Shown here: one piece after another, positions 1-38,422 of the stretch
How positions within the stretch are numbered: the first letter of the stretch is position 1
How the letters are laid out: each line of letters opens with the position of its first letter
Origin: a virus
Strand: one strand, 5' to 3'
DNA: 38,422 nt
Virus record (IMG/VR): IMGVR_UViG_3300037010_000653
Span: 1-38,422 of that record
Notes under the pieces: generated by a model
Told to the model about the DNA's origin: nothing
Database searches by the model: none
The model's input: the letters and a program-made list of their open reading frames with translations, nothing else
Position numbers and translations under genes: made by a program

Positions 1-390
1 AGCGGTATCGCCGTGGACAGCCCGCCGCTAGCCGTTGATGAGACAGCAGCGGCGCCAGTCAGCGGTATCGCGGTGGACAGCCCTGCGGCCGCCGTGGATG
101 AGACGACGACAGCACCAGTCAGCGGTATCGCCGTGGACAGCCCGCCGCTAGCCGTTGATGAGACAGCAGCGGCGCCAGTCAGCGGTATCGCGGTGGACAG
201 CCCTGCGGCCGCCGTGGATGAGACGACGACAGCACCAGTCAGCGGTATCGCGGTGGACAGCCCTGCGGCCGCCGTGGATGAGACGACGACAGCACCAGTC
301 AGCGGGATCTGGGTGGTGAGGTCACCGCCTGCCGTGGACGATACAGCAGCGGCGCCAATCAGCGGAATCTGGGTGGTGAGGGCAGCGCTG
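1..390. repeat. 60-bp tandem repeat array inside the fibre gene (left end)
   Basis: Two 60-bp unit types that differ at scattered bases follow each other in the order A (1-60), B (61-120), A (121-180), B (181-240), B (241-300). Two more diverged units start at 301 and 361. Each unit begins AGCGGTATCG or a close variant. The unit length is a multiple of three, so copy number can change without breaking the reading frame; each unit encodes 20 residues. Confidence 0.95.
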
Positions 391-506
391 GCGCTGGCGT
401 TGGACATAGCCAAGCCATTGAGTGCGGCGGCTCCGCCACCGCTCGCTTGCTGCGCAGGCGCAAGCCCAAGTGATTCTAGGCCGAGAGACTCAAGCCCGAG
501 GCTCAT
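1..506 (-). CDS. Repeat-bearing tail fibre protein, N-terminal part (continues at 38171 across the contig junction)
   Basis: This is the 5' part of one gene cut by the ends of the contig. The ATG at 506-504 directly follows the TAA of the upstream gene (507-509). The frame runs to base 1 and resumes in frame at 38171, ending at 37511; joined through the 251-base end overlap it encodes 388 residues. The N-terminus repeats SLGLE/GLAPAQQ-type residues, then come about five 20-residue repeats of the form STAIPLTGA(A/V)(A/V)VSSTA..GL. Short alternating hydrophobic and small residues of this kind suggest a fibrous beta-structured stalk. Its place between tail genes and the endolysin suggests a virion appendage. 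The function is inferred; no enzymatic motif is visible. Confidence 0.8.
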   Translation of the reverse strand, partial: MSLGLESLGLESLGLAPAQQASGGGAAALNGLAMSNASASAALTTQIPLIGAAAVSSTAGGDLTTQIPLTGAVVVSSTAAAGLSTAIPLTGAVVVSSTAAAGLSTAIPLTGAAAVSSTASGGLSTAIPLTGAVVVSSTAAAGLSTAIPLTGAAAVSSTASGGLSTAIP

Positions 507-1025
507 TTACGCGGGCCAGACGATTCCATTCACAATGGACTGCACCGCCGCCATTGTTGCCGCAGCAGACCCTTGATCCGTCACAGCCTTGATAGATGCG
601 ATTGCAGTTTTTGCGGCGGCACGAGTGTTGAGCACCTTCTGCCATGCGGTCGTGGCGGACTTCGCTGAAGAGTTTATGGATGCCCACAGATCAAGCATTG
701 CGTCGATGGCGTTGCCGAAGTTGTCCTGGAACTCGGCCTCAATAGTCGGATCAATGGCTGTGAACGCTGGCGTATAGAGCGTGTAGTAGTTCGCCGTCTT
801 GGCTTTGTTCACCTGCTGGACGCCGGTTTTCTTGGCGTACGGAAGGATGCTGTAGCCGTTGATGATGGTCTGGACGGCAGCGTCAACCTGCGCTTGCGTC
901 ATGGTCGATGGGCCATACGCAATCCACACGCCGTCGGCCTGCACAAGCTGATACCCGGCTTGCTGGATTTTGTTGCCGAGGTCTTCCCATTGAAGGGCTG
1001 TTGGATCTGGGAATGTGATTGCCAT
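507..1025 (-). CDS. Putative virion/tail-associated protein, unknown function
   Basis: The product is 172 residues. The start is supported by AAGGAAAA eight bases upstream of the ATG at 1025. The N-terminus (MAITFPDPTALQWEDLGNK) is polar; the C-terminal half is an alanine-rich helical stretch (about 110-165) ending in a hydrophobic IVNGIVWPA tail. There is no signal peptide and no catalytic motif. It lies between two fibre-type genes on the late strand, so a structural or fibre-assembly role is the simplest inference. I do not recognise the family. Confidence 0.75.
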   Translation of the reverse strand: MAITFPDPTALQWEDLGNKIQQAGYQLVQADGVWIAYGPSTMTQAQVDAAVQTIINGYSILPYAKKTGVQQVNKAKTANYYTLYTPAFTAIDPTIEAEFQDNFGNAIDAMLDLWASINSSAKSATTAWQKVLNTRAAAKTAIASIKAVTDQGSAAATMAAVQSIVNGIVWPA

Positions 1026-1033
1026 GATTTTCC

Positions 1034-1912
1034 TTATGAGAGTATTAAATTGATGATTACCGCAGCAGCTTGTGCGCTACTAAGCACATAAACTAAAGGC
1101 GATGTCGCGAACGGGTCTGGCAAAGTTGCATCTGCTACGTCTTCTCGCACATTAACTATTTGGACGTTGCCGGAAAATCCGAATGCCGATGACGTCTGCG
1201 CCATTGAAGCGAAAGTCGGATTTGTGCCACCCGTTACGACCAAAGCCGCCCAGTACCATCCTGGCGTTAACCTAACGTTGTTATCCACACTCTGAGTCTT
1301 GAGCGTTCCGCCTCCTGTGCTCGTATCAATCGCTGCGGTTGTCATAGCAATACGTCTTCCAGGGTTTCCATTGCTTTTGACATCATACAACCCCAATAGA
1401 ACACTTGAACCTGCGCCTGTGGCTCCAACAGTAATCCCCATCGCAGTTAATACCCCGGAGGTATTTAGCAGAAAAGGCCATGCTGTTGGCCTTTGTGTAG
1501 CGGCAGTTCCTGTGTTGCTCTGCGTGCCCACAAAATTTGCCGATGCTACGTTTACATTTGTCGGGCCAGTCAATGGAGACGGCATCGGGGTAAATACTGA
1601 TTCAGCGATCTCCGTAATGTATATCTTGTGTGTGCCGGAAGGAAGCGAGAGTGCTGAAGGTGTTCGATTGTTATATGTCGTGCCGTCGAACGTTGCGGTC
1701 ACTCTCGTGCGTGCGAACGTATCAGACGCGCCGATAGTGCCAATTCCTGCCTCCATTGTCCCGTCCGATGCAATTAGCGAATAGGAGACGAGCGTACCTA
1801 CAGGTATTGCCTGTGACGCAGCAGAAGGCAGAACATGCCCGGCCAGTGGCGTGAGCGTGAGCGTGCCAGTCCCTGTGGTCGTTGTCGATGCGCCAATCCA
1901 GTTCGCAGGCAT
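1034..1912 (-). CDS. Putative tail/receptor-binding structural protein
   Basis: The product is 292 residues. The N-terminal 30 residues (MPANWIGASTTTTGTGTLTL) are rich in Thr and Gly. The C-terminal part (about 110-275) contains short beta-strand-like segments and the phrase LTPGWYWAALVVTGGTNPTF, of a type often seen in phage tail carbohydrate-binding or jelly-roll modules. It follows the upstream gene by two bases (TAA at 1915-1917, ATG at 1912), so the two are probably translated together. Receptor binding is inference; tail location rests on context. Confidence 0.75.
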   Translation of the reverse strand: MPANWIGASTTTTGTGTLTLTPLAGHVLPSAASQAIPVGTLVSYSLIASDGTMEAGIGTIGASDTFARTRVTATFDGTTYNNRTPSALSLPSGTHKIYITEIAESVFTPMPSPLTGPTNVNVASANFVGTQSNTGTAATQRPTAWPFLLNTSGVLTAMGITVGATGAGSSVLLGLYDVKSNGNPGRRIAMTTAAIDTSTGGGTLKTQSVDNNVRLTPGWYWAALVVTGGTNPTFASMAQTSSAFGFSGNVQIVNVREDVADATLPDPFATSPLVYVLSSAQAAAVIINLILS

Positions 1913-1914
1913 CG

Positions 1915-2355
1915 TTAGTTATCCTCTTGCACGGACAACTGTCCGGGGGCAAAACTCGGAGCGGCGTCGCCGTTATTGATGGTCTTCGCGGTGTTCAGAT
2001 TGCCGTAGAACAGCAGATTACCGCCGGTCGCTGCGTCGAACAATCCGAATGATGTCACGGTGCCCCAGTTTGCAGTGGGCGCCGGGAAGGTGATGGCAAC
2101 GTTGTTGCTCGTCGTGCCGCTGGTGCCGGTACTGGCCGTGGTGCTTCCGGCGGACTGCGTGCCCGCCCAATTGGCGAGAGATGACGCTACAGCCACGCGG
2201 GCATACGAACCGCCAGACACTTCCGTACCGCCGCCGGCATCGGTCGGCGCAGCAGTGAACAGCCCAACATACACTGTCGCGGGCGGGGTGAACGTTTGAC
2301 CACGAAACATCCAGTCGATGGTTTTGTTTTCCAGATAGTCAGTCTTTGCAGCCAT
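1915..2355 (-). CDS. Conserved phage tail protein (beta-rich, 146 aa)
   Basis: The protein carries features of a small tail protein family seen in many podovirus and siphovirus genomes: an N-terminal DYLENKTIDWMFRG segment, a central VYVGLFTAAPTDAGGGTEVSG segment with SYARV, then FPAPTANWGTV and a LFYGNLNTAKTINNGD segment near the end. Each is a short beta segment joined by Gly/Thr-rich turns. AAGGAGA lies just upstream of the ATG. It sits in the tail-fibre gene cluster. The exact position in the virion is not known to me. Confidence 0.85.
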   Translation of the reverse strand: MAAKTDYLENKTIDWMFRGQTFTPPATVYVGLFTAAPTDAGGGTEVSGGSYARVAVASSLANWAGTQSAGSTTASTGTSGTTSNNVAITFPAPTANWGTVTSFGLFDAATGGNLLFYGNLNTAKTINNGDAAPSFAPGQLSVQEDN

Positions 2356-2370
2356 TTGATTCTCCTTTGC

Positions 2371-2406
2371 TCAGTTGTTGATCGGTACGTACTGCTTGAC
2401 AGCCAT
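2371..2406 (-). CDS. Very short reading frame (11 codons) with a perfect ribosome site
   Basis: The sequence AGGAGGTGTA immediately precedes an ATG at 2406, which opens an 11-codon frame (MAVKQYVPINN) closed by TGA at 2373-2371. The next gene begins 15 bases further on, at 2355, with its own AAGGAGA. The strength of the Shine-Dalgarno match argues that ribosomes load here. The peptide may be a leader that couples translation of the following tail gene, or the remnant of a longer gene. Confidence 0.5.
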   Translation of the reverse strand: MAVKQYVPINN

Positions 2407-2414
2407 TACACCTC

Positions 2415-2702
2415 CTAGTTATTGCGCCCAAGCAGTATCCGGCGCACGATGGATTGAATTGCAGAAGTGCCGAGACTGGCAAGCACTGCTGCGAACGCAA
2501 ACTCAGCCATGCGAGGCATTTGGGGAAACCACGTCAAGAGCGCCGGAGCAGTCGATGCCAACCCTGCTGACACAAGCGCGCGCCCCATAATAATACGCCA
2601 AGATAGCACCTCAGCGGAGTCGAGAAGCTGGCCTAGCCCGATCAATGCGCCGAGAACGGACGACCAGGTAAAAAACGAGAAGTCAATCTTGTCGTGATCC
2701 AT
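2415..2702 (-). CDS. Putative holin, LydA-like small membrane protein
   Basis: The 95-residue product has about three hydrophobic segments (about 10-27, 38-57 and 66-85), a polar, charged N-terminus (MDHDKIDFSFF) and a basic C-terminus (VRRILLGRNN). That layout fits LydA-type (phage_holin_3_3) holins, which form inner-membrane lesions that release endolysin. The start overlaps the preceding 35-codon gene by 20 bases. A second, unrelated holin candidate lies beside the endolysin at 36515-37030, so this one might act as antiholin or pinholin. The assignment rests on size and topology. Confidence 0.6.
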   Translation of the reverse strand: MDHDKIDFSFFTWSSVLGALIGLGQLLDSAEVLSWRIIMGRALVSAGLASTAPALLTWFPQMPRMAEFAFAAVLASLGTSAIQSIVRRILLGRNN

Positions 2703-2790
2703 AGCGGCGTTTCAAGTATCGTCGAAAAGCAAGCTCACCCACAATAAAGATCGCCGCCAACGAAAGAACGTAGATCAGATCGCGGATCAT
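2683..2790 (-). CDS. Tiny single-pass membrane protein (35 aa)
   Basis: The ATG at 2790 overlaps the TGA of the upstream gene (ATGA). The product MIRDLIYVLSLAAIFIVGEL.. has one hydrophobic helix (about 5-20) followed by a strongly basic tail (FRRYLKRRYGSRQD). The frame closes at 2683, inside the next gene. Stop/start overlaps on both sides suggest translation in a coupled chain. It could be a holin regulator or other lysis accessory; the function is unknown. Confidence 0.55.
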   Translation of the reverse strand: MIRDLIYVLSLAAIFIVGELAFRRYLKRRYGSRQD

Positions 2791-2966
2791 TTCGCCCACT
2801 TCCTTGCGTTGAGCGCAAAAGTCGCGCGCTTGCGCGTTACTGGGTTAGGAGAATGCTTTGCCTTTTCCAACTTTGTCACAGGAATCTTCTCGTCTTTCGG
2901 AACGTGAAGCGTCTTACGCAGTTTGCCCTTATTGGCAGGGTTGATTTTGATACCAGACTTGCTCAT
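2787..2966 (-). CDS. Small basic conserved phage protein (59 aa)
   Basis: The chosen start is the ATG at 2966, which overlaps the TGA of the upstream gene in an ATGA arrangement; an upstream alternative at 2984 lies inside that gene and is less likely. The product is lysine-rich (MSKSGIKINPANKGKLRK.. to ..ALNARKWAK), with no membrane segment and no cysteine. It resembles small basic proteins found next to tail-module genes in other phages, but I cannot name a function. Confidence 0.65.
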   Translation of the reverse strand: MSKSGIKINPANKGKLRKTLHVPKDEKIPVTKLEKAKHSPNPVTRKRATFALNARKWAK

Positions 2967-3328
2967 GAGTCGATTCCTCTGCAATGCCCGCCTGATTGGA
3001 AAGGGTCGAGCAGATTATGACACAGCGCACGGGCGACACGCTGACGATACCTGTTCAACTTGTTAGGATTCGCAATAGAAAGGTACCTATCGCATCGGAT
3101 AGTCAGCAACCACTCCTGCGGCAGGTCGAGAAATAAGACAGTGGATGCTACGTTAAGAATGAAATCAAGCAGCCATCCAATGATGAGGATGGGCACTGCA
3201 AGTACTTCACTCAGCCTGGTCAGCCTACCGCTATTGCGTGCGGCAAGAAGTGCCATGACCGCAAGGAAAACAAACCAAGTGACGTATGCAAGGCCAAGAT
3301 AAAAAGCGATAAGTTTGAGATACGTCAT
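2963..3328 (-). CDS. Membrane-anchored conserved phage protein (121 aa)
   Basis: Two hydrophobic segments lie at about 5-30 and 44-66. A soluble C-terminal part follows, with the phrase LPQEWLLTIRCDRYLS and a terminal ALCHNLLDPFQSGGHC segment holding two cysteines and two histidines. This tail is a recognisable conserved feature of a phage protein family of unknown function found near tail and lysis genes. It heads a run of four coupled small genes (3328 to 2415). Confidence 0.75.
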   Translation of the reverse strand: MTYLKLIAFYLGLAYVTWFVFLAVMALLAARNSGRLTRLSEVLAVPILIIGWLLDFILNVASTVLFLDLPQEWLLTIRCDRYLSIANPNKLNRYRQRVARALCHNLLDPFQSGGHCRGIDS

Positions 3329-3331
3329 TGT

Positions 3332-3778
3332 TCAATTCGGCCATTGCAATACCGGAAGCTCAGATTCAAGTTCTTCCCACGTCGGAACGGGGAGCTGATT
3401 AGATTGCACTGCATTCAGGATTTCATAGCACTTAGCCCATGTCGCGTCTCTCGCTTGCACGCAGTATTGCCCTTCAGCAGCGAACTTCGAAACCGTACTC
3501 GTCACATAGGTACATGCAGATAGGATTCCATCATATCCACGGGCGCGGGCGAAAGTGTCGAGGCGGCTTTGAACCTTAGCAACAAATTCCGCTTCGATCT
3601 GCTCCGGCGTCTTGCGCGGCGGCGGCGGATTGACAAACGTCGTCCCGTCCCACGTCGCGCCAAGTTGCACCCATTCAGGCGCTTCGACAAGCATATACAG
3701 GTCGCCGTAGCAGTCCAGCGACGGAACTTCCCATAGGTCGGCAACGACGCCGCTCTCGATTCGCGCTGCTCTCATCAT
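3332..3778 (-). CDS. Putative tail fibre assembly/chaperone-type protein
   Basis: The protein of 148 residues starts at ATG 3778, overlapping the stop of the upstream fibre gene. After a beta-rich N-terminus (to about 55) comes a helical region with RLDTFARARGYDGILSACTY and later ARDATWAKCYEILNAV, ending in LPVLQWPN. This arrangement (ARxRGYD, a central aromatic DATW, C-terminal LPxLxWP) is typical of short proteins encoded just after phage fibre genes and thought to help fibre assembly or to form the fibre end. Position directly downstream of a fibre gene agrees. Confidence 0.7.
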   Translation of the reverse strand: MMRAARIESGVVADLWEVPSLDCYGDLYMLVEAPEWVQLGATWDGTTFVNPPPPRKTPEQIEAEFVAKVQSRLDTFARARGYDGILSACTYVTSTVSKFAAEGQYCVQARDATWAKCYEILNAVQSNQLPVPTWEELESELPVLQWPN

Positions 3779-4812
3779 TCAAACTCCCAGATTTCAATGT
3801 AGCCCGCGCCACCTGCGCCGCCGCTGTAGGTGCTGACGCCACCGCCGCCGCCGCCACCGCCGCCGCCGAATACGCCGCTGCCACCTACGGCAGCGTTGCC
3901 TCCGGGGCCGCTGCCGCCGAATACGGGGCCGCCGCCACCGCCGCCGCCGTTGTTGGGGCTGCTACTGTTGCCCAATACGCCATAGCCTCCGCGCACATTG
4001 ATGCTCCCCCCGGTTGTCGTCCCGCCGCTGCCGCCCGTGCCGTTGGCGTTCCCGTAAGCGCCACCGCCAGCGGATATACCCGCGATGGTCGTAGCTCCGC
4101 CATTCGCGCCGTTTGCGCCCGCTGCACCGCCCGCGCCGCCGGCGCCAACTGCGTACGCATAAGACGATGCGGGGGAGGGGATCCACAACTCACCATACCC
4201 ACCGCCGCCCCCGCCTCCGCCGCCAATGCTGGTGCCGCCCCCGCCGCCCCCGCCGCCCCCGCCAATCGCCCGGATCAACAGTCGGTTGATATTGGCCGGC
4301 TTGTTGTAGGTGCCACTCCCCGAAGTGAGGCGCGTGATGTTATACAGCCGACCAGCTGCGGTACTTAATACATTCGCCGGAGCGTAAAGACTATTCGCTT
4401 GACCAAGGTTGACCGCTTGATTGCTCGCTGATGCGTTCGCCACTGCGAAGGTCTGCGCGGCGTTGCCCGCAACAGGGGCATAAAGGCCGTTCGCTTGGCC
4501 GAGGTTGACCGCTTGATTGCTCGCTGATGCGTTTGCCACTGCGAAGGTCTGCGCGGCGTTGCCCGCAACAGGGGCATAAAGGCCGTTCGCTTGGCCGAGG
4601 TTGACCGCTTGGCTGCTCGCTGTTGCGTTAGCCACTGCGAACTGGTTGCTTGCAGAGCCGTTCAACGCGGCAAACTGTTGCTGCGCCTGAGCAAGCGACA
4701 CCGCATTCGCATTGACATTCTGCACGATCTGCGTGAAATTCGCCTGAATCGGCGTCGCATCAACCGGATTGCCGTTTGCGATCGTGTAGGTCAATGGATT
4801 GATGATAGCCAT
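3775..4812 (-). CDS. Tail fibre protein with 32-residue repeats and glycine-rich C-terminal domain
   Basis: The protein of 345 residues has an N-terminal segment (1-60) of the NPLTYTIANGNPVDATPIQANF type seen in phage fibre proteins. It is followed by nearly identical 32-residue repeats (containing NQAVNLGQANGLYAPVAGN) encoded by 96-bp units. From about residue 165 a domain starts with TRLTSGSGTYNKPANI and continues with extremely glycine-rich tracts, ending GYIEIWEFE. That C-terminal module matches the glycine-rich distal domain of minor tail proteins and fibre adhesins. The gene shares TAATG with the upstream hub gene. A role in host attachment is inferred. Confidence 0.85.
   Translation of the reverse strand: MAIINPLTYTIANGNPVDATPIQANFTQIVQNVNANAVSLAQAQQQFAALNGSASNQFAVANATASSQAVNLGQANGLYAPVAGNAAQTFAVANASASNQAVNLGQANGLYAPVAGNAAQTFAVANASASNQAVNLGQANSLYAPANVLSTAAGRLYNITRLTSGSGTYNKPANINRLLIRAIGGGGGGGGGGTSIGGGGGGGGGYGELWIPSPASSYAYAVGAGGAGGAAGANGANGGATTIAGISAGGGAYGNANGTGGSGGTTTGGSINVRGGYGVLGNSSSPNNGGGGGGGPVFGGSGPGGNAAVGGSGVFGGGGGGGGGGVSTYSGGAGGAGYIEIWEFE
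4400..4660. repeat. 96-bp tandem repeat in the fibre gene
   Basis: The 96-bp unit is present in three copies; the landmark GACCGCTTG begins at 4411, 4507 and 4603. The middle and left units are nearly identical, and the right one has diverged (GGCTGC in place of GATTGC). Each unit encodes a 32-residue block, so recombination between copies would shorten or lengthen the fibre in frame. Confidence 0.9.
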
Positions 4813-6431
4813 TAGCTTACTCCAGTGTATTGAAGCGCCTCGTAGCGGAAATCAAACCGCCCTAGACGGAAATAGTGGTCACTGTAACCAGAAAGAACAA
4901 CTTGACACGTTTTAAACACGAGTGGTGCAGAAAACGCCAATGCCGACGTACTGGAGTTGTAAGGCGCCGCCGCCCATACTAGCCCAAGAGCGCCCCACAC
5001 AACGCCAGCACCGCCCCAGGTGGTTGGTATATTGACAGCCGACAACTGCGCCTGATTGATCAGGTTCCCTTGGCTGTCAAGAACCTGCACTGTATAGGGC
5101 TGCGCGCCATAAACAGCGGAGACGGTCATTTCGACAGACGCCTTTTCCGCCATCGGCGGGGATGCGTCAATCAGAGTGCTGGTCATGTTAATCGTTAACG
5201 GAGTGCCGTTTTCCGTAAAGGAATCGTTAGCCGTGGTGTAAGCATTGCTTTGAAACAACTTCGCGCCGATGCTGTTGACCGCGATAACAAACGAATTGCC
5301 AAGCGGCGCGATAACGTCAACCGGAAACGTGTGCGGCCCGCTCCATTTGCCGACTTTGAGCGAGAACCAATATTCAACCCGCCCAAGCACGTCCGTTGTC
5401 GTCACCGTATCGAGCGAAATGCGATACGTGTCAGCACTGTAGGCCGCGCAAGCGCGCGTCGGCTGCGTGCAATTGAAGAACGGATACACTACGTCAGGGT
5501 TTGGCTCCGTGACGGTCATACTCAGTGTCGGAATGGTGCGAATGCCGTCCACAGCCATGAACATGATGCCCGCAGGCGTCGGAACTGCCGTGCGAGGCGC
5601 AGAACAACCGACACTGGCAGTGATCTGGTTCAGTGCAAGGTTGCCGCCCGTCGTTGACCCGCCATAATTCCAGTCGCCGGTAATCTGCCAAATTGAGTTT
5701 GCCTTGAACACAATCAGCGCAGACAGAATGCCCTGCGTCGCGGTCGAGATGCCTTGCGGTACAAAAACAGTGATCGGCTCGGTGCTCGCTCCAAGCGTCA
5801 ACACTTGCCCCGCGTCAGTTTGCCGCAACGGGTGAAGCGAATCACTGAAGTAGGCTTGGTTACCTACTGCATACCATGCGCGACCATAAAACTGCGCAAC
5901 GGCCGTGGGGACAGCATTCAGCACGGCAGTCGCGCCATTCATCATGTTGCCCGTGCTATACGCCAGCGTTGTCAGATCAATCATCCCAATAGGGCCGCTG
6001 GACAACGTATAGCCTGGGTGCGTGATGACGACGTAATTTCCAACAACCGCCATGCAAGGGGGTGTCCACGCGCCGGTCGTACCTTGCGTTATAGGCACAT
6101 TACTGCTGGTTACACCGCTAATGGGCACAAACGCATTGGTTGCCGTATCATAGCAAAACGGCTGGTCAAAGCCGGGGTTAAGCCCGCTGGCGATCATGCC
6201 AAAGATGCGCGCGCCAACAGTGATCATGACAGACACAACGCCGGGGGATGTAAACCCGCTGAACGTTGTGATACTCGTGCTGGCAGGACGCGGAGCTAGC
6301 ATATTGTTGCTGACCGGATCGTGAATCAGATTCGTCAGCAGTTTGCAGGCGCCGGGGAACGCCAGCTTACCGTCCCGCGCATCAGATAGCCCTACCGGGC
6401 GCCACTGGTGGATTGCCGGGGTGCGGAGCAT
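4812..6431 (-). CDS. Tail hub/nozzle protein, beta-propeller type (tail tubular B-like)
   Basis: The protein of 539 residues opens with residues on completing the tail (RTPAIHQWRPVGLSDARDGK). It contains many short beta motifs separated by 40-60 residues (PPCMAVVGNYVVITHPG, FYGRAWYAVGNQAYFSDS, IVFKANSIWQITGDW, GIMFMAVDGIRTI), the repeating pattern of a propeller. It ends with DHYFRLGRFDFRYEAL, where tail proteins of this type commonly close. It lies directly after the tube A-like gene with no gap, the usual order in podoviruses. The likely role is the lower tail tube. Assignment is by pattern and order. Confidence 0.75.
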   Translation of the reverse strand: MLRTPAIHQWRPVGLSDARDGKLAFPGACKLLTNLIHDPVSNNMLAPRPASTSITTFSGFTSPGVVSVMITVGARIFGMIASGLNPGFDQPFCYDTATNAFVPISGVTSSNVPITQGTTGAWTPPCMAVVGNYVVITHPGYTLSSGPIGMIDLTTLAYSTGNMMNGATAVLNAVPTAVAQFYGRAWYAVGNQAYFSDSLHPLRQTDAGQVLTLGASTEPITVFVPQGISTATQGILSALIVFKANSIWQITGDWNYGGSTTGGNLALNQITASVGCSAPRTAVPTPAGIMFMAVDGIRTIPTLSMTVTEPNPDVVYPFFNCTQPTRACAAYSADTYRISLDTVTTTDVLGRVEYWFSLKVGKWSGPHTFPVDVIAPLGNSFVIAVNSIGAKLFQSNAYTTANDSFTENGTPLTINMTSTLIDASPPMAEKASVEMTVSAVYGAQPYTVQVLDSQGNLINQAQLSAVNIPTTWGGAGVVWGALGLVWAAAPYNSSTSALAFSAPLVFKTCQVVLSGYSDHYFRLGRFDFRYEALQYTGVS

Positions 6432-7100
6432 TTAGAACCCCGTGACTTTAGACGGCGGCAATCGGCCCGACCCGCCCGCAAACGAATTGCCGAGCTTGAC
6501 AGTGCGAGCGTGATTCTCGCGGTCGCCTTGCATCTTCAGGAACGCCTGTAGCTTGTTCTGTGCTTCAGCTGCGTACTGAGACTGGCGCGTGTCGTCAGTC
6601 AAGCGCATCACGTCTGCGGCCAGTGCTGTCAACAAGTAGTCGCTATCAGGAAACCACGGCACAACGCTGGATGTTGCAGGACCAGCAATGTCGGACGGCT
6701 GGCTCCAATACCGCAGCGTAAACGCAATTGTGCTGTTCGGCATGGGGTACAAATAAAGTGCCCCAGACGCCGGGTCGCTCGCCCACATCGTCGGATTCGC
6801 CATTGCGACGGAGCCGACGTTGATCCGGTCGTAATCGGGCAAGCCAATCTGCCGCATCGTCTGCGGCAGACCGCCAATGTAATACCACAACTCGTGCCCG
6901 CGAACGTAGTCCGCAGGGAGGGTGTAAGTCTGAACACCAGCGGGCACCGAGAACTGGGCTGTTTTGAGCAACACATCCAGATCATAGGCGCGCGCCAGCG
7001 TTGCAAGGCGCATGTTAAGCAGATCACCCGCCTGCGCGGTGTACCCAGGCGCTTTTGCAATCTGCAAAGCGTAAGTAACGATCTGCTGCGCCGTAAGCAT
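6432..7100 (-). CDS. Head-tail adaptor / tail tubular A-like protein
   Basis: The protein of 222 residues has the features of podovirus gp11-like adaptors. There is an N-terminal helix (MLTAQQIVTYALQIAKAPGY), a core with FSVPAGVQTYTLPADYVRG, the beta pair ALYLYPMPNSTIAFTLRYW, and a helical end with DYLLTALAADVMRLTDD and repeated polar helices. It sits under the portal and joins the tail tube to the capsid. The stop codon of the upstream gene overlaps its ATG (TAATG at 7098-7102), showing translational coupling. Confidence 0.8.
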   Translation of the reverse strand: MLTAQQIVTYALQIAKAPGYTAQAGDLLNMRLATLARAYDLDVLLKTAQFSVPAGVQTYTLPADYVRGHELWYYIGGLPQTMRQIGLPDYDRINVGSVAMANPTMWASDPASGALYLYPMPNSTIAFTLRYWSQPSDIAGPATSSVVPWFPDSDYLLTALAADVMRLTDDTRQSQYAAEAQNKLQAFLKMQGDRENHARTVKLGNSFAGGSGRLPPSKVTGF

Positions 7101-7468
7101 TACACCGCCTTAGCCCGTGTTTCTTCGAGCTGCTTAACGCCGCGCTCATAGTCGCGCGACAGTTCTTCGATTTTCGCCTTGAGCCGTTCAGAAAAGTCGT
7201 CGCCGTCCTTGTTCTTCTTGAGGTACTGGCGCAAATCCAGTTCGGCGTTACGAATCATCGACTCCTTCTCGACCAGCATTGCCTCAAGCATCTTAGCTTC
7301 GTTCTTGGCGCGTTGCCGTTCGGTTACAGCGCGGAAGCGGTCAAGTTCAGCGTTGATCGTTTCAGTAGACACGCCTATCGGAAGGTTCCCGTTGAAGGTG
7401 ATACTCATCCCGTCTGCGACAGTCGCCGCAAACTGATAAACATACCCAACGTTGCTTTTTTCACTCAT
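7100..7468 (-). CDS. Coiled-coil protein of the head-completion region
   Basis: The product is 122 residues. An N-terminal beta-like segment (NVGYVYQFAATVADGMSITF) precedes a long, highly charged helix (about 40-120) rich in Glu, Arg, Lys and Leu with heptad-like spacing, so a coiled coil is likely. It lies between capsid and adaptor genes. A chaperone, head-completion or internal role is possible, but I do not recognise the family. Confidence 0.7.
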   Translation of the reverse strand: MSEKSNVGYVYQFAATVADGMSITFNGNLPIGVSTETINAELDRFRAVTERQRAKNEAKMLEAMLVEKESMIRNAELDLRQYLKKNKDGDDFSERLKAKIEELSRDYERGVKQLEETRAKAV

Positions 7469-7471
7469 GGA

Positions 7472-7786
7472 TTAACCTCTCAGGTTGAACTCGCGTTGAC
7501 GACGATATGCGTCGAATGGTTTGCGCTGGCCGCGAACTTCTTGCTCATGCGCCCAAGCACGGCTCATAATATCACGCATCGACGCTGCCTGAGCTTTTGT
7601 GACCGTGTAGGACGCGCCTTGTTGAAAATGCCGCCCGTCAATTGAGATGTGGCTGCTATGCGGGGGAAGGTCGATGACCACTTCTTCGTATTCGACTTCG
7701 GCTTCGGCTTCGACCGGCTTGTCCTCTTTTTTCGCCTTGACGGCTGTCGCCGCCTCGCGGATTTGTGCTTCAAGTTTGTCGTTCAT
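7472..7786 (-). CDS. Small protein downstream of the major capsid gene
   Basis: The protein of 104 residues has an acidic, low-complexity N-terminal half (KEDKPVEAEAEVEYEEVV) and a C-terminal part with ISIDGRHFQQGASYTVTKAQAASMRDIMSRAWAHEQEVRG. The latter resembles small proteins found directly after N4-gp56-type capsid genes in other phages. A possible role is capsid decoration or stabilisation; this is inferred from position only. It is separated from the capsid gene by a terminator-like hairpin. Confidence 0.65.
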   Translation of the reverse strand: MNDKLEAQIREAATAVKAKKEDKPVEAEAEVEYEEVVIDLPPHSSHISIDGRHFQQGASYTVTKAQAASMRDIMSRAWAHEQEVRGQRKPFDAYRRQREFNLRG

Positions 7787-7795
7787 ACTTGCTCC

Positions 7796-7827
7796 AAAGA
7801 AACTGACGGGGCGCGTAGCCCCGTCAG
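7796..7827 (-). terminator. Rho-independent terminator-like hairpin after the major capsid gene
   Basis: On the minus strand CTGACGGGGC pairs perfectly with GCCCCGTCAG (10 bp, loop of five bases; stem 7827-7803) and is followed by TTTCTTT. It lies just after the capsid stop codon and before the next gene. Because the downstream genes are still needed, it is best read as a partial terminator that keeps capsid transcripts in excess. Confidence 0.8.
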
Positions 7828-7835
7828 GTTAACCA

Positions 7836-9173
7836 TTAACCAAAGGTGGGCGAGAAGGCCGATCCCGACTCAATGCGCATGAAGAACTGATTATTCATGA
7901 TCATCGTGCCGTAAAAGACCTTCCAAGACACCACGCGGGTTTGGTTTTGCGGGTCGAACTTATCCGGGCCAGTCAGGTAGAACGTCTTGAGCGAATCAAG
8001 CTCGACCTGCGCGAACGCTTCCTTACCAAAGACGAAGGTAGGATAGACCGTCACGCCGTTCGCAGGAGCCGCAGGTGCGACTTGCGACACGCCAAGGCCC
8101 GTAATGACGACCGTCGAACCGGGGGCGATCTGCGTCGCATTGCCAGCCAGCGGGCCAGTCGTCGGACCAGCAACAGACAAGCCAAGGTTCGCCGGGGGAG
8201 ACGACGTGCCAACATACACGTTGTAGGTGTAGCCCGCCGTACTCGGCACTGTGACGCTAATGGAACCGGTCGGCCCCGTCACGCTGATGCCCGTAGACGG
8301 CTGATAAATCACCTTCTCGTAGTTGGTGTTGGCGTCCGAGGCCGTAACCTGGATGTAGTAAGTACCCGATGCCAGCGACCCCGCAGTACCCGCCGAACCG
8401 GAGACAGCCGCCGCACCAGTCCACGACGGGACAAGGTTGGAGCGGGTAAACCGCACACCAGACCACTGACCGATCTCGTTGTTATACAGCTTGCCAACGT
8501 CGCTGTATTGCCACGCAGTCACGACTGTAGAATTTTCGCGCAAGTCCTGTTCGACCAGCGGGTGAATGACAGCCACATAGTGCGGAGCAGTCGCAGCGAC
8601 GACACCTTTGGGGCTTGCGGAGGGCTTCGTCTTGACATCCGTCTCGCCGCCGCCCATGTAATACCGCGCACCGTTGGTGAACAGCGTGCCCATTGCACGG
8701 TTAAGCTCATGCGGGGTCAGAACGGAGGCGTTCGTCAGGCTAGCGCGTGCGCCCACAGCGCCAACATAGTTGACCTGCGTGCCACCCATAATCGCATTGA
8801 ACGTGTTTCGCTCAATGGTTTCCGTCGCCTGAATACCGATCAAATCCACGGCCTTCTTAAAGACCGGGTGGTAAATGGTCAGTTCAGCAACGTCCGTGAT
8901 GCGGATCAGGTCGCCCCACTGTGCCACAGTGCCGGTCACTTGCGTAATCGTCATCGTCTCGCCAGCGGAGGGCACGCCTTCCGACAAGGTAGTGTAGGGC
9001 AGGGGGACGCGCTCATAACGGAACGCATAGTAAGTCGTGCCCATGCCTTTCGGCAGTTCAACCCGCTCCGCAAGTTGAGACACGACAATCTGACGCTGAG
9101 TCAATTCCAGCGTCTTTTTCTGGATGTATTTGCCAACGTCCGCAGAAAAGTTGGCAGCATTGTTGGTTGCCAT
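7836..9173 (-). CDS. Major capsid protein, N4-gp56 family, with an inserted Ig-like domain
   Basis: The protein of 445 residues has the N-terminal pattern of the N4-gp56 capsid family: FSADVGKYIQKKTLELTQRQ, then LPKGMGTTYYAFRYERVPLP, TTLSEGVPSAG and AQWGDLIRITDVAEL. The family continues in 100-245 (ERNTFNAIMGG.., a tyrosine-rich YYMGGGE, HPLVEQDLREN) and in 373-445 (VTYPTFVFGKEAFAQV to the end). Between about 250 and 372 lies an extra Gly/Ser/Thr-rich beta domain (TYYIQVTASDANTNY..YTYNVYVGTSSPP), probably an Ig- or fibronectin-like surface domain. AAGGAGCT precedes the ATG. It forms the capsid shell. Confidence 0.9.
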   Translation of the reverse strand: MATNNAANFSADVGKYIQKKTLELTQRQIVVSQLAERVELPKGMGTTYYAFRYERVPLPYTTLSEGVPSAGETMTITQVTGTVAQWGDLIRITDVAELTIYHPVFKKAVDLIGIQATETIERNTFNAIMGGTQVNYVGAVGARASLTNASVLTPHELNRAMGTLFTNGARYYMGGGETDVKTKPSASPKGVVAATAPHYVAVIHPLVEQDLRENSTVVTAWQYSDVGKLYNNEIGQWSGVRFTRSNLVPSWTGAAAVSGSAGTAGSLASGTYYIQVTASDANTNYEKVIYQPSTGISVTGPTGSISVTVPSTAGYTYNVYVGTSSPPANLGLSVAGPTTGPLAGNATQIAPGSTVVITGLGVSQVAPAAPANGVTVYPTFVFGKEAFAQVELDSLKTFYLTGPDKFDPQNQTRVVSWKVFYGTMIMNNQFFMRIESGSAFSPTFG

Positions 9174-9185
9174 GATGTAAGCTCC

Positions 9186-9950
9186 TTAAAAGGTTATCCG
9201 AGAGAGGCGTTCTTCCAAGTCTGCATCTTCATCCGATGCGCCTGGGGCGGCATTGCCACGAGCGCGTAGCGGCTTGGACGTAGATTTAGAAGCAGCTTTG
9301 GCGGCTTTGGCGATAGACGCCGGGGCCTTGGCAAGCACATCTTCTCCGACCAAAAACTTCAAAATCGACTCGCGGGGGGCAGTCTGGCCTTTTGCGCGCA
9401 TCTGCAACAACGTCTGCTCAACCCGCTCAGCGTATTTGCCGATCATCGGGTTTTGCAACGCACGCTGTTGGAACGCGATTTTGTCCATCATGTCCTGCTG
9501 GTTGAACTGCTGTAGCTGCATCTCGCGCTGCATTTGCTCCATGCGTTGCTGAAGCAAATACGCTTGGCGTTCGGCAGGATCGAGCGTCTCAAGATATTGC
9601 TGCTGTCGGGCTTGTTCCAGCGAGGTACGCTGTTGTTCAAGCTGTTGCAGCAATAGTTGGCGTTCTCGCTCTGCCGTTTCGCGCGCTTGGCGCTCGCGTT
9701 GCAATTCCTCCTGTTGTCGTCGAATCCGATCTTGCGCTCTTGAAGAATGGCCTACTTGCGCGGCTTGCGCGGCGCGCGCGGCTTCAGCGATAGCTTCGTC
9801 GTCGGCAATTTCACTTCCATCTTGGCTGACGGCTTCGGCATTTTCATCAGCGATTTGCTGTGCGTCGCCATTTTCGTCACTGCCGGGAGTGATTTGCTCC
9901 GTGTCGATTTCATCCAATCCACCTTCTTCAAATTCTTGGTCGTCGTTCAT
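9186..9950 (-). CDS. Capsid scaffolding protein
   Basis: The ATG at 9950 is preceded by AGAGGTAA; a GTG at 9977 would add nine residues but has no ribosome site. The 254-residue product has an acidic N-terminus (1-70, many Asp/Glu), a long glutamine- and arginine-rich coiled-coil centre (about 75-155, RQQQYLETLDPAERQAYLLQ region) and a small basic Ala/Lys-rich C-terminal domain (215-240). This composition, and its place between portal and capsid genes, is characteristic of scaffold proteins that organise procapsid assembly. Confidence 0.8.
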   Translation of the reverse strand: MNDDQEFEEGGLDEIDTEQITPGSDENGDAQQIADENAEAVSQDGSEIADDEAIAEAARAAQAAQVGHSSRAQDRIRRQQEELQRERQARETAERERQLLLQQLEQQRTSLEQARQQQYLETLDPAERQAYLLQQRMEQMQREMQLQQFNQQDMMDKIAFQQRALQNPMIGKYAERVEQTLLQMRAKGQTAPRESILKFLVGEDVLAKAPASIAKAAKAASKSTSKPLRARGNAAPGASDEDADLEERLSRITF

Positions 9951-9980
9951 GCTTACCTCTAGTGTGCTTACGGCCACAAG

Positions 9981-10009
9981 TCGAACAACGTCTTACGGAC
10001 GTTAGTCGA
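9981..10009. promoter_or_regulatory. Long imperfect hairpin upstream of the scaffold gene
   Basis: TCGAACAACGTC pairs with GACGTTAGTCGA over 12 positions with one mismatch and one possible G-U pair, around a five-base loop (TTACG on the plus strand). It has no U-tract on either side, so it is not a simple terminator. It lies between the small coiled-coil gene and the scaffold gene, so it may influence mRNA stability or scaffold expression. Confidence 0.5.
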
Positions 10010-10051
10010 TAATGCGCGAATGCTACATAAAATCAGACAAATTGCAACCCT

Positions 10052-10222
10052 TTACACCTGCTTTTCTGGATGTGTGCCGCTTGCGGGCGGCTCGGGGTTG
10101 AGTTTTTTATCGAGAAATTCTTTAACGCGCGCTTCCAATTCAGCCACGCGCGCCTCCAACGCCACAACGCGAGGGTGCAGATGGTCATAAATAAACTTCT
10201 CAATGGGGGCCAACATAGACAT
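10052..10222 (-). CDS. Small coiled-coil protein after portal gene (56 aa)
   Basis: ATG at 10222 follows AGGAGACTGTT. The product has a central helix VVALEARVAELEARVKEFLDK with heptad spacing of Leu/Val, so it probably dimerises or trimerises. A Pro-rich tail ends at TAA 10054-10052. It lies between portal (ending at 10241) and scaffold. The function is unknown; assistance in portal or scaffold assembly is a guess from position. Confidence 0.6.
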   Translation of the reverse strand: MSMLAPIEKFIYDHLHPRVVALEARVAELEARVKEFLDKKLNPEPPASGTHPEKQV

Positions 10223-10240
10223 AACAGTCTCCTAGGTGAG

Positions 10241-12343
10241 TTACATTTTCCGGGGCATGACCCCCGGCGCGTGCATCTGGTCGGGGTGAACCGCACCAGG
10301 CGGTTGCTGCGCCACACCGCGCGGCCCAACAGCTTGCCCGCCAATACGCGGAGTACCGGGCACGCCCGGCCCTGCGCCACCAGGAACCCCTGGTGCTCCT
10401 TGCGGGGCTTGGGCAGCGGCTTTCTGCTGCATCTGGCGGTTGTGGAGCTGAATATGTGTCGCAATCTGGTGTGTAGGGTCGCCGGTTTGCATAGCGGCCA
10501 TGTGGTGCATCTGAATATGCTCAGCGTCGTTGTCCATTGGACTCGGAATAACCGGCATGTTCTGAACCAGCATCTCGTTTTCCAGTCGCGGGTCGATGCT
10601 CAACGTTTCTCGCGGCGATTTGAGAACACGGCTTGCCAACCTAGGGCCAAACACAGTGTCAGTCAGCACGTCCAAGATTGGCCCAACGTCAAGCGTGCGC
10701 CCGCCGAGTTGCGCGGGCGGAATCCCGCGCAACACGTTCATCGCGGCGATCATTTGCTGAACGTTTTGCGCGTTCTGCATTCGCTGCACGCCGTTCCACA
10801 CGAACCGATACCGCGTCCCCCACTGCACCGGAGGCACGCGCTCCAGTTCTGCCTCGTAGCCTAGCTCGCCAAAGTGCTCGATGCTGGCGTCTTTATCGCG
10901 GAATTGCTGGTCATACTCAAAAATCCGTTCGACCAGCGGCGTCAGGATGAACGACTCCAACACGCGAACCGCATCACTGATCCCTTCCAACGTCACTTGC
11001 TGTTCCAGCGCCACCTGGGCCTGCGTCGGCTTGCGTGACGGCGACCCGCCCATCGGCATCATGGCCGGGTTGAGGCCGAAACTCTCCTGAATCTGCGCCT
11101 TTGTCGCCGCAACCAGTTGCAAGGCATCCTGCCACAGCTTCGGGAATTGCAAAATCTGCGTGTCCTGCGGGCTGGTTTCCCACACAGCGGCCATTTCCAG
11201 CACCATCGACCCCACGCGAGGGTTACGCTCCGGGTTCGTCAAAACGATAGGCGCGAGAGCGTACTGCGCGGCGTCCATCCCCATATTGACCGCATCGTTT
11301 GCCTGATACTGCAACTGGGCGACAGCCTTGATCGGACTGACGCCCCAAAAGCTACCCGGCAGCTTCTTGACGGGCGCCGAAATAATGGGAGGGCGCTGCC
11401 CCCAGAACGGGTTCTTCTTGATCGTCAGAAACTCATCAGGCCCGAAGGCGACGAAATAACAAGGAGTGTATTCCCCGTCAACCTTGAGATTGCACCATAC
11501 TTGATACAGCAGTAAGTGTTTTGTGCCTTTGTCGCTCTTGACCCCGGCCTCCTTGGCCTGTCGCTTGGGGTCATCGGGATGGTTAGGGTTCTCCTTGCGT
11601 TCCGACGAAATAGAGAATAACTCCATCGCCCGCTTATATTGCTTCGGCGAGAACTGATCCTTGCGCTCGCGCAGCCAGGCTTTTGTTACGCGCAAGGCGA
11701 CAGCAACCACGTCTGCATCGTCGATGCTATCCACCGTCGCCGGGACAACCGCCAAATCCTGATCGGCGATCACCCACACGTCCGGCAGGCCTACTTCGAC
11801 CTCAACTTCCTTTTCTGTCTCGACCTGCATACCAGTCGGCAGTCCGTCGGGGGTCATCACATCCTCTAATTGCCGTTCGGTAACGGTGCGCGCTCTTGTC
11901 TGCCAGTCCACATATAGACTGTATTGCCCCGTAATGTCGCCTGCGCGCAACATTGCCGTGACCACTTCACGCAAGCGGCTTGCCCGCACATAGTGATTCT
12001 GTAGCGCCGTCAACGCCCGCGCCGTATCCTGCGTACTGGAAATACATTCGACGTATCGCCCATTGCTCGGGAAAAGAGCGTTGCTAAAACGCAACGTTCG
12101 TGCTTCCACCGCGTCACGCACGATGGGCACAAACACCTTCGACTTACCCGAGTACGCCTGATCGTCGCCAAGTTTGCAGTTGTAGATGTCCCAAAACTTC
12201 TCGATGTCCCGATCACGATCTGCGCGGGCAAGAAATGCCTCGATCACGTCTCGGTAGACCTCTTTAGCCTGCTCGAGCACGTCTTTCTTAGTGACGTAAT
12301 CTCGCTCCTGCTCTTGCTCTAATTCGCGGTCATCTTCAGTCAT
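10241..12343 (-). CDS. Portal protein
   Basis: The protein of 700 residues has an acidic N-terminus and a long helical, charged region (20-110). A beta-rich wing includes VWVIADQDLAVVPATVDSIDDAD, and a segment follows with GQRPPIISAPVKKLPGSFWG and VSPIKAVAQLQYQANDAVNM. The last is the family's conserved helix-loop before the channel. The C-terminal 110 residues are Gln/Pro/Gly-rich. Portal forms the DNA-entry ring at one capsid vertex and binds the terminase. Its place after the terminase and before scaffold and capsid genes is the usual packaging order. Confidence 0.85.
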   Translation of the reverse strand: MTEDDRELEQEQERDYVTKKDVLEQAKEVYRDVIEAFLARADRDRDIEKFWDIYNCKLGDDQAYSGKSKVFVPIVRDAVEARTLRFSNALFPSNGRYVECISSTQDTARALTALQNHYVRASRLREVVTAMLRAGDITGQYSLYVDWQTRARTVTERQLEDVMTPDGLPTGMQVETEKEVEVEVGLPDVWVIADQDLAVVPATVDSIDDADVVAVALRVTKAWLRERKDQFSPKQYKRAMELFSISSERKENPNHPDDPKRQAKEAGVKSDKGTKHLLLYQVWCNLKVDGEYTPCYFVAFGPDEFLTIKKNPFWGQRPPIISAPVKKLPGSFWGVSPIKAVAQLQYQANDAVNMGMDAAQYALAPIVLTNPERNPRVGSMVLEMAAVWETSPQDTQILQFPKLWQDALQLVAATKAQIQESFGLNPAMMPMGGSPSRKPTQAQVALEQQVTLEGISDAVRVLESFILTPLVERIFEYDQQFRDKDASIEHFGELGYEAELERVPPVQWGTRYRFVWNGVQRMQNAQNVQQMIAAMNVLRGIPPAQLGGRTLDVGPILDVLTDTVFGPRLASRVLKSPRETLSIDPRLENEMLVQNMPVIPSPMDNDAEHIQMHHMAAMQTGDPTHQIATHIQLHNRQMQQKAAAQAPQGAPGVPGGAGPGVPGTPRIGGQAVGPRGVAQQPPGAVHPDQMHAPGVMPRKM

Positions 12344-12388
12344 TTATCGGCCATGCAAGAATGTAATTAAGGGTGGCAGGTTGGGCAT

Positions 12389-14359
12389 TTACCTTCGCAT
12401 CGAAATGTAAGGCCGCCCGGTGCTGGTATAACTATAGACTATATCGTCTCGCTCGGAATCCAGCGCGTAACCACTCAAACTAGCATACCCAGACTCTAGC
12501 GCCTGCGCAACGTGTTTGTAAACATTCTCCCTCACGGCGAACGATGCCGTTCCCGCTTCACGGCAATACCCGCCTGCCAGAGCGTTGAGCGTCCATACAG
12601 CCTCGGGGCTGACGGTGAACGTGGGGGCGTTATTGCGCCAAAGCCGCAACGCCTGGTCGAGACTTTCCTGTGCATCGACGATCCGCTTCCCGGTGCGGTA
12701 TTGCAGCCGCAGCCGCTTAAGTGTTGCAGGCAGGTTAGACGCATCGTTGATGAGCGTGCGGTCGTAGGGCACCACAATCTGCGGCGCCTTGCCTGTGGGT
12801 ATCTCATGGCTGACAGACATGAGCACGGCACGCAAACTATCGTCGAGCGCCCCTTCGAGCACCCAGTCCTTGACAACGCTCAACAAGCCATCCTGCACGA
12901 ACGCAAGAATTGCAAAGAGCATTCCCGGCGTGGCGTTCACGAACACATACCAATCCGCACGGGCGTTGGGCATGCGGTGTTGAATATGATCCGAACTGAA
13001 TGCCGCGTAGACTGGCATCCCTGGCCGAAGTTTGAGCATGTAGGCCAGCGCGTTGACAATATCGACGCGGCCAAGGGGGAAACTGGCAAGCTCCGCCTCA
13101 AGGTCAGGTAGCGGCTTGAGAAACTTGACCTCATGCGCCCTGAAGAACGGCTGTAGCCCCTTGATGAAGTTGATCTTGTCGCGCGGGGCCTTGACCGGCT
13201 GTAGCGGGAGAATATCCGCCCTGCGCACCATCTCCGCCCGAATAGGCTGCAAGAGCCACTGGTTGAGGCCGTCTTCTTCGACGGCCACCGTCATCGGGTG
13301 GTGCGCATCGTTGAGCCGGAATAGATACTCTATCTGCTCCGAAGGCGAATGAAACCCACCGATCGCCTCATGCACATGCAGCTCGTTGCCAACCCACGAC
13401 CCCACGACATAGCCCGTCCGCGCGCTCGTGGAGCGGTTTGTCGTGCGCGCCGGATCGACGATCAGGATACGCGGGATGTAAAGATGCGCAGGTGACGGCG
13501 CGGCGTAAATGATGTCGTTGCGGTCGAAGATGCTGGCTACCGAGTCCATAGGCTTGAGCAGATATTCCTGACTGAACCCCGCAAGGTCTCCGTCCGTCCT
13601 GAACTGCTCATAAAGCTCATTTATCTTGGGTAGGGGGAATCGTGCAGGCCACATGGGAACCCGGTCAGGCTCCGCGCCGGTGTAGATGGGGAAGCTCAAG
13701 CACTTCCAGTTTGCATTGCGCTTAAGCTCCTCGATCATGGAGTTCTCATGCAACGGCGTACCATTGACACGAATGCGCGCTTTAGGGTCACACGCAGGGA
13801 CAAGCTCACGAGTGAACCACTGCCACACCTTGCGCCGCGCCTCTGGCGTGGCTACCGAGTCCCGATCTTCCAGGTCGTCGATCAGCACAAGGTCAGGGCG
13901 CATGTTGCGCGTCACTTCCTTCGCCCCGCGCACACTTTGCCCGGCACCGAATGCCTGCACGCGCACTCCGTTGGACAAAGTAATGTCGTTCTCCGTCCAG
14001 GTCGATCCACGCACGGAGCCGAACATTGCGACGATCTTCTCGTTGTTCTCCAACTCGTGCTTGATGCTCGCTAGCCGGTCACACGCGCTGCTGTAGGTGT
14101 TGCCGACAAGCAGGATGTATTGCGCTTCCTGGAACAGCGCGGCGAGGGTGAGATATTCTTCCGCAAGCGTTGATTTCCCGCCCCCTCGGAACACTTCTAT
14201 GAGCACGCGAGGGTGTGGGTCGTCCCACGCAGCAACGATCTGCTTATGGAACGCAGGCGTTTCATCTGGATGCCTATGCGCAAAGATGTAAGAGAGCGCA
14301 AACTGCTTGTCCGCTTGCAGCTCTGCGATCAATTCGACTAGAGGCGACGCAGGGGGCAT
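12389..14359 (-). CDS. Terminase large subunit (ATPase-nuclease) with C-terminal extension
   Basis: The ATPase domain carries Walker A RGGGKS (58-63) and Walker B LVLIDDLED (157-165). The nuclease domain shows ILIVDPAR (D302), acidic residues in VAVEEDG (E361/E362) and VDIVNALAYM (D433), the usual two-metal acid set. It pumps DNA into the capsid and cuts the concatemer. I prefer the ATG at 14359 (656 residues); a GTG at 14374 lies inside a perfect hairpin. Residues about 450-656 extend past the nuclease domain and include YVFVNATPGMLFAILAF, which reads like another RNase-H-type strand set. The start is uncertain by five residues. Confidence 0.9.
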   Translation of the reverse strand: MPPASPLVELIAELQADKQFALSYIFAHRHPDETPAFHKQIVAAWDDPHPRVLIEVFRGGGKSTLAEEYLTLAALFQEAQYILLVGNTYSSACDRLASIKHELENNEKIVAMFGSVRGSTWTENDITLSNGVRVQAFGAGQSVRGAKEVTRNMRPDLVLIDDLEDRDSVATPEARRKVWQWFTRELVPACDPKARIRVNGTPLHENSMIEELKRNANWKCLSFPIYTGAEPDRVPMWPARFPLPKINELYEQFRTDGDLAGFSQEYLLKPMDSVASIFDRNDIIYAAPSPAHLYIPRILIVDPARTTNRSTSARTGYVVGSWVGNELHVHEAIGGFHSPSEQIEYLFRLNDAHHPMTVAVEEDGLNQWLLQPIRAEMVRRADILPLQPVKAPRDKINFIKGLQPFFRAHEVKFLKPLPDLEAELASFPLGRVDIVNALAYMLKLRPGMPVYAAFSSDHIQHRMPNARADWYVFVNATPGMLFAILAFVQDGLLSVVKDWVLEGALDDSLRAVLMSVSHEIPTGKAPQIVVPYDRTLINDASNLPATLKRLRLQYRTGKRIVDAQESLDQALRLWRNNAPTFTVSPEAVWTLNALAGGYCREAGTASFAVRENVYKHVAQALESGYASLSGYALDSERDDIVYSYTSTGRPYISMRR

Positions 14360-14385
14360 AAAAAGGCGGCCCACGAATGGGCCGC
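14360..14385 (-). terminator. Perfect UUCG-loop hairpin with T-tract at the terminase start
   Basis: On the minus strand GCGGCCCA-TTCG-TGGGCCGC (8 bp, stable UUCG tetraloop, 14385-14366) is followed by CTTTTT and then directly by the ATG of terminase. It has all the marks of an intrinsic terminator. It separates the two regulator-region genes (14417-14792) from the late structural genes, and would also hide the alternative GTG start. Confidence 0.8.
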
Positions 14386-14416
14386 AAACTCCGGGGGAGG
14401 AGAGAGCACGGGTAGG

Positions 14417-14605
14417 TTAGTGCAAAAGTTGCGCGTTGTCAACTTTTGTGACGGCGAGCAAGGCGATCTTCAACGCAGCAACCAATACGCCCTCATCTGA
14501 AGGGGTCGATTTGATTCTGAGCACACCATCGTCCTCAAGCTCAATAATGACCGTAACTGCGCCAGGAAAGTCTGGATACTCCATACGTGCATGGTCATCA
14601 CTCAT
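14417..14605 (-). CDS. Small protein of unknown function downstream of the AlpA-like regulator
   Basis: The 62-residue acidic product (MSDDHARMEYPDFPGAVTVI..) has one probable beta-sheet part (10-30) and a helical, hydrophobic stretch at 38-55 (GVLVAALKIALLAVT), possibly amphipathic. Its ATG at 14605 overlaps the upstream gene by eight bases. No domain is recognised. Coupling to the regulator suggests a regulatory or accessory role. Confidence 0.6.
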   Translation of the reverse strand: MSDDHARMEYPDFPGAVTVIIELEDDGVLRIKSTPSDEGVLVAALKIALLAVTKVDNAQLLH

Positions 14606-14792
14606 TTTTTGGACCGCCTTTGAGCGACTCCAGCCACTTGGCGATGTCTGAAGTGTACCAGCCCACGGCCCGCTGTCCGAGCTTCACTGGCTTAGGAAAT
14701 TCGCCACGACCGAGCTTGTCATAAATAGTCGAGCGAGCCTGCCCTGTGATCCGCATGACATCGCGCATTCTCAAGATTGGGTCAATATCCAT
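14598..14792 (-). CDS. AlpA/excisionase-type helix-turn-helix regulator
   Basis: The product of 64 residues shows the small winged helix-turn-helix pattern: ILRMRDVMRITGQARSTIYD (recognition helix region), then KLGRGEFPKPVKLGQRAVGWYTSDIAKWLES. Phage AlpA-like proteins bind DNA to activate or repress nearby genes. A strong AGGAGG site sits seven bases before the ATG at 14792. It is the first gene of the leftward transcript starting near 14832, so it could autoregulate through the start-site palindrome or control the divergent early promoter. Confidence 0.85.
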   Translation of the reverse strand: MDIDPILRMRDVMRITGQARSTIYDKLGRGEFPKPVKLGQRAVGWYTSDIAKWLESLKGGPKNE

Positions 14793-14811
14793 TTAGTTCC
14801 TCCTAGTAACG

Positions 14812-14831
14812 GGCACGCACTATTGCGTGCC
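14812..14831. promoter_or_regulatory. Palindrome at the leftward transcription start (operator candidate)
   Basis: GGCACGCA and TGCGTGCC form a perfect 8-bp inverted repeat around a CTAT centre. It lies exactly where transcription from the leftward promoter should start (about 14832), so a protein bound here would block or modulate initiation. It would also fold as a 5'-end RNA hairpin. Confidence 0.65.
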
Positions 14832-14838
14832 GGTTGGA

Positions 14839-14867
14839 ATTATTTGACAATGGCGCAACGAAGTCAA
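14839..14867 (-). promoter_or_regulatory. Strong sigma-70-type leftward promoter
   Basis: On the minus strand the -35 TTGACT (14867-14862) and the -10 AATAAT (14844-14839) are separated by exactly 17 bases, each one base off consensus. It would start transcription near 14832 and drive the AlpA-like gene and, if the hairpin at 14366-14385 is read through, the whole structural block. Confidence 0.7.
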
Positions 14868-15030
14868 TACACGTTTATTGTGTGGGCGCTAGGCGGGCGC
14901 AGGCGTCCGTTAGCGGGCGGGTGGCAAGTAGTAGCAACGCGGTAGGATTTTGAAATTTGAACGCGGAATGGGCGGCACCCCGGCGTTACAAAATTTCCCC
15001 CGTCGGCCCGGAAGGATTCCAGAGTTCCTA

Positions 15031-15152
15031 GGCCCGCCACTCCGCCGCCCCGCCGCCCTGGCACCGGAGGCCCCTGGCCCGCCACTTCGCCGCCCTGGTA
15101 CTGGAGGCCCCAGGCCCGCCGCCCCAGGCCCGCCACTCCCGGCCCGCCCACT
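15031..15152. repeat. GC-rich repeat array, five GGCCCGCC copies
   Basis: GGCCCGCC occurs at 15031, 15076, 15113, 15127 and 15141. The longer block GGCCCGCCACTyCGCCGCCC followed by CTGG.AC.GGAGGCCCC is present twice (from 15031 and from 15076) with few differences. Two later copies are shortened. No reading frame needs it, so the order probably serves a binding or structural purpose. Confidence 0.75.
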
Positions 15153-15196
15153 TTGTAACAGAATGTAACGAATTGTAACGAATTGTTACAGGCGTG
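15153..15196. promoter_or_regulatory. 10-bp-spaced TGTAAC repeats and palindrome (operator or iteron candidate)
   Basis: TGTAACAGAA, TGTAACGAAT, TGTAACGAAT and the inverted TGTTACAGGC follow one another at 10-bp intervals, about one DNA turn. The last two units form the palindrome TGTAAC-GAATT-GTTACA. Sites on the same face of the helix suit cooperative binding of a regulator or replication initiator. The element lies 20-60 bp upstream of the rightward promoter -10 box. Confidence 0.7.
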
Positions 15197-15222
15197 AATT
15201 TATCATGAATTCGTGCTATAGT
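15197..15222 (+). promoter_or_regulatory. Rightward early promoter with extended -10
   Basis: TGCTATAGT (15214-15222) is an extended -10 element (TGn next to TATAGT). The -35 region is weak (TGAATT-like at about 15195-15200), which is typical of extended -10 promoters. The near-palindrome GAATTTATCATGAATTC overlaps it. Transcription would start near 15229 and serve the early genes from 15265. Confidence 0.55.
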
Positions 15223-15264
15223 GCAGTTGTCGCAATAACGCGATGCTAACCGGAGAGAGAGCAA

Positions 15265-15492
15265 ATGAACGACATGACATGGATCGACCGTCTACCAGAA
15301 ATCGGCGCATCATTACTCAAAAGGCGCGATCAAATGGCGGCCTGGGAGACAGCCGCTGAAGAAATGGAGCGGCGCGCGGCCGAACTGCGCGCGTCTATTG
15401 AAGAAGAGCGCGGCGCGCTCATGGCGCGCATTAGTGAGCTGTGGACGGCGCAAGAAATCGAGCGGGCGAAAGCTAGCGCCGTTGTGAAATAG
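15265..15492 (+). CDS. Small coiled-coil early protein
   Basis: The 75-residue product is mostly one charged helix (about 25-65, AAEEMERRAAELRASIEEE) and probably a coiled coil; its N-terminus MNDMTWIDRLPEIGASLL is more hydrophobic. CGGAGAGAGAG lies just before the ATG. As the first gene of the early transcript it may be a host take-over factor, but nothing in the sequence identifies it. Confidence 0.7.
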   Translation: MNDMTWIDRLPEIGASLLKRRDQMAAWETAAEEMERRAAELRASIEEERGALMARISELWTAQEIERAKASAVVK

Positions 15493-15496
15493 TCGA

Positions 15497-15521
15497 ATGG
15501 CCGGCAAGTTTTGCCGGCCAT
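15497..15521 (+). promoter_or_regulatory. Perfect 10-bp stem-loop after the first early gene
   Basis: ATGGCCGGCA pairs with TGCCGGCCAT across a five-base loop, starting four bases after the stop codon at 15492. There is no following U-tract, so it is unlikely to be a complete terminator. An mRNA 3'-end protecting or processing structure is more probable. Confidence 0.7.
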
Positions 15522-15558
15522 ACCCTATCAATTCAATCTATGGAAAGAGAGAGTAGCC

Positions 15559-15834
15559 ATGAAAAAATTCGAGAAAAGGCGTTATGAGCTGTATACCTAT
15601 GACCTATGGGCCGATGGCGAAGGCGGCATGACGGTAAACGACATTTACCGCCAGGGAGTAGTCGAAATAAACGCTCACCTTAACCCAGAAACGGGCGTTT
15701 ACAGCTTCACGGATCGCCAGATCAACCGCGCCATTGGCGCGCGCGGTTTGGTGTGGGAAGGTGAGGACGATCATATCCTCTACGCAACAGACCGGAAAGG
15801 TAACCCGGCATGTGAGCTTCGCCGGGTTAAGTAA
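15559..15834 (+). CDS. Small early protein, unknown function (91 aa)
   Basis: ATG 15559 follows GGAAAGAGAGAG. The product MKKFEKRRYELYTYDLWADG.. has a central TVNDIYRQGVVEINAHLNPETGVYSFTDRQINRAIGARGL and ends with a strong beta segment (DDHILYATDRKGNPACELRRV). The mixture of short beta strands and one helix suggests a compact alpha/beta fold. No family is recognised. The last codons form part of a perfect stem-loop (15801-15829). Confidence 0.7.
   Translation: MKKFEKRRYELYTYDLWADGEGGMTVNDIYRQGVVEINAHLNPETGVYSFTDRQINRAIGARGLVWEGEDDHILYATDRKGNPACELRRVK
15801..15829 (+). promoter_or_regulatory. Perfect 9-bp stem-loop overlapping the end of the gene
   Basis: TAACCCGGC (15801-15809) pairs with GCCGGGTTA (15821-15829) around an 11-base loop. 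It covers the last codons of the preceding gene; there is no U-tract. It is one of a series of hairpins that follow the early genes. Confidence 0.65.
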
Positions 15835-15873
15835 CCGCACCCCTTATAAACTCAATTTATGGAGATAGTGACC

Positions 15874-16197
15874 ATGTATAAGCGCATCACATTCGCCGAT
15901 TTCCTCGGCGCATTCCACCGCGCCGGGCGAGAAGATCAATTCAGCTACGACGCCAAAAAGGCGCTGTTTGAGTATATCGAGGACTTCGAGGACGAAACCG
16001 GCTCGCCGGTTGAGCTTGACGTAATCGGGTTATGCTGCGACTTCCAGGAGTCAACCGTCGACGAAATCATCAAGGAAAACGACATCGATATGCGCGGCTG
16101 CGAGGACGACCGGCGCGGGGCGGTCGAGAGCTTCCTGGAAAACCGCACGACCGTTGTTTGGTCAGACGACGAGCGAATCCTATATCAGCAATTCTGA
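15874..16197 (+). CDS. Conserved phage protein of the LDVIGLCCDF family (107 aa)
   Basis: Start at 15874 is chosen because GGAGATAG lies just upstream, as for the neighbouring genes; the in-frame ATG at 15859 would place its own start in that ribosome site. The sequence FADFLGAFHRAGREDQFSYDAKKALFEYIEDFE followed by PVELDVIGLCCDFQE is a known motif pair of a phage/plasmid protein family without assigned function. A cysteine pair (CC) and acidic patches mark the core. Confidence 0.8.
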   Translation: MYKRITFADFLGAFHRAGREDQFSYDAKKALFEYIEDFEDETGSPVELDVIGLCCDFQESTVDEIIKENDIDMRGCEDDRRGAVESFLENRTTVVWSDDERILYQQF

Positions 16198-16205
16198 CAA
16201 ACAAA

Positions 16206-16240
16206 CAATCGGCGTGTTGCCAACAACGCGCCGATAAATT
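16206..16240 (+). terminator. Hairpin with AAATTTT tail after 16197
   Basis: ATCGGCGTGTTG pairs with CAACGCGCCGAT (12 positions, one G-U) around CCAA, followed by AAATTTT. It could act as a weak intrinsic terminator or attenuator within the early transcript. The next gene starts 53 bases further on. Confidence 0.65.
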
Positions 16241-16293
16241 TTACGAATGGGAAAAAGAAAGCCCATAAAAACCGCTTATAGAGGAGAGAAACA

Positions 16294-16602
16294 ATGATCT
16301 GTCCATTTCTATCCGGCCCGCGCCTGGAAACTGTGAAGTGCATCGGTGATGCGTGCGCATGCTGGCGCATCGCGCCGCCAATATCGCCAGAAACCGGCGC
16401 GCAGCGTTTCTACATCGCGAATAACCTAAGCGCCCGGCGCGAAAAAGATGCAGGGCCGAAGCCATCGATAGTGCCTAGCTCATGGGAATTTATCCCGTAC
16501 AGCGACGAGAACGCGGCCAGATGGATCGAGCCGGCTGAGGAAGCTCGCAGGCGCCAAGTGGGGTATTGCGGCGTAGCGGGCGCACCCTTCACCAGCAAAT
16601 AA
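16294..16602 (+). CDS. Small Cys-rich early protein, putative metal-binding
   Basis: ATG 16294 follows GAGGAGAGAAACA. The 102-residue product has an N-terminal cluster MICPF..KCIGDACACWRI and a C-terminal GYCGVAGAPF motif. The arrangement (C...C..C.CW, then GYCG.AG) recurs in a phage protein family of unknown function and could bind one zinc ion. It is in the early operon. Confidence 0.75.
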   Translation: MICPFLSGPRLETVKCIGDACACWRIAPPISPETGAQRFYIANNLSARREKDAGPKPSIVPSSWEFIPYSDENAARWIEPAEEARRRQVGYCGVAGAPFTSK

Positions 16603-16607
16603 GGCAG

Positions 16608-16644
16608 GCGCAGTTTGCGCACGCGCGCACGGTGCAAACTGCGC
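16608..16644 (+). promoter_or_regulatory. Perfect 11-bp stem-loop after the Cys-rich gene
   Basis: GCGCAGTTTGC (16608-16618) pairs with GCAAACTGCGC (16634-16644) over a 15-base loop that is itself GCGC-rich. A CGTTTTA follows within ten bases. It probably ends or protects the first early transcript unit. Confidence 0.65.
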
Positions 16645-17062
16645 ACCAACAGCCGTTTTACTAACCAAGAAAAGGCAAAATCTGCTAAGTCATTGATTCG
16701 ATTAGCAAAATCGGCGGCTATCCAGCTAGACAAGGTTTTCGGATAGCAGCGCAAAGCATTATCTATATTATATCGCTCAAGATCGGCGCGGCAGCGCAGC
16801 AAGCAGCGCAGCAAGCAGCGCATGGATAATGGCCTTTAGCTATCAATTCGTAAGTGCTTGATTTACTTAGCCTTTTCAGAAAATTAATAGCTAGACATAT
16901 ATATATTGTAACAAGAGATACAATTATCTATCTTATATCTACATGGTATAGTGAATATAGATAATGCATCTCGCCTTTATCCTAAAACCATGTCCTAGTG
17001 CTCAAATCGCGAATTTACGTGCAAGATCAATCACTTACAGCATTCTACCCTGCGCTATAATC
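16645..17062. other. Intergenic region with short repeats and an extended -10 promoter
   Basis: There is no convincing gene here. An AGCGCAGCAAGC unit is repeated about two and a half times (16786-16820). Downstream the DNA becomes very A+T-rich (16870-16960), including ATTGTA...TACAAT inverted arms (from about 16906) and the extended -10 TGGTATAGT (16944-16952). A second TATAAT (17056-17061) sits directly before the next gene's ATG. Confidence 0.6.
16944..16952 (+). promoter_or_regulatory. Extended -10 promoter element
   Basis: TGGTATAGT has the same form as TGCTATAGT at 15214. No good -35 lies 17 bases upstream, which fits an extended -10 promoter. Transcription would start near 16959 in the A+T-rich segment ahead of the gene at 17063. 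Confidence 0.5.
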
Positions 17063-17842
17063 ATGAACCCCGACCGAACCGAAGCCCTATTAGCAGCCGC
17101 GCGCCGCCGCAATGCCGCGCGACACGCTCGCGAGCGCGCAAAAACCATCGTGCGCAAAGATCGTCGCCCCGATATGCTAGCCGCTGGCCGCGCGCATCGC
17201 GCTTTGCTCAAGCTCTATACCCGCGCTGAGACTGAGTACCGCGCGTGCATGCTGCACCCTGCCATTTCGTCTATCTCCGCCGCATACGACTTAAGCGCCG
17301 AACTGCGCCATACCGTTGATTCCGTGCGCGAGCTTGCGTATAAGTGCGTAGGCTCGCCCGCCGCCGATGCGATGCGCCTACGGCTGCGCGAGGATGCGTC
17401 TATGTCTATGCGCCTGGTGCGCCGAATCGCCGCGCTGCGCACTAGCATACTGCGACGCGCGCCCCCGCCCGCCCAGGCAGCCCCTATGCTCGCCCCGATC
17501 ACGCCGCCACCAGCGCCGCCCGACCATGCCCCGCTGCACCACGCGCCCGACTCAACCGCGCCCAACCTGCGATCCGAATACTACTGGGAAAAAATCATAC
17601 GCCGCGCTGACGGCTCACTCAAAGAATGGCAGGCGCAGCGCAAAGCCGCCCGCGCCCGCTATACCCAGTCTGAGAAAGGCAAGACCGTCCTTGCCGCCGC
17701 CCACACCCGCTATGCCCAGTCTGAGAAGGGCAAAGCCGCCCGCGCCCGCTATGCCCAGTCTGAGAAAGGCAAAACCGCCCGCAAGCGTGCACAGGCTGCA
17801 TACCGCGCTCGCAAGCGCGCGCCGCGCCAGGAAAGCCATTAA
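17063..17842 (+). CDS. Basic Ala/Arg-rich protein with SEKGK repeats
   Basis: The start at 17063 (MNPDRTEALL, 259 residues) is preferred over an upstream ATG at 16964 whose extension looks non-coding; no ribosome site is clear for either. Residues 1-140 are strongly basic helices with arginine-rich runs. A Pro/Ala linker (about 145-175) follows. From about 185 to the end there are three copies of the block RYAQSEKGK, separated by Ala/Arg residues, at 17657, 17708 and 17747. Such Lys/Arg-rich repeats could bind DNA or RNA. The family is unknown to me; its isolated promoter suggests independent control. Confidence 0.65.
   Translation: MNPDRTEALLAAARRRNAARHARERAKTIVRKDRRPDMLAAGRAHRALLKLYTRAETEYRACMLHPAISSISAAYDLSAELRHTVDSVRELAYKCVGSPAADAMRLRLREDASMSMRLVRRIAALRTSILRRAPPPAQAAPMLAPITPPPAPPDHAPLHHAPDSTAPNLRSEYYWEKIIRRADGSLKEWQAQRKAARARYTQSEKGKTVLAAAHTRYAQSEKGKAARARYAQSEKGKTARKRAQAAYRARKRAPRQESH
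17657..17790 (+). repeat. Tandem repeats coding for SEKGK blocks
   Basis: CGCTATnCCCAGTCTGAGAA occurs at 17657, 17708 and 17747 (spacing 51 and 39 bases). Both spacings are multiples of three, and the second and third copies are almost identical. Unequal exchange would change the number of basic SEKGK blocks in the protein. Confidence 0.85.
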
Positions 17843-17883
17843 CTGAGCTAATGAGAATCCTTGACCCCATAGAAAAAATCAAT

Positions 17884-17912
17884 TTGTAATTCACGCCTTT
17901 TTCTCATATAGT
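17884..17912 (+). promoter_or_regulatory. Sigma-70-type promoter upstream of the Cys-triplet gene
   Basis: TTGTAA (17884-17889) and TATAGT (17907-17912) are separated by exactly 17 bases. Expected initiation is near 17919, the first base of the CGTAGCA-TG-TGCTACG palindrome. This gives the Cys-triplet gene and its followers a separate promoter from the early operon. Confidence 0.65.
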
Positions 17913-17918
17913 TCATTC

Positions 17919-17934
17919 CGTAGCATGTGCTACG
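17919..17934. promoter_or_regulatory. Palindrome at transcription start (operator candidate)
   Basis: CGTAGCA and TGCTACG form a perfect 7-bp inverted repeat around TG. The position at the probable +1 base parallels the leftward promoter's start-site palindrome. A repressor or activator site, or a transcript 5' hairpin, would fit. Confidence 0.55.
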
Positions 17935-17954
17935 CCAAAAAATAAGGAGAGAGT

Positions 17955-18257
17955 ATGTATTACGTGTCTAACACGTCCCCTAAGGGGAACCGCTCAATGA
18001 GTATCAGGAGCCAGGCTGAAGCCGATGCGCGCTGCAAAGCGCTTGATGAGGCTGGCTGCATCGGCTGCGTGGATTGTATCGACTGCACCGGCTGCACCGG
18101 CTGCACCGGCTGCGTGGATTGTATCGACTGCACCGGCTGCACCGGCTGCATTTCCTGCGCAGGCTGCGTGGACTGCTTCCATTGCCTTAACTGCGCAGAG
18201 TGCATGAATCTCGCCGGTCGCGGCCATGTTCGCGGTGCGCCGGGGTATATTGTCTAG
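17955..18257 (+). CDS. Cys-triplet repeat protein (100 aa, 17 xxC units in a row)
   Basis: ATG 17955 follows AAGGAGAGAGT. Residues 1-33 are ordinary. From Gly34 to Cys84 every third residue is cysteine, in units such as [20 protein letters not shown] and AEC: seventeen consecutive xxC units. A short tail ends GAPGYIV. The DNA holds a 45-bp repeat (GGCTGCGTGGATTG at 18063 and 18108). Possible roles are binding many metal ions or a rigid disulphide or three-residue-period rod; neither is proven. It is upstream of the clamp-like gene and is probably co-transcribed. Confidence 0.8.
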
Positions 18258-18271
18258 GAGAGAGGACCATC

Positions 18272-18823
18272 ATGGAAAACACCATCAATATCGAAGTTCT
18301 TCGCGCCCTGCTTCCTTTGGCGGCTAAAAACGATGTTCGTTTTTACCTTAACGGTGTCTACGTCGATTTTCAGGCGGACAAGACTGTTTACGTGGCAACG
18401 AACGGCCATGTCCTCGGCAAGTATGTCGAAGAAGTAGGGAATGGGCATACGTTCTCTATCATCATCCCGTATGACGTGGTGAAACAGCTTAAAGTCGGGC
18501 GCGGGACGGCGAAATATGGCGACCTCATTTTTAACCCGGATATGAACGCGGCCCGCATCGTCAACCCCGCTGCTAGCCAGGACTTAGGTTTCACCTCGAT
18601 CGATGGCAAGTACCCGGACTACACCAAAGTAATCCCGGAAGAGCCAAGTGGCGAAGTGGCTCAATTTGACATCGAGCTACTGTACCTTTTCGCCCAGGTC
18701 AACAAGGCGTTCGGCTCGAAAATCCCTGGCCGCGTCAAGATCGACCATAACGGCGAGCGGGGTGCGCTAGTGCATTTGTCGCGCAGTGAATTTACCGGCG
18801 TTATCATGCCCGTCCGTCTCTAA
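18272..18823 (+). CDS. Half-length beta sliding-clamp-like protein
   Basis: The 183-residue product has beta-clamp phrases in the right order: RFYLNGVYVDFQADKTVYVATNGHVLGKYVEE, IIIPYDVVKQLK, SIDGKYPDYTKVIPEE, and a C-terminal EFTGVIMPVRL. The last matches the MPxRL end of bacterial DnaN. Bacterial DnaN has about 366 residues in three domains; this protein holds about one and a half. A ring of several copies, or competition with the host clamp, is possible. TAGGAGAGAG lies 14-23 bases before the ATG. Clamp identity is from motif reading. Confidence 0.75.
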   Translation: MENTINIEVLRALLPLAAKNDVRFYLNGVYVDFQADKTVYVATNGHVLGKYVEEVGNGHTFSIIIPYDVVKQLKVGRGTAKYGDLIFNPDMNAARIVNPAASQDLGFTSIDGKYPDYTKVIPEEPSGEVAQFDIELLYLFAQVNKAFGSKIPGRVKIDHNGERGALVHLSRSEFTGVIMPVRL

Positions 18824-18832
18824 GGTGCTGCC

Positions 18833-19003
18833 ATGCGACAACGGACAACCCCCTACACCCTGGTTGAGCTGCGCCGCATGGCGCGGCGGCTATGGGCCGA
18901 CCCGGCTATGCAGCGTCGTTGGCTGCGCGCGTGGCTGACCGCACGCAAACATGGCGGTCTGCTGCTCGAAGGCGCTGAACCTAAATGGAGAAGCGCAGGA
19001 TGA
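18833..19003 (+). CDS. Small basic protein (56 aa)
   Basis: The frame opens ten bases after the clamp-like gene and ends with TGA at 19001-19003, overlapping the next ATG (ATGA). The product MRQRTTPYTLVELRRMARRLWADPA.. is Arg- and Trp-rich and mostly helical, with a Gly-rich break near 41. Coupling to the winged-helix gene suggests a partner role; no domain is recognised. Confidence 0.55.
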   Translation: MRQRTTPYTLVELRRMARRLWADPAMQRRWLRAWLTARKHGGLLLEGAEPKWRSAG

Positions 19004-19242
19004 TCCCCCGCACTGTCAATCTCGTTGCCGACTTGCTGATGCGCTCCCCCGAGCCACTCAGCATCCGGCAAATTGCAACCGGAATCCGCCGCCCCGTGCG
19101 CAGCGTATCCAACGTGATCTTGCGCCTACGCCGTGCTGGCCTGGTCGAAGATGCCGAAGTGATTAAGCCACTTGGAACCCGGCGCGTGACGCTATATCGG
19201 TGGGGCGGTGAGGACGCTTGCGGAGGCTGGAGTAAGTTATGA
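19000..19242 (+). CDS. Winged-helix DNA-binding protein (80 aa)
   Basis: The chosen ATG (19000) overlaps the preceding stop and has GGAG nine bases upstream; an in-frame ATG at 18985 lies inside the preceding gene. Residues 1-70 fit a winged helix: VNLVADLLMRSPEPLSIRQIATGIRRPVRSVSNVI (helices, with the recognition helix at about 29-42), then LRRAGLVEDAEVIKPLGTRRVTLYRW as wing. It probably regulates transcription of early genes. The function is inferred from the fold pattern. Confidence 0.7.
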   Translation: MIPRTVNLVADLLMRSPEPLSIRQIATGIRRPVRSVSNVILRLRRAGLVEDAEVIKPLGTRRVTLYRWGGEDACGGWSKL

Positions 19243-19892
19243 ATATCAAAACCTTGGTGGGAGCTGTTCGTGCTCTACTTTCTGGCATGACCAAAAAGAA
19301 GATGCAAACAACAAACACGGACGACTACTCTATTGCTACGAACACATGCTACCGCTCGACGGCTACAAACACAGGCGCCTACTCGGCGGCCACAAATACG
19401 GGCGATAGATCGACGGCCACAAACACTGGCTACTGCTCATCAGCCACGAACACAGGCAATTACTCGGCGGCCACAAATACGGGCGATAGATCGACGGCCA
19501 CAAACACTGGCTACTGCTCATCAGCCACGAACACAGGCAATTACTCGGCGGCCACAAATACGGGCGATAGATCGACGGCCACAAACACTGGCTACTGCTC
19601 ATCAGCCACGAACACAGGCAATTACTCGGCGGCCACTAACACTGGCGACTACTCGGCGGCCGAGGTGAACGGTTCCGAATCCGTTGCCGCCTCGCTTGGC
19701 GTAGAAGGGCGCGCCCGTGCTTCCGCTGGCGGCGCTATCGTCCTTTGCTACTACGACGATGAAACCTGCGAACTGCTTCATATCCGCGCCAGCAAGGTAT
19801 GGGAGAACGGTATCAGGCCAGGTGTTTGGTATTCACTGGACGCCGACGGAGAGTTTATTGAAGTGAAATCTGACGATAGCAAGGAGTGTTAA
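19239..19892 (+). CDS. ATNTG nonapeptide-repeat protein
   Basis: The start overlaps the upstream stop (ATGA). After a short N-terminus come about fifteen 9-residue repeats of the form ATNTG(D/Y/N/A)xSx (residues about 30-145). A conserved C-terminal domain follows with SVAASLGVEGRARASAGGAIVLCYYDDETCE and GIRPGVWYSLDADGEFIEV. This repeat-plus-domain pairing is known in phage and prophage proteins without assigned function; the repeats may form a beta-helix. DNA repeats are exact over 81-bp units, so the length may vary between strains. Confidence 0.85.
   Translation: MNIKTLVGAVRALLSGMTKKKMQTTNTDDYSIATNTCYRSTATNTGAYSAATNTGDRSTATNTGYCSSATNTGNYSAATNTGDRSTATNTGYCSSATNTGNYSAATNTGDRSTATNTGYCSSATNTGNYSAATNTGDYSAAEVNGSESVAASLGVEGRARASAGGAIVLCYYDDETCELLHIRASKVWENGIRPGVWYSLDADGEFIEVKSDDSKEC
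19380..19622 (+). repeat. Three identical 81-bp tandem repeats
   Basis: Units begin TACTCGGCGG at 19380, 19461 and 19542, and a fourth partial, diverged unit begins at 19623. Each unit codes for three nonapeptides. The three copies look identical base for base, which points to recent expansion or to frequent correction by recombination. Confidence 0.95.
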
Positions 19893-20336
19893 ATGGCTGT
19901 AAAGATCGAACAAATAAAGATTGGAGCAGTTTTTCTGTTCAAACACGGGCCGCGCCGTGTTACAGGCTTTGGAAAGCCAATTGGTACAGGATTTAATGTA
20001 AGGTGGGAATACGCTGACGGGAAAAAGCGTAACGGACGGCTTACCGGGTCTCAGTGGGTAAACTATTTCAAAGTCAATGCCATTGAGCAAATCCCTGATC
20101 CTGCCTTAGCGGGGACTACTCGCCGACTGGTGTCCGGGCGAGAAGTGCCGAGCTTGTATAGTGCGACAGAGGTCAAGCTGAACACGCATTGTCCAGCCAA
20201 GTGGGCATTTGTTGACCTGGAGACCGGCGAACTGTGGGGGCACGACGGTAATCAATTCAGGCGCCTTTCTTCTGCCGAAGCAGAAGAAGTAATGGATGTG
20301 GCAAAGCAAGCAACCGCGCAGAGAGATGAAAAATGA
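19893..20336 (+). CDS. Early protein with a C-terminal WAFVDLETGELW motif
   Basis: The 147-residue product starts with a possible small beta domain (MAVKIEQIKIGAVFLFKHGPRRVTGF) and has a C-terminal segment with WAFVDLETGELWGHDGNQFRRLSS, a short motif also present in unrelated phage proteins. AAGGAGTG precedes the ATG. Its stop overlaps the start of the next gene. There is no functional assignment. Confidence 0.65.
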   Translation: MAVKIEQIKIGAVFLFKHGPRRVTGFGKPIGTGFNVRWEYADGKKRNGRLTGSQWVNYFKVNAIEQIPDPALAGTTRRLVSGREVPSLYSATEVKLNTHCPAKWAFVDLETGELWGHDGNQFRRLSSAEAEEVMDVAKQATAQRDEK

Positions 20337-20707
20337 AAATCACACCCTCAATGCGACGAGTCATGTTCGCGCTTGACGAGCACGGTGATATGTCGGCGCG
20401 AGAAATTGCAGAAGCGGCGCACATTTCTGAGCGCACTCTAGTCTCAAGCGGTGTTCTAAGCGCGTTGCGCGAAGCTGGACTTATCCGCGTTTCTGATTGG
20501 CAACGCAATTTCCCAGGGCCGCCTACGCCGATCTATTCGTTCACGCCGGGGGCCAACAAGCGCAAACCAAAGCCGTACTCCAACGCAGAAGTGAGCAAGA
20601 GGTGGAAGGAGCGAGTAGGGTATTACGGAGAAGAATACCAACAGCGTCAGAAAGCGAGGCAATCCATCGACCATTTGTTGGGGATTGCCGCTGCAAACAG
20701 CCGGTGA
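20333..20707 (+). CDS. Winged helix-turn-helix protein
   Basis: The 124-residue product has MKITPSMRRVMFALDEHGDMSAREIAEAAHISERTLVSSGVLSALREAGLIRV (residues 1-53), which fits helix-turn-helix plus wing. A Pro-rich linker and a basic helical tail with SKRWKERVGYYGEEYQQRQKAR follow. It probably binds DNA; target unknown. The start overlaps the upstream gene (ATGA). Confidence 0.7.
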   Translation: MKITPSMRRVMFALDEHGDMSAREIAEAAHISERTLVSSGVLSALREAGLIRVSDWQRNFPGPPTPIYSFTPGANKRKPKPYSNAEVSKRWKERVGYYGEEYQQRQKARQSIDHLLGIAAANSR

Positions 20708-20711
20708 AGCA

Positions 20712-20882
20712 ATGAAACCCAATTACGGATCGGTAACGCACCGCATTGCAGTGCTGAAACGCGCCCAAGAATGCCGCGAGCGCAGGCGTCTATACCGTAA
20801 CTATTACGAACCGACGCCGTTCGAGAGACTGGCCCACATTGAGCGTCTCATTACCATGCAGCGCACGGAGAAAGTAAATTGA
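20712..20882 (+). CDS. Small basic protein before the polymerase (56 aa)
   Basis: It starts five bases after the upstream gene and ends with TGA overlapping the TTG start of the polymerase. The product MKPNYGSVTHRIAVLKRAQECRERRR.. is Arg-rich and mostly helical. Translation is probably coupled to the polymerase; no domain is recognised. Confidence 0.55.
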   Translation: MKPNYGSVTHRIAVLKRAQECRERRRLYRNYYEPTPFERLAHIERLITMQRTEKVN

Positions 20883-22633
20883 CGACAATCTATATCGACT
20901 TTGAAACGTATTACGACAAGGACTACTCTTTGTCGAAAATGTCCACGGAAGAATATATCCGGGACGCGCGGTTCAAGGTGCATGGGTGCGCCTATTGCCT
21001 CGATGATAAGCCCGTCCGGTGGGTGTCCGGTCCGTCGGCGTCCGCGCCCTTGCTACGTCTTGCGCAAGACTATCCAAACGCATCCTGGTGCGCCCACAAT
21101 GCCATATTCGATATGGCTATCCTGTCCTGGCACTACAATATCAGGCCGTGCAGCATCGTGGACACGCTCAGTATGGCGCGGCTGGCCGATGTGTATGGCA
21201 AGCATTCCCTGGCGGCGCTGAGTGAGCGATACGGCTTAGGCGCTAAAGGCGACGCGCTGGTCAAAACCCTTGGCGTGCGTGATCTTGACCCCATGCTGAA
21301 GACGCAACTGGCCGAGTATTGCAGGCAGGACGTGGAGCTATTGCGCAGACTGTACCGTGAGCTGGATACCGCGCTTCGGTCGGAGATTCCAGATACTCGA
21401 TACAAACGCGAGATGAGTCTGATCGACTGCACGGTGCGCATGTTCACTGAGCCGGTGCTGACAATCGACGCGGCGCTACTTCAATCGCGGCTGGTGGAGC
21501 TGGAGGCACAGCGCGACGCTGCGACAGCCGCGTCGGGGGTGGGCGTTGATGTGTTGATGAGCAACCAGCAGTTTGCCGCAGTGCTTGCGTCGCGTGGTGT
21601 CCAGGTTCCTGCATCCTTGCGTAAGACCGACCCTGACATGCTGGCGCTCAAGGATGACCCGCGAGTATCGGCGCTCATCCAAGGCCGGTTGGCGGCCAAG
21701 AGTGTGTCGGAGCTGCGCAGGACGGCCAAGTTTTTGAGCGTAAGCGGGCGTGGCCTGATGCCTGTACCGCTCAAATACCACGGTGCGCATACGGGCCGCT
21801 GGTCGGGCGCGGACGGTTTGAACATGCAGAACTTGAACCGTGGGTCTGCGTTGCGCAAATGCTTGACGGCCCCGGACGGGTATGTGCTGGTTGTCGTGGA
21901 CTCAAGCCAGATCGAGGCGCGCGTGCTCGCGTGGCTGGCCGGACAGGATGACTTGCTGGCGCAGTTTGCGGCTGGTGAGGATGTGTATGTCAAGTTTGCG
22001 GAGCGGATATGGCCTGGGGAAAAGATCGACGAAGTTAGGCGCTTTGTAGGAAAAACCTGCATTCTTGGACTTGGCTATGGGGTCGGGCATGCCAAACTGC
22101 ACGCACAGATCATCACTAAGCAGCCGGAGGCGACTCTTGAGGACGCGCAGCAGTATGTCGCTACGTACCGTAACGCTTACGGTGCGATCACGCGGCTTTG
22201 GAAGCACGCGGACATGATGTTGCGTGCGATGATGCAGGAAGTGCGTATCGACTGGATGCGCGGCATTGCGACGGAGTTCGAGAAACTTCGCTTACCGTCT
22301 GGCCGTGTGCTACGTTATCCTGGCTTGCACCTGACGCCGGACGGGTATGAGTATGGCGTGGGTTCGGACAAGCGCAAAATCTACGGTGCTGCGCTGGTCG
22401 AAAACATCGTCCAGGCCATCGCCCGCGACATCGTGGCTGACCAGATGCTCGCCATCCGTAGTCGGTATCGCGTGGTCACTATGACTCACGATGAGGTTGT
22501 CTTTTTGGCACGAGAAGGCGAGGCGGGCGAAGCGTTCGAGTTTGCGGAACGTGTGATGCGTGCGGCACCGGGCTATGCGGAAGGTGTGCCGCTGAATTGT
22601 GCAGGCGGATATGCGAGGAACTATTCAAAATGA
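20879..22633 (+). CDS. Family A DNA polymerase with 3'-5' exonuclease domain
   Basis: The frame begins with TTG at 20879 behind GGAGAAAG; the stop of the previous gene overlaps it. The exonuclease motifs are IDFETY (D7, E9), AHNAIFD (D78) and YCRQD (Y147, D151). The polymerase motifs are DSSQIEARVLAWLAG (D341), RFVGKTCILGLGYG (R388, K392) and THDEVVF (H537, D538). At 584 residues it is a compact replicative polymerase of the T7-like/Pol I class with proofreading; no 5' nuclease is present. It copies the phage genome. Confidence 0.95.
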   Translation: MTTIYIDFETYYDKDYSLSKMSTEEYIRDARFKVHGCAYCLDDKPVRWVSGPSASAPLLRLAQDYPNASWCAHNAIFDMAILSWHYNIRPCSIVDTLSMARLADVYGKHSLAALSERYGLGAKGDALVKTLGVRDLDPMLKTQLAEYCRQDVELLRRLYRELDTALRSEIPDTRYKREMSLIDCTVRMFTEPVLTIDAALLQSRLVELEAQRDAATAASGVGVDVLMSNQQFAAVLASRGVQVPASLRKTDPDMLALKDDPRVSALIQGRLAAKSVSELRRTAKFLSVSGRGLMPVPLKYHGAHTGRWSGADGLNMQNLNRGSALRKCLTAPDGYVLVVVDSSQIEARVLAWLAGQDDLLAQFAAGEDVYVKFAERIWPGEKIDEVRRFVGKTCILGLGYGVGHAKLHAQIITKQPEATLEDAQQYVATYRNAYGAITRLWKHADMMLRAMMQEVRIDWMRGIATEFEKLRLPSGRVLRYPGLHLTPDGYEYGVGSDKRKIYGAALVENIVQAIARDIVADQMLAIRSRYRVVTMTHDEVVFLAREGEAGEAFEFAERVMRAAPGYAEGVPLNCAGGYARNYSK

Positions 22634-22956
22634 GCGACTATTGCGTGAAGTGCGGAGTAGAAGACGGTAAGTGGCATCGTGACACATGCGCTTTTGCCGG
22701 GACGGTTTTCGTTGCGAACAAACGTCGGCTTGTCGATAGCTACCAGATCGGCGGCGATCACTACATGGGTCTGGCAGTGAAGCCTTGGGTCGCAATGCAG
22801 TCCTGGATGAGCAGGGCTGAGTTTGAAGGCTTCCTGCGCGGGAATGCGATCAAGTACCTTGCGCGCGCGGGATGGAAGGGCGACGACCTGCAAGACTTGA
22901 AGAAAGCCTTGCACTATCTTGAGAAACTGGTGAGCGTGAAGGAGAACGGCGAATGA
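22630..22956 (+). CDS. DUF3310-type protein with N-terminal zinc-finger-like segment
   Basis: Its ATG (22630) overlaps the polymerase stop. Residues 1-20 hold YCVKCGVEDGKWHRDTC, a possible CxxC/HxxxC metal site. Residues 35-100 have the DUF3310 pattern YQIGGDHYMGLAVKPWVAMQSW.. FLRGNAIKYLARAGWKGDDLQDLKKALHYLEKL. DUF3310 proteins are common in phages, often in nucleotide-metabolism or replication modules; the reaction is not established. Confidence 0.85.
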   Translation: MSDYCVKCGVEDGKWHRDTCAFAGTVFVANKRRLVDSYQIGGDHYMGLAVKPWVAMQSWMSRAEFEGFLRGNAIKYLARAGWKGDDLQDLKKALHYLEKLVSVKENGE

Positions 22957-23603
22957 TTTATTCCTATTCCAGCCTGAGCTGCTACCTGAAATGCCCGCAG
23001 CAGTTTTACCGGAAATACAAAGCGAAGGACACGCTGCCTTATCGAAGTAAGGAGGTGTCGAGCGGGATTGAGATTCACGAAGCGATTGAGACTGCGCTTA
23101 AGACGCGCACGCCGCTTCCTGAGCCGCTGACGATCTACGAGGAAACCATCAGCTGCGTGCGCAACCGCATCGACAATGCGCGGATCGAGCAGACGATCTT
23201 CCTTGACGATAAGTTCAACTACGCTGTGATAAAGCCGCCCAAAGGGTTTGTGGCGAAGCTGGACGTGCTGCTTATCAGCAACGACGGTAGGCGCGCAGTG
23301 GTGTGCGACTGGAAAAGTGGCAAGCCCTACGAGGACACGTTGCAACATGACTGCTACGCTCTCGCCGTGCTCAAAGCGTTCCCCGCCGTGGAAATAGTGA
23401 CCGGGTTCAACATCTACCTGAACCACGGCAAGGTGGGTACGGAAGTAGTGCATGAGCGGTGCAACCTTCAAGCCGTCGAGGATAAGCTCGCTCGCATCGT
23501 CGCGCGGATCGAAGCTGACGAGCGGTGGGCGCCCAAGCCTTCGCCACTTTGCGACTGGTGCGGCGCAAACAAGTGCGGGCTTTACCCGAAGAAGGATGTC
23601 TGA
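22953..23603 (+). CDS. PD-(D/E)XK (RecB/Cas4-like) nuclease with possible Fe-S cysteines
   Basis: The 216-residue product starts with SYSSLSCYLKCPQQFY, a typical RecB-family N-terminus, and contains GIEIHEAIE (H42), AKLDVLLI (D104), CDWKSGK (D119, K121) and Q131. The last part holds CDWCGANKCGLYP. Cys10, Cys14, Cys200, Cys203 and Cys208 could form a 4Fe-4S cluster like that of Cas4/AddB nucleases. It probably processes DNA ends during replication or recombination. The start overlaps the preceding stop (ATGA). Confidence 0.9.
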   Translation: MIYSYSSLSCYLKCPQQFYRKYKAKDTLPYRSKEVSSGIEIHEAIETALKTRTPLPEPLTIYEETISCVRNRIDNARIEQTIFLDDKFNYAVIKPPKGFVAKLDVLLISNDGRRAVVCDWKSGKPYEDTLQHDCYALAVLKAFPAVEIVTGFNIYLNHGKVGTEVVHERCNLQAVEDKLARIVARIEADERWAPKPSPLCDWCGANKCGLYPKKDV

Positions 23604-24179
23604 ATGAAAGTTTTAATTGCGTGCGAGTTTAGTGGACGGGTGCGGGATGCGTTCTTGGCACTTGGGCACGACGCTATGAGTTGCGATTTACTTCCCACGG
23701 AAGTTGATGGGCCGCATCACATTGGCGACGTATCCGAAATCCTGGATATGGGGTGGGACTTGATGATCGCGCACCCGCCCTGCACGCATCTGGCCGTTAG
23801 TGGTAGCCGCTGGTTTAAGAATAAAGCCAAAGAGCAGGCAGAGGCGCTGCGTTTTGTTCAGATGCTGTTGGACGCGCCGATTCCCAAGATTGCGATTGAG
23901 AACCCTATCAGTGTTATTTCCTCACGCATACGTAAGCCCGACCAGATCATTCAGCCGTGGCAATTCGGCCACGGAGAAACGAAAGCGACATGCCTTTGGT
24001 TAAAGGGACTGCCGAAACTGACGCCGACCTGTGTTGTTGATGGGCGCGAAGCGCGGGTTCATCGTATGCCGCCAAGCCCCACCCGGTGGAAGGAACGGAG
24101 CCGAACTTACGAGGGTATTGCACGCGCGATGGCTTCGCAGTGGGGCTCGTCGCCTATTGGCTCGAAGAGGGAGGCTTGA
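23604..24179 (+). CDS. Short C5-cytosine methyltransferase-like protein
   Basis: The 191-residue product has VLIACEFSGRVRDAFLALGHD (resembling motif I), IAHPPCTHLAVSG (motif IV with PPC) and IAIENPISVISS (resembling motif VI, ENV). It then has the phage-typical FGHGETKATCLWLKGLPKLTPT. It lacks the long target-recognition domain of full-length enzymes. This variant is common in phages, and the reaction (methylation or another base modification) is not known to me. It is directly behind the nuclease gene. Confidence 0.75.
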   Translation: MKVLIACEFSGRVRDAFLALGHDAMSCDLLPTEVDGPHHIGDVSEILDMGWDLMIAHPPCTHLAVSGSRWFKNKAKEQAEALRFVQMLLDAPIPKIAIENPISVISSRIRKPDQIIQPWQFGHGETKATCLWLKGLPKLTPTCVVDGREARVHRMPPSPTRWKERSRTYEGIARAMASQWGSSPIGSKREA

Positions 24180-24180
24180 C

Positions 24181-24294
24181 GTGGGCGAAGTTCTTTCGAT
24201 TGCGTTGGCGTTTTATTTCTTTGGGGTTTGGGGCGGGGTTGCGTGCTTAGCCGCCTACGCCGTCTTGTTTTTCTTGGTGTATATGACCCAATGA
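24181..24294 (+). CDS. Tiny membrane protein (37 aa, GTG start)
   Basis: GAGGGAGG precedes the GTG at 24181. Almost the whole product (MGEVLSIALAFYFFGVWGGV..) is hydrophobic, with one or two membrane segments. Its TGA overlaps the next ATG (ATGA at 24291-24294). Membrane peptides of this size in early phage operons can act on host membranes or on defence systems; no specific role is visible. Confidence 0.6.
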   Translation: MGEVLSIALAFYFFGVWGGVACLAAYAVLFFLVYMTQ

Positions 24295-24587
24295 CGCCCG
24301 AAGGCAAAGTGAAGGCCGAGATCAAGAAAGTCCTGGCCGAGTATGGGTGCTGGTATTTCATGCCCGCCATGAACGGTTACGGGCGGACGGGGATACCGGA
24401 TTTTGTCGGTTGCTACAACGGCGTGTTCTTTGCGATCGAGGCGAAAAGCGCAAACGGCAAGCTGACGCCGAACCAGGAGCGTGAGGTTGCCGCTATTCGA
24501 CAAGCACACGGTGCTGTAACCGTGGCCTACAACGGTAATGACGTAAGGGGGATGTTGGATGCAATTAGCGTACAGTGCAAAGCATAA
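24291..24587 (+). CDS. VRR-NUC domain nuclease
   Basis: The 98-residue product has the VRR-NUC pattern: MTPEGKVKAEIKKVLAEYG, then MNGYGRTGIPDFVGCYNGVFFAIEAKSANGKLTPNQ with G-IPDF and the E-AK catalytic set (ExK), and a C-terminal helix. Such stand-alone nucleases act on DNA structures in phage replication or Holliday-junction-like intermediates. It overlaps the helicase gene by 29 bases. Confidence 0.9.
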   Translation: MTPEGKVKAEIKKVLAEYGCWYFMPAMNGYGRTGIPDFVGCYNGVFFAIEAKSANGKLTPNQEREVAAIRQAHGAVTVAYNGNDVRGMLDAISVQCKA

Positions 24588-26130
24588 CGTGGTCGGCTGG
24601 CCTGGCCTAGCCGAGCCTGAACGAGTGGCGCGCGCAATTCCTGGCGCGCGGGTTGTCAAGGATGTTGTGGTCGCGCCTGTCGATTTGCTGGCAATGACCG
24701 CCGCTGCGCACATCGGCCTGCCAGTCAAGTCGCCCATTGAGACGAGCTACGACTGGCCGCGCTCGCCATCGATCGAGAAGCCGATGGCCCACCAGATCGA
24801 AATGGCGCGATTCCTGACCACGCACCCGCGTTGCCATAACCTGTCCGAACCGGGAACTGGCAAGACACTCGGCAATCTGTGGGCCAGCGACTATCTGTTG
24901 GGAGTGAACGCCATTACTAAGGTGTTGATCGTGGCCCCACTGACCACGGTCTATAGTGTCTGGCGTGACGCAATCGGGGAGCATCTCCCAGGGCGCAGAC
25001 GGTCGAGCGTGCTGCACGGAAGTGTGAAGCAACGACTCGAAGCGTTAGAGCGTGACGCGGACTATTACATCATCAATAACGAGGGGCTGGCTATCAACGC
25101 GGTGCGCGAAGCGATCATGGCTAAACAGACATCGTGGCTGATTATTGTGGATGAGAGCCACAAATACCGGCATCCGACGACCGCGCGATGGAAGGCTTTG
25201 CGCAATCTGATTCGTGGGTTGCCGAACCCGCTGGTCTGGTTGAATACGGGCACGCCCACGCCGCAAGAGCCGACCGACGCCTACGGCCAGCAGGCGTTGA
25301 TCGACAAGCCCAAGACGAGCTATCGGGCGTTCCGTAACACCGTGATGCGGCAAGTATCGAACTTCAAGTGGGAGCCGATTCCGAACGCGGAGAATATCGT
25401 TGGCGAGTTCATGCAGCCTGCGATCCGGTTCCGGCGCGACGACTGCATCGACTTGCCGCCAACGACCTACGAGTACCGCAAGGCGGAGATGACGACCGCG
25501 CAGCGCAAGGCGCTTGATGAGTTACGCAAGAAGATGCAGTGGGCGCTTGACAACGGTGCTGAGATTACGGCGGTGCATGAGGGGGCGCTACGTATCAAGA
25601 TTTTGCAAATCCTGGCTGGCGCGGTTTATGACAAAGACCACCAGGCGCATGATGTGGACGCCGCGCCCAGGCTGGCCCTATTGCGCGACATCGTGGACGA
25701 ATGCGACCGGAAGATCATCGTGTTTGCGCCGTTTCAGAGCATCGTCAAGCGGGTTGCAGACGCGCTCAAGGCTGACTACTCGGTAGCTGTAGTGTCGGGC
25801 GAGACGAGTCTGAGTGACCGCACGCAGATTTTCGCAGACTTCCAACAGAAGCCTGACCCGCGTATCATCGTCGCTGACCCGCGCACCATGAGCCACGGCT
25901 TGACACTCACGGCGGCCAATACGATCGTCTGGTATGCACCGGCGGACGGCGGAGATGCCTACGTGCAGGCGAACGCCCGCATTCAGAGGCCGTCGCAAAC
26001 ATCTCACACGAGAATCTTACATGTGTTCGTTGACGCACTAGAACGTGCAATTTACTGTAGGAACCAAGCACGCCAGTCCCTACAGAACCTCGTCATGGCG
26101 TGGATCAATGGAGAGAGCTATGGAACTTAA
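24559..26130 (+). CDS. SNF2/DEAD-like superfamily 2 helicase
   Basis: The 523-residue product has Walker A EPGTGKT (K102), VLIVAPLTTV (Ia), VDESHKYR (D198, DExH) and WLNTGTPTP (III). In the second RecA domain it has IIVFAPFQSIVKRVADAL, ADPRTMSHGLTLTAANTIVWYAP and a QANARIQRP motif VI. This is the SNF2-like phage type that remodels or unwinds DNA during replication or repair. A GGGG site precedes the ATG. Confidence 0.9.
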   Translation: MQLAYSAKHNVVGWPGLAEPERVARAIPGARVVKDVVVAPVDLLAMTAAAHIGLPVKSPIETSYDWPRSPSIEKPMAHQIEMARFLTTHPRCHNLSEPGTGKTLGNLWASDYLLGVNAITKVLIVAPLTTVYSVWRDAIGEHLPGRRRSSVLHGSVKQRLEALERDADYYIINNEGLAINAVREAIMAKQTSWLIIVDESHKYRHPTTARWKALRNLIRGLPNPLVWLNTGTPTPQEPTDAYGQQALIDKPKTSYRAFRNTVMRQVSNFKWEPIPNAENIVGEFMQPAIRFRRDDCIDLPPTTYEYRKAEMTTAQRKALDELRKKMQWALDNGAEITAVHEGALRIKILQILAGAVYDKDHQAHDVDAAPRLALLRDIVDECDRKIIVFAPFQSIVKRVADALKADYSVAVVSGETSLSDRTQIFADFQQKPDPRIIVADPRTMSHGLTLTAANTIVWYAPADGGDAYVQANARIQRPSQTSHTRILHVFVDALERAIYCRNQARQSLQNLVMAWINGESYGT

Positions 26131-26464
26131 CGACCTGATTGCGGAGTATAAGCGCACTCGCGCAGAAAAAGACGCTGCTGTCAAAAACTACAGCGCGATT
26201 TTGGACAGCTTGAGCAGCCAGATCGAGGCGAAACTTGCTGGCCTCGGGTTGACATCAGCGCGCACCGATGCCGGCCTGGTGACGATCTACGTCCGGCGTA
26301 ACGTCAAGGTGACGGACTGGAACGCCTTCGCGCAGTTCGCTGAGGATAACCCTGTGCTGGTCAAGCAATCCATCGACTCAACCGAAGCCCTGCGTCTGAT
26401 TGAGGACGGCGAAATCATCCCTGGGGTCGAGGTGAGCGGTACGACTGTGTTGAGCGTCAAATAA
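26120..26464 (+). CDS. Conserved phage protein with N-terminal coiled coil (114 aa)
   Basis: The ATG (26120) lies behind GGAGAGAG, inside the end of the helicase gene. Residues 1-45 are a charged helix (ELNDLIAEYKRTRAEKDAAV). The rest has VTDWNAFAQFAEDNPVLVKQSI and ends with GEIIPGVEVSGTTVLSV, a pattern common to a phage family of unknown function. It might contact the helicase; there is no proof. Confidence 0.75.
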   Translation: MELNDLIAEYKRTRAEKDAAVKNYSAILDSLSSQIEAKLAGLGLTSARTDAGLVTIYVRRNVKVTDWNAFAQFAEDNPVLVKQSIDSTEALRLIEDGEIIPGVEVSGTTVLSVK

Positions 26465-26572
26465 TCCAGTGCAGACGCGGCGCGTTGCCGCGCCACTTGA
26501 AGAATGACTCAGGTAGTTTTGAGTCGAGTTACGGCATTGCGCCGTTGTTTAACCTGCGAAAAGGAGCGAAGT
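26465..26572. promoter_or_regulatory. Intergenic segment with three successive stem-loops
   Basis: The 108-base gap holds GGCGCG/CGCGCC (26479-26494), GACTCA/TGAGTC (26506-26525) and ACGGC/GCCGT followed by TGTTTAA (26531-26552). The third is a weak terminator-like element. AAGGAGCG then precedes the next gene. The cluster may cut or pause transcription between the helicase unit and the primase unit. Confidence 0.6.
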
Positions 26573-27598
26573 ATGAGTAATCTGACCACTAAAACCACGA
26601 GCTTGCCGACTGTTGTGGGGCTGTCTAGTCTTGCGGCTGACGCAATCAGCGGTGTATCGACCGAAGCCCGCATGTTCCCTGAGATCAGCATCAAAGGCGC
26701 ACGCTGGCGCTTGCGTATGCTCGATGGCGAGGAGCATGTGTTGAACTCGTTCAACATCCAGTTTGCGCTGATTGCGGCAAACCCGGCCAAGAGCAAGACG
26801 TTTTATCTCAACAAGTATGACCCGGACGGTGAACCCCGCGCCCCGGACTGCGCTTCGGACAACGGTATTCGCCCCAACGACGGCGTTGAGCACCCGCAAT
26901 CGCCGTCTTGCGCGAACTGCCCGCACAATGTGTGGGGCAGCGACATCAACCCGGTGTCGGGCAAGAAAAACAAACGGTGTAAAGACTCCAAGCGCATCGC
27001 CGTCATGCTGGTGGGCGACCCCGGCGCGCAGATTTTTGCGTGGCGGCTCTCGCCCATGAACATGCTGTCGTTCTCCGACGCCGTGAAGGACGCTGTGCGC
27101 CAGAACATCGACCTGGAGCGAGTGGCGTTCGATGCAGCGTTCGATGCCAAGAGCGATTACCCGCGCGTGGTGTTTACGATCAAGCGCCCGTTGACCGAGG
27201 AAGAACTGCACGCTGCATCGCAGTTGCGCCAGAGCGAAGGCGCAAAGGCCGCAGTCGGTATGGGTGCGCCGATGTTCGTTGCGCCTGTTCGGGTGGTCGT
27301 GGCGGAAGCCGTGACGGAAGCCGTGACAGATGGTGCTCGCAATGACTATCTGAGCCGGGCATGCTACGCCAAAATTAAGAATGGTGTGGAAGGCGATGCG
27401 CTAGTGACTGAAATGCTTGCACTTAACGAGTCCAAGTGCGTGCCGCCGCTACCCGAGTCCGAGGTGTTGGCAATTGTTCATAGCAAAGAGCAACGGGATA
27501 ATGCTCCTGCGCCGGAAAAGGTAACACCACTTCCCAGGCCCGAGGCCAAGGCGGTGAAAGCTGAAACGCTTGATCTGGACGCTTTGCTCGGCGATTGA
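26573..27598 (+). CDS. Zinc-knuckle protein with C-terminal PriCT segment (possible ssDNA-binding)
   Basis: The 341-residue product has a central cluster SPSCANCPHNVWGSD..KKNKRCKDSKRIAVM (C-xx-C..C), of a type present in phage proteins of unknown function. A long beta/alpha region with FAWRLSPMNMLSFSDAV follows. From about residue 256 it has NDYLSRACYAKIKNGVEGDA.. LNESKCVPPLPESEVLAIVHSKE, which matches the PriCT (primase C-terminal) pattern and is almost the same as residues 193-246 of the next gene. The acidic C-terminus (LDLDALLGD) resembles ssDNA-binding protein tails. Single-strand binding or primase assistance is inferred. Confidence 0.7.
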   Translation: MSNLTTKTTSLPTVVGLSSLAADAISGVSTEARMFPEISIKGARWRLRMLDGEEHVLNSFNIQFALIAANPAKSKTFYLNKYDPDGEPRAPDCASDNGIRPNDGVEHPQSPSCANCPHNVWGSDINPVSGKKNKRCKDSKRIAVMLVGDPGAQIFAWRLSPMNMLSFSDAVKDAVRQNIDLERVAFDAAFDAKSDYPRVVFTIKRPLTEEELHAASQLRQSEGAKAAVGMGAPMFVAPVRVVVAEAVTEAVTDGARNDYLSRACYAKIKNGVEGDALVTEMLALNESKCVPPLPESEVLAIVHSKEQRDNAPAPEKVTPLPRPEAKAVKAETLDLDALLGD

Positions 27599-27606
27599 CC
27601 AAGTAT

Positions 27607-27637
27607 AGGATAGAGGCGAAAGTCTCTATCCTTTTTT
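27607..27637 (+). terminator. Rho-independent terminator between the PriCT protein and the primase
   Basis: AGGATAGAG (27607-27615) pairs perfectly with CTCTATCCT (27624-27632) around an eight-base loop and runs into TTTTTT. The primase ATG is 13 bases after the T-run. The element should reduce primase/helicase transcription relative to the upstream genes. Confidence 0.85.
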
Positions 27638-27649
27638 CCCCTTTTCAAA

Positions 27650-30115
27650 ATGATCCAAGACTATCTACGGTTAGGGTTGGCACTTGTCGCTATACCACGG
27701 GATGAAAAAAGCCCAAAGGGGCGATGGCTGGATCGAAGATGCGAGGATATTGCGCGGCTTGGACGCGGCAATGTAGGCATCAACCACGCACTTTCTGGCA
27801 CCTGCTGCCTTGACGTTGACGACTCCACGCTATTTAAGGCGTGGTGGGTCGCGCAGGGGTTCTCGCTTGACGCGCTCAAGCAGATTATTGCTGCGTGCCC
27901 CGTTTGGATGAGCGGCAGGCCGCGCCGCTGGAAGGCGCTATTTCGCGCACCGGAGGGTATGCGCACACTCGCCCTGCACCATCACGGGTTTGAGCTGCGA
28001 GCAGCCGGTGGGCAAGACGTGTTGCCCCCGTCGGTCTTTGTTGACGAGGATGGCACTCCGTGGCAATACCACTGGATCAACGGCTTGCCGTCGTCGCTGG
28101 ACGACGTGCCGATGCTGCCAGCGAAGTTACTTGCTAAGGCACGGGCAACCCCACGCCAGGAAAGCCCGCTGGACGCACCTACGGGAATGTTGGCGGCGGT
28201 CTTGGGCGTCATTACGGAAGGTGGCCGCAATGACTACCTGAGCCGCGCCTGTTACGCCAAGATCAAGGCTGGCGTGGAGGGCGACGACCTGGTGGCCGAA
28301 ATGCTGGCACTGAACGAGTCTAAGTGCATGCCGCCGCTACCCGAGTCCGAGGTGCTGGCGATCATTCGTAGCAAAGAACGGCTCGGCATCGAGCCAGCGC
28401 CGGAGGTTGAGCAATGGAAGGCGCTGGCACCGTTCATACCCGATGGATACCGCCTTCATGCAGGCACCTTGCAGGTCAAGGTGAAAGACGAAGAAAGCGA
28501 CGATACGACATGGGACACATTGTTGCACTACCCGATTGCCGTAACGAACGTGATCCGCATTCCTGGCGTGCAGGAGCAACGATACATTGAAGTGACGGTG
28601 CTCAACCCGCACGAAGCAAAACACCACTTGACTATGGTGCAACTGAGTCGGGAATTTGAGCAGGCGCTGAACAACATCGGCGTGAGCGTGTTCGGCAAGC
28701 GCGCAACTTGGGTGAAGGCGTTTCTGATTGCGTCGAAAGAGAAGTTGGAGCGGGAGCAAAAAGTGATGAACTCATACAAACAATTCGGCTGGCAAGCGGA
28801 CGGCAGTTTCCTTGTCGGCAACCGGCTTTACCGCGCAGGCCAAGTGCCCGTGCTAGTGCATCTGGAACCGCACGCTGCGCAATTGGCGCGGTATATGCCC
28901 CTGGTTGGAGACGTGAACGCATGGCGCGAGGCGGCGTTGCCCCTGCTGTGCGGCGATAGCCCCAAGCAGACCTTCGCGTTCATGTGCTCGCTGGCCGCGC
29001 CATTGATGAAGCTGTCGGGCGAACGCGGCGGCATCCTGTCGCTGGTCGGCCCTTCAGGACAAGGCAAATCCACTGTGCAGAGCGCAATTACGAGCGTGTT
29101 CGGAACGCAAGAGTCCGCATTCAGCAAGGCGCAGGACACCGAGAACGCGCGAGTAGCGTTTCTATCCATCATGCACAATCTACCCGTGCAGGCCGAAGAA
29201 TTGACAAAGCTCGACGGCCAAAAGCTCGCTACGCTCGCCTATGACGTATCCGAAGGTCGGGACAAACGGCGGCTTGACCGCTCGGGCCACATGCGCGAAA
29301 TGATCCCGGAGTGGCATACCATCCTAACATCAAGCAGCAATACGTCCATCATTGAGAAGCTGATGGACTTGGGCGCAATCCCGGAGGCTTTCCGCGTGCT
29401 AGAAATGCGCGTGACACTGCCACCCAACGCCCGCTTGCAGGATGGTGACATGATGAAGCGCCTGCTGATGGCGAATGCCGGGTCTGCCGGGCACGTCCTG
29501 GCGCAATATTTGGTCGATCACAAAGACTTGATCGCGCAGGGGCTGGAAAAGGTCAAGCACGCATTGCAGGCGGTGACCCAGGCCCCGACCGAAGAACGTA
29601 TTCGCATCAACATGGTCGCTGGTGCGGCCATGATGGCCCGCGTTGTCAAGGCGGCGCTAGGAATGCCCGTCGATGCGAACGCTGTGCTGGAATTTGGCCG
29701 CGACCTGATTCTGGCTGAACGGGAGCACCGCAGCGCCTACGAGTCGGATGCGACACAAACGCTTACAGACTTCATCAACGAGAACATCTCGCATTGCGTG
29801 CAGACTAACATGCAGAACGTAGTGTTCGACCTGATCCGCACCACGCCCCCCTACACCATGCGCTACGAAGCGCCTAGCCGCACGCTTTACATCTCTTACT
29901 CGCTCATGCGCCGCTATGCGTTGCAACGACGGCTGGATTGGGCGGACGCGCAACGCGAACTGCGCAAAATCGGAGTGCTGCGCGGCTTGCGCAAAGTGAC
30001 GCTGACCAAGGGAATGACGGGCGTCCCCCCGCAAGGGCAAACGCAATGCCTCGAAATCGACGCCGACCGGCTTGGTTTCGAGTTCAAGCAGGAGGGCGAG
30101 GATCAAGTAGCGTGA
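27650..30115 (+). CDS. Primase-polymerase/helicase fusion (prim-pol + PriCT + DUF927 ATPase)
   Basis: The 821-residue product begins like a prim-pol domain (YLRLGLALVAIPRDEKSPKGRWL) with the acid set CLDVDDS (D55, D57, D58). PriCT follows at 193-246. The ATPase region has SLVGPSGQGKSTV (Walker A 467-475) and later LTSSSNTSIIEKLMDLGAIPEAFRVLEMRV, a DUF927 pattern. It probably primes synthesis and unwinds the fork for the family A polymerase. The ATG has no ribosome site and sits just after a terminator, so expression is probably low. It ends overlapping the leftward gene by 13 bases. Confidence 0.85.
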   Translation: MIQDYLRLGLALVAIPRDEKSPKGRWLDRRCEDIARLGRGNVGINHALSGTCCLDVDDSTLFKAWWVAQGFSLDALKQIIAACPVWMSGRPRRWKALFRAPEGMRTLALHHHGFELRAAGGQDVLPPSVFVDEDGTPWQYHWINGLPSSLDDVPMLPAKLLAKARATPRQESPLDAPTGMLAAVLGVITEGGRNDYLSRACYAKIKAGVEGDDLVAEMLALNESKCMPPLPESEVLAIIRSKERLGIEPAPEVEQWKALAPFIPDGYRLHAGTLQVKVKDEESDDTTWDTLLHYPIAVTNVIRIPGVQEQRYIEVTVLNPHEAKHHLTMVQLSREFEQALNNIGVSVFGKRATWVKAFLIASKEKLEREQKVMNSYKQFGWQADGSFLVGNRLYRAGQVPVLVHLEPHAAQLARYMPLVGDVNAWREAALPLLCGDSPKQTFAFMCSLAAPLMKLSGERGGILSLVGPSGQGKSTVQSAITSVFGTQESAFSKAQDTENARVAFLSIMHNLPVQAEELTKLDGQKLATLAYDVSEGRDKRRLDRSGHMREMIPEWHTILTSSSNTSIIEKLMDLGAIPEAFRVLEMRVTLPPNARLQDGDMMKRLLMANAGSAGHVLAQYLVDHKDLIAQGLEKVKHALQAVTQAPTEERIRINMVAGAAMMARVVKAALGMPVDANAVLEFGRDLILAEREHRSAYESDATQTLTDFINENISHCVQTNMQNVVFDLIRTTPPYTMRYEAPSRTLYISYSLMRRYALQRRLDWADAQRELRKIGVLRGLRKVTLTKGMTGVPPQGQTQCLEIDADRLGFEFKQEGEDQVA

Positions 30116-30819
30116 TTCTCAATCACCGCTTGCGTGCGCACGGCCTTGAGCCTGCGCACTTCGTCCAGGATCACCGCAATGGCTGCGTCCGACTGCGCAC
30201 GGAACCGGCTCTCGTCGGCCTTGATCGCCATATTGATCGCACTGGCGGCTGCGTCTTTTTGGATAGATAGCAGCCGCGCGTAATCGTTGTCCCAAGGCGC
30301 AGGGTTGAGGTCAAGAATGTCCTCAATCTTGCGCAGGGCCTTGTTGACAATCCGGTTGAGGTGATTGGTCGGCTCGTTGCTTACAGTTTCAAGCTCGTCG
30401 CATACCCCATCTTCTGCAACTTGGGCAACTGGGTATTGAGGCGCTTGCCAATGTCCGTCCGATATATTGGGGAGTTCGGCACCGATAGCGAGTCCAAGGC
30501 TTTGTAGGCTTGCTCCCGACTTGCGGCCACTGTCGGCGCTGCCGCCGCCGCGACCAGCAGATACGTCCCGGCACTTACGAGGTGCATTTCCTCCACAATC
30601 TTGTTCCCGCGCTCCACTGGCACCTTCGCCGCCTTCAATTCGCAAGGGTGGATGTGGTTGCTCACCGCGTCCAGATTGTAGATCGGTGTCCCCGACACTT
30701 CCTTGCGACTCAGTTTGTTGTAAGGAAAGTCCGGGATCGCCAGCACGACCCCCGTTGCTGTCAGGCCAGTCAAGAAGTTCGTCCAGATCGATGATCCGTT
30801 TAGGCTTTCGAGCATCCAT
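30103..30819 (-). CDS. Gene overlapping the PurD-like gene out of frame; possible small terminase
   Basis: The frame has no stop from 30819 to 30103 (238 residues). The only canonical start codon between 30819 and the late internal ATG (MAIKAD) is the ATG at 30819 (MDARKPKRIIDLDELL), preceded by GGAG at nine bases. About 437 bases lie over the ATP-grasp gene in another frame. The last 92 residues (NHLNRIVNKALRKIEDILDL..YARLLSIQKDAAASAINMAIKADESRFR..) look real and helical, like small terminase or similar phage proteins. The part over the ligase is Gly/Ser-rich and may be disordered, or not translated if an unusual start is used. Confidence 0.45.
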   Translation of the reverse strand: MDARKPKRIIDLDELLDWPDSNGGRAGDPGLSLQQTESQGSVGDTDLQSGRGEQPHPPLRIEGGEGASGAREQDCGGNAPRKCRDVSAGRGGGSADSGRKSGASLQSLGLAIGAELPNISDGHWQAPQYPVAQVAEDGVCDELETVSNEPTNHLNRIVNKALRKIEDILDLNPAPWDNDYARLLSIQKDAAASAINMAIKADESRFRAQSDAAIAVILDEVRRLKAVRTQAVIENHAT

Positions 30820-31691
30820 TTCGCTGTGCTCCGGTGTAGTTGCTGCTGAATGTTGAAGATAGGCCAACCTGGGCGCATCGTAAACTCTAGCGGCCACGGG
30901 TTGCCTTTGTCGTCAATGATAACCGCAACGTCCACGAACCCAATGTGCCCACTGCGCACCAGATAGTCCTCCAGCGGCTTGAGCACTTTGTCGGCCAGTT
31001 TGGACTTCTCGGTGTAAGTGACGACAGTCCCCATTTCCCCTGTGTTCGGGCCTTTGTCGTCATTCATCAACTTCTTGTGCTCGAAGTTCTCGCACCAGGG
31101 GCTTGCAAAACCGTTTGGGCCGACCCATGCACCCACGGCCATCTCGATGCCGGGTTGGAACTCCTGCATGATGAACGCGGGGACGTGCTTCCCGGTGCGC
31201 TTCCACTTTTCCAGCATGTAGATCATATCCGCAGGCCCTTTGCTGACGTAGGACAGGCTACGGTCTGCATCCCCGAACGGCTTGGAAACGTAGCGTCCCA
31301 TGTTGGCCTTGACGTAGGCAATGGCCTTGTCGTAGCTGGTGAACGTCTCGCCCTCAATGAGCGGTATTCCGTGCGCTTTGAGCACATCCATGCCTACCTG
31401 CCGGTTCAGCTCCCACTGCGCAGTGAAGCTGTTGGCCCCGTAGATTGGATACCCGCGCTGCTGCCACTTGTCCAGGTCGGTCATGTAGACCGCATTGTCC
31501 GGCAGGAACACCAAGTCCGCCCAGTTCATGTGCTGTTCCCAGTGCTGCACCTTCTGGACAAGATGATCCCCGACAGTAATCAACCCATCGGGCTTGTTGC
31601 GAATGAACCACCGGACTTGCGCGCCCTCGGCTATGCTGCGTAGGCAAAAGTCGAGCGCCAGCGCCGACGGGTCGATAACGAGGATTTTCAT
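30381..31691 (-). CDS. PurD-like ATP-grasp ligase
   Basis: The 436-residue product is close to the 429 residues of bacterial PurD (GAR synthetase) and follows its plan. MKILVID opens a Rossmann-like N-domain. HKKLMNDDKGPNTGEMGT (205-222) matches PurD's DHKR...GPNTGGMG. WPLEFTMRPGWP (267-277) stands where PurD has EFNxRfGDPE, so the metal-binding Asn is replaced by Thr. The end carries IYRTDIGKRL, like PurD's RxDIGxRA. The usual KADGLAAGKGV loop reads SKPFGDADRSLSYVSKG. The fold is certain; the substrate may have changed. It lies among virion genes, and its ATG overlaps the preceding stop. Confidence 0.8.
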   Translation of the reverse strand: MKILVIDPSALALDFCLRSIAEGAQVRWFIRNKPDGLITVGDHLVQKVQHWEQHMNWADLVFLPDNAVYMTDLDKWQQRGYPIYGANSFTAQWELNRQVGMDVLKAHGIPLIEGETFTSYDKAIAYVKANMGRYVSKPFGDADRSLSYVSKGPADMIYMLEKWKRTGKHVPAFIMQEFQPGIEMAVGAWVGPNGFASPWCENFEHKKLMNDDKGPNTGEMGTVVTYTEKSKLADKVLKPLEDYLVRSGHIGFVDVAVIIDDKGNPWPLEFTMRPGWPIFNIQQQLHRSTAKWMLESLNGSSIWTNFLTGLTATGVVLAIPDFPYNKLSRKEVSGTPIYNLDAVSNHIHPCELKAAKVPVERGNKIVEEMHLVSAGTYLLVAAAAAPTVAASREQAYKALDSLSVPNSPIYRTDIGKRLNTQLPKLQKMGYATSLKL

Positions 31692-33343
31692 TGAGAGGAC
31701 GGTTTAGTAGAAATAGCAGACGCCGACGTTGCGCCCAACGCACCCAATGTTGCAAGGAATTTAATATCTTCCGGGGTAAGTCTATACCCGCTGATGAGCA
31801 TTTGTTGGCCCTCAGGCGTAGCCAATTGGTTCAACACGCTGTGCGAGAGTAGGCCCGCCGTTCCAAATAGCGCCTGTTGCGGAAGACTCAATTTGCCCGT
31901 ATAAGGCAGTCGGACTTCACCATTGCCCATTGCCGCGATTCCTTCCATACTGGCCGCGCGTTCCGCCCACCCCGGCACTTTAGTACCTGTACCGAACGCC
32001 TGCGTTACCGCTGCGGACTGGCTGAGTGGGGCAAGCCCATACGACGACGCTCCTGCAAGCACAGACGGCTTCCCACGCGCCATCGTCGTATAGAGCTTGG
32101 CCGGATCGACCGGCTTCGTTCCCGCTGCAACACCAGGGTCGGTCATCATCTTTTGCAAATCCAAAGCCTGCGTCATGCGAGTGCGATAAACCCGTAGCGC
32201 CCGAGAAACGCGGGCCGTGTCACCTTGCGCACTGGTTTGCCACGCCTTTTCCAAGTTCTCCAGCGCATCCCGAGTTGCGCCGTCGCTCGTTGTCGCAGCC
32301 TTATTGCGCAACCACTGCGACACTTTGTAATAGTCTTGCCCGCTGATCGCCTGCCCTTCTTGCGCACGGTGGATAGCCGCTGCGACCCCTTTGCTTTGCG
32401 GATTAGCGACCAGTTCCGCAAGCATGGGCTTGTTTTGCGTAATGGCGCTGTCTATTGCGCTCGCAACGTTTGGGTCGATTGTGAGCTTGGTGTTGCCAAT
32501 CCGCGACAAGAAGTCCCCACTAATCTTTTGTATTGCACGGTTAACGTTGCGCGCGTTGACTTGTGTCTCACCTCTAAGCCCAAGCGTGTCGAACACTTGG
32601 CGACCAAACGTCTCGATGTTCTTCTCAGGAACCTTTTTGGCGAACGGCCCAAAAGAGCCAGCCACCTCGCGCGCGAATTGAGGCGAGCCAGTTATTTCGC
32701 TTGGCGGGACGATGAATTCGGCGTTTTGAGCGGCGCGCACGGCGTTCGCATCCGTCGCGTTCTTGATTCCTGGCGCAAAAACCCTGCCAATTCCATACTT
32801 CGCCGCTTGTAGAGCACTAGGTATCGCAGCCCCGGCAGCGCCGAATAACGCGCCAGTACCGCGCTCTCCAGGCCGCGACGTTGCCGCACCGAGGGCGGCG
32901 CCAGTGCCAGTAGTAACTAGAGGCGCGAGCAGGGGGGAAGCCACCATAAGCGGCTCGGTCAGTGCAGCAGCCCCCATTGCGAGTGGTGCGCCACCGATAA
33001 CACCGCCTACAAACTGTGTGGCCTGCGGAACATCACGTTGCCAATCACGCGCGGTCGCCTGCGCTCGTTCCCCAATCTTTCCAGGAATCAGGCTGGCCGC
33101 GTTGAGGGCTGGCAACGCCTCCGCCTTCATCAAATCGCCAAAAGCCTGCCATATTGCGCCGGGCGCCTTTCGCACAGCGCTATACCAATCCATCCCGGCC
33201 CCGGCGCTTGGAGCGGCGGCTTTTGGCGGCGCGGCGTTTGGGGCTGCGGCCTTGTTGTTCGCAAGATAGGCGTCCGGGTCAAACCCGCCCGCGCCTGCTG
33301 GCTGCTTGGCAGACGACAAATAGGCGTCAGGATCAAAGTCCAT
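31688..33343 (-). CDS. Putative internal virion / DNA-ejection protein
   Basis: The 551-residue product repeats FDPDAYL at the N-terminus (residues 3-9 and 21-27). It has an Ala/Pro linker, a hydrophobic glycine-rich zone (about 105-175, FVGGVIGGAPLAMGAAALTEPL) able to insert into a membrane, and a helical C-terminal part. FDPDAYL-type N-termini and glycine-rich segments are typical of podovirus proteins stored in the head and sent out before the DNA. Its start overlaps the previous gene by 11 bases. Confidence 0.65.
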   Translation of the reverse strand: MDFDPDAYLSSAKQPAGAGGFDPDAYLANNKAAAPNAAPPKAAAPSAGAGMDWYSAVRKAPGAIWQAFGDLMKAEALPALNAASLIPGKIGERAQATARDWQRDVPQATQFVGGVIGGAPLAMGAAALTEPLMVASPLLAPLVTTGTGAALGAATSRPGERGTGALFGAAGAAIPSALQAAKYGIGRVFAPGIKNATDANAVRAAQNAEFIVPPSEITGSPQFAREVAGSFGPFAKKVPEKNIETFGRQVFDTLGLRGETQVNARNVNRAIQKISGDFLSRIGNTKLTIDPNVASAIDSAITQNKPMLAELVANPQSKGVAAAIHRAQEGQAISGQDYYKVSQWLRNKAATTSDGATRDALENLEKAWQTSAQGDTARVSRALRVYRTRMTQALDLQKMMTDPGVAAGTKPVDPAKLYTTMARGKPSVLAGASSYGLAPLSQSAAVTQAFGTGTKVPGWAERAASMEGIAAMGNGEVRLPYTGKLSLPQQALFGTAGLLSHSVLNQLATPEGQQMLISGYRLTPEDIKFLATLGALGATSASAISTKPSSQ

Positions 33344-35192
33344 ACTTTTCCTTCAAGTGCCGAGAGATAGCAGTCGCGCGAGGGTCGTTTGGGTGCTTCT
33401 TAGCCCAATCCGCCGCTTGCTGATCTTCTGGACTCATCGTCTGTGGGCGGCTGCTACCTCGTATTTGCTCGCTAAGTGACTCTCTCTGTTGACGCAAGCT
33501 ATCCAAAACGTTTTTGCTTTCCATTTCGAGTGTTCTTTGCGCCGCTTCTAACTGGCCGAGCGTCATATCGCGCGGCAATATATTTTCCGCCTCTTTCATG
33601 GCCGACACGGTGATTCCCCGCCCGCCCGAATTAGGGTTAAGAACTCTCGCAAACTCTCTCTGCACGCTTTTCAAAAACAGGTCGAAGGACGCATATTTTG
33701 GATCAACCGTGCTTCGCAAACGATTCCACACCGAGTTAATCGGCGTGTTTGGCCCAAGCCCATAATCCTTAGCCGCCTGCATCAATCCAGCGAAGTTTTT
33801 ATGCAGTGCGTTATATGCAGATTCAGTATTCGATAGAGCGCTCTGCGCCTGCTTTAAAGCATCGCTGGTGGCTTTAACATCCGCCATGTTTATGATCCTA
33901 TCGCGGCTTAGCATAGCTTTGTAAGGCTCAGTTCCTGCGGCGATGTCAACTGCTCGGGCTACGTCATACGGTAAACGACCTTTGACTGTGTTAATCGCTT
34001 GCTGCGTCTTTATTGGGGAGACGGCAGCGGCATTTGCCGCTGCCTGTTGAGCCTTGCCTTGCACTGCTTCGCGTGCTATGTCTGGAAAAGACTGCTCGAT
34101 CCAGACCCTCATACCCATCGGAACCGGCTGCCCGTTACGCATCAATTCAGCGCCTGCCGCTAATTGATCCGGTGTGTATGGCGACTGAACATAGCCAAGC
34201 CCAGGATACCGCGCGCCAAGGCCTTGCTCGCGCAACAGCAAACCCATAGCCTTGAAAAACTCCGTGTCGGTCAACCCTGCCTCGCGGATTGCGGCATTGG
34301 CTTGCTGTGTTAGCGTCGGGTTAATCGTGTTCATTGCGAGGGCAAGCTCGCGGTCGCTCATGTTTGGGTGCGCCTTGAGCAGATTCGCAGTAGCCTGAGC
34401 AGCAAGATTGAGAGGCTGATTGTGCTGAATGAGAGCCAGCATACGCCCATAGGCTCCAGTTGGGAGCGGCGGATCAGCGTCTTGGCCCTGTTGCGCGGAC
34501 GGCACGGCTGGCGATGCCCCTGGCGCGGGCGCAGGCGCGGGCGCGGGTGTTCGCCAATTACCGTTCCGTGCCATGTCGAGCAAGATGATTGCCGCATCTT
34601 TCGGACGCATTTTCTTGGCGTCAACCGCAGTGGCGACCTGTTCCGGGGTTGTAATGTGGTCAAACCGTCGCCCCGGCCCGAACGTAGGGACTGGCGCTGC
34701 ACCCGGAATCGGCGCGGCTGGTGACGCCTCTGACGCAGACGTGAGCGGTCGCAGATTATCGTTCCGTGCCATGTCGAGCAAGATGTTCTCCACATCGCTC
34801 GCGGCGGGGGTCGGCCCCGCATCCGGGAGCGGCACGGCTTGTATCTTCTGCGGCGGGGCTGCGAACGTCTGCGCCGTGCCTACTGGCGGAAACGGCTGCC
34901 GCGCGCTATCTTGCCCTGGTGCTGGCGCGGGCGCGAGTGCAGGCGCGGGCGCTGGCGCGGAGTCTTGATCGGACGGCAGGCTGTTTACGAGGCTGCGAAA
35001 ATACGCTCCTAAGCCTCCGAGGGCGGCCTGCTGATCTTGGAAATTCTGCCATTCAACCTGACGCGCCAGCGCACTGTTTGCCAGCAAATTGTCGAGTTGC
35101 TGCTGTTTTTGCCGATTGGCAATATCTTGCTGGCTGGCGTCGTAGGCGCCAGCCAGCATGTTGCCAAACCGCAAGTAGCTACCGATGTTCAT
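33333..35192 (-). CDS. Putative internal virion protein with Pro-Ala linkers and LLDMARN repeats
   Basis: The 619-residue product has an N-terminal helical region (SYLRFGNMLAGAYDASQQDI) and Pro-Ala tracts (APAPAPALAPAPAPG and later). Two copies of a ILLDMARN(D/G)N(L/W)R block are separated by about 65 residues, and a long helical C-terminal half has ALKQAQSALSNTESAYNALH. The tracts probably act as flexible linkers between helical bundles. It lies in the ejection-protein cluster. The function is inferred from context. Confidence 0.65.
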   Translation of the reverse strand: MNIGSYLRFGNMLAGAYDASQQDIANRQKQQQLDNLLANSALARQVEWQNFQDQQAALGGLGAYFRSLVNSLPSDQDSAPAPAPALAPAPAPGQDSARQPFPPVGTAQTFAAPPQKIQAVPLPDAGPTPAASDVENILLDMARNDNLRPLTSASEASPAAPIPGAAPVPTFGPGRRFDHITTPEQVATAVDAKKMRPKDAAIILLDMARNGNWRTPAPAPAPAPGASPAVPSAQQGQDADPPLPTGAYGRMLALIQHNQPLNLAAQATANLLKAHPNMSDRELALAMNTINPTLTQQANAAIREAGLTDTEFFKAMGLLLREQGLGARYPGLGYVQSPYTPDQLAAGAELMRNGQPVPMGMRVWIEQSFPDIAREAVQGKAQQAAANAAAVSPIKTQQAINTVKGRLPYDVARAVDIAAGTEPYKAMLSRDRIINMADVKATSDALKQAQSALSNTESAYNALHKNFAGLMQAAKDYGLGPNTPINSVWNRLRSTVDPKYASFDLFLKSVQREFARVLNPNSGGRGITVSAMKEAENILPRDMTLGQLEAAQRTLEMESKNVLDSLRQQRESLSEQIRGSSRPQTMSPEDQQAADWAKKHPNDPRATAISRHLKEKYGL

Positions 35193-35201
35193 TTTTAGCC
35201 C

Positions 35202-36176
35202 TTAAGTCCAAACCGACCCGTAGTTGGAGAAATCATATGCGCCGGTGTTTCCGCCTCCGCCGCCTATATTCAACCCACTAAATATATTGCCAACGACATT
35301 GCCAATCGGTTTGGCGATCGCCGCGCCAAAGCCTTGCGCCGCCTGATTGAGTTGGCCTTGTTGCGCAATCTGCGCACTTGGGTTTCCAAGCCCTTGGTAG
35401 GCGTTGTAATCAGCAATCTGTTGCTGAGTCGGCAGGTTGGCTTGTTGACCCATCTGCCCAAGGCCGTTCATCATTCCGAGCTGCGAATTTACCGCGTTGA
35501 CTTGCGTCTGGTACGGCATCGCCGTGGCTTGGTTCATCAAGTCCACTCCTTGCGTGCCGATATTCGCTCCCACTGTGCCCAGTCGCGCCGCAGCCTGATC
35601 AAGCGAACCAACCCCGCGCACTCCTGCCAATTGCCGGTTCAGCAGGTTGTTCTGCCAGTTTTGATTGAACAACTGGTTTTGCTGTGCCGCAATCTGCGCG
35701 CCAGCCCCGCTCATGTTCAACCCACGCGCGGCGAGGTCTGCGTTGACTTGGTTTGCGTTCTGCGCTTGTAGGTAGTTGTAAAGCTGAGTCTGCGGGTCGA
35801 ACGCGGATTGAACAAGCTGGTTCTGTAGCCACGGAATCTGGCCCATTTGGCCGTAAAGCTGGTTCGCCGCATTGGCCGCCTGAAAACCTTGCTGTGTTCC
35901 ATACTGTGCCGCTTGCTGCGCGCCGGAAAGCGCTTGGTTATAGTAGGGGCTGTTGAGCACCCCGTTTACGGCGTTTTGCGCGGACGGCAACACCTGCTGA
36001 TATAGGTTGTTTGTCCCGATTTGCGGGATGAGGCCAAGCTCACTATTTGCTGCTTGGGTCAGGTTAGGCGGAAGGTATGAGCCACCTTGGTAGCCGCCCG
36101 ACGAACTATCGCCGCCGAATAGGGCGTTCCCAATAAGAGGCCCTGCGACCGCGCCGATAATACTAGCAAAGGGCAT
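35202..36176 (-). CDS. Gln/Asn/Gly-rich virion protein, ejection-protein candidate
   Basis: The 324-residue product has a glycine-rich hydrophobic N-terminus (ASIIGAVAGPLIGNALFGG) and a long region with many Gln, Asn and Ala residues in helical pattern (GFQAANAANQLYGQMGQIPW..NANQVNADLAARG). The end holds AAIAKPIGNVVGNIFSG and a disordered Gly tail. Such composition is typical of the smallest of the three podovirus ejection proteins, which forms a channel in the outer membrane. Assignment is by composition and order only. Confidence 0.6.
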   Translation of the reverse strand: MPFASIIGAVAGPLIGNALFGGDSSSGGYQGGSYLPPNLTQAANSELGLIPQIGTNNLYQQVLPSAQNAVNGVLNSPYYNQALSGAQQAAQYGTQQGFQAANAANQLYGQMGQIPWLQNQLVQSAFDPQTQLYNYLQAQNANQVNADLAARGLNMSGAGAQIAAQQNQLFNQNWQNNLLNRQLAGVRGVGSLDQAAARLGTVGANIGTQGVDLMNQATAMPYQTQVNAVNSQLGMMNGLGQMGQQANLPTQQQIADYNAYQGLGNPSAQIAQQGQLNQAAQGFGAAIAKPIGNVVGNIFSGLNIGGGGGNTGAYDFSNYGSVWT

Positions 36177-36194
36177 GTCAGTCTCCTTGTCGGA

Positions 36195-36518
36195 TCATTT
36201 CTGGATGACGACTTCATCAACCTTGGCAGGGTCGGTTTCGTCCGTGGCGTGAATGCAAAACCAAACAGAATCTTCGAGCGCTATGACGCCATGAGCAACC
36301 CCTGCGCGGACGTTCACGACAGCCGGGGCGCGATACAGTTGCCGCCCTTCGGGGGTCACCAGTACGACCGCGCCCTGCGCCAGAATGCTCAAGTGATCGT
36401 ACTTGTGCTTGTGCGTCAATGCGGACGATCCTTTCGGGAGGTGCATTTGCCTTGCATAGACCCCCGACGAAAAATGATGGATCGTGCCCTGGTCGAGTTG
36501 TTTCTTTAGCGAGATCAT
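36195..36518 (-). CDS. Cupin-fold protein
   Basis: The 107-residue product has HKHKYDHLSILAQGAVVLV (H36, H38, H42, a cupin motif 1 set) and GVAHGVIALEDSVWFCIHATD (H76, H90). Three histidines could bind a metal. Small cupins occur in virion modules of podoviruses; a structural role, such as a tail spike base, or a sugar-modifying role are both possible. The start lies four bases inside the end of the holin gene. Confidence 0.8.
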   Translation of the reverse strand: MISLKKQLDQGTIHHFSSGVYARQMHLPKGSSALTHKHKYDHLSILAQGAVVLVTPEGRQLYRAPAVVNVRAGVAHGVIALEDSVWFCIHATDETDPAKVDEVVIQK

Positions 36519-37030
36519 GATTTCAAGTTCCGTGCGATTTTCTCTCCAGACCTACCCACAATATAGCCGCCTACGCCGATTTTTAATAGCGCCCACATAT
36601 CGGGCGGCAGCGTCAAGGGCGGCTCGGTCACTCCAAACCATTGCGCAACAGGCAACACAAGGTAGTTCACAACGATGATTGCCGTAAACGACAGCATCAG
36701 AATAGGCCGCCAGTTCGCAGCAAGCCAGGACTCCGACTTCGCCTCGGCCTGAATGTCGCCCGCCTGGGCAGCGACGACCGCAGCCTCATAATCCAAGTTC
36801 ATCTTGGCGAGGGCTTCTTCGTGCTCCGCCTGAAGCTGGATGATTTTAGCCGCATTGGTCGGGTCTGCGGCGATGGCGGCGTTCACTGACGCGGGGTCAT
36901 TATTCGTCCCAAGCGCTGAAGCAATCAGGCTCCCCACCACGGCGCCCGCAGGGCCGCCAAGCGCCGCGCCAAGAGTCGGAGCTATGCGGCCAACCGCGTG
37001 CCCAACGTCCGCCCATGTAATACTCATCAT
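36515..37030 (-). CDS. Holin of the three-transmembrane type (DUF3154-like)
   Basis: The 171-residue product has hydrophobic segments at about 14-40 (GRIAPTLGAALGGPAGAVVG), 107-133 (RPILMLSFTAIIVVNYLVLP) and 143-161. Between the first and second is a charged helix with ADPTNAAKIIQLQAEHEEAL. The pattern (glycine-rich first helix, WLAANWRPILM) is that of the 3TM holins. It probably permeabilises the inner membrane for the endolysin encoded just upstream; their ends overlap by four bases. Confidence 0.85.
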   Translation of the reverse strand: MMSITWADVGHAVGRIAPTLGAALGGPAGAVVGSLIASALGTNNDPASVNAAIAADPTNAAKIIQLQAEHEEALAKMNLDYEAAVVAAQAGDIQAEAKSESWLAANWRPILMLSFTAIIVVNYLVLPVAQWFGVTEPPLTLPPDMWALLKIGVGGYIVGRSGEKIARNLKS

Positions 37031-37509
37031 TGCGCTCCGCGTAAAAGGTTATGTGCAATCCGGTTCGCCCACCCACGTCCAAATGTCGCCCATGAACTAA
37101 GCGATGTCAAGTAACTTAGCCGGTAGCTATTGAACCGCATAATGACTTGCAGCGGATCGGCAGCGTTCACAGCGGCGGTCGTTACAGGGCCAATAATGCC
37201 GTCCTCCGGCGCGCCGACTGCTTTTTGTAGCCATAGAATCGGCTGGCCGCCATTATACGCTGCATCAAATACTTGGAGCGCAATTCGTGGGTCGAAGCTA
37301 TCGCACGAGTATACGTCCCAGTATTTTGTTTTGGCGATAGCCTTAGCCGTTTCCAATGGCAAGTCTTTCATTGCGCCCGTGTAGCCATATGCACGCGCTA
37401 CGCGCTGCGTGATGCCCCACATCGTCTCGCCGCCAGGGTCGGCGGGGTTGTTACTGTAGCCGTCCTCATTACCAATGACGGCGGTGAAAGCGTCGTCGAA
37501 AGTTGACAT
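37027..37509 (-). CDS. Endolysin, glycoside hydrolase 108 with peptidoglycan-binding part
   Basis: The chosen ATG at 37509 lies directly after the fibre gene stop (37511) and gives 160 residues; a longer start at 37665 would overlap that gene deeply. Residues 9-35 hold IGNEDGYSNNPADPGGETMWGI, the GH108 motif with catalytic Glu15. The C-terminal half (90-130, ILWLQKAVGAPEDGIIGPVT) is a PG_binding_3 type segment. It cuts the glycan chains of peptidoglycan at the end of infection. Confidence 0.9.
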   Translation of the reverse strand: MSTFDDAFTAVIGNEDGYSNNPADPGGETMWGITQRVARAYGYTGAMKDLPLETAKAIAKTKYWDVYSCDSFDPRIALQVFDAAYNGGQPILWLQKAVGAPEDGIIGPVTTAAVNAADPLQVIMRFNSYRLSYLTSLSSWATFGRGWANRIAHNLLRGAQ

Positions 37510-37510
37510 A

Positions 37511-38422
37511 TCAATTCCAAATGAAAACGAGCGCCGCTGGAAACGGCTTGCCATGATCGACCCCACTGCCAAGTCCGGCGATTCCAGAGTCTTGCGGTAG
37601 GCCGCCTTGCGTGCCTTTTGCATACGCCGCGCCGTCCAGCAATGATAACAATGTTTGACCCCCACGCTGAACAGTGACGTTTGGCGAGATAGATATTGTC
37701 AGCGCGTCGCCAGCAGCAACAGGTAACTGTTGCCGTGACGTTTGCCGCCCCGCCGCACCATAAGGCGAACCGCCCGCAGCCGTTGCACTTACGAGAAAGT
37801 AATTTGAATACGATGGGACGGTGAACGCGCCGGATTGCGTAAAAACTGCTATGTTCGCCTGTGGTGGAGGCGACGTAACGTAGAACAACGGTGTCGCAGC
37901 CTGTTGCGCAGCGTACAAGTACGCCGCATTCAGCGTGTTTGCGGCGGTCAGCGCGCCGGACGCCACTGCGGCTGCAATCGCCGAGCCGGAGAGCGTAATA
38001 TGCGTGGTGAGGCTTGCGGACGTACCAGCACCGGCAGATGCCGATCCTGCGAGCAGGATGGCGCTACTCAGCCCGGCCTGTGCGGCGGCTTGGGCGAGCG
38101 CCGATCCGGCGAGATAGATGTTTACAGCAAATGATCCGTTGGCGATTGACGCAGATGCGGCCAAACCGGAAAGCGGTATCGCCGTGGACAGCCCGCCGCT
38201 AGCCGTTGATGAGACAGCAGCGGCGCCAGTCAGCGGTATCGCGGTGGACAGCCCTGCGGCCGCCGTGGATGAGACGACGACAGCACCAGTCAGCGGTATC
38301 GCCGTGGACAGCCCGCCGCTAGCCGTTGATGAGACAGCAGCGGCGCCAGTCAGCGGTATCGCGGTGGACAGCCCTGCGGCCGCCGTGGATGAGACGACGA
38401 CAGCACCAGTCAGCGGTATCGC
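37511..38422 (-). CDS. Repeat-bearing tail fibre protein, C-terminal part (continues from base 1)
   Basis: This is the 3' part of the gene begun at 506. The frame is open to the window end and continues without shift when the ends are joined. After the 20-residue repeats (38172-38422) come diverged ones (IYLAGSALAQAAAQAGLSS, ITLSGSAIAAAVASGALTA). A link AAYLYAAQQAATPLF then leads to a beta-rich C-terminal domain FTQSGAFTVPSYSNYFLVSATAAGG with a glycine-rich part, ending PAALVFIWN. The last domain resembles the distal module of the fibre at 3775-4812. It probably forms a receptor-binding tip. Confidence 0.8.
   Translation of the reverse strand, partial: AIPLTGAVVVSSTAAAGLSTAIPLTGAAAVSSTASGGLSTAIPLTGAVVVSSTAAAGLSTAIPLTGAAAVSSTASGGLSTAIPLSGLAASASIANGSFAVNIYLAGSALAQAAAQAGLSSAILLAGSASAGAGTSASLTTHITLSGSAIAAAVASGALTAANTLNAAYLYAAQQAATPLFYVTSPPPQANIAVFTQSGAFTVPSYSNYFLVSATAAGGSPYGAAGRQTSRQQLPVAAGDALTISISPNVTVQRGGQTLLSLLDGAAYAKGTQGGLPQDSGIAGLGSGVDHGKPFPAALVFIWN
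38172..38422. repeat. Terminal 251-bp copy of the left end (60-bp repeats)
   Basis: Units A, B, A, B (38172-38411) plus 11 bases equal bases 1-251 exactly. It is either the overlap of a circularly assembled contig or a true terminal redundancy. Because it lies wholly within a tandem repeat, the real number of units cannot be decided here. Confidence 0.95.

Follow-up and report, generated by a model that had tools for sequence, protein, structure and literature searches.

This study describes a family of phage and prophage proteins whose arrays carry cysteine at every third residue; its members keep the three-residue phase, their cysteine codons bear the mark of selection, their array is exchanged with known solenoids ahead of shared domains, and the upstream region of one branch is conserved. 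The pattern, which came to light in a single gene of the window analysed here (a virus record of 38,422 bases), proves to be real, widespread and under selection. We propose, with a probability of roughly one half, that the proteins are small modular solenoid rods with a cysteine core, in which the thiols are kept for their chemistry.

The gene, its upstream region and its downstream neighbour are listed in Table 1. In the encoded protein, cysteines fall at residues 35, 38 and so on to 83 as consecutive xxC units, with an extra one (Cys27) in the head, and the chain ends 17 residues beyond the array without a large tail domain. The first-pass annotation had described an xxC periodicity over 17 units, or 51 residues, and a 45-bp DNA repeat. 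The periodicity is borne out by residues 33-83 of the open reading frame (ORF), and the DNA repeat is present; rather than being the unit of the array, it is a local duplication, and lag analysis, which showed no clear peak after duplications were removed, gave no clear coil period. The protein matches the PHROG profile phrog_15341 (E 1.3e-11) over residues 2-85, that is, over head and array, as do all 7 of the 7 scanned relatives of other types (for example L031 at 7.2e-26, L116 at 2.7e-21 and L051 at only 9.8e-4), with matches in none of 14 control genomes. The sequence cluster behind this profile combines several kinds of head with the array, and it comes without a name, function or structure.

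Table 1. The xxC gene, the elements ahead of it and the gene that follows, in window coordinates
Feature	Position	Strand	Evidence or remark
Conserved promoter block, CATAGAAAAAATCAATTT	17868..17885	+	Single occurrence in window
Promoter-like TTGTAA-17-TATAGT	17884..17912	+	TATA(G/A)T part conserved in 11/11 aligned loci
Palindrome GTAGCA-TG-TGCTAC (6+6), probable 5' hairpin or operator	17920..17933	+	Once in window
xxC protein, 100 aa	17955..18257	+	ORF, ATG start, AGGAGAG ribosome-binding site; phrog_15341 match
Conserved head, residues 1-32	17955..18050	+	Alignment; predicted short strands and helix 20-32; AlphaFold2 pLDDT ~82
Array of 17 xxC triplets, residues 33-83	18051..18203	+	Translation; comparison with relatives
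45-bp tandem repeat within array	18054..18151	+	Tandem Repeats Finder: 2.2 copies, 96% matches
Sliding-clamp-like gene, next in operon	18272..18823 (ATG at 18272)	+	PF02767 (DnaN middle domain) 1.9e-6; phrog_947 4.8e-13

Homologues in phages, which the first-pass annotation had proposed to look for, were found both close to the window phage and in a wider family. A search of viral contigs yielded 7 relatives and an alignment search 25 viral loci including those 7, all with a conserved head that continues in frame into an array of 12 to 36 xxC units; the head consensus from the alignment of relatives is M[RY]YxSxxSPxGNRSxSxxSQxEADARCxALDEAGC. About a dozen of the 25 loci belong to close kin of the window phage, with a terminase about 96% identical (12 loci) and a polymerase mostly 83-88% identical (13 loci). 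In these kin the xxC protein has diverged further, to about 54-67% identity, and its array spans 17, 18, 21, 25, 26 or 33 units. Tandem duplication of xxC genes was also observed, with two in a row in L002, L006 and L131 and several copies on the contigs of L008 and L047.

Codons were compared among five relatives of equal length, which gave 210 codon pairs per triplet position. Cysteine codons showed 63 silent and 4 amino-acid differences, a result independent of whether individual triplets are homologous; the first triplet position showed 38 silent and 108 amino-acid differences and the second 30 and 78, changes that may be overstated since equal length does not prove triplet homology. The head codons of the same relatives gave 84 silent and 56 amino-acid differences, of 320. 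A set of 96 arrays from three head families was limited to ORFs that showed one of three head patterns and had 5 or more units in the array. Cysteine closes 2505 of their 2524 triplets, a constancy that is partly built in because no more than two consecutive missing cysteines were allowed. The 19 triplets without cysteine comprise 11 of 642 behind type A heads, 7 of 1630 behind type C and 1 of 252 behind type B, and 17 of these losses are isolated. A wider set of 161 arrays was reduced to 87 by dropping duplicates and any array that had fewer than 6 different triplets, and to 74 by removing 13 judged by eye to be other frames of low complexity. Across these 74, the amino-acid entropies at the three triplet positions are 3.43, 3.04 and 0.13 bits, the second residue is mostly Asp, Gly, Asn, Ser, Arg or Tyr, and both TGC and TGT are used in 54.

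The family extends well beyond the close kin. A DNA pattern for 12 units picked out at least 120 stretches, many of them other frames of low-complexity DNA, and several sets among the listed stretches have distinct heads and tails. A search with the type C head returned 32 loci, in 30 of which the head runs into an in-frame array of at least 6 units; of the other two, L203 has a short, frame-broken array and L214 ends at the contig end. A type A query found no locus among 84,980 species genomes; a type C query of species genomes found 23, of which 13 have a recognisable head or tail, with Kaistia, Phyllobacterium, Bosea, Dyadobacter and Rhizorhapis among their genera. The Kaistia and Phyllobacterium copies look like prophage genes because their surroundings are those of a phage: of the 10 neighbouring ORFs scanned, 7 had PHROG matches at E 1e-5. 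Two cultured phages carry xxC genes, Vibrio phage 1.238.A (gp68, YP_010093418.1) and Flavobacterium phage FL-1. The former, named 'insect antifreeze protein' by its annotators, is an xxC protein that differs from that of the window in its type G head and in having more Lys and Glu in the array. In FL-1 (L130:2382-3101) the frame is broken after the array and before the tail, and other broken genes are seen in L203, L204 (array into another frame) and L143 (in-frame stop); such arrays thus also decay. A tblastn search of the window protein against phages, with the low-complexity filter on, gave no match at E 1. We found no description of xxC arrays in the literature searched, which takes in only a minority of subscription papers and bioRxiv preprints, and within it they seem undescribed.

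The best evidence that the array is a solenoid-type rod, an argument from architecture and not from structure, is the exchange of tails with known solenoids. Similar xxC arrays stand behind several heads and ahead of several tail domains in phages and prophages. One tail, THCRAGW (phrog_31265), is found behind xxC arrays; a Bordetella plasmid protein has it behind pentapeptide repeats instead (PF00805, E 4.5e-57). When the tail alignment served as query and 80 of 417 relatives were kept, 76 had xxC arrays, 1 had pentapeptide repeats and 3 were cut by contig ends; with the Bordetella tail as query and 80 of 169 kept, 54 had pentapeptide repeats, 17 xxC arrays, 5 were cut and 4 were of other kinds. 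These two sets partly overlap, and the solenoid types were assigned by simple regular expressions. A second tail, IGSR...CGCF (phrog_20532/7964), present on the xxC proteins of L069, L116 and L050, matches 10 phage records, and Pfam scans of eight of the proteins bearing it assigned 2 to pentapeptide repeats (L149, L151), 5 to YdcK or hexapeptide solenoids (L150, L152, L155-L157) and 1 to neither. Because two tails are thus common to xxC arrays and to pentapeptide or YdcK/hexapeptide beta-solenoids, the array is most likely a solenoid rod, although the shared tails could also reflect plain domain shuffling without a shared fold. The xxC relatives resemble the pentapeptide-repeat (PF00805) and YdcK/hexapeptide phage proteins in their C-terminal tails and in the layout of rod before tail, but differ from them in repeat length and sequence; neither PF00805 nor PF18836 matched any scanned xxC protein, that of the window included. 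The layout of solenoid and then shared tail is a property of those relatives that have tails, the window protein being without one.

Structure prediction is consistent with such a rod at low confidence. An AlphaFold2 model of the window protein, built on 12 sequences, gave a pLDDT of about 82 for the head and about 52 for the array, and a fold search with this model returned nothing useful and no match of the 1ezg type. For the relative L136 (33 units), modelled on 22 sequences, the array reached about 54 (about 52-56 at best over the models), and in this model one residue in every three is a bridge residue over much of the array. With this model, Foldseek found no PDB match with E below 0.9; the top probability (0.12) was that of the Tenebrio antifreeze protein, and many other rows, going by their names, are presumably beta-helix enzymes and tailspikes. 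The top match in BFVD was a protein of Campylobacter phage IBB35 (E 1.5e-4, TM 0.39), whose name did not occur among the features of one contig and part of a second from that phage. VIA-align, applied to the same low-confidence model, ranked 1ezg first (Z 5.7, rmsd 3.1 A over 66 residues), ahead of an NMR entry of the Tenebrio antifreeze protein (Z 4.0) and the next unrelated entry (3.5), with the guidance of the program itself being that a Z below 8 may reflect merely a common arrangement. The entry 1ezg also came up, weakly and with a strong composition bias, when solved structures were searched by sequence, and the resemblance of the model to 1ezg could stem from cysteine-rich composition.

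In insect antifreeze proteins, the residues that point inward lie three apart. In one account, each 12-residue coil, TCTxSxNCxxAx, makes one turn of a right-handed beta-helix, with disulphides that link C2 to C8 (PMC8038014). The Tenebrio and Dorcus antifreeze proteins (1ezg; PF02420) thus offer a cysteine-cored beta-helix and the best structural match of the L136 model, but they have cysteine at every sixth residue where the xxC protein has it at every third, and the xxC protein is presumably intracellular and is without their regular TxT ice face. No record of 18 reached the curated cut-off of PF02420, and weak matches arose in 3 of the 18, none of them the window record. The cysteine-rich repeats of Rusticalin were also considered and set aside; one study likens them to beta-defensins and places them almost only in eukaryotes (PMC7379824). 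The first-pass annotation had envisaged a rod with all sulphurs on one face. A position on one face or inside fits the tail exchange and the low-confidence model, and this part of the idea is retained in conditional form, while the array pLDDT of about 52-56 and the lack of a coil length count against anything more definite.

Near-fixed cysteine suggests, as far as sequences can tell, that thiol chemistry is what is kept, with metal more likely than fixed disulphides. Reactive or metal-bound thiols are favoured because mere packing would allow more exchange of cysteine for Ala, Ser or Val. Array lengths are not biased towards even numbers (29 even and 30 odd for type C, 10 and 16 for type A) or clearly quantised: a test for steps of four gave p 0.33 for type C (n=59) and p 0.07 for type A (n=26), and a modulo 3 test of type A lengths gave p 0.024 as one of 12 tests. 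As the losses of cysteine are also isolated, fixed disulphide partners seem not to be required, which argues mildly against fixed pairs.

Several other explanations have to be weighed. The pattern might come from slippage and nothing else: DNA repeats of 9 or 45 bp that by chance stay open in this frame, with no selected protein behind them. The array is indeed a DNA tandem repeat with open antisense frames, many unrelated low-complexity frames fit the plain DNA pattern as well, and some arrays are frame-broken (L203, L204, L143 by a stop, FL-1 before its tail). Against these points stand the excess of silent change in cysteine codons, the use of both TGC and TGT, the conservation of head, ribosome-binding site and promoter, and a phase that persists in diverged relatives. 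Loss of periodicity in homologues with intact frames, which the first-pass annotation had named as the sign of functionless slippage, was not seen. The pattern goes beyond chance because relatives keep it as the DNA and the other two residues of the triplet change; these comparisons indicate that it is kept by selection and is not mere repeat slippage, a rival that is already largely refuted and that we regard as barely credible. A precursor of a ribosomally synthesised, modified peptide (RiPP), with the head as leader and the array as a core modified to thiazoles or thioethers, would explain the leader-core layout and the variable core, and there are weak matches to the heterocycloanthracin (TIGR03601, 0.025) and His-Xaa-Ser (NF038313) models, all below cut-off (15.2 bits against 35, and 20.2 and 17.1 against 55 in two relatives). 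This origin is very improbable given that many members have a conserved domain after the array and that neither a radical SAM nor a YcaO domain was found in any of 27 viral records, several of which are fragments.

A flexible, metallothionein-like chain that takes up metal ions or oxidants without any solenoid fold deserves more attention, even if we think it rather unlikely. Near-absolute cysteine, low model confidence, arbitrary lengths and isolated losses would all suit such a sink, as would the CxxC spacing, which is typical of zinc and iron-sulphur sites. Strict three-residue phase is not something a floppy chain would need, however, nor would such a chain be expected to swap with pentapeptide and hexapeptide solenoids ahead of the same tails, and no Pfam metallothionein model matched the window protein or the relatives tested. 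Some pentapeptide proteins, MfpA and Qnr, mimic DNA, and an acidic rod aimed in the same way at a host DNA enzyme would accord with the acidity of type A arrays (median -0.33 charges per triplet) and with the clamp-like gene next door. We consider this improbable, since type B and C arrays are near neutral (-0.10 and -0.09), type A arrays reach +0.07, and a shared tail does not imply a pentapeptide-like function.

In the window, terminase, portal and major head genes lie on the minus strand, and genes for a family A polymerase, a helicase and an exonuclease on the plus strand. The first-pass annotation had the xxC gene followed by a clamp-like gene, and this reading is confirmed by the Pfam match and by matches to phage processivity-factor PHROGs; in 13 related loci it likewise follows the xxC gene, at 72-78% identity. 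In the window, the xxC gene is immediately preceded by a plus-strand gene (16964-17842) with 39-bp repeats (17696-17783) that encode basic YAQSEKGK-like repeats; it has no Pfam or PHROG match, and its relatives (63-67% identity) occupy the same place in 13 loci. A second repeat protein of the operon (19239-19892, plus strand) has nine-residue TNTGxYSxA-type repeats, DNA repeats of 27 and 81 bp and a match to phrog_4433 (2.8e-61), and it seems particular to the window phage among those compared because it has no match in 26 related loci. Elsewhere, a 96-bp repeat (4394-4641; 2.6 copies at 95%) lies inside a minus-strand ORF (3775-4812) of the structural region, and both contig ends (1-376 and 38172-38422) share a 60/120-bp tandem repeat unit, which would reflect a terminal repeat, a circular genome or an assembly overlap.

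The annotation had also given the xxC gene a promoter of its own, marked by a palindrome. The palindrome is present, and five pairs of the putative hairpin are kept in 11 of 11 sequences, with a single compensatory change, the window having T-A in place of C-G. Support for a separate promoter comes from an upstream block conserved in 11 of 11 aligned loci, ATAGAAAAAATCAATTT being invariant in all 11 aligned upstream regions of xxC genes. Allowing up to 3 mismatches, the block matches once in the window against 0.01 expected; promoter-like matches as such are no commoner in that region than in shuffles (4 against 3.8). The exact block occurs in 13 of 182 loci compared, once per locus, and in these (L005:5843-5860, L021:1973-1990 and 11 others) it lies solely ahead of the xxC gene. 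OxyR or another widespread host regulator was rejected as its reader, the exact 17-mer being found in 0 of 398 genomes of one phylum, and strings from the block had no match in the literature searched.

In the proposed scheme, a short folded head would cap an array whose most likely form is a slender, right-handed beta-solenoid, with cysteine side chains pointing inward and the two variable residues of each triplet outward, the first small or beta-branched and the second Asp, Gly, Asn or Ser. Structurally, the rod would take the part that pentapeptide or hexapeptide solenoids play in other phage proteins bearing those tails, and its thiols probably bind soft metal ions along the core or cross-link under oxidation. 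DNA slippage would change the array by whole triplets with the frame intact, so that related phages carry rods of different length, and the protein is probably expressed alongside the replication genes, from a promoter of its own. More speculatively, and unlikely as a complete picture, the arrays would be an undescribed solenoid class: a cysteine-lined tube, extendable to any length three residues at a time, with metal ions (copper, zinc or iron-sulphur) lined up in order along its axis. Phages would use this tube and pentapeptide rods as interchangeable holders for effector domains, and the window protein would be a stripped-down form.

Cysteine is a costly and reactive residue, and despite this as many as 53 of them are maintained at strict three-residue spacing in many phages and prophages. 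If the array is a cysteine-cored rod, it would be built from a very short solenoid repeat and possibly enclose metal ions in single file, or a thiol ladder, within protein, which would be useful to protein designers. It would also point to phage accessory proteins built from exchangeable rods and end domains, and it offers a common structural hypothesis for a large family of unnamed phage genes (phrog_15341).

Follow-up and report, generated by a model that had tools for sequence, protein, structure and literature searches.

A half-length phage relative of the DnaN sliding clamp that keeps the peptide pocket and lacks the dimer contact

The short clamp gene and its neighbourhood

The window, by which we mean the whole stretch of viral DNA analysed here (38,422 nucleotides, IMG/VR record IMGVR_UViG_3300037010_000653), holds a gene for a short DnaN-like protein, hereafter the window clamp, which sits within a replication cluster. 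Besides the features given below, the window also holds genes for a VRR-NUC protein and for primase-polymerases.

18256..18265, + strand: purine-rich ribosome-binding site, AGGAGAGAGG, seen in the sequence
18272..18823, + strand: short DnaN-like clamp protein of 183 amino acids, a member of PHROG 3007 by profile, fold and sequence matches
20879..22633, + strand: family A DNA polymerase with a 3'-5' exonuclease domain (PF00476, 97.4 bits; exonuclease domain, 39.6 bits)
22953..23603, + strand: PD-(D/E)XK exonuclease (context)
24559..26130, + strand: SNF2-type helicase (context)

The clamp reading frame runs on the (+) strand from an ATG at 18272 to a stop codon at 18821-18823, with AGGAGAGAGG ending 6 bases ahead of the ATG, and its product ends in VIMPVRL. 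Because its codon differences from six relatives (72-78% protein identity) fall mostly on third positions, for example 27/23/70 in L037, this is by its codon pattern a real, maintained gene. Several other reading frames were noted around it. The one immediately upstream of the clamp (17955-18257, +) carries many CxxC-type repeats and has similar ORFs at 9 of 49 clustered loci, and another at 19239-19892 (+) has short near-perfect peptide repeats (ATNTGDRSTATNTGYCSSATNTGNYSA) and no Pfam match. Two adjacent primase-like genes lie at 26504-27598 (+), with PriCT_1, and at 27650-30115 (+), with Prim-Pol, PriCT_1 and DUF927.

Profile searches bore out the clamp signatures, among them the terminal VIMPVRL, that a preliminary description had picked out in the translated sequence. 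Pfam PF02767 (the DnaN central domain) matched at 28.9 bits against a cut-off of 27, the PHROG 3007 profile matched over the whole length at 109.9 bits (residues 4-183 on 4-186 of 190), and profile-profile alignment (hhalign) with 22 full-length clamps gave a probability of 99.95 and an E of 1.6e-37, with sequence matches to solved DnaN chains reaching an E of 2.4e-8 at best. TIGR00663 (dnan) gave a partial match confined to the middle of the model, at 48.6 bits where a whole protein would need 137.65, and a match of 50.5 bits to PHROG 947 ('processivity factor') aligned residues 8-157 with 137-282 of 368. The estimate that the protein is about half the length of DnaN was likewise right, at 183 amino acids against 366 in E. 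coli.

Predicted fold, missing parts and conserved pocket

A single-chain model of the window clamp, predicted with 49 diverse short relatives as input, reached a mean pLDDT of 93.7 and a pTM of 0.90 and is confident along nearly all of the chain. Its residues 1-183 superpose on residues 126-366 of E. coli beta, a target span of 241 residues of which the window clamp skips some 60-70. Most rows of the alignment pair 172 residues, with an rmsd of 2.2-2.6 Å, 24% identity and Z of 14.6-17.3; among the 50 DnaN entries listed by structural alignment, Z ran from 14.6 to 18.4. L048, a further member with 38% identity to the window clamp, was predicted to take the DnaN fold likewise (pLDDT 92.2, Z up to 17.0). 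An unrelated fold, or a lack of profile similarity to DnaN, either of which would have spoken against a clamp, was checked for and did not occur, and by profile and predicted fold together the protein is a homologous member of the DnaN / beta clamp superfamily.

DnaN has three domains, each made of two beta-alpha-beta3 repeats. The window clamp consists of DnaN domain 2 (repeats 3 and 4) and one further beta-alpha-beta3 repeat of domain 3, assigned from the model and profiles as follows.

18272..18439, + strand: residues 1-56 (repeat 1), the N-terminal half of DnaN domain 2; contains DVRFYLNG and ATNGHVL
18440..18634, + strand: residues 57-121 (repeat 2), the C-terminal half of DnaN domain 2; contains DGKYPDYTKV, with pocket residues P115, K119 and V120
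18635..18820, + strand: residues 122-183 (repeat 3), matching DnaN repeat 6, the C-terminal half of domain 3; ends in VIMPVRL

The DVRFYLNG and ATNGHVL segments of repeat 1 belong to the pocket and to the loop that contacts DNA in E. coli. When residues 122-183 alone were set against profiles of the six DnaN repeats, they matched repeat 6 at an E of 5.7e-11, repeat 5 at 0.007 and the other four at 0.06-0.63. Whole-length MAFFT and hhalign alignments put the C-terminal helix on repeat 5 and not on repeat 6, and that helix taken alone leaned to repeat 6 over repeat 5 with E values of 0.0014 and 0.0037, too close to separate the two, which we count against the explanation favoured below. These alignments would suit either a deletion of the whole of repeat 5 or the formation of a hybrid of repeats 5 and 6.

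Under either of these readings, E. coli residues 1-125 (domain 1) and 282-305 (the strand with I305) have no counterpart in the window clamp. Domain 1 and the I305 strand of domain 3 are the two sides of the head-to-tail DnaN dimer contact, and the title of structure 3pwe names R103C/I305C as the engineered pair. Because both sides of that contact are missing, the window clamp cannot close a DnaN-type dimer ring; it has neither the three domains per subunit of a canonical DnaN nor its domain 1 / I305-strand dimer contact. The stretch preceding the last long helix forms no strand in either monomer model (window clamp or L048), as expected for a modelled edge whose partner is missing in the monomer.

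What was kept includes the peptide-binding pocket between domains 2 and 3, for which we used the list of known DnaN pocket residues. All ten key pocket columns of the superfamily align in the window clamp, are kept in 41-49 of the 49 short members (L26 in 49, T43 in 46, G45 in 46, H46 in 43, P115 in 49, R/K119 in 44, V/I120 in 47, M179 in 44, P180 in 47 and R182 in 41) and rank among the most constant positions across these members. The pocket histidine is substituted in 6 of the 49, four of which are close relatives of the window, a point that weighs against our favoured explanation. Basic residues recur among the 49 members at helix positions 11 (80%), 19 (69%), 142 (63%), 145 (65%) and 150 (78%), as would be expected if the helices still face DNA, and would speak for a tether. 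The short family also bears marks that are absent from the full-length consensus, namely SGExAQF, which precedes the final helix, and an HNG motif within the third repeat.

A separate observation concerns the C-terminus, where 37 of the 49 members extend at least 10 residues past the MPMR strand, with a W in 21 of these tails, 19 times in a PxW-like setting. The L048 tail (residues 173-190) was modelled by AlphaFold at a pLDDT of ~80 with a short helical turn, and such tails may fold back onto the body of the clamp or serve to bind a partner. They are mostly missing in the window group, and EP23-like clamps also have none. The polymerase C-termini PPAWAxGLPL resemble the PxW tails of some short clamps, which we regard as a curiosity since EP23-like clamps are without the tail.

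Spread of the short clamp and its polymerases

Judged by its sequence matches, the short-clamp gene is not a one-off, as it belongs to PHROG 3007 and occurs in hundreds of phage records. A search of 50,697 phage records with the window clamp matched 248 at E <= 1, 198 of which cover at least 80% of the query, and a search with the EP23 protein matched 284 at E <= 0.01, 269 of them covering at least 80%; both totals (248 and 284) take in some full-length clamps. Two classes can be told apart by where the DVRYYL motif lies, which is ~19 residues from the start in short and ~147 in full-length forms. The PHROG 3007 profile matched the window clamp and all 49 short members over their whole length, and the 49 share the same architecture at identities to the window clamp that go down to 24%.

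Common annotations of short clamps are 'DNA pol III beta subunit' and 'RusA-like resolvase', and among 60 rows listed for the window clamp query, 17 carried 'RusA-like Holliday junction resolvase', which is the name of PHROG 3007 itself (examples are L016 9070-9585, L017 8992-9504 and L202 2995-3531). Bcep781 gp15 is annotated as 'DNA Pol III b subunit fragment', and BcepC6B gp31 was probably annotated too short, to judge from homology that starts 69 bases before the annotated start (L016 9001-9070). The literature searched, largely without subscription journals, yielded no study of the structure or function of a short phage clamp, though Kazlauskas and Venclovas 2011 (NAR 39:8291) may treat one. 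Short forms have long been annotated, and we make no claim that the architecture is unpublished. For phage AH2, a short form of 209 amino acids is annotated (PMC3483164).

The preliminary description had placed the clamp beside a family A polymerase and laid stress on that enzyme. The polymerase is present by its PF00476 match, but it lies about 2 kb downstream with several small ORFs between, so that 'beside' was loose, and the stress on it was weakened by a wider census of polymerases. This covered 25 records (21 with short and 4 with full-length clamps; 13 of the 25 for family B) and then 16 more (6 short, 10 full-length), all chosen by hand, with fragments included and with close relatives among them (BcepC6B/L035/L036; L109 and L110, which have an identical protein; EP23/L022-L024; L025/Bcep781), so the counts are not independent trials. 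A family A polymerase was found in 13 of the 27 short-clamp records (12/21 and 1/6) and, by the models used, was lacking in the other 14; among full-length-clamp records it was found in 1 of 14 (0/4 and 1/10), with one further weak partial match. No family C polymerase was detected in any of the 41 records, short and full-length together, and no family B polymerase in the 29 records searched for it, namely the 13 first-batch records without family A and the 16 of the second batch. By this sample, a family A polymerase is no fixed companion of the short clamp, whose partner in many phages is likely to be a host protein. The clamp loader domain PF13177 was found in none of the 27 short-clamp records, which means that any loading would be host-dependent or unneeded; the host clamp loader could serve, or the protein could do without loading.

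Closer to the gene, the family A polymerase of BcepC6B is the next gene upstream of the short clamp, in a replication cluster. Within 6 kb of the 49 short clamps, an ORF similar to the window polymerase lay near 16; many of these loci are short fragments or related to one another, and we prefer the whole-record counts. A search for clamp-binding motifs gave the stress on the polymerase no further footing, with no canonical motif in 12 window genes (the polymerase and 11 others). A relaxed scan of the polymerase frames of the window and of 22 loci returned few matches, which appear to fall either on the conserved core of the polymerase or on its exonuclease portion and from which we claim no polymerase-clamp contact. 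The sole relaxed match in the window polymerase, QDDLL, falls within the polymerase domain, where it seems to belong to the conserved core.

A side observation on these polymerases is an in-frame insert of ~287 residues with intein features (GKT/CLAADTKV ... IIVHN/C) in close relatives of the window, at L038 11390-14008, L040 6264-8882 and L046 10193-12811, as well as in L006. The insert site is empty in the window polymerase (~22058). EP23 likewise has a long polymerase frame, with a split profile match.

Possible roles and comparison with known systems

The explanation that we favour, and to which we would give about an even chance, is that the protein is a DnaN-derived pocket module that would tether replication proteins, probably those of the host, to the DNA of the phage, perhaps assembled into a ring of four. 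By alignment and model, the clamp is here pared to its protein-gripping part, in which domain 2 and the last repeat of domain 3 jointly build the peptide pocket; this pocket would bind the clamp-binding peptides of replication proteins and hold these proteins at the phage DNA. Because no family A, B or C polymerase was detected in about half of the phages sampled, we infer host partners, and in most phages the peptides would come from the host polymerase III alpha and clamp loader delta subunits; since the pocket is kept, binding of host clamp partners is possible. A deletion pattern in which ring closure is lost and grip is retained would suit a tether, an adapter and a decoy alike.

Because the canonical dimer interface is deleted, a ring of several subunits would need a new interface. 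Within a clamp domain, one half is related to the other by pseudo-symmetry, so that two copies of the last repeat could make one whole domain. With less confidence, we suggest that the orphan half-domain would pair with the same half-domain of a second subunit, and that a ring built from two of these pairs would contain 4 x 3 = 12 repeats, as many as the rings of DnaN dimers and PCNA trimers. A specific geometry, which we offer tentatively and as a doubtful one, would be a new clamp architecture, with four identical 3-repeat subunits in a two-sided ring with in-plane two-fold axes, orphan first strands swapped between the half-domains of neighbours, and DnaN-type pockets on both faces; known clamps have their pockets on one ring face. 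Mean-field coupling analysis (104 sequences after filtering, effectively 73) did not clearly show the contacts expected of half-domain pairing, which we list among the points against this part of our favoured explanation although the signal was too weak for a decision; residues 126-133 coupled chiefly to the HNG loop (159-163), and the top 60 couplings linked them just once to the C-terminal strand (129-175).

The main rival to a tether, unlikely in our judgement and yet to be taken seriously, is a monomeric decoy or adapter that encircles no DNA and competes with host DnaN for clamp-binding peptides, with the effect of shutting down host replication or of diverting the host polymerase III and clamp loader. 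The loss of both dimer-contact sides with the pocket retained would suit such a protein, as would the 14 short-clamp records without family A and the lack of families C and B in the records searched for them, and in several phages the short-clamp gene sits amid structural genes, outside the replication cluster. A pure decoy, however, would have no need of conserved basic residues on DNA-facing helices, and the gene lies in the replication cluster in both the window and BcepC6B.

We consider it improbable that the protein is a dedicated processivity factor for the phage's family A polymerase. That enzyme is encoded 2 kb downstream in the window and next to the clamp in BcepC6B, and the census found it in a larger share of short-clamp than of full-length-clamp records, but it is missing from about half of the short-clamp records sampled, and neither the window polymerase nor 11 other window genes have a canonical clamp-binding motif, QDDLL being the sole relaxed match in that polymerase. 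A decaying remnant of a full-length DnaN gene, whether of phage or host, is very improbable. A relative in one lineage, that of Serratia phage Rovert (L200 2998-3555), is indeed degenerate, being without DVRYYL and the C-terminal MPMRL, and this we also count against the tether, and Bcep781 gp15 bears the word 'fragment' in its annotation; against a remnant stand an architecture and pocket conserved in 49 members across the identity range given above, the codon pattern of a maintained gene in the window, and the 198 of 248 matching phage records that cover at least 80% of the query. We dismiss a RusA-like Holliday junction resolvase, for which the database name of PHROG 3007 on many records is the one thing that speaks, and take that name to be wrong, as the RusA Pfam family has no match at E <= 0.001 among the 49 short members, 47 of the 49 match PF02767 as the sole family listed, and the predicted fold is that of DnaN.

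The gene stands in hundreds of phage records under the label of a clamp, which it cannot be in the usual way, or of a resolvase, which it does not resemble. Its anatomy turns the question of why there should be half a clamp into two, namely what peptides the pocket accepts and whether two copies of the half-domain pair with each other. If the ring is true, it would be a new way of building a clamp, and if the decoy is true, phages would possess a compact inhibitor of the bacterial clamp, which is itself a drug target.

The PHROG 3007 proteins of Shigella phage EP23 (p08), Burkholderia phage BcepC6B (gp31) and Bcep781 (gp15), at 26-31% identity, are similar to the window clamp in length and motifs, and most PHROG 3007 proteins end in an MPMRL-like strand; many of these relatives, though not EP23, have an extra C-terminal tail that the window clamp lacks. 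Bacterial DnaN has the domain 2 fold, the peptide pocket and the C-terminal MPMRL strand in common with the window clamp, whereas its domain 1 and one repeat of its domain 3, and hence the dimer contact, are missing from the latter, and the name 'beta clamp' should be qualified for a protein that falls short of the three-domain and dimer-contact features. Full-length phage DnaN homologues (PHROG 947; Rhizobium phage 16-3 p081; KL1 gp28) are phage-borne members of the same superfamily, but they run to ~350-390 amino acids and the window clamp matches their middle part only; KL1 gp28 is a full-length DnaN homologue of 386 amino acids (PMC3483164). PCNA and T4 gp45, which we compared by database searches only, have two whole domains per subunit against one and a half in the window clamp. 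According to the review PMC9690074, DnaN dimers and PCNA trimers both have six domains per ring, and fewer domains per subunit are offset by more subunits in the trimers of PCNA and T4 gp45. The window clamp joins a known phage family, and its anatomy, as read from sequence and model, is a clear clue to the way in which it must depart from a normal clamp.

What the first reader, a model, noticed from the sequence alone, without database searches (positions are those of the whole stretch)
30381..31691. PurD-like ligase with altered catalytic loops among virion genes
The GPNTG.MG motif and the final R.DIG motif identify a GAR-synthetase-type ATP-grasp enzyme. However, the lysine/glycine loop (KADGLAAGKGV in PurD) and the metal Asn after Glu269 are changed. 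No other purine gene is present, and the gene lies among structural genes instead of early metabolism. It may attach an amino acid to something other than phosphoribosylamine, for example a modified base, a virion protein or a small molecule used in defence. The cupin gene nearby could be a partner.
Basis: inference. Interest (0 to 1): 0.75.

Follow-up and report, generated by a model that had tools for sequence, protein, structure and literature searches.

The report
Phage PurD-like ligase beside ejection genes
Many uncultured phages carry, right after the genes for the proteins they inject with their DNA, an enzyme built like the purine-making enzyme PurD but with both of its substrate pockets rebuilt, so it probably joins some other pair of molecules that nobody has yet identified.

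Summary
30381-31691(-) encodes a full-length PurD-fold ATP-grasp protein (AlphaFold pLDDT 94; best solved match PurD 2yw2, E 3e-30). Across 57 diverse members against 47 genuine PurDs, the ATP/Mg/acyl-phosphate residues are kept. The PurD-invariant glycine-site residues and the GGREH, PGN and GGR(V) loops are replaced, several by new residues invariant in the phage family (E204, E219, T271, W276). Its NCBI purD score is 79 bits against a cut-off of 288. dN/dS is about 0.045. It is an active-looking ligase, very probably not GAR synthetase. The gene is always in the P22-type late operon just after the DNA-ejection genes (45/45 loci; 4-nt ATGA overlap in 32/56). The cupin is not a dedicated partner: that slot holds GNAT in 16/37 loci and cupin in 8/37, never both. 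Substrate and target remain unknown. Best reading: a late-expressed carboxylate-amine ligase, perhaps acting on the ejection apparatus or carried with it. One clue for ejection proteins as substrate (C-terminal Gln) failed its control. Paraburkholderia prophages with the gene make it testable.

The parts
30381..31691 (-). PurD-fold ATP-grasp ligase, 436 aa (the finding)
31248..31283 (-). A-loop, residues 137-148 KPFGDADRSLSY, in place of PurD KADGLAAGKGV; the ATP lysine K137 is kept
   Evidence: sequence
31029..31052 (-). GPNTGEMG motif, residues 214-221; PurD GPNTGGMG with the second Gly changed to Glu219, invariant in the family
30861..30887 (-). Residues 269-277 EFTMRPGWP, against PurD EFNxRxGDP: E269 and R273 kept, N->T271, D->W276, glycine-site E292 lost at the next residue (I278)
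   Evidence: PurD roles from PMC8880213
30447..30461 (-). RTDIG motif, residues 411-415, at the C-domain end; followed by a conserved 21-aa C-terminal extension (L422 and G429 near-invariant) that PurD lacks
31688..33343 (-). Large virion protein in the P22 gp16 (third ejection protein) position; its stop overlaps the ligase start by 4 nt (ATGA)
   Evidence: position-homologues match DNA-ejection PHROG 26400 or carry SLT domains
33333..35192 (-). Large virion protein in the P22 gp20 (second ejection protein) position
   Evidence: synteny with L101 and other loci
35202..36176 (-). Gly/Ser-rich protein in the P22 gp7 (first ejection protein) position
   Evidence: L101 and L100 equivalents match PHROG 598 DNA ejection at 9.5e-37 and 2.3e-10
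36195..36518 (-). Cupin-like small protein in the variable enzyme slot just upstream of the ejection genes; also matches tail-fibre adhesin / short tail fibre PHROGs
30103..30380 (-). Small ORF directly downstream of the ligase, protein conserved in close relatives, no clear start codon

Best explanation
It is a catalytically competent ATP-grasp carboxylate-amine ligase that descends from PurD or a PurD-like ancestor and has been re-specialised. Most likely it uses ATP to make an acyl phosphate on a small carboxylic acid, probably an amino acid held by Arg273, and transfers it to an amine that is not phosphoribosylamine. It is made late, translationally coupled to the last DNA-ejection protein. 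The most economical target is therefore something belonging to the virion or its ejection apparatus, or a compound made while virions are assembled. Shown computationally: fold, ATP-site conservation, replacement of both PurD substrate sites, strong purifying selection, fixed position after the ejection genes. Inferred: enzymatic activity, acyl-phosphate chemistry, loss of GAR synthesis. Unknown: donor, acceptor, and whether the enzyme itself is packaged.
For: AlphaFold model pLDDT 93.9, pTM 0.92. The top 15 solved fold matches are all PurD chains, ahead of PurK and biotin carboxylase. In 57 phage against 47 PurD sequences the ATP/Mg residues of Aquifex PurD (E100, K143, E192, K214, E283) and the glycine-carboxylate Arg287 are retained at 100%; K103 becomes R97 at 100%. 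PurD-invariant D212, G227, N285, D290 become E204, E219, T271, W276 (98-100%), and E292 is not conserved. D212, R287 and E292 are the glycine ligands in PMC8880213. GGREH, PGN, GPExPL and the GGR arginine (R378->Y377) are lost. TIGR00877 purD scores 79 bits against cut-off 288. The phage clade is single (SH-aLRT 99) on a 3.6 changes/site stem, apart from the host PurDs. dN/dS is 0.044-0.062 with four close relatives. A protein of at least 480 aa ends within 1.5 kb upstream in 45/45 loci, with a 4-nt overlap to the upstream ORF in 32/56. The ejection identity of such proteins rests.
Against: No activity has been measured. PurD-like substrates cannot be excluded from sequence alone, and no solved structure shows PRA bound, so acceptor-site loss is inferred from loss of PurD-invariant N- and C-domain loops. 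The link to the ejection apparatus is positional only. P22-type phages with the same ejection cluster mostly lack the gene: 1 of 49 records sharing the Hc3 protein has it, so ejection itself does not need it. A possible substrate signature, C-terminal Gln on the last ejection protein (18/47 against 6% of other ORFs), is not clearly different from ligase-free phages (3/14, p = 0.34).
Confidence: 0.62

Rival explanations
1. It is an ordinary auxiliary PurD that boosts purine synthesis during infection.
For: Full-length PurD homology, same fold, ATP residues kept, GPNTG and R.DIG motifs kept.
Against: All 47 PurDs keep D212, E292, N285, G227, R378 and the GGREH arginine and glutamate; no phage member shows this set. 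The score is far below the purD equivalog cut-off. Host genomes with clear purD hits already carry it. No other purine gene was found in an essentially complete genome. The position is late operon, not early metabolism.
Confidence: 0.07
2. It ligates an amino acid onto a phage protein of the ejection or tail module (an ATP-grasp protein modification, as RimK or TTL do on other scaffolds).
For: Constant position right after the ejection genes with start/stop overlap. The same late modules carry other protein- or small-molecule-modifying enzymes: GNAT, Asp/Asn beta-hydroxylase, SET, sulfotransferase.
Against: PurD-type enzymes are known to act on small molecules. The other enzymes vary freely and occur in phages without the ligase. 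The C-terminal Gln signature failed its control. The ejection proteins are extremely diverse (18-22% identity) while the ligase is well conserved (about 50%), which argues against a sequence-specific site on them.
Confidence: 0.25
3. It is a virion enzyme packaged and injected with the DNA, acting first on a host or defence metabolite after entry.
For: Late expression next to ejected proteins is the usual setting of injected enzymes (general knowledge; position). Small diffusible substrates fit the PurD scaffold and the strong conservation.
Against: No packaging evidence, and no N-terminal extension or signal shared with the ejection proteins.
Confidence: 0.2
4. It modifies cell wall, surface or another metabolite late in infection (for example against superinfection or for lysis), as proposed for the multi-gene peptide-bond modules of phages PA11, PhiRIO-1 and PhiM6.
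For: Precedent for phage ATP-grasp genes with a proposed peptidoglycan role (PMC6256558). Late expression. Some upstream proteins carry SLT transglycosylase domains.
Against: No amidoligase or glutamine-amidotransferase companion was found in the window ORFs scanned; here the ligase stands alone. The gene is not in the lysis cassette.
Confidence: 0.2

Closest known systems
PurD, GAR synthetase (TIGR00877; solved 2yw2, 2xcl, 1gso, 2qk4)
   Same: Whole fold (N, A, B, C domains), ATP-grasp core, K143/E192/K214/E283/R287 equivalents, GPNTG.MG and R.DIG motifs
   Different: Glycine site D212/E292 replaced, Mg Asn to Thr, GGREH, PGN and GGR loops lost, A-loop changed, extra C-terminal helix, new invariant E219 and W276; 79 bits against cut-off 288
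Other ATP-grasp carboxylate-amine ligases and carboxylases (PurK, PurT, biotin carboxylase, PylC)
   Same: ATP-grasp fold and acyl-phosphate type chemistry; weaker fold matches
   Different: 10-16% identity; the tree separates PurK and PurT from the PurD-plus-phage group with full support
Phage ATP-grasp/amidoligase peptide-bond modules (PA11, PhiRIO-1, PhiM6)
   Same: Phage-borne ATP-grasp ligases of unknown substrate (PMC6256558, PMC6209634)
   Different: Those are multi-gene modules; this is a single PurD-derived gene fixed after the ejection genes. The best viral fold matches are distant, 10-16% identity

Membership tests
PurD (GAR synthetase) | NCBIfam TIGR00877 equivalog score of at least 288 bits | tested here: not met
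   79.4 bits; relatives 80.5 and 110 bits
PurD (GAR synthetase) | GGREH loop of the N-domain, invariant in PurD | tested here: not met
   R and E at 100% in 47 PurDs, absent from the phage family
PurD (GAR synthetase) | Glycine-binding Asp212, Arg287, Glu292 (Aquifex numbering, PMC8880213) | tested here: not met
   Only Arg is kept (R273); Asp to Glu204, Glu292 lost
PurD (GAR synthetase) | PurD fold over full length including C-domain | tested here: met
   AlphaFold model and Foldseek to PDB, top 15 hits all PurD
PurD (GAR synthetase) | Makes GAR from PRA, glycine and ATP | not testable with these tools
   needs biochemistry or complementation
ATP-grasp superfamily | ATP/Mg residues of the grasp fold (Lys A-loop, Glu, Lys, Mg Glu) | tested here: met
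   K137, E183, K206, E269 invariant in 57 members; E94 and R97 too; GARS_A over cut-off
Phage multi-gene amidoligase/ATP-grasp peptide-bond module | Companion amidoligase, amidotransferase and COOH-NH2 ligase genes | tested here: not met
   None among window ORFs scanned with Pfam; a few short ORFs were not scanned

The most novel reading that the evidence does not exclude
A previously undescribed family of PurD-derived ligases that covalently modifies, or is itself injected with, the DNA-ejection machinery of P22-type phages: the first enzyme dedicated to that step.
Probability: 0.25. Interest if true: 0.8.

Novelty: new variant of a known kind. Interest (0 to 1): 0.55.

Why it matters
Hundreds of uncultured phages keep this enzyme under strong selection, yet PHROGs holds no matching family, automatic tools would call it purD (a false 'purine auxiliary gene'), and it is almost absent from cultured phages. 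If its product is found, it reveals a new step in virion maturation, DNA ejection or host takeover. It also gives a clean case of a primary-metabolism enzyme rebuilt by phages with its ATP chemistry intact. Isolate-borne prophages in Paraburkholderia make this testable.

Tried and rejected
(1) C-terminal Gln of the last ejection protein as a substrate tag: enriched (18/47 against 23/368 other ORFs) but ligase-free phages show 3/14 (p = 0.34), so not claimed. (2) Cupin as partner: the slot is variable, GNAT 16/37, cupin 8/37, never together. (3) Fusions that would reveal a target: none seen; the longer ORF in one MAG genome (L120) is not this family but a bacterial carbamoyl-phosphate-synthetase-like protein. 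(4) Weaker 'phage' hits at 22-27% identity: the two examined (L024, L025) are genuine bacterial-type PurDs with GGREH, and others carry bacterial purD annotation. (5) Control ejection proteins from viral contigs: two of three queries found no relative and the third only six, mostly short matches, so 14 proteins from annotated phages were used. (6) tRNA and Rfam scans: nothing. (7) Literature: no paper found that describes this family.

Full report
What is there. The window is a 38,422-base virus record. Its ends share an exact 251-bp repeat and related contigs run continuously across them, so it is essentially a complete genome. The late genes lie on the minus strand and wrap round the ends: TerL, portal, coat, SU10-type adaptor and fibre genes (14374 to 1), then endolysin, holin, cupin, three ejection-position proteins, the PurD-like gene and a small ORF (37665 to 30103). 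Replication genes lie on the plus strand between.

Identity. The 436-aa protein at 30381-31691 matches GARS_A (over cut-off) and GARS_C (below cut-off), and solved PurDs at 7e-19 singly and 2e-33 as a family profile. A confident AlphaFold model (pLDDT 93.9, pTM 0.92) has PurD chains as its 15 best fold matches, with PurK and biotin carboxylase well behind. The best viral fold matches are distant, at about 10-16% identity.

Family. PHROGs has no match. The Paraburkholderia copies share a contig with an integrase gene about 48 kb away and appear in IMG/VR as isolate-derived viral contigs of 57 kb, so they look like prophages.

Residues. I aligned 57 phage members (under 80% mutual identity) with 47 genuine PurDs and Aquifex PurD numbering. 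Functional roles come from PMC8880213. Kept at 100%: E94 (E100), K137 (K143), E183 (E192), K206 (K214), E269 (E283), R273 (R287). Changed and fixed: K103 to R97, E185 to Q176, D212 to E204, G227 to E219, N285 to T271, D290 to W276. Glycine ligand E292 is not conserved. The GGREH, PGN, GPExPL and GGR loops, invariant or nearly so in PurD, are gone, and DGLAAGKGV is replaced by a conserved GDADKALSY-type loop. A C-terminal extension with near-invariant L422 and G429 is new. Thus the ATP and acyl-phosphate machinery is intact, the carboxylate-binding arginine is intact, and the rest of the donor site and the PurD acceptor surfaces are replaced by another fixed set. The assignment of the N- and C-domain loops to the acceptor is inference, since no PurD structure shows PRA.

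Ancestry and selection. NCBI's purD equivalog model gives 79 bits against a cut-off of 288. In a tree with PurK and PurT the phage proteins form one group (SH-aLRT 99) on a very long stem of 3.6 changes per site, apart from host PurDs. PurD sampling was mainly two bacterial groups and long branches meet, so whether the family arose inside or beside PurD is open. Most host genomes with the phage gene show a clear PurD of their own. dN/dS is 0.044-0.062 with four close relatives.

Context. In 45 of 45 loci with enough upstream sequence a protein of at least 480 aa ends within 1.5 kb before the gene. In 32 of 56 the upstream ORF overlaps its start by exactly 4 nt (ATGA), as in the window. In the Paraburkholderia prophage the upstream genes match DNA-ejection PHROGs 598 (9.5e-37) and 26400 and the head-closure family Hc3. 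Other upstream proteins carry SLT domains or resemble annotated ejection/injection proteins of cultured phages. So the gene follows the P22-type ejection genes. Of 49 phage records sharing the Hc3 protein, only MW202796 has the ligase; in Pan3, PBR31 and others the third ejection gene is followed directly by a tailspike. It is accessory, not part of the basic ejection machine.

Companions. Upstream of the ejection genes lies a variable enzyme slot: GNAT in 16 of 37 loci, cupin in 8, never both, Asp/Asn beta-hydroxylase in 7, sulfotransferase in 2, and a SET domain in one locus. GNAT or 2OG-oxygenase genes also occur in late modules of ligase-free phages. The cupin is therefore not a dedicated partner.

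A clue tested. The last ejection protein ends in Gln in 18 of 47 loci against 6% of other ORFs. Ejection proteins from ligase-free phages do so in 3 of 14 (p = 0.34). The clue is not used.

Mechanism, with grades. Shown computationally: fold, retained ATP site, replaced donor and acceptor sites, purifying selection, late-operon coupling to ejection genes. Inferred: ATP-dependent acyl phosphate on a carboxylate held by R273, transfer to an amine other than phosphoribosylamine. Open: donor, acceptor, packaging. Candidate targets, in order: a virion or ejection-apparatus protein, a small molecule used by an injected enzyme, a cell-wall or surface compound. Full purine function is unlikely.

Known or new. 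Phage ATP-grasp genes in peptide-bond modules have been proposed to modify peptidoglycan (PMC6256558), but those modules are multi-gene. No paper found describes the present family. It works like an ATP-grasp ligase, is homologous to PurD, and fails PurD membership on score and on defining residues. I rate it a new variant of a known kind.

Noticed in passing
30103-30380 (-): A small ORF directly downstream of the ligase is protein-conserved in close relatives (L002, L003, L007, L009) and partly in L011, but has no clear ATG/GTG/TTG start near the ligase stop. It may use a near-cognate start or begin inside the ligase gene.
   Followed up: partly
26504-27598 and 27650-30115 (+): Two adjacent replication-module proteins share a near-identical stretch (GxRNDYLSRACYAKIKxGVEGDxLVxEMLALNESKCxPPLPESEVLAIxxSKE; PriCT_1 in the second), apparently an internal duplication.
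   Followed up: no
L101 4254-5311, L100 4096-5029, L097 3847-4335, L089 5055-5405, window 36195-36518: A swappable enzyme slot upstream of the ejection genes: GNAT, cupin, Asp/Asn beta-hydroxylase, SET-domain protein, sulfotransferase. GNAT and cupin exclude each other in 37 loci.
   Followed up: partly
47 loci, last ejection protein upstream of the ligase: Unusually frequent C-terminal glutamine (18/47) despite very low sequence similarity; perhaps a general trait of ejection proteins (3/14 in ligase-free phages).
   Followed up: partly
Phage records such as OQ572412, MT838306: Several unannotated 'phage' records contain genuine bacterial-type purD with the GGREH motif, probably host DNA in the records; a trap for purD surveys.
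   Followed up: partly
window 1-251 and 38172-38422: Exact 251-bp terminal direct repeat that includes short imperfect tandem repeats (AGCGGTATCGC.GTGGACAG units).
   Followed up: no
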